From the IMG/VR virus record IMGVR_UViG_3300009507_000175, positions 1-20,197 of that record: DNA of 20,197 nt; one strand, 5' to 3'. The notes under the pieces were generated by a model. That model was not told the DNA's origin, ran no database searches, and was given only the letters and a program-made list of their open reading frames with translations. This document shows positions 1-20,197 of the stretch, piece by piece. Positions within the stretch are counted from its first letter, which is position 1, and each line of letters opens with the position of its first letter. Source of the DNA: a virus. A program made the translations under genes and the position numbers.

Positions 1-1630
1 AAACTGATTTGATTTCAAATTCTTTTTGTCCTTTTGTATAATATGCTTTAAAGAATAAATTTTCATCAAACTCTCCAAAGAAATGATCTGATTTACCGAT
101 AAAGAATTCAGCGTTTGGATAAATTTCAAGAACCTCTTCTTTTGTAGTTGCCTTTAAAACCGCGTTATCAAAGTCTTTTACGAATTTAGCTTCTGTGACT
201 GATTCACTTAATGAATTTCTTAGACCACAGTGTGTACATTCTACTGTTCCATCTTTATCAATTTGCTTATATAGGTGTCCTTTTCTATTAGTACACTTAG
301 GTTCGTCTGATTCAGTAACTACTGATTCTTCAATAGTAGCCTCATTATAACTTACAATATCAGAATATTCAATTTCATGTTCTTCTCCGTCTTGGTCCAA
401 TGCAAATATTGTTTTATCTCCCCACATGTCATCATTACTATCGTTGCCATTACCATATGCATAAATAACATACTCTTGTCCGTTTCCTAATTGAATCATA
501 CCATCATCAGCTTTCATAGCTTTCATTAAAGACTTTTTATTATATGATTTCTCATTAAGCGCATCTCCTTCGTCATATGCAAATGACTCAAACATATTAA
601 ATGCATTTAGTAAAGCTTGACCTGATGCTTCTTCTTTAATACTCTCTAAATAAAGAGCAGTACCTTCAACAATCCCAATTCCTGACCAACCAGCTGCATT
701 TGCAAGATCACTATAGTGTTTGTCTAAAATTCTTTTTGTAGTAGTAGCACCGATTGTTAAAAAGTGATTACCTAAACCTGCTACTTTTAATTCAAATGAA
801 CCTATTCTACCTTTAATGTTCTTAGATATAACTTTTTCTCTATGAAAGTTAGCATCTGTCATTGCTTCTTCGAAAAGATACTTAATACAACCTAATGTGC
901 CTACTTTATCCATTGCACCAAAATCTGTTAGTTTCTTAGTAAATAAATTTTTATAGACGGTTAAAACTTTTTTTGCATCTCTTTTATATTGAACTGAAAT
1001 AGCTTCATTTACTGAAGTAGTTAAAGATTCAAATGCTGGATAAACATCATCATATCCTTTACCGTAAATATCTGCCATTAACCATTCTTTATTAGCTTCA
1101 TCCCATAAATATACAAATTCGGCACCGCCATCATTTGCAACATCTCTTAAATATTTAGATATATTGGCAACTTTACCTTTAGATGCTGTAAAGTTTCCAT
1201 AATAATTCATCCCTGTTGGATCAGCTTCTAAACCTGAATTATCTCCATTTTTAAGAACAATGTTTAGCGGTGAGCCACCCTTTAAATATGTTTTCTTAAT
1301 AAGCGGTAACACGTTTTCAGGATATGAATCATAATGCATGTATACAGAAGTGATATTTCCTCTTTTGTCAATTTTACCAATTTGTCCTCTAGTTCCTTCT
1401 TCGATTAAAACAACAGCTTCATTAATCTCAGCTCCTCTTAATTTAGTAAAAAACTCAATTCTTTGCTCTTCGGTTAATTCTTTGATAGAAGTAACTTTAA
1501 ATTCACTAAGTAAATTTTTATACGTTTCTGCTTCAGTAGTTCTTTTAGTAGAATTTTCTTCTTCTATTTGCCTAGATCTATTGATTTGCGATTCAGTTGA
1601 AAACTGATCAAAAGATTTTAATTTATGCAT
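1..1630 (-). CDS. Large protein with capsid-targeting-like N-terminus and zinc-ribbon-like motif (3' end outside window)
   Basis: This frame is open from an ATG at 1630 to the window edge, giving 543 visible codons and no stop, so the C-terminus is missing. I do not recognise a catalytic family. The N-terminus MHKLKSFDQFSTES resembles the capsid-targeting peptide of T4 internal head proteins (MKTYQEFIAEA), which the prohead protease gp21 cuts after a Glu. Similar short sites recur inside: INE/A near residue 71, VNE/A near 209, YNE/A near 430 and VTE/A near 480. Residues 446-468 form a zinc-ribbon-like pattern, C446, H452, C465, C468. The body is mixed alpha/beta and acidic. It follows uvsW, with a 33-base leader carrying one copy of the AGATATATAATAA element. 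Inference: a virion protein packaged inside the head and possibly processed there. A cytoplasmic protein with a chance N-terminal match is the alternative. Confidence 0.75.
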   Translation of the reverse strand, partial: MHKLKSFDQFSTESQINRSRQIEEENSTKRTTEAETYKNLLSEFKVTSIKELTEEQRIEFFTKLRGAEINEAVVLIEEGTRGQIGKIDKRGNITSVYMHYDSYPENVLPLIKKTYLKGGSPLNIVLKNGDNSGLEADPTGMNYYGNFTASKGKVANISKYLRDVANDGGAEFVYLWDEANKEWLMADIYGKGYDDVYPAFESLTTSVNEAISVQYKRDAKKVLTVYKNLFTKKLTDFGAMDKVGTLGCIKYLFEEAMTDANFHREKVISKNIKGRIGSFELKVAGLGNHFLTIGATTTKRILDKHYSDLANAAGWSGIGIVEGTALYLESIKEEASGQALLNAFNMFESFAYDEGDALNEKSYNKKSLMKAMKADDGMIQLGNGQEYVIYAYGNGNDSNDDMWGDKTIFALDQDGEEHEIEYSDIVSYNEATIEESVVTESDEPKCTNRKGHLYKQIDKDGTVECTHCGLRNSLSESVTEAKFVKDFDNAVLKATTKEEVLEIYPNAEFFIGKSDHFFGEFDENLFFKAYYTKGQKEFEIKSV

Positions 1631-1660
1631 AATGATATTATTTTTTTATGTGTTATTATT

Positions 1661-1673
1661 TTATTATATATCT
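1661..1673 (-). promoter_or_regulatory. Putative phage promoter element AGATATATAATAA
   Basis: The minus strand reads AGATATATAATAA, identical to the copy at 6102-6114. It overlaps the stop codon of uvsW (GAT ATA TAA) and lies 30 bases before the ATG at 1630. The recurrence upstream of several genes and the A/T-rich core, similar to the T4 late promoter TATAAATA, suggest a late-type promoter. No transcript data support this here. Confidence 0.4.
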
Positions 1674-3172
1674 CCTTCAAAATCTACATTTTTTACATCA
1701 TATTTAAATTTCTGTTCCTTGTAGATCCTTTGCCTTTCTTTGGAGTGTCTTATTAGGTAATTATCCCAATCAGGGGAACTTAAATCATCTACAAAATCTA
1801 TAATATTAACCGAGTCTTTAGAGCTATGTTGCCTTAAACCCCTACCAATAGATTGTCTAATAATTACTTCTGATTTAAATGATTCTGTGAAGAATATGTT
1901 GTGAATTTTTTTGATGGATATACCAGTTGAGAATGTACCATATGAAGCGACAATGACGACTTGGTTTCCAGCTTCCATTTTCTTTTTGTGTTCTTCTCTA
2001 ATATCTTTATCAATTCCACCATCAACATAATAAACGGATTTATCACTCTCCTGTCTGAGCTTTTCATATATTTTTTTGCCATGTTCAATTCTATGAAAAA
2101 GAACTAAACTATTACCCTTAACCCTAGATATAATACTTGTTATAAAATTAAGCCTTCCAGGTGAATTGATCACATAGTTTTGCTCAAATTTAAAAACGTC
2201 TTTACTTTCATATCTATTCTGAGACATTTCTCTAAATGCGTCTTTTGTAGATTGAGGTGCATAGTCCATTTTAATTACCTTTACTTTACACCCTGCGATG
2301 TGTCCTTCGTTTTGTAAATAATGTGCACTTATTTCTGTAATTAATGGACCAGTATATGCCATTAACGTTAATCTATCTAACGTGCCTTCTTTTGGAATAG
2401 TTCCAGATAAACCATATTTATAATCTGCATTAATACATTTTTGTAAAATAGTTTTAATAGAGGCTGATTTTGCTTTGTGTGTTTCATCAACAATTACTGC
2501 ATCAAATTCTTCAAAATATGCTTTATCTTTTTTAACAAGTGATTGATATGTCCCAATAATGACATTTCTACCTGCCCTTAATTTTTGACCACTATATATT
2601 TGTTGTACTTTAATATCTATTGCGTTTCTATAATTATAGTCTAAAAAATCTTCACTAGCCTGTACAACTAATGATACATTAGGTACAATAAATAAGATCT
2701 TTTTTGCTTTTTGTTGTTCTAGTAAATATGATACTGTTAAGAATGATATTAGTGTTTTACCTGCAGAAGTTGCAAGCTCACTTAAACATCTTCTAAATTT
2801 TAGTATATTAAATGCTGCCTCTATTTGATAATCTCTTGGAGTTATCTCTGACTTTTCGAAAAAGTCTAAAGCCCATTTTGTAAATTTTTCTTGATTAATA
2901 TTGGTATCAAACATGTCAGTAATACCATTGAGTTTAAACTCAAATTTATATTCTTTACATATTTGCATGACTTCTCTCCATAATCCTGAAGGAATCCATT
3001 TATCGTCTTTTATATATGAAACATATCCATCCCATAAACCCTTTTTAACCAAAGGATTAAATCGCCATGAATCAATTCTTCTATTTAAAGAAATATTGAG
3101 TTGTTCCAGTTCTAATTCAGTTGCTTCATCAATACGTAGCAGCTGTTTGTTTTCAGTTAAACTAAGCTCCAC
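1664..3172 (-). CDS. uvsW: UvsW-like DNA/RNA helicase
   Basis: UvsW is the T4 superfamily 2 helicase that unwinds R-loops and branched DNA. It switches replication from origin-dependent to recombination-dependent initiation. At 502 residues this protein matches T4 UvsW closely in length. Visible motifs are the N-terminal RFNPLVKKGLWDG block (about residue 37, T4 has RFNPRFRYGNWDG), Walker A ATSAGKT at 134-140, DETH at 229-232, SGT at 256-258, the ASYGTFSTGIS segment near 409 and motif VI QSIGRGLR at 440-447. The start is GTG at 3172: an in-frame stop lies 18 bases upstream, and the conserved N-terminal domain needs this start. It sits 25 bases after uvsY, the same partnership as in T4. Confidence 0.95.
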   Translation of the reverse strand: MELSLTENKQLLRIDEATELELEQLNISLNRRIDSWRFNPLVKKGLWDGYVSYIKDDKWIPSGLWREVMQICKEYKFEFKLNGITDMFDTNINQEKFTKWALDFFEKSEITPRDYQIEAAFNILKFRRCLSELATSAGKTLISFLTVSYLLEQQKAKKILFIVPNVSLVVQASEDFLDYNYRNAIDIKVQQIYSGQKLRAGRNVIIGTYQSLVKKDKAYFEEFDAVIVDETHKAKSASIKTILQKCINADYKYGLSGTIPKEGTLDRLTLMAYTGPLITEISAHYLQNEGHIAGCKVKVIKMDYAPQSTKDAFREMSQNRYESKDVFKFEQNYVINSPGRLNFITSIISRVKGNSLVLFHRIEHGKKIYEKLRQESDKSVYYVDGGIDKDIREEHKKKMEAGNQVVIVASYGTFSTGISIKKIHNIFFTESFKSEVIIRQSIGRGLRQHSSKDSVNIIDFVDDLSSPDWDNYLIRHSKERQRIYKEQKFKYDVKNVDFEGDI

Positions 3173-3197
3173 ATTGTTAGAGCATTTTTATTTTTCG

Positions 3198-3620
3198 TTA
3201 TAGATCTTTTAATGCTAGTCTATTACGAATGGCAAATCCCATATTATCTAGGGTTTTTACCGAATCTCTAAAAAACTCAACTTGATTTTCTAGATGCGAC
3301 AGTATCATATTTTCATCTGCTAAATCTGTCTCTATAAATCTTTCTTTTTGTTTTTCTCCGAGTTTATAATCATATTCATAGTATCTAATATAAGCTTCTC
3401 TATATCTGATGGCTACTTTTGCTTTTTGTTCTTTTACCTTCATATTTAAATATGACATTTGTTCCACTAGAGATTGACGCGAAGATAAAACTTCAGCAAT
3501 TGTTTCTTCCATTAAATTTAAGTTTCTCAAACTCTGTGCCAATTTTTTTATATTATTTGTCCACTCAGTTCTTTGTCTGCTTAATTTTCCGTCTAATGCT
3601 AGTATGTTTTCTTTAGTCAT
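3198..3620 (-). CDS. uvsY: UvsY-like recombination mediator
   Basis: UvsY helps load the UvsX recombinase onto single-stranded DNA covered by gp32. The product has 140 residues, against 137 in T4. The C-terminal half gives the match: a Tyr/Arg-rich stretch near residues 73-85 (RYREAYIRYYEYDY), an acidic patch DLADENM near 99-105, and a helix ending in NMGFAIRNRLALKDL. This parallels the T4 end, where SRGFAIKHIQDM follows a similar helix. The whole protein is predicted to be helical and coiled-coil, as expected for a hexameric mediator. It lies directly before uvsW and downstream of gp32 and primase, its functional partners. The match is by eye and sequence identity is low, so the call leans on length, motif and position together. 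Confidence 0.8.
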   Translation of the reverse strand: MTKENILALDGKLSRQRTEWTNNIKKLAQSLRNLNLMEETIAEVLSSRQSLVEQMSYLNMKVKEQKAKVAIRYREAYIRYYEYDYKLGEKQKERFIETDLADENMILSHLENQVEFFRDSVKTLDNMGFAIRNRLALKDL

Positions 3621-3621
3621 A

Positions 3622-3843
3622 TTAAAATAATGATTTCTTGTTAGGATTTGGTTTAATAAATTTTGATGTTATTTGCCTCTTCTTAAATTTAGGTTTTGGC
3701 ATTTCCATTTCTGGAGAATTGACACTAAGATCTAATGGCTTGAAATCTATCAAAAGTTTCATACCCTTAAATCTATCACTGTCTTTTTGGAACTCATCAA
3801 AGTTATCCTCAACCATGTCGTTAATCGTTTCTATACATACCAT
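3622..3843 (-). CDS. Small protein of unknown function within the replication operon
   Basis: A 73-residue ORF starts at the ATG at 3843, overlaps the end of the primase gene by 13 bases, and stops one base before the uvsY start. That tight packing supports a real translated gene. The N-terminal half is acidic (ETINDMVEDNFDEFQKDSD). The C-terminal half is basic and proline-rich (PKPKFKKRQITSKFIKPNPN) and ends in KKSLF. I do not recognise a family. The KKSLF tail recalls the start of the clamp-binding tail of T4-type DNA polymerases (KKASLFDMFDF in RB69), but the match is short. The position suggests a role in replication or recombination. Confidence 0.75.
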   Translation of the reverse strand: MVCIETINDMVEDNFDEFQKDSDRFKGMKLLIDFKPLDLSVNSPEMEMPKPKFKKRQITSKFIKPNPNKKSLF

Positions 3844-4910
3844 AAATCTAATTGATTAGAAGTGAAATAATTATCGATCTTTTTATGAGCATCGATTTTA
3901 AGCTCAAAACACTTCAATATTAAATCATTTAGATCCTTAATATTATATGTATCTAGTTTATTTTCACTAAGAAATTTAGTCCACATGAAAACAGGACGTC
4001 CTTTTTTTAGCTTTTCTGCCATCTTCTTTTTACCTGTTGCATCATTATCAAACATGTATCTAACAGTTGGTATCTCATCAAAATCATCTGTTGATCTACC
4101 GGCAGTTGCCAAAGCCAATGAGTTATTCATAAATTTAGCATCTAATGGTCCTTCGAACATTGTTATAGGTCTTTGGAAATTTAATTGCATAATTCCAAAA
4201 AGCGTTGATATCTTTGTAAGAGTGTTTAGTTCCTCGTTACTCATTTCTAATGGCTTACCCATTTCTTCATATAATTTTGGTAAATCATAAGTTAGATATC
4301 TTTGACCATATCCTTTCATTCTACGTGTCTGCGCGCCTATAATTTTACCATCTGTACTATAATTAAGAATCCATAGGCGAAACTCTTTATCTGAATATAG
4401 AAATTCTTCGGATCTATTATGTAATAACCTATCTTTTAATTGAAACCAAATCCAATCACCGGGTTCTATTACTTTAGCTTTAAAATGTTTCTTGAATTCT
4501 TCAACATCAATTGCTAGATTATGTATCTTTTCTAGTGCTTGGTGTTTCAATACAGACTCTGGGTTTACCTGTATTTTGTTTTGTTTGATGTAATCAATGA
4601 CCATAAAAGAGTCATTAGATGTGTCCATCTTAACATCATGATCCTTTAAAAAAGAATATAAATTAGTGTGATAACTGCAATTATAGCAATGGTATTGTAA
4701 TGTATCCCAAAATATATTACCCCTCTTCTTGGTATCATCTGAATGAGAATCGCCACAATATGGACATGCACAGGTTATTCGCCCATGCATGTCCTTTAGT
4801 AGCTTCTTATTAGGAGTGGAATGTATTTGAGATACTACTTGTTTAAGTGCATATCTAATTTTATCCTTTAACTCTTCAGTAAGTTCTATGTTATTAGATG
4901 TCGAGGTCAT
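3831..4910 (-). CDS. 61: T4 gp61-like DNA primase
   Basis: This primase makes short RNA primers for the lagging strand and works with the gp41 helicase, which is not in this window. It has 359 residues (T4 gp61 has 342). The N-terminal zinc-binding domain shows C49-x2-C52-G-D and H74-C75-Y-N-C78, matching the CPVCGDS...HCYNC pattern of gp61. The catalytic TOPRIM domain shows the acidic residue in FEGPLDA (E253, D257) and the FDNDATG motif (D288, D290), followed by KDLNDL near 325-330, which parallels DVNDM in gp61. The start at 4910 overlaps the end of gene 32 by 17 bases, which suggests translational coupling. The next gene again overlaps its end. Confidence 0.95.
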   Translation of the reverse strand: MTSTSNNIELTEELKDKIRYALKQVVSQIHSTPNKKLLKDMHGRITCACPYCGDSHSDDTKKRGNIFWDTLQYHCYNCSYHTNLYSFLKDHDVKMDTSNDSFMVIDYIKQNKIQVNPESVLKHQALEKIHNLAIDVEEFKKHFKAKVIEPGDWIWFQLKDRLLHNRSEEFLYSDKEFRLWILNYSTDGKIIGAQTRRMKGYGQRYLTYDLPKLYEEMGKPLEMSNEELNTLTKISTLFGIMQLNFQRPITMFEGPLDAKFMNNSLALATAGRSTDDFDEIPTVRYMFDNDATGKKKMAEKLKKGRPVFMWTKFLSENKLDTYNIKDLNDLILKCFELKIDAHKKIDNYFTSNQLDLWYV

Positions 4911-5814
4911 TCAAGAAAGAATCTAGATCATCATCTGTTGATACACTTGAAGTTGATTCTGACGTTGATGTCACAGGTGCCGCTGCTGGCTTTTCTTTTA
5001 CTGCTGTTGCAGTTTTAGTTGCTGCCTTTGGAGTACTCGATGTCATCGACGCAATAGAATCACCTGGATTAAGATACATTCTTAATACATCATTCACAAA
5101 TGATCTTGTATCTTCGTCCCATGCTTGATAATCATATCCTTTTAATGAAGGAGCCGCTTCTAATTCTTCTTTAATAGTAGTCATAGTTTCTTTACTACGT
5201 TCTGCCGGAGCATCACCCATAATAATAGCTGACTTACTAGAAGAAAATTTAGATGTATCGTAGTTATTATATTCACCTTGTCTAGTGATAACTAACTCAA
5301 AGTTTTTACCTTCGAACAAATCGAATACTTGTGTTGGTTCACCAAAGTTTGGTTTTAATTCTGCGTCGATCTTTTCTTTAATCTTATATCCAAATTTAAA
5401 TACCTTGTAAGTACCTTCTAGTTCTGGATTTTGTGGATCTTTTACGATCTTTACTAAAGAATAGTATTGTTGGCGTCTTTTCAGTTTATCTGAAGATTTT
5501 CTATCTACAGCTGAATCTGATTTACGCAATTTCCAAAATACATCTGCGATAGGGCATTTTTCTCCGATTGTTGCTGGAGAATCAACTAATTTACCATCGC
5601 CACTAGAGTTTGTTAACCAGTGTACATATTTTTGGATTAGGGAATTACGAGGGTTTTCTGGATTTGGTACAAAACGTATTAATGCTTTGTAAGTTCCGTC
5701 TTTACCGTCGTCTGCGGTTGGTTTGTAGATCTCGTTAGTAGAACTACTTGCTTGTACTTGATGCGTTTCTACGTCTTCCACGCCCAAGTTAAAAATGTCA
5801 AATGAATCACTCAT
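4894..5814 (-). CDS. 32: gp32-like single-stranded DNA-binding protein
   Basis: gp32 coats single-stranded DNA during replication, recombination and repair. The 306-residue product (T4: 301) matches the core: KALIRFVPNPENP near residue 43, YYSLVKIVKDPQNPELEG near 117, VFKFGYKIKEKIDA near 138 and the NYDTSKF segment near 184. The C-terminus is a low-complexity Ala/Thr/Ser linker followed by the acidic DDDLDSFLNDLDI, equivalent to the T4 tail that recruits partner proteins. Two differences stand out. The basic N-terminal cooperativity segment of T4 (KRKST) is replaced by an acidic one, and of the T4 zinc ligands (His64, Cys77, Cys87, Cys90) only H65 and C87 have clear equivalents. C87 is the only cysteine in the protein. 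It is the first gene of the replication operon and has its own leader. Confidence 0.95.
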   Translation of the reverse strand: MSDSFDIFNLGVEDVETHQVQASSSTNEIYKPTADDGKDGTYKALIRFVPNPENPRNSLIQKYVHWLTNSSGDGKLVDSPATIGEKCPIADVFWKLRKSDSAVDRKSSDKLKRRQQYYSLVKIVKDPQNPELEGTYKVFKFGYKIKEKIDAELKPNFGEPTQVFDLFEGKNFELVITRQGEYNNYDTSKFSSSKSAIIMGDAPAERSKETMTTIKEELEAAPSLKGYDYQAWDEDTRSFVNDVLRMYLNPGDSIASMTSSTPKAATKTATAVKEKPAAAPVTSTSESTSSVSTDDDLDSFLNDLDI

Positions 5815-5879
5815 ACCTTTAAATTGTTTAGTTTGTTAAAATTGTTTACCTTGAAATTACTTTAATGTTCTTTCGTTTC

Positions 5880-5909
5880 TTTATATTGTATAATAATAAA
5901 TAGTTTCAA
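5880..5909 (-). promoter_or_regulatory. Possible promoter of the gene 32 operon
   Basis: On the minus strand TTGAAA (5904-5909) and TATAAA (5880-5885) are separated by 18 bases, a sigma70-like spacing. A start of transcription near 5872 would leave a leader of about 58 bases, A-rich and nearly free of structure, ending in AATTTAAAGGT before the ATG. T4 gp32 represses its own translation by binding such an unstructured leader next to a pseudoknot. I see no clear pseudoknot here. Bacteroidetes promoters usually differ from this consensus, so the call is weak. Confidence 0.25.
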
Positions 5910-6076
5910 TTAATTGATAAGATTCCTCCAGAAGGTTCCTTCCATTTATTCTCCTCTAACTTAATCAGTCCTGATTTGTGAAGTAACTCTGACGCTTGCT
6001 TTTCAGTAAGCTGGTTCGCTATCACCATTTTTTGTAGGATGTTTAATAAACGAAGGTAATCTGTTGTAACTAACAT
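5906..6076 (-). CDS. Small 56-residue ORF of unknown function
   Basis: The minus strand carries a 56-codon frame from the ATG at 6076 to the TGA at 5906-5908. It fills most of the gap between the resolvase gene and gene 32. The product starts MLVTTDYLRLLNILQKMV and is probably helical, with a segment NQLTEKQASELLHKSGLI that could be a small helix-turn-helix-like pair and a Trp-containing end. A copy of the AGATATATAATAA element lies 25 bases before the start, which supports expression. The end of the ORF overlaps the possible promoter of gene 32. No family is recognised. The reading frame could still be chance, because it is short. Confidence 0.5.
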   Translation of the reverse strand: MLVTTDYLRLLNILQKMVIANQLTEKQASELLHKSGLIKLEENKWKEPSGGILSIN

Positions 6077-6101
6077 GTAATTTATACTTTTGTTATTATA
6101 C

Positions 6102-6114
6102 TTATTATATATCT
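6102..6114 (-). promoter_or_regulatory. Putative phage promoter element AGATATATAATAA
   Basis: This copy is identical over 13 bases to the one at 1661-1673. It lies 25 bases upstream of the 56-codon ORF and is followed by GTATAATAACAAAAGTATAAATTAC up to the ATG. The T4-late-like string TATAAAT also occurs in that leader, close to the start codon. This is the one copy that sits in true non-coding DNA. Confidence 0.4.
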
Positions 6115-6125
6115 AACCTTTAATT

Positions 6126-6173
6126 TGTTTCATCTGGGATTAATTTTAATTTTTTTTAAAATAAAATGAAACA
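6126..6173 (+). repeat. Inverted repeat in the non-coding gap after the resolvase gene
   Basis: TGTTTCAT at 6126-6133 pairs with ATGAAACA at 6166-6173, and TTTTA/TAAAA can pair inside the loop. The 146-base stretch 6077-6222 otherwise holds only the promoter-like element. On the plus strand the stem is followed by GTTTTTC, as in a weak intrinsic terminator, but no gene points that way. On the minus strand, the direction of the genes, no T-run follows. It may end or stabilise the transcript of the virion genes. Confidence 0.3.
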
Positions 6174-6222
6174 GTTTTTCGGTAAGTGCATATAACAAAT
6201 GTTAGTTAAGCCAGAAGTTAGA

Positions 6223-6873
6223 TTAGGCTTGGGGGTTTGAAACGTATGATGCTAGAAAATAAGCGTCCACTAAGTCATCTAATGGCTTCGGGATCTTCTT
6301 CCCAATTTCTAGGTCTTTGGCTATTTTCCACAAAGGGCTTTTAGCCAAGATTTGGTCTTCGTTCACATTTTTCTGGTAAGCTTCAAATAATTGTAGTTTA
6401 TTCATGTTACCCTTACCTGCAAACTTCTTAATTGTAGTAGGAGCAACAGTAAGTAAATCTTCTGGATTTAAGGTCTTTAAAAGTTTAAGCTTTAAGATTG
6501 CGGCTCCTGCTGCCATATCAATCATATTATTAGTTCCCATTTTGGAACCATATGATGTACCTTCAAATGCTATGGTGAAACCATCACCCTCAAAAGAATT
6601 TTGTAATATTAGGTTGATTAAGTCATCAGCCATTTTATCATATCTCTTTACCTTTAAGAGTTCGGCACTTGAGAAAGCTTCATTGTTTGTAAAATCAGGT
6701 TGATTAACTAAAGTGACATCTTCTAATAGAGAAATCTCTTCTTGAAGTCTTTGTTCTGCTTTAGTTCCTGTTTTAGGTTTTATATAACTAATAAAATGAT
6801 AACTCTTTTTTTTATCATTATATATGGCTAAACCTGGAGAATTTAAAGAAAAATCTACTGCTAAATAATTCAT
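6223..6873 (-). CDS. RuvC-like Holliday junction resolvase (RNase H fold)
   Basis: The 216-residue product is likely to cut branched DNA such as Holliday junctions, clearing recombination intermediates before packaging. Conserved acidic positions of the RuvC/RNase H fold are visible: D7 in LAVDFSLNSPG on the first strand, E104 in IAFEGTSYGSKMG, and the C-terminal DDLVDAYFLA with D199, D200 and D203. The APTTIKKFAGKGNMNK segment near 144-159 is typical of phage RuvC-like enzymes. Classical T4 uses an unrelated resolvase, endonuclease VII (gp49), so this gene probably fills that role. Its ATG directly abuts the TAA of the preceding gene (TAAATG), so it is probably co-transcribed with the virion genes. 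Confidence 0.85.
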   Translation of the reverse strand: MNYLAVDFSLNSPGLAIYNDKKKSYHFISYIKPKTGTKAEQRLQEEISLLEDVTLVNQPDFTNNEAFSSAELLKVKRYDKMADDLINLILQNSFEGDGFTIAFEGTSYGSKMGTNNMIDMAAGAAILKLKLLKTLNPEDLLTVAPTTIKKFAGKGNMNKLQLFEAYQKNVNEDQILAKSPLWKIAKDLEIGKKIPKPLDDLVDAYFLASYVSNPQA

Positions 6874-7242
6874 TTACAGTTTTTTACCTAGAGCAGCACC
6901 TAATGCGGCGCCTACAAGTCTAGAAGTTAGTAAATCATAAAATACACCTTTTTGGATACCAAGAACTTTTGCTAGCATTTTACCAATAGATTTCCCTAAA
7001 GCAAAACCTGTAAGTCCACCAATAATCGATCCAAAGAAACCTTCATTAGTCATCTCTTCATTAAGTCTCTCAATATCATAAGAACCATCTTCGTTTTGAT
7101 ATTCTGAGGCAAAAGATTCTAACGCCGCATCTATTTTCTCTTCTAACTCTGGAGTCCAAGTTTCTTGAAGTCCCTCATTAATAAGTTCTAAATCCTGTTC
7201 GTTAACAGCGTTTTCAATTAAATATGTATTAAATGTTTTCAT
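6874..7242 (-). CDS. Putative head-targeted, protease-processed glycine-zipper protein
   Basis: This 122-residue protein has two halves. The N-terminus MKTFNTYLIENA aligns with the T4 capsid-targeting sequence MKTYQEFIAEA, with the pattern M-K-T-aromatic-x-x-aromatic-[LI]-x-E. In T4 this directs internal proteins into the prohead and is cut off by gp21 after the Glu. Further possible cuts are INE/G (residue 23) and TNE/G (residue 67). Residues 68-122 are hydrophobic and rich in small residues, with glycine zippers at G71, G75/76, G79, G83, G87 and at G111, G115, G119, plus scattered Lys. That is typical of membrane-inserting helices. Inference: it is packaged with the DNA, released by cleavage, and perhaps acts on the host membrane at injection. 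A membrane protein acting late in infection is the alternative. Confidence 0.8.
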   Translation of the reverse strand: MKTFNTYLIENAVNEQDLELINEGLQETWTPELEEKIDAALESFASEYQNEDGSYDIERLNEEMTNEGFFGSIIGGLTGFALGKSIGKMLAKVLGIQKGVFYDLLTSRLVGAALGAALGKKL

Positions 7243-7255
7243 GTATTATATATCT
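7243..7255 (-). promoter_or_regulatory. Copy of the AGATATATAATA element at a start codon
   Basis: The minus strand reads AGATATATAATAC and the ATG follows at once at 7242, in the 17-base gap after the tail-tube-like gene. As a promoter it would start transcription inside the gene and leave no leader. Here it may be a translation-initiation context, or a coincidence of A/T-rich spacer. Confidence 0.25.
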
Positions 7256-7259
7256 TATT

Positions 7260-7814
7260 TTATTCTAATTCTAATCTAAGGTTTAATCTATTGTAAAAGA
7301 ACGTAACTTCAAACGTTTGAAAAGATGCAACGTTTTCTGCAAAATTTAAATTTAATTCATTAATAGAGTTCATGATACAATCTGTAAATTCCATGTATGC
7401 AACTGATGCCCCTTCCGCATCTAATATTCTTAAAGTTAATGGAGATTCTATATGAGACTGTTTAGTGGATCTAGCATAATACCATAAAAGTGTATCCATC
7501 ATGATCCAATAATTAATAAACCCATCTAGTAATTGCATACTAACCGTGAATTCTCTATTAATTGTATTTTGTATAGGTATTGCACCTCTGTGATACCTTA
7601 TAGAGCCATCATTATCTTCTTGTGTTAACGGATTAAAAGAAACACCTGGTATATTAATACCTTGAATGCTATAGTTTATAAAATCCACAGGTTCAGATAA
7701 TAAACCACCTGGCACATTGTTAATGTATTTTTTATATTTATCAGCAACTTCTTTAGGTACAAATCCTCTTGGAAATCTAAAGTCGAATGAATTATTTCTA
7801 CTATTTAAGATCAT
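7260..7814 (-). CDS. Tail-tube-fold protein (gp19-like or baseplate tube protein)
   Basis: Members of this family form the inner tube through which DNA passes, or the baseplate rings on which the tube starts (T4 gp19, gp48 and gp54). The product has 184 residues against 163 in T4 gp19. The C-terminal strand pair NELNLNFAENVASFQTFEVTF parallels the gp19 ending NNEIQTFEVTLAL, and the middle shows the REFTVSMQLLDG strand followed by a helix with WIMMDTLLWYYARS. The N-terminus RFPRGFVPKEVADKY is not a gp19 feature, so a baseplate tube protein is possible. It lies between a large structural gene and the glycine-zipper gene. The fold call rests on the C-terminal match by eye. Confidence 0.65.
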   Translation of the reverse strand: MILNSRNNSFDFRFPRGFVPKEVADKYKKYINNVPGGLLSEPVDFINYSIQGINIPGVSFNPLTQEDNDGSIRYHRGAIPIQNTINREFTVSMQLLDGFINYWIMMDTLLWYYARSTKQSHIESPLTLRILDAEGASVAYMEFTDCIMNSINELNLNFAENVASFQTFEVTFFYNRLNLRLELE

Positions 7815-7823
7815 CGTTTTTTA

Positions 7824-9887
7824 TTATTTCTTAAATTTACCAGACATGATCATATTCTCATCAATGCCATTATTAACACTAATATAAAACTTATTGTTTT
7901 TCATACCTCTAATAGTATTAGCATTAGCTTCGCTTATTTTAAACAAAACTTCACCTTCACCCATATCAATATCCTTGTTTGATATATGATTAAATTTTAA
8001 TTTTTGTTTTCCATCGCCAAATGTTAATATTACATTTTCAGCATTTGTAAAAGAAATAAATTCAACATCATCACCCTTTCTTTTAGCAATCACAAATTTG
8101 TAATATGAAGTAAATGGTGGTATGTCAATATTTAGTTTTGTTTCATTTACAAATTCAGAAGTATCTACCTCGGTAATACTCTGTGTCATTATATTTTCAT
8201 TAGAAGAATCAAACACTATTTTTGATTTTGATGCAATAACGTTATGCCTCTCTATAAACGTAGGAACATACTTTATACTTTTAGGTAAGTTGTCTGTAAA
8301 TATTCCTTCTATAATTTTATTGGAAGATAATTCAGGCAAAACATTATAAACTTCAGTCAACTGATTTGGGGAATTAATTTTTAATTTATTTAATCTTTTA
8401 CCATATTTTGCAGCTTGTGTTAAAGTTAAACTAGCTCTTTTTACTATTTGTGTATTATCAGTTTGATTCCAAATTCTCATAGTTACATCTACTGAAAAAC
8501 TAGAAGCAGTATTACTATTGATAATTACTGGCCTAAAAACAATAGGTGTATTGAAATCTTCATATTGTGTATATGATGTTTGGAATGTTTTAACATCAAC
8601 GCCCCCTATAGTTTCGAAAATATCAACATCAAACATTACAACTATATCATCTGAAGTTTTAGTTATTTGATTTAGTATGTATGCTTCAAATGCACCTATA
8701 GAATTATCTTTTTCTCCATATATTTTAAAGTAATCGCCATCAGTAGCATCTTCTACTACCACGGTAAAATCTTGAAATTCATCTTCTCTAGAAATAGTAA
8801 AACTATTCTCTTCACCCGTAAGGAAATAATCAAATCCATTAATAGTTTGTAGCGTATCTATTAACTTAAATGTCATTTCATAATTAGAAGTTGGATCTAA
8901 ATCACTAGAGCCTGCGCTTCCATCTCCATAAAATAAATCATTAAATTCTTCATTCTGTTCCACAAGAGTAGGAACTTTAATATCAATAAATTTACTATAT
9001 AATGTCTCACCTAAAATAAAAGGCTTGGGATTAGCATATTCGTAGTTACTGGTATTTAAGTATACTAACTGTGTTAAATTGTTTCTAACACCTGAATTTC
9101 TTTTAGTTGCTATTTCAAATAAAAACCCTTCATATCCCCTAGCAGCAAAACTATACCCACTTCTAAGGTGTAATCTAATACTATCATATTTGATATAATT
9201 AATATTTGCAGTTGCATTGGTTTGGCTATTTAAAAGATCGGTTTCATTTCCACCTGACCAATCAACATTATTATTAACGTAATTAAACATTTCATAATCT
9301 CCCGTTGAATCATAACCCAATAGAGCATATTTAGTACCAGTAGTACCAGACTTTACAGCATGATATCTTCCAATAGTTTGATTAATATCATTACCAGTAT
9401 TTTCATCTGGATTTGCAAATAATGGATTTGCTCTTGTGTCTACTATTATTTTACCTCCAATTAAACCTTCATAAGAATATTCTATTATTCCATTTTGATT
9501 AGGTGTAAATTGTGCAATCTTAGTTACATCAGAATAAGAGTATATTCCTAAAGCTCCGCTGATTTCAAACAAACTAGGATCTGTTAATAAACTTAAATTA
9601 AATTTATAAGTTTTTCCGTTTTGTAAAAGTAAAGTTCTTGATGCAAAGTTTTCAACCGATAAATATCCTGAAGTTTCTGTTATATCAAAGTTTACAACAG
9701 CACTACCCAACTCATTGATCAAGTGCCTTTTTTCTGAAGTAACTCCTTTTACAGTATCTAGGAATTTTACCTCACTGCCATTATCGTCCACCTCTATTTG
9801 ATACTTAGAAGGATTTCCTTGATCATGATAAATGAATTCTAATAAAATATCAGAATCTAAATAAAAATATCTTGATGATTGTGCCAT
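7824..9887 (-). CDS. Probable virion structural protein, 687 residues, role unknown
   Basis: I do not recognise a family. The sequence is almost entirely beta-rich and low in cysteine, with many short Asn/Thr/Ser loops, as in tail and baseplate proteins. It opens with SSRYFYLDSDILLEFIYHD. A middle segment (IRLHLRSGYSFAARGYEGFLFEIA, about residues 235-258) and a C-terminal block near 600-687 (TSYYKFVIAKRKGDDVEFISF) look like compact beta domains. There is no signal peptide or membrane segment. It lies between the coiled-coil membrane protein (14-base gap) and the tail-tube-like gene (9-base gap). The context therefore argues for a tail or baseplate component. Confidence 0.7.
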   Translation of the reverse strand: MAQSSRYFYLDSDILLEFIYHDQGNPSKYQIEVDDNGSEVKFLDTVKGVTSEKRHLINELGSAVVNFDITETSGYLSVENFASRTLLLQNGKTYKFNLSLLTDPSLFEISGALGIYSYSDVTKIAQFTPNQNGIIEYSYEGLIGGKIIVDTRANPLFANPDENTGNDINQTIGRYHAVKSGTTGTKYALLGYDSTGDYEMFNYVNNNVDWSGGNETDLLNSQTNATANINYIKYDSIRLHLRSGYSFAARGYEGFLFEIATKRNSGVRNNLTQLVYLNTSNYEYANPKPFILGETLYSKFIDIKVPTLVEQNEEFNDLFYGDGSAGSSDLDPTSNYEMTFKLIDTLQTINGFDYFLTGEENSFTISREDEFQDFTVVVEDATDGDYFKIYGEKDNSIGAFEAYILNQITKTSDDIVVMFDVDIFETIGGVDVKTFQTSYTQYEDFNTPIVFRPVIINSNTASSFSVDVTMRIWNQTDNTQIVKRASLTLTQAAKYGKRLNKLKINSPNQLTEVYNVLPELSSNKIIEGIFTDNLPKSIKYVPTFIERHNVIASKSKIVFDSSNENIMTQSITEVDTSEFVNETKLNIDIPPFTSYYKFVIAKRKGDDVEFISFTNAENVILTFGDGKQKLKFNHISNKDIDMGEGEVLFKISEANANTIRGMKNNKFYISVNNGIDENMIMSGKFKK

Positions 9888-9901
9888 TTAATTATTTTAT
9901 T

Positions 9902-10705
9902 TTAAAACCTTAAAAATTTAGGTGAGTAATATAATCCTATCCCAATAGAGGGTCCAGTACTAATCACTTGATTATTATTTAAATTAATTCCATACCCAAC
10001 GCCAAATCCAATGGCCCATCCACCTTTCTTTTGACTTTTCCTGTTTAATCTCGTGTTAATTAAGTTAATATTTTCTATATCTTTAATTTCTAGACCCGGA
10101 TACGTAGTACTTAATTTAAGCCTATCTGCACCGTCAACATTTTCTATTGCTGCCATTAAACTTAGTGTTTGTGTTAATTCAAATTTACTATCTAAAACCT
10201 TGAACTGACCAAAATCATATTTTAAAGTTGATTTTCCAAATAAACTCCTGCTGTTACCATTACCATAATCCTTAAATGATTCGTATTTAACTTCAGCAGT
10301 TGTAGAATCTATTTGAGTTACACTTGCATTTGCTAATAAGCTATCTTTAATTTCTAACTCAGCAGAAATTAAAGAGTTTACATCACTTAAATCTTCATTT
10401 AAATCTAAAGCATTTTTATACTTTTTTGTCATTTTAATAAGATTATTGTCTTTAATAGATAAATCTACTTTAAATGACCTGATCTGTGCTAATTGATCTC
10501 CGTTGTCATTTCTTAAAATAGAAATAGAATCTTGAGATGCCTTTAAATTATTTAAAGATATGTTAGCGTCTTCCCTTGCATATTTAACATCTTGTTTTAA
10601 AGAAGATATACTATCACATTGTTTTAAAAACATTAAAACGAAAAGAGCACCCAACACAAAAGTGAGGGTGTTCTTATTACTTATTACTTTATTTAAAAAA
10701 CTCAT
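9902..10705 (-). CDS. Membrane-anchored coiled-coil protein with outer-membrane-like C-terminus (spanin-like candidate)
   Basis: The 267-residue product has three parts. A hydrophobic segment at about residues 13-28 (TLTFVLGALFVLMFL) would anchor it in the inner membrane. Residues 31-125 are heptad-rich and probably form a coiled coil. The C-terminus (229-267) has alternating small and aromatic residues (GWAIGFGVGYGIN, then GPSIGIGLYYSPKFLRF) and ends in Phe, like the closing strand of outer-membrane beta proteins. A single protein linking both membranes would suit a spanin, which fuses the membranes at lysis. Many Bacteroidetes phages carry similar unassigned proteins. Cys30 follows LKQ, which is a poor lipobox. 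No holin or endolysin is visible nearby, so the role stays open. Confidence 0.7.
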   Translation of the reverse strand: MSFLNKVISNKNTLTFVLGALFVLMFLKQCDSISSLKQDVKYAREDANISLNNLKASQDSISILRNDNGDQLAQIRSFKVDLSIKDNNLIKMTKKYKNALDLNEDLSDVNSLISAELEIKDSLLANASVTQIDSTTAEVKYESFKDYGNGNSRSLFGKSTLKYDFGQFKVLDSKFELTQTLSLMAAIENVDGADRLKLSTTYPGLEIKDIENINLINTRLNRKSQKKGGWAIGFGVGYGINLNNNQVISTGPSIGIGLYYSPKFLRF

Positions 10706-10716
10706 ATTTAACTTTA

Positions 10717-12276
10717 TTAGTATATGCCTTCGTCTCCAAATTCGTCGTCGCCGGTCCCTTCAGAATCTTTTTCAAGATCTTCAACATTGTGTACAACTAT
10801 ACCATTTGCAAAGTATAAATCACATTCTTCAACATTGAACGAATAGGTTGTAAATCTTTCAGGAACTGTTACCAGTTCTATAGATGTAATATCTACCCAT
10901 ATATTGTCTTCGTTTAACAGCCAATCTGAATTAACAATATCTCTCACTTGTTTAAAGTAAATATCGCCTACCATGTCTTTTACTAGAACTGGATGCTCTT
11001 CTGTTATTTTTAATAATCCATTATTAAAGTTGTAATATTTATCAAAATCCAAGACATTGATGCCTGTAACGACAGTGCTTGTATATTCAGGTTCTAGAGT
11101 TTCTTCTCTTCTTTTCCATTCTTGCCATTCTCCGTCCAAACTAAATCCATCGAAGTTAATAGATAATAGGTCATCCCCTATAACTATATTCTCTACCGCT
11201 TTAGTTTCTCCATTGGCTAATGTAAGTAATTCTCCAGCTACGTGACATCCGCCACCGCCACCGCCACCAAAGCCGCCGCCACATAATGCAGGGCTATCGT
11301 ATGTACAGTCAAATGGTGTTTGTGAATCACCTATATACTGAGTACCAGTAAATTCGTAAATTATTCCGGATTGGCCAGGGCAATTAGTAGTTCCAGCAAT
11401 CTTGTTTGATAGAATATTAACACTTCTTAAAATTTTAGCTGTACCTCCATCACATGGCGTAGCTGATCTAAAATAAAAAGTTTGTGATGTTGCAGATGGA
11501 ACTGGTGTCGGCATCGCAGTTGGAGCTGGCCCTGAGCCACTTCCACTTCCACTAGTTGGAGATGGAGCCGGAGTTGGGGTTCTATTGCTTCCCGAATTAG
11601 CTTCGAGTACACAGTACCATGTGTCGGATGTGCCATAAGGTGCATTTACAGTACAGTCAACATTCATATTACTTACAGGTGAAAAAGTTTTAGTAAACCT
11701 ATACGTTCCACTAAATACATTAGAGTCTTGTGTTACAGTTGGACCAGATAAGTTTGTTCCACTAACACCCGTAGTACTAAAATTACTAGGTGCCGCTGGA
11801 CTAGTCTGACCATCAGCTACAATTGTATATGCTACATCAGCACCAAGTGACTGAGGTGTAAATACAAATCTATTACCAGATGTTGTATTAGTTGCGAACG
11901 TGAACGCTGGGGTTGGACCTAACGTTGGTTGTGCTGTTGGAACTGGGGTTGGTTGTGCTGTTGGAACTGGGGTTGGTTGTGCTGTTGGAACTGGCGTTGC
12001 AGTCGGAACCGAAGTTGGGACTGGCGTTGCAGTCGGATCAGGTACACCCGCACCTTCAGCTTGATTTACAGTAATAGTGTCAACCGTTGTTGAATTAGCA
12101 TGTCTAACAGTGAGTGTTGCGCTTCGCGCAGCACCGTTGTTTTGTTCTAGTGTAATTGTCCAGTCGTCAGAGTTAACAGAAACTCTTGTTATAGTAATCC
12201 AATTAGGAGTAGCATCCCATGAATAGGATGTACTTACTGGTGTAATTGAGACAGTTCTTGTATAATCGTAGCTCAT
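10717..12276 (-). CDS. Fibre-like protein with BACON-like domain and C-terminal HINT self-processing domain
   Basis: The 519-residue product is modular. Residues 5-75 look like a BACON domain (PNWITIT, TITLEQN, RSATLTV, DTITVNQAEG), a fold linked to carbohydrate or mucin binding in Bacteroidetes. A Pro/Thr linker (80-122, PTPVPTAQ repeats) leads to a beta domain with C208 and C222. A second Pro/Ser/Gly linker follows (232-262), then a cysteine-containing domain (264-332), then a Gly run (333-343). Residues 344-497 form a HINT domain: C344 first, TEEHP at 425-429 (block B), TYSFNVEECDLYFANGIVVHN at the end with H496-N497. An acidic 22-residue tail closes the protein. It is one of a pair with the collagen-like fibre gene upstream, sharing linker repeats. 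Likely a tail appendage that binds the host surface and is cut after assembly. Confidence 0.85.
   Translation of the reverse strand: MSYDYTRTVSITPVSTSYSWDATPNWITITRVSVNSDDWTITLEQNNGAARSATLTVRHANSTTVDTITVNQAEGAGVPDPTATPVPTSVPTATPVPTAQPTPVPTAQPTPVPTAQPTLGPTPAFTFATNTTSGNRFVFTPQSLGADVAYTIVADGQTSPAAPSNFSTTGVSGTNLSGPTVTQDSNVFSGTYRFTKTFSPVSNMNVDCTVNAPYGTSDTWYCVLEANSGSNRTPTPAPSPTSGSGSGSGPAPTAMPTPVPSATSQTFYFRSATPCDGGTAKILRSVNILSNKIAGTTNCPGQSGIIYEFTGTQYIGDSQTPFDCTYDSPALCGGGFGGGGGGGCHVAGELLTLANGETKAVENIVIGDDLLSINFDGFSLDGEWQEWKRREETLEPEYTSTVVTGINVLDFDKYYNFNNGLLKITEEHPVLVKDMVGDIYFKQVRDIVNSDWLLNEDNIWVDITSIELVTVPERFTTYSFNVEECDLYFANGIVVHNVEDLEKDSEGTGDDEFGDEGIY
10786..11247 (-). other. HINT (intein/hedgehog-type) domain inside the fibre-like protein
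   Basis: This encodes residues 344-497. Block A starts at Cys344 and reads CHVAGELLTLANGETKAVE, followed by IGDDLLS. Block B is KITEEHPVLV with Thr425 and His428. The terminal blocks end in VVHN, giving the His-Asn pair used for Asn cyclisation. At about 154 residues there is no room for a homing endonuclease. The residue after Asn is Val, not Cys, Ser or Thr, so full protein splicing is not expected. Cleavage at either end, as in bacterial intein-like domains, is. The residue before Cys344 is Gly. Confidence 0.85.
11927..11998 (-). repeat. 24-base tandem repeat encoding PTPVPTAQ
   Basis: Three in-frame copies of a 24-base unit start at 11927, 11951 and 11975 (plus-strand view GGTTGTGCTGTTGGAACTGG...). 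Two are identical and the third differs by one base. They encode the Pro/Thr linker between the BACON-like domain and the next domain. The same unit occurs in the neighbouring fibre gene. Confidence 0.9.
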
Positions 12277-12290
12277 TGTTTTGTTTATTT

Positions 12291-12303
12291 TTTATATATA
12301 TCT
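12291..12303 (-). promoter_or_regulatory. Variant promoter-like element AGATATATATAAA
   Basis: This lies 14 bases before the ATG of the HINT-containing gene, inside the 47-base gap after the collagen-like gene. It differs from the AGATATATAATAA copies by one TA shift. The spacer continues AAATAAACAAAACA to the ATG, with no Shine-Dalgarno sequence. The leader would be very short if this is a promoter. Confidence 0.3.
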
Positions 12304-12323
12304 TACTTATCGTGTTTGTACTT

Positions 12324-13715
12324 TTAATAGTTTAAAAATCCTGTTCCAGTTCCTGAACTAGTTCCTCCACTTCCACCTGATTGAGATGGTGTTGGTTGTG
12401 CTGTTGGAATTGGACCATCACCTGTTCCTGAACCTGTTCCCGAACCTGTTCCGCTAGTCGGGACAGGTGTTGGTTGTGCTGTTGGAATTGGACCATCACC
12501 TGTTCCTGAACCTGTTCCCGAACCTGTTCCGCTAGTCGGGACAGGTGTTGGTTGTGCTGTTGGAATTGGACCTGAACCACTTCCACTTCCACTAGTTGGA
12601 ACTGGTGTTGGCTGTGCCGTTGGAACTGGCGTTGGTTGTGCTGTTGGACTTGGACCTGAACCACTTCCACTTCCACTAGTTGGAACTGGGGTTGGTTGTG
12701 CTGTTGGAACTGGGGTTGCAGTCGGATCAGGTACATTTGAATTTGGTGACCCGTCACTGTTTGCATCAATGTCTCCACCTCCAATAGAAATGGTGTCAGT
12801 TACTACTGGACTTCCATCAGCATATGCATTAATGTCTCCTCCTATAATTCCAATACTATCTGCTACTCCGCTACCACAATCTGTACATAATTCTCTCCAT
12901 TCCGGTGAACCACCATTATAATAATAAGCTTCAGCAATATCTAAATCACTATTAAATCTTATCATACCTACTTGTGGATTTACTGGTCTTTGTCCAGTTC
13001 CACCATAAGGCAATCTTACATAACCTTTAAATTCGGCATTTATATCTACATCTAATATACCACTACCTGAAGCTTCTAAACTAAGGTTGTTTGATCCAGT
13101 CGTTTTAATTGCTACACCTTCACCTTGAAAATATGCATTAGAACTAGTAGCAACCAAAGATATTTTATTGGTAGTTGCACCAAACTCTATATTATTACTA
13201 CCAAAATTATTTTTAAAAGCAAATCTTTTATAAGCTCCGCTTTCTTCACTAGTTAATACTAAACCATGAATTGAGTCATGAAACAATTTTAGATAATTTG
13301 CAAAAACACTATCAGTTGCTATTGTCAATCTTGCATTTGATGAAACATCGCCGTCATTAGAATCTTCTTCAAATGTAGAATCTCCTAGCCAAATTATAGG
13401 AAGTTGTAAATCAGTTCCTCTTTTAGGTTTTAGAATAGTAACCTCATTTTGTCCATCTGAATTAGCATCTAATTCAACTTTGTACCATGGACTATCAGTT
13501 GCTCCTGAATCTCCTTTTAGACCAGTATTACCAATCTCACCTTTTTCACCTTTTTGTCCTGTAGAACCAACTTGACCTTGATCTCCTTTTTGCCCTTTAG
13601 GACCAACAGGTCCACCTCCGTTTGCCAATATCTGGTCAAAGTTATAGTTGATTTTTTCAAACTTAATAGAGTCTGAATCACTCGGGTGTAGTATCTCTTG
13701 AATGTTAATTGCCAT
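12324..13715 (-). CDS. Collagen-like tail fibre protein with Pro/Thr and Gly/Ser repeats
   Basis: The 463-residue product opens with a short domain common at fibre N-termini (EILHPSDSDSIKFEKINYNFDQIL). Next come 13 collagen-type G-x-y triplets at 35-73 (GPKGQKGDQGQVG and so on), which should form a trimeric triple helix. Residues 75-270 are beta-rich, ending in GMIRFNSDLDIAEAYYYNGG-SPEWREL, a pattern seen near the ends of many phage fibre and adhesin proteins. From 326 to 463 the sequence is almost only PTPVPTAQ units alternating with Gly/Ser/Thr spacers, ending GTGFLNY. The C-terminal repeats vary in length through recent duplication. It starts one base after the stop of the giant gene. The likely role is host attachment. 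Confidence 0.85.
   Translation of the reverse strand: MAINIQEILHPSDSDSIKFEKINYNFDQILANGGGPVGPKGQKGDQGQVGSTGQKGEKGEIGNTGLKGDSGATDSPWYKVELDANSDGQNEVTILKPKRGTDLQLPIIWLGDSTFEEDSNDGDVSSNARLTIATDSVFANYLKLFHDSIHGLVLTSEESGAYKRFAFKNNFGSNNIEFGATTNKISLVATSSNAYFQGEGVAIKTTGSNNLSLEASGSGILDVDINAEFKGYVRLPYGGTGQRPVNPQVGMIRFNSDLDIAEAYYYNGGSPEWRELCTDCGSGVADSIGIIGGDINAYADGSPVVTDTISIGGGDIDANSDGSPNSNVPDPTATPVPTAQPTPVPTSGSGSGSGPSPTAQPTPVPTAQPTPVPTSGSGSGSGPIPTAQPTPVPTSGTGSGTGSGTGDGPIPTAQPTPVPTSGTGSGTGSGTGDGPIPTAQPTPSQSGGSGGTSSGTGTGFLNY
12391..12546 (-). repeat. 78-base perfect tandem duplication
   Basis: Two copies, 12391-12468 and 12469-12546, appear identical base for base, and a third begins at 12547 and matches for 26 bases. 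Each copy is 26 codons and keeps the frame (PTAQPTPVPTSG followed by a Gly/Ser/Thr spacer). A separate 38-base block also recurs at 12568-12605 and 12652-12689. The identity, including silent positions, points to recent slippage or recombination. Confidence 0.92.
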
Positions 13716-13716
13716 T

Positions 13717-16700
13717 TTATGACTTTATTTTTATCATAGGTTTAATGTCGTAAGAATATCCTAATCTTTTATTATATATCAATCTAAAATTCATAGGCTT
13801 TTGTTTATGAGATTTAAATCTAAAATTATTATCCGGTGTAAATCCACCAGCACGAATATCTTCATATATGTTTATTATCGATGAAGGTCTTCCTTTAAAA
13901 TCCCTGGTATACAGCGATATAGAATCTACCACAAATTTTTCAATAATATTATTATTAATATAGAAGTTTGCATCATCAACTAACGTTGTTTTATCTCCAG
14001 CTGAATCTTCAACATTCACATATTTATTTATTACATCAAACACTCCGTCATTTCTTAGCAACCTAGTGGCAGCATCAGTAATATAAAAATCTGCAACTAT
14101 TTGTTTTTCATCCTCAAACATAGTTACTTCAGTTTTATTTATACCATTCTTTAAAATAAAATCTAAGTCTTCTTGGCTGTCTACACTCTGATATGTAAAA
14201 GAAGTAATGTCATACTCATTTTTAATTTTCATCGCGGTAGATCCAAGATAAGATTTTTCTTCAGTGTTATCTAGCGTTCCCGGTATATCCTCTGATTTAC
14301 CACCAGATAGTGCCCTAGTGTAATAATTTGCATCCCACGAAGATCTAAATACATTCACATCTTTTTTAGAAATAGCAATTTCATTAATAAGTGGATATAA
14401 TGGTAATTTATCGGAAGACTCTGATAGTTTAGTGATACCGTTTGGATTTATTTCATTTACCTTGTGATAAAAATGATTTTTTATAATACCCCAACTAGAA
14501 TCATGGATGTTGTTGTCTATGATAAGTCCCACATTAAATGTAGTACCACATCTATTATATCTGTTATAATATGATTTAGCAGTTTTTAATTCATATGAAT
14601 CATTCATAGCATGCCTGTATAAAAATGACTCAAATTGAGCTTCTCTATTGTCTACTGTAGCCTGTACTCTATTAGATTTAAAATGAGTATACATATCAGT
14701 AAATGTAACAACAGGTTTAAATCCTACGGTATATGATCCACTGTGTCTTATTAAGAATGGATAATATTCTGCATCATTTGATTTAATCAAATTATAACCA
14801 ATAATACCTTTAAATAATTTAAAACTCTTTGGTTTATCATTATCTTCTTCTACAGAAAGGGTCGCATATTTTATAATTTCATTTCCATCTTCAAAATTAA
14901 TAGTAAACCTATTTGTGTTTATTTCTCCATCTTCCTCTATTGTAGTATATTTAACACTATCATCATTTAAGTTTATCATTTCTGCAACACTATTAATAGA
15001 TAGTTTTTCTAAAAGAACTTTGTGTATATTTGTTCCACCATCTTTATAGTAATATTTTATTTTACTTTGTAAATAGTTGGGTAAAAACTCTACATCTAGA
15101 ATATCAGATGGATCATTCACATTTACAGGTTTCCCTTGTACTTTAATAATATTATCACCTTCTACAGTGTAAATTGAAAACTTATAAATTGTATTTCCAG
15201 GAGTTTCAGGATATAAGTCCATTAAAACATCACCATATAATCCATTTTCTCCTAATAAAATTTGATCATCGAAATTAGGCATACTTCCGTCAATATGAGG
15301 AATACCTTCTATTGTAAATGGTAATTCCCCTGAAAAATCAGCTTGGTTCCAATTTAGCGCACCATCAAACGAAGTGTTGGCATAAATATAATCTTCACCC
15401 GCATGATCATATACGATTTTGTGATTTAATTCATATAATAGTTTTCTATTCATGTTTCCTTTCACCCAATAATCGCTAAGATTCATTGTAATAAAAAAGA
15501 TTACATACTTAAACTTCTTGTTTTGAATAACTTCAAATTCTATATCATTTGTTTCAGTGTCAGTATTTGTTTTTAATAAAATACTAAATTTATAACCATT
15601 AAATTCACTACTTTTAACAAAATCAAGTGCAGTTTTATTTGCAAATTCTTTTCTATTTTTTAATACAACTTTTAAACCTTTGAATATAGTGTTAGCAAAA
15701 GCATTTGTATCACCGCCATCTATCAATGTATATTTTTTCTTTAATTCTGTTTTAAAGAACGTATTATTAATATCATCAGGGTTTAAATAACCCTCTGTGT
15801 ATTCTCCGAATTTTTGAAATATAGATTCTAAATCTTCCTGATTTAGATTTTTTTCAAATCCTTCAGAAATCATAAATTTATCAAAATAATTATTTTTAGT
15901 ACTTTTGAATAAATCAGATGTTAATTCAAAATCTTCAATAAAGTTTACATATGAAAAACCTTGGTTTAATTCGTCGTATCTTAAATACTTTGGATTTTTA
16001 TCCATGTAAAACCATTCATGTGTCATGTCATTTTTATTACGACCAATTGCACTTAAATCAGGGGAGAAATTAGTTCTACCAAACGCTTCGTTAGTATTTA
16101 AGTAGTATGGTTGTTCTTTAACATTTAATGAATCTTTTAGAACCCACTTGTTAATATTAGGAACAACTCTAGATTTAGTAGCAAATTCTTTTAATTCGTT
16201 TTCTTTTAATCTATCAAATTCACTTGTAATATTTTCAGATAATTCTTCGTCGATAGTTTCTTCAGATAATATTCCGGATAAATTAGAAAAATAATCAACA
16301 GGTTCTAGTGCATAATTATCATCAAATATGTCACTGGCAGCTAATATTGAATTAAATTCAGATGTGATTGGATCTATATTTAATATAGCGCTTTCATATG
16401 GTTCGTAATTTATATTGCTTCTTGTTTCTAAAGAAAGTTCCTTTAAATTAGAATTTGAAGTGTCATAAAAATCAAAGTCCATGTCATATAGATCATACAC
16501 CGAGAACAAACCAACATGTACTATATTGTTATTAAAGACCCTTGCTTCTCCGTCATTAATATCTGAATCTAAAGACAATATTATTTTAGATCTAGTAGAG
16601 TTAACAGAATCAATATCTTCGACAATATCTAAAACTTTGTTGTAAATACCTTTATAATTAGTTTCTAAATAATCACCAACTGATATTTCACTTAAAGTTG

Positions 16701-19700
16701 TATTATCAACAAACACTGATCTGTTACGAGTGTTACCTCCATTTAAATAATGAGCTCTCCAATTTTCTTTTATAGAATTGGCACCTTTTTTGAGGTTTAA
16801 TATATTATTTAAATCTTCATTTTCTACTTTAATAAAATCAGTAACATTCTCTTTGTTTACCAATACAACATGTTGTTTTAGTCTATATCCAGGTACATTT
16901 GTTTTTACAAAAACATCTGACCCTACATTATATGACTCTAATTCACCTTCATCGTTTTGTATCGCAGACGCCAACGCGGATGCTATATCTCCAGTAGTTC
17001 CTTGATTAGAAAATTGTTGTCCTTTATAAGTTCCTTTTGGTAGTGTATAATTAGAAACATATGTTCTATCTTGTAAATTAACATTAGATTGGAGTTGATC
17101 AACTCTAACAATAGAACTGATTGCACCTACAACTCTCATATTAAGATTGCCTAGATTTGTTTTAATTTCAGTTATATTTACAGACTTAGTATTATAATCA
17201 AAAGTAATGTTTAAGTTTGCATCTTTTGGTGCAGCTATAATGTTAGCTACGGTAGTTTCAAAATCAACACCTAATTCTATATCATTATCGAACAAATCAG
17301 ATTCGATACCATCTTCTTCTATTTTAATATTAATTAATTCTCCAGGTGCGTGTTTAATAAACGTAAACTTATATGATTCTTCTCTTGATTCTAATACAGC
17401 TATTTTATCAGCACTATCAGGTGCACCTGTTATTGTCATTTTAACAAAATCAAAACCTTGATCTTCATTTCTAGTTAAATTAACAGATCTACCAACATGA
17501 GAAATACCTATGGTTTTTGATATAACTTCATTGTTGCCGTCTACTTTAACTTCTAATTTTGAAGGATTGTAAAAACCAGAGTTTGATATCTTATAAAAAA
17601 TATCATTTATCTTTACATAACCTAAAGTCGGTGATGTAGACATTTGTTTATAACTAGGAATTGCCGTAATTGAATTTGTACTATCAATTAATGAATCAAT
17701 TTTACCAAAAGTAATTACATTGTTACTAACAGAATTAATTTCACCTACACCAGAATCCACAGTATCAACATATAATCCAAAATATCTACTAACACTATAA
17801 TCAGACCCTTCGTTATCGTCAAATAAGAATTCCAAATTCAATATATTAGCACATAACATGTCATTTCTTTTAAAACCATCGGTTATAAAATCATTGGCCT
17901 CAATAAGGGGTTTGTCAGTTTCTACAAAATCTTTGTAAATGTATTCACCCTTGCTAGTTAATTCACCTGATTTTAAATCTATACCATTATAATTAGTATT
18001 TTCATTTTTGTTAAACGAAACAGTTAACGGTGCTTTAGGGAAAGTTTCTTGTTGAACATGAGATCTAATATATTTTCCTAAATCTGAATCTTTTGATAAA
18101 TCAAATGATTTAATTATCTCAGCATTTTTTAACATGCTGGAAATTCTATCAGCGTTGCTACTATTCGTATGAGTAGAATCCAATAAACTAGGATCTTTTA
18201 CTTTAAATATTACAAAATTATTTGGCATATTATTATCTGCCCATATAGGTGCAAACATTTTATAACTCTCATCATAATTTTTAGAATAATTATAAGTAGT
18301 TCCATATTGATATTCCTCTTCTACTTGTTTATTATAAGAATCATGTACCGTTAAATCAGAATTAACTCTTTTTGTTAAGTATATTAAATCAGATGGAGTT
18401 CCAGTAGCTCTAAAAAAAGAAGATACGTCTTTGGCATAATTTCCATTTGGATTAATAGGATTTTTTTTATATTTTATTCCCGCTAATTTTTCACTGGCGC
18501 TTATACTCTCCAAATATACCGTACCACTAGAATCTGTAACTATTTTTATATTTCCAGATAATTTAGGATTAGTTCTTAATAAAGGCTTGGCGACATTATC
18601 TAGTTTATAATTAGTTTCCGTGTTAAAATTTGGACCAGCTTTAACAGAATCATAACCACTAACGAATGGAAACGTATATGTTTTATTAATTTCAATTTCA
18701 CTACCAAGAACGCATGGTGCACCATTATTTTCATAAATGTTAATAGTCTCTTCGCTACTAAAACCTAGTTCAATTCCACTAGAAACAACGGGCCTTATTT
18801 TAGAATCATTAAAATTATTTTTTAGTAATAACACGGCATCATCTATGTCTTCTGCAATAATTCTAGAAACATATGATAAACATTCTCCAGTGTTGTTAGA
18901 CACAACTACATTTCCTATCGTTAAATCATCTATAAAATCTTTTATGTGACTGCCCGTGTCTCCTGATGTATTTGTATGTAGACCATCTATTACATAGACT
19001 GGCCAAAATATATCTTCAGTTGTATAACCACCATCTGGCCCTTCGGGTCCTTCGATTTCAGGAGTATAAGAATAGAATGCATAAAAGTTATTATTAGCAG
19101 AGTCACCTTCAATAAGATCTGAAATATTAATGTCAGGCCTATTATTATATGTTGAACAAGAACCCAGTTCAAAAATATTATTTCCAACCGCTAACTTATT
19201 ATTGACATCATAACCATACCAATTTAAATTTTTACCATCACCTAAATTATCCCATGCTAAATATTCATCGCTGTTTCCTACTGCGAATATATTTGATTCA
19301 AATAAATCCAATGGATCCTGTCCTTGTGCACCTAAACTAGATTTGTATATTGCAATATTTGATTTTCCTAATTCTAACAAGGTAGTAATAGCAGGCGCAC
19401 CCACATCTCTACTAAACCATAAAACAACGTCTTCGAGTTCACCAGAATATTGTCCTGTACAAAATTCATTTAAATTTGGATCATCAAAGTTTGGTAAATA
19501 TTGAACAATAATTTGTTTTATTTCTTGTGCAACTTCTTTTTCACACTCAAACTCAAATCCAGCTGGTTCATTGTTGTTTTCTCCCCATGTGTTATTAGAT
19601 GATCTTTTATAAAATACATCTAAAGCAATATCGGTATCTCCATAAACTCCGCTTTCTATTGAGCTCTGTACTACATTAGTGATAGTGAATAAATCTGAGT

Positions 19701-20197
19701 CATACTCGTTAGAGAATATTTGTATAGAACCATTTACCAATTCAAGTAAAGTTTTTGGACCATTATCACCGTTATACCAAAGATCTGTAATCTGTATATC
19801 ATCGTCACAATATGCATTTTCACTACTTGCATACCTAACGGCCGTGGATATAGAACTAGCATTACTTTCACAATCTTTAATACTAGTGATCACTCCGTTA
19901 GCATTGATACCTAATACTCTAGTTTTACTAGAATCAGAAACCTTTATGTATATTGCAGTATTACTTGGCCTTGTAACCTTATTATTTAAATCTTGATCAT
20001 AATAAACTGTGTCACCTATTGATAATTCACTAGTATTGTTTGCATATGTTGTTCCACCATAAACATTTGTAGTTGCAGGTGCGATACACATAGCATCTGG
20101 ATCACTACCAAACGATGATGCATCCATTTCGAAATACGGAACAGCCTCAATGGCAAAGTTAATAGTTAGTGGAGCTGATTGTTCTTCTTTACTATCC
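13717..20197 (-). CDS. Giant virion structural protein (5' end outside window)
   Basis: The frame is open from the right edge to the TAA at 13717-13719, at least 2159 codons. The Met at 20127 is probably internal, because the 23 codons before it stay open and read as normal protein (NFAIEAVPYFEM). The N-terminal third is Cys-containing and beta-rich, with a segment YYDQDLNNKVTRPSNTAIYI near nt 19930-20020 that resembles repeats in flavophage fibre proteins. Around nt 18200-18580 are NPKLSGNIKIVTDSSGTVYL, EYQYGTTYNYSKNYDESYKM and FAPIWADNNMPNNFVIFKV. Around nt 16060-16160 are NKWVLKDSLNV and AFGRTNFSPDLS. I associate these motifs with very large virion proteins of marine and gut Bacteroidetes phages, from memory. 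It heads the structural run and is followed one base later by the collagen-like fibre, so a tail or baseplate scaffold is likely. Confidence 0.8.
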   Translation of the reverse strand, partial: DSKEEQSAPLTINFAIEAVPYFEMDASSFGSDPDAMCIAPATTNVYGGTTYANNTSELSIGDTVYYDQDLNNKVTRPSNTAIYIKVSDSSKTRVLGINANGVITSIKDCESNASSISTAVRYASSENAYCDDDIQITDLWYNGDNGPKTLLELVNGSIQIFSNEYDSDLFTITNVVQSSIESGVYGDTDIALDVFYKRSSNNTWGENNNEPAGFEFECEKEVAQEIKQIIVQYLPNFDDPNLNEFCTGQYSGELEDVVLWFSRDVGAPAITTLLELGKSNIAIYKSSLGAQGQDPLDLFESNIFAVGNSDEYLAWDNLGDGKNLNWYGYDVNNKLAVGNNIFELGSCSTYNNRPDINISDLIEGDSANNNFYAFYSYTPEIEGPEGPDGGYTTEDIFWPVYVIDGLHTNTSGDTGSHIKDFIDDLTIGNVVVSNNTGECLSYVSRIIAEDIDDAVLLLKNNFNDSKIRPVVSSGIELGFSSEETINIYENNGAPCVLGSEIEINKTYTFPFVSGYDSVKAGPNFNTETNYKLDNVAKPLLRTNPKLSGNIKIVTDSSGTVYLESISASEKLAGIKYKKNPINPNGNYAKDVSSFFRATGTPSDLIYLTKRVNSDLTVHDSYNKQVEEEYQYGTTYNYSKNYDESYKMFAPIWADNNMPNNFVIFKVKDPSLLDSTHTNSSNADRISSMLKNAEIIKSFDLSKDSDLGKYIRSHVQQETFPKAPLTVSFNKNENTNYNGIDLKSGELTSKGEYIYKDFVETDKPLIEANDFITDGFKRNDMLCANILNLEFLFDDNEGSDYSVSRYFGLYVDTVDSGVGEINSVSNNVITFGKIDSLIDSTNSITAIPSYKQMSTSPTLGYVKINDIFYKISNSGFYNPSKLEVKVDGNNEVISKTIGISHVGRSVNLTRNEDQGFDFVKMTITGAPDSADKIAVLESREESYKFTFIKHAPGELINIKIEEDGIESDLFDNDIELGVDFETTVANIIAAPKDANLNITFDYNTKSVNITEIKTNLGNLNMRVVGAISSIVRVDQLQSNVNLQDRTYVSNYTLPKGTYKGQQFSNQGTTGDIASALASAIQNDEGELESYNVGSDVFVKTNVPGYRLKQHVVLVNKENVTDFIKVENEDLNNILNLKKGANSIKENWRAHYLNGGNTRNRSVFVDNTTLSEISVGDYLETNYKGIYNKVLDIVEDIDSVNSTRSKIILSLDSDINDGEARVFNNNIVHVGLFSVYDLYDMDFDFYDTSNSNLKELSLETRSNINYEPYESAILNIDPITSEFNSILAASDIFDDNYALEPVDYFSNLSGILSEETIDEELSENITSEFDRLKENELKEFATKSRVVPNINKWVLKDSLNVKEQPYYLNTNEAFGRTNFSPDLSAIGRNKNDMTHEWFYMDKNPKYLRYDELNQGFSYVNFIEDFELTSDLFKSTKNNYFDKFMISEGFEKNLNQEDLESIFQKFGEYTEGYLNPDDINNTFFKTELKKKYTLIDGGDTNAFANTIFKGLKVVLKNRKEFANKTALDFVKSSEFNGYKFSILLKTNTDTETNDIEFEVIQNKKFKYVIFFITMNLSDYWVKGNMNRKLLYELNHKIVYDHAGEDYIYANTSFDGALNWNQADFSGELPFTIEGIPHIDGSMPNFDDQILLGENGLYGDVLMDLYPETPGNTIYKFSIYTVEGDNIIKVQGKPVNVNDPSDILDVEFLPNYLQSKIKYYYKDGGTNIHKVLLEKLSINSVAEMINLNDDSVKYTTIEEDGEINTNRFTINFEDGNEIIKYATLSVEEDNDKPKSFKLFKGIIGYNLIKSNDAEYYPFLIRHSGSYTVGFKPVVTFTDMYTHFKSNRVQATVDNREAQFESFLYRHAMNDSYELKTAKSYYNRYNRCGTTFNVGLIIDNNIHDSSWGIIKNHFYHKVNEINPNGITKLSESSDKLPLYPLINEIAISKKDVNVFRSSWDANYYTRALSGGKSEDIPGTLDNTEEKSYLGSTAMKIKNEYDITSFTYQSVDSQEDLDFILKNGINKTEVTMFEDEKQIVADFYITDAATRLLRNDGVFDVINKYVNVEDSAGDKTTLVDDANFYINNNIIEKFVVDSISLYTRDFKGRPSSIINIYEDIRAGGFTPDNNFRFKSHKQKPMNFRLIYNKRLGYSYDIKPMIKIKS
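13769..13781 (-). promoter_or_regulatory. Promoter-like element TGATATATAATAA inside the giant gene's 3' end
   Basis: This differs from AGATATATAATAA only at its first base. It lies 53 bases before the ATG of the collagen-like gene, inside the coding sequence of the giant protein (around its residues YNKRLGYS). The distance is suitable for a promoter serving the fibre genes. Being within coding DNA, it could also be chance. Confidence 0.3.

Follow-up and report, generated by a model that had tools for sequence, protein, structure and literature searches.

The natural role of BIL domains is, to our knowledge, an open question. In inteins, the block-F position is usually occupied by His; Hog domains, as far as we know, are without His-Asn; and the S74 autopeptidase has a fold that differs from HINT. 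Type A BILs are described as having His-Asn and no nucleophile at +1 and as giving mostly cleavage, and the amine that is freed can attack the N-terminal thioester, which leads to ligation (PMC4031507); the contrary statement, that type A BILs cannot ligate, is also found (PMC7765530). BIL2 is described as sitting between ubiquitin-like domains in a ciliate polyubiquitin-like locus (PMC8616854, PMC9200820), where it ligates via an isopeptide to lysine and is able to hand over its ubiquitin-like domain to further proteins (PMC8616854). The S74 domains of phage tail fibres and spikes are reported to be C-terminal and self-removing, acting as a Ser-Lys autopeptidase and intramolecular chaperone (PMC7824862).

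The window, which is the whole IMG/VR record of 20,197 bases, carries an appendage region as well as replication genes that PHROG assigns to a DNA helicase, a primase, a single-strand binding protein, and a RuvC-like resolvase and that we read as 'T4-like'. The gene under study (Table 1) adjoins a collagen-like fibre gene, and its place and order are kept in the loci L008 to L025, some of which are clipped at contig ends. From N- to C-terminus, its product is composed of the BACON-like region, Pro/Thr and Gly/Ser linkers, more beta-rich sequence, the glycine run, the domain from Cys344 to Asn497, and a tail that starts with Val498 at position +1. The BACON-like region consists of beta strands with a pLDDT of about 75, within a poor full-length model (pLDDT 49) that served for strand content alone.

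Table 1. Features of the fibre-like protein and of its neighbours, in window positions.
Feature	Position	Strand	Evidence
Fibre-like protein with C-terminal HINT domain, 519 aa	10717..12276	(-)	Open reading frame
BACON-like domain, residues 20-73	12058..12219	(-)	Pfam PF13004, 23.3 bits, under cut-off 25
Glycine run GGGFGGGGGGG, residues 333-343, last Gly at Hint position -1	11248..11280	(-)	Sequence
HINT (A-type-BIL-like) domain, Cys344-Asn497, 154 aa, without endonuclease insert	10786..11247	(-)	Profiles, alignment, model
Cys344, intein position 1, putative thioester nucleophile	11245..11247	(-)	39/39 aligned domains, picked for Cys start
T425-E-E-H428, block B TxxH	10993..11004	(-)	T and H invariant, 39/39
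Asp486, block F	10819..10821	(-)	D invariant, 39/39
His496-Asn497, block G	10786..10791	(-)	Invariant, 39/39
Acidic C-tail, 22 residues, VEDLEKDSEGTGDDEFGDEGIY	10720..10785	(-)	Sequence; pLDDT 54-61 (low) in model
Lys503 (+6), sole Lys of the tail, proposed acyl acceptor	10768..10770	(-)	Position checked
Collagen-like fibre protein, neighbour, 463 aa	12324..13715	(-)	PHROG tail fibre matches, best E 3.6e-7
Conserved 267-aa protein, downstream, syntenic	9902..10705	(-)	Weak PHROG Rz-like spanin match, E 0.0048

The preliminary description had placed a complete HINT domain at the end of this protein, and it was right in its coordinates (Cys344 to Asn497, 11247..10786) and in every residue that it named, that is, Cys344 after the glycine run, TEEHP with T425 and H428, and His496-Asn497 followed by Val498; the domain is not a chance resemblance. 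Taken alone, the window Hint matches Pfam Intein_splicing weakly with 17.1 bits (cut-off 35.8) and TIGR01443 weakly with 15.2 bits (cut-off 15.6), both under the cut-offs, and a profile of 6 sequences finds the BIL domain 2lwy as its best PDB sequence match with an E of 2.4e-12. Among 39 homologous domains, PT-HINT is matched by 24 and Intein_splicing by 19 (E <= 0.01). These 39 domains, aligned with each other, comprise the window, two NCTB domains, and 36 of the 59 loci from the first viral-contig scan; they are non-redundant and were chosen for a Cys start, so that the invariance of the Cys is by choice, and near-duplicates, the loci clipped by contig ends (L016 and L062), and those without Cys (L051 and L066) were omitted. 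The residues invariant in all 39 are an Asn before block B, the T and H of TxxH, the block-F Asp, and His-Asn.

The structure prediction that the preliminary description had proposed gave a HINT fold. The AlphaFold model of the Hint, built with 37 sequences, is a HINT horseshoe beta fold with a pLDDT of 88.4 and a pTM of 0.82, and the best 50 matches in a structure search are all BIL, intein, or Hedgehog chains with Z of 13.8 to 20.8. BIL domains lead among them: Tetrahymena BIL2 is the best (Z 20.8, 1.7 A over 140 residues), and the Clostridium BIL 2lwy has a Z of 19.2 (1.5 A over 134 residues, 25% identity). The DnaB mini-inteins reach a Z of about 17 to 18 (17.9 for the Ssp DnaB mini-intein 1mi8), and Hedgehog 1at0 reaches 17.1. 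The aligned ranges begin at model residue 8, which is Cys344, or slightly earlier, and end at or just past residue 161, which is Asn497; these 154 residues leave no space for an endonuclease. The Hint is under purifying selection, with a dN/dS of 0.09 to 0.18 in 7 pairs, for which the whole N-extein has 0.23 to 0.63 and the first 80 residues, taken separately, have 0.10 to 0.29 (6 pairs with a value). By its sequence and predicted structure, the C-terminal domain of the window protein is thus assigned to the HINT domains as A-type-BIL-like and not as a class 1 intein, a filing that rests on the fold, Cys1, TxxH, His-Asn, and a non-nucleophilic +1, all of which were found, and its residues make it most likely self-processing.

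Relatives of this domain are found on many phage appendage-type proteins. The viral-contig scans yielded 59 and 76 loci and later 9, 6, and at least 80 more, in sets that overlap. The searches of annotated phages returned chiefly Erwinia and Dickeya jumbo phages and phage NCTB, together with two Vibrio phages and one uncultured phage. The Erwinia and Dickeya proteins are annotated as 'virion structural protein', 'putative tail protein', or 'putative tail fiber protein', with many records given as 'hypothetical protein', and the NCTB relatives are annotated as 'intein domain' proteins. Jumbo myovirus records with homologues include NC_061440, NC_047880, and LT598654. NCTB is grouped with Y3, AD1, and Yoloswag in a phylogeny of 'hairy Myoviridae' (PMC6143709). 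One of the Vibrio phage matches is a helicase-like protein with intein-like insertions, which is a separate matter. A scan of genome contigs with the phage profile confirmed 0 of 37 stretches. In the titles, opening lines of abstracts, and passages of the open-licence PMC literature that the searches returned, no account of the phage family or its lysine was recognised; as far as these searches show, the appendage family, the way its position shifts within a single gene order, and the lysine rule described below are new within that literature.

The shifting place was followed with the conserved downstream 687-aa protein as the scan query, for which 80 of 218 loci were retained. A flanking Hint is present in 31 of the 80 and absent in 49, of which 5 (L123, L130, L143, L152, and L170) have less than 2.5 kb upstream. 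For instance, a BACON fibre stands without a Hint in L135, L139, and L151; in L131, L132, L147, and L160, the Hint is carried by the collagen-like fibre homologue instead; and in 8 syntenic proteins, the part N-terminal to the Hint is 202 to 390 amino acids long and variable in content. Sister collagen-like fibres that lack a Hint, in loci that bear one, end in a GGG-containing stretch such as ACGGGGGGS in 9 of 11 unique cases. The Hint thus acts like a C-terminal module that can move, and the presence and absence, the switch of fibre, and the GGG ends without a Hint argue that it is attached to a glycine run that is a usual end of such fibres. The preliminary description had suggested that BACON, linkers, glycine run, and HINT may form a distinct system; the same three observations give no support to this combination as one unit, and its BACON component is itself sub-threshold (23.3 bits against a cut-off of 25). 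A poly-Gly run belonging to the Hint system was also rejected by position -1: a Gly stands there in 48 of the 72 unique intact sequences of a first set and in 6 of the 60 of a second set, which has Leu or Phe there in 48.

The residues after the Hint were compared with the fibre ends of the same locus. When set against 53 unique ends of Hint-free fibres, 17 of 18 unique post-Hint tails are no more similar to them than shuffled tails are, the exception being the Gly-rich tail of L125 (P 0.005); acidic residues make up a fraction of 0.28 of post-Hint tails vs 0.10 of Hint-free ends. The possibility that the tail is a normal fibre end split by the Hint was rejected on these two grounds, and the Hint is therefore not an intein inserted in a protein that carries on after it. 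Neither the 22 residues after Asn497 nor the tail lysine common to intact homologues appears in the preliminary description.

The first set was obtained from 151 Hint ORFs, reduced to 83 unique sequences by removing 5 without His-Asn and then repeats, and to 72 with a Cys aligned at position 1, the window's own locus included. The 11 set aside are 5'-cut (L062, L067, L098, and L120), without Cys1 (L003, L007, and L049), unaligned at Cys1 (L081, L093, and L094), or, in L004, a helicase intein. All 72 have 1 to 22 residues after the Asn, and in all 72, with intact Cys1 and His-Asn, a Lys lies at +1 to +10, in tails that are otherwise dissimilar (K alone, VHGK, TITGK, KGSNDNPFD, TDIVAKAEKT, IPGGGVVVKK, VEDLEKDSEG..., among others). 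At +1, Thr is found in 17 of them and Ser in 1. In the window clade, the first Lys shifts between +2 and +10 and is never lost.

As the control, C-termini cut to the same length were taken from 609 other ORFs (181 clusters) of the same loci. Clusters with a tail Lys number 41 of 41 at 70% identity vs 22.3 expected (P 2e-12), 24 of 24 at 50% vs 11.5 (P 5e-9), and 14 of 14 at 40% vs 6.3 (P 4e-6), these P values being too small because the homologues are related; before the catalytic filter, the Lys is present in 47 of 49 cluster representatives vs 25.4 expected. An origin of the Lys in composition or in a general C-terminal Lys bias was rejected by this control. No other tail residue comes close to this enrichment, the next being Val (P 0.0015). 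Arg falls short of its expected count (8 vs 16.6 in the 49 cluster representatives), which, with the enriched Lys, points to an amine rather than to charge. The 10 residues before Cys1 hold a Lys in 1 of 72 and an Arg in 16 of 72.

The lysine prediction was fixed in writing, and three further scans were then run for unseen sequences, with query members slightly different from the list fixed with the prediction. From 102 Hint ORFs, 29 were removed (3' end open, match short of the domain end, or domain already known); the remaining 73 gave 63 unique sequences, from which L187 and L188 (5'-cut) and L192 (without His-Asn) were dropped. A Lys at +1 to +10 is present in 60 of the 60 new unique intact sequences, which brings the count over both sets to 132 of 132. 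In 49 of the 60, 45 to 253 amino acids follow the Asn, and in these 49 members, each with more than 40 residues there, the Lys is at +1 in 48 and one has IK. Clusters made up of new sequences only hold the Lys in 23 of 23 at 70% (11.0 expected, P 3e-8), 8 of 8 at 50% (4.0 expected, P 0.003), and 1 of 1 at 40% (P 0.48), with P values again too small for related sequences, and with a single cluster at 40%, the second test carries little further weight at that level of identity.

Of 8 Hints with damaged catalytic residues, listed by hand and including L081 solely for a shifted Cys, 1 has a Lys within +10 (Fisher 4e-11, which ignores kinship); the first protein of L081 has its Cys two residues off, His-Asn present, and no Lys. 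The stand-alone gene 135 of NCTB, without Cys1, keeps the Lys in its tail KVD. Among bacterial CthBIL4-like domains, for which 20 of 22 loci were used and the shorter matches of L297 and L300 omitted, a Lys lies at +1 to +10 in 16 of 20 unique flanks vs 10.9 expected, with Ala at +1 in 18 of 20 and Lys at +1 in 0 of 20, and a milder lysine preference may thus be common to BILs and not confined to phages. A residue that is obligatory and yet free to sit at any position between +1 and +10 is more easily understood as a tethered acyl acceptor than as a catalytic residue in a fixed place; the Lys could instead aid catalysis or folding.

Taking the fold, the catalytic residues, the purifying selection, and the C-flank Lys of every intact homologue counted together, we infer that the Hint is active and that the Lys is its acceptor. 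In the reading that we prefer, to which we give slightly less than an even chance, an A-type-BIL-like HINT domain would pass the glycyl thioester of the fibre to Lys503 of the tail after release by the Asn. Cys344 would attack the Gly343-Cys344 bond in an N-S acyl shift, as the residues suggest, to give a glycyl thioester; cyclisation of Asn497 would free the 22-residue tail from the Hint; and the acyl group of Gly343 would move to the epsilon-amine of Lys503, a step suggested by conservation, forming an isopeptide as in Tetrahymena BIL2. The 154-aa Hint would be released, the mature fibre would end in a Gly run branched to the acidic tail, and where a member has a long C-extein, the same transfer would join that domain to the fibre. 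We know of no use for a lysine branch on a peptide of 1 to 22 amino acids. The route that we favour is thus one that the preliminary description had suggested, in which the poly-Gly end would be joined to an amine.

The thioester might instead be hydrolysed, leaving the fibre with a poly-Gly end and discarding the Hint with or without the tail, so that the Lys would assist or be incidental. BIL domains are described as giving mostly cleavage products (PMC7664689, PMC4031507), and the GGG ends of 9 of the 11 Hint-free sister fibres make poly-Gly a normal fibre end in Hint loci. We nevertheless consider such trimming unlikely, since it leaves the Lys of 132 out of 132 intact homologues unexplained (why would a discarded tail be constrained?) and would lose the 45- to 253-aa C-exteins of 49 members. 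Three of the long C-exteins were scanned: one holds a lectin-like Laminin_G_3 domain with 61.8 bits (cut-off 27.6), a second has a weak, sub-threshold Ig/fn3-like match, and the third, of 45 amino acids, gave no domain match.

Less probable again is a splicing reaction through an alpha-amine, in which cyclisation of Asn497 would free Val498 and its alpha-amine would attack the Gly343 thioester to form a Gly-Val junction. Type A BILs are proposed to work in this way (PMC4031507), and the residues that the reaction requires are all there, but any residue would suffice for it, and it predicts no lysine rule, against the Lys of every intact homologue counted and the Arg below expectation. The preliminary description had called splicing unlikely in view of the Val, which is too strong, because A-type BILs are reported to ligate without a +1 nucleophile (PMC4031507) and BIL2 to make a lysine isopeptide (PMC8616854).

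Somewhat more doubtful is an intermolecular ligation, which would place the glycyl thioester on a lysine of another fibre chain or of another virion protein, or on an amine of the host surface, and give a cross-linked appendage. BIL2 is described as passing its ubiquitin-like domain to different substrates (PMC8616854), two adjacent genes end in a Hint in several loci (L075, L076, L077, and L081), and the acceptor could be a lysine in the tail of an adjacent chain; against this, no partner was seen, and the short tails own a lysine, so that an intramolecular acceptor would be enough. That the Hint is an inactive domain kept to aid folding or assembly, as the two homologues of L051 and L066, which have His-Asp instead of His-Asn and lack a Cys around the start of the domain, might suggest by showing that Hints without such chemistry occur on these proteins, is very improbable given the invariant TxxH, Asp, and His-Asn of 39 divergent domains and the 7 of 8 hand-listed degenerate forms without a Lys within +10.

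With transfer to the tail lysine as the preferred reading, the lysine just after the domain in intact relatives suggests that a phage appendage may, through this domain, acquire an unusual covalent bond at its end. More tentatively, and with a chance that we put further below even, a widespread family of appendage-type phage HINT domains would make lysine isopeptides without ATP or enzymes, branching, capping, or cross-linking fibres, as a viral counterpart of the ciliate ubiquitin-dispensing BIL whose signature is a Lys at most 10 residues after the Hint. If the Lys is the acceptor, phages would form isopeptides at the ends of their appendage proteins without using ATP, which would bear on virion stability and on the attachment of receptor-binding domains and could provide a useful tool for ligation at poly-Gly ends. 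With a phage family so large and a signature so sharp (Cys1, His-Asn, and a Lys within 10 residues), the role of BILs becomes testable, and the signature helps annotators to catch Hint-ended proteins below the Pfam cut-offs.

Compared with the A-type BIL of Clostridium thermocellum (2lwy), the window domain has the same HINT fold, Cys1, TxxH, and His-Asn, no endonuclease, and no Cys, Ser, or Thr nucleophile at +1, where it has V498. The host proteins of A-type BILs are variable and non-conserved, to which the varying N-terminal part and the presence and absence in the locus correspond. Unlike 2lwy, the window Hint sits on a phage appendage-type protein with just 22 residues after the Asn, has Asp where 2lwy has the block-F His (in alignments with 2lwy and 6tmm), and belongs to phage domains with the lysine rule in 132 of 132 C-flanks as against 16 of 20 in the bacterial relatives. 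With the BIL2 of Tetrahymena BUBL1 (6y75 and 6tmm), it shares a C-side lysine as the proposed acceptor, here K503, and an N-extein that ends in Gly. It differs in its context of a phage fibre with a short tail and in an isopeptide that is here a predicted one; the stretch that precedes the glycine run holds a Cys and is not RGG, and a search for a ubiquitin-like domain ending in RGG before the Hint gave no ubiquitin-like Pfam match up to E 0.1.

The class 1 inteins, such as 1mi8, have the same fold, Cys1, TxxH, and His-Asn, but the window protein has Val at +1, a C-extein of 22 amino acids, and no conserved host protein that is interrupted; a plain class 1 intein was rejected because of this Val and the lack of a continuing C-extein. 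A B-type BIL, with a block G unlike that of inteins, was set aside because the window domain has His-Asn. The Hog domain of Hedgehog (1at0) is similar in its fold, its C-terminal place, and the N-terminal thioester step that is expected of it, and differs in that the window domain has His-Asn; it was rejected since the 22 amino acids after the window Hint leave no room for a sterol-recognition region. The S74 domains resemble the window Hint as it is proposed to act, namely as a self-removing C-terminal domain of a phage appendage.

Among the new members, that is, the unique Hint ORFs recovered in the later scans, lysine occupied the first position after the Hint Asn (+1) in 48 of the 49 having more than 40 aa beyond that residue.

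One group of phage proteins (loci L204-L279) possesses an internal Hint followed by a long C-extein; the L237 protein of this group contains Laminin_G_3, and that of L218 gave a weak Ig/fn3-like match. The phage proteins of L082-L090, L093, and L095-L097, approximately 590-730 aa long, carry a C-terminal tandem of two or three Hint domains, the first of which lacks the nucleophile Cys1, and in L093 a single Lys constitutes the whole linker between copies 2 and 3 (HN-K-C). At L075, L076, L077, and L081, two adjacent genes each end in a separate Hint. The Cys1-less stand-alone Hints of phage NCTB (gene 135) and L092 lie immediately 3' of a Hint-ended gene and are possibly decayed or helper Hints. 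In L051 and L066, the Hint starts without Cys and closes with His-Asp in place of His-Asn, and the proteins bearing it contain PFGFT repeats.

Coordinates of the features discussed
Feature	Locus	Position
Tandem-Hint example	L093	2782-4974
NCTB gene 135, small stand-alone Hint gene without Cys1	L007	5698-6159
Stand-alone Hint without Cys1, 155-aa ORF	L092	
2136-aa protein, upstream of fibres	window	13717-20127
Helicase-like protein, Vibrio phage PS65A.1	L004	3546-6677

The 2136-aa protein of the window, whose sole match was PHROG 31887 (unknown function; E 9e-51), with no Pfam matches up to E 0.1, is probably a large component of the baseplate or fibre.

The helicase-like protein of Vibrio phage PS65A.1, which matched the Hint of the window distantly, appears to have two intein-like insertions within it.
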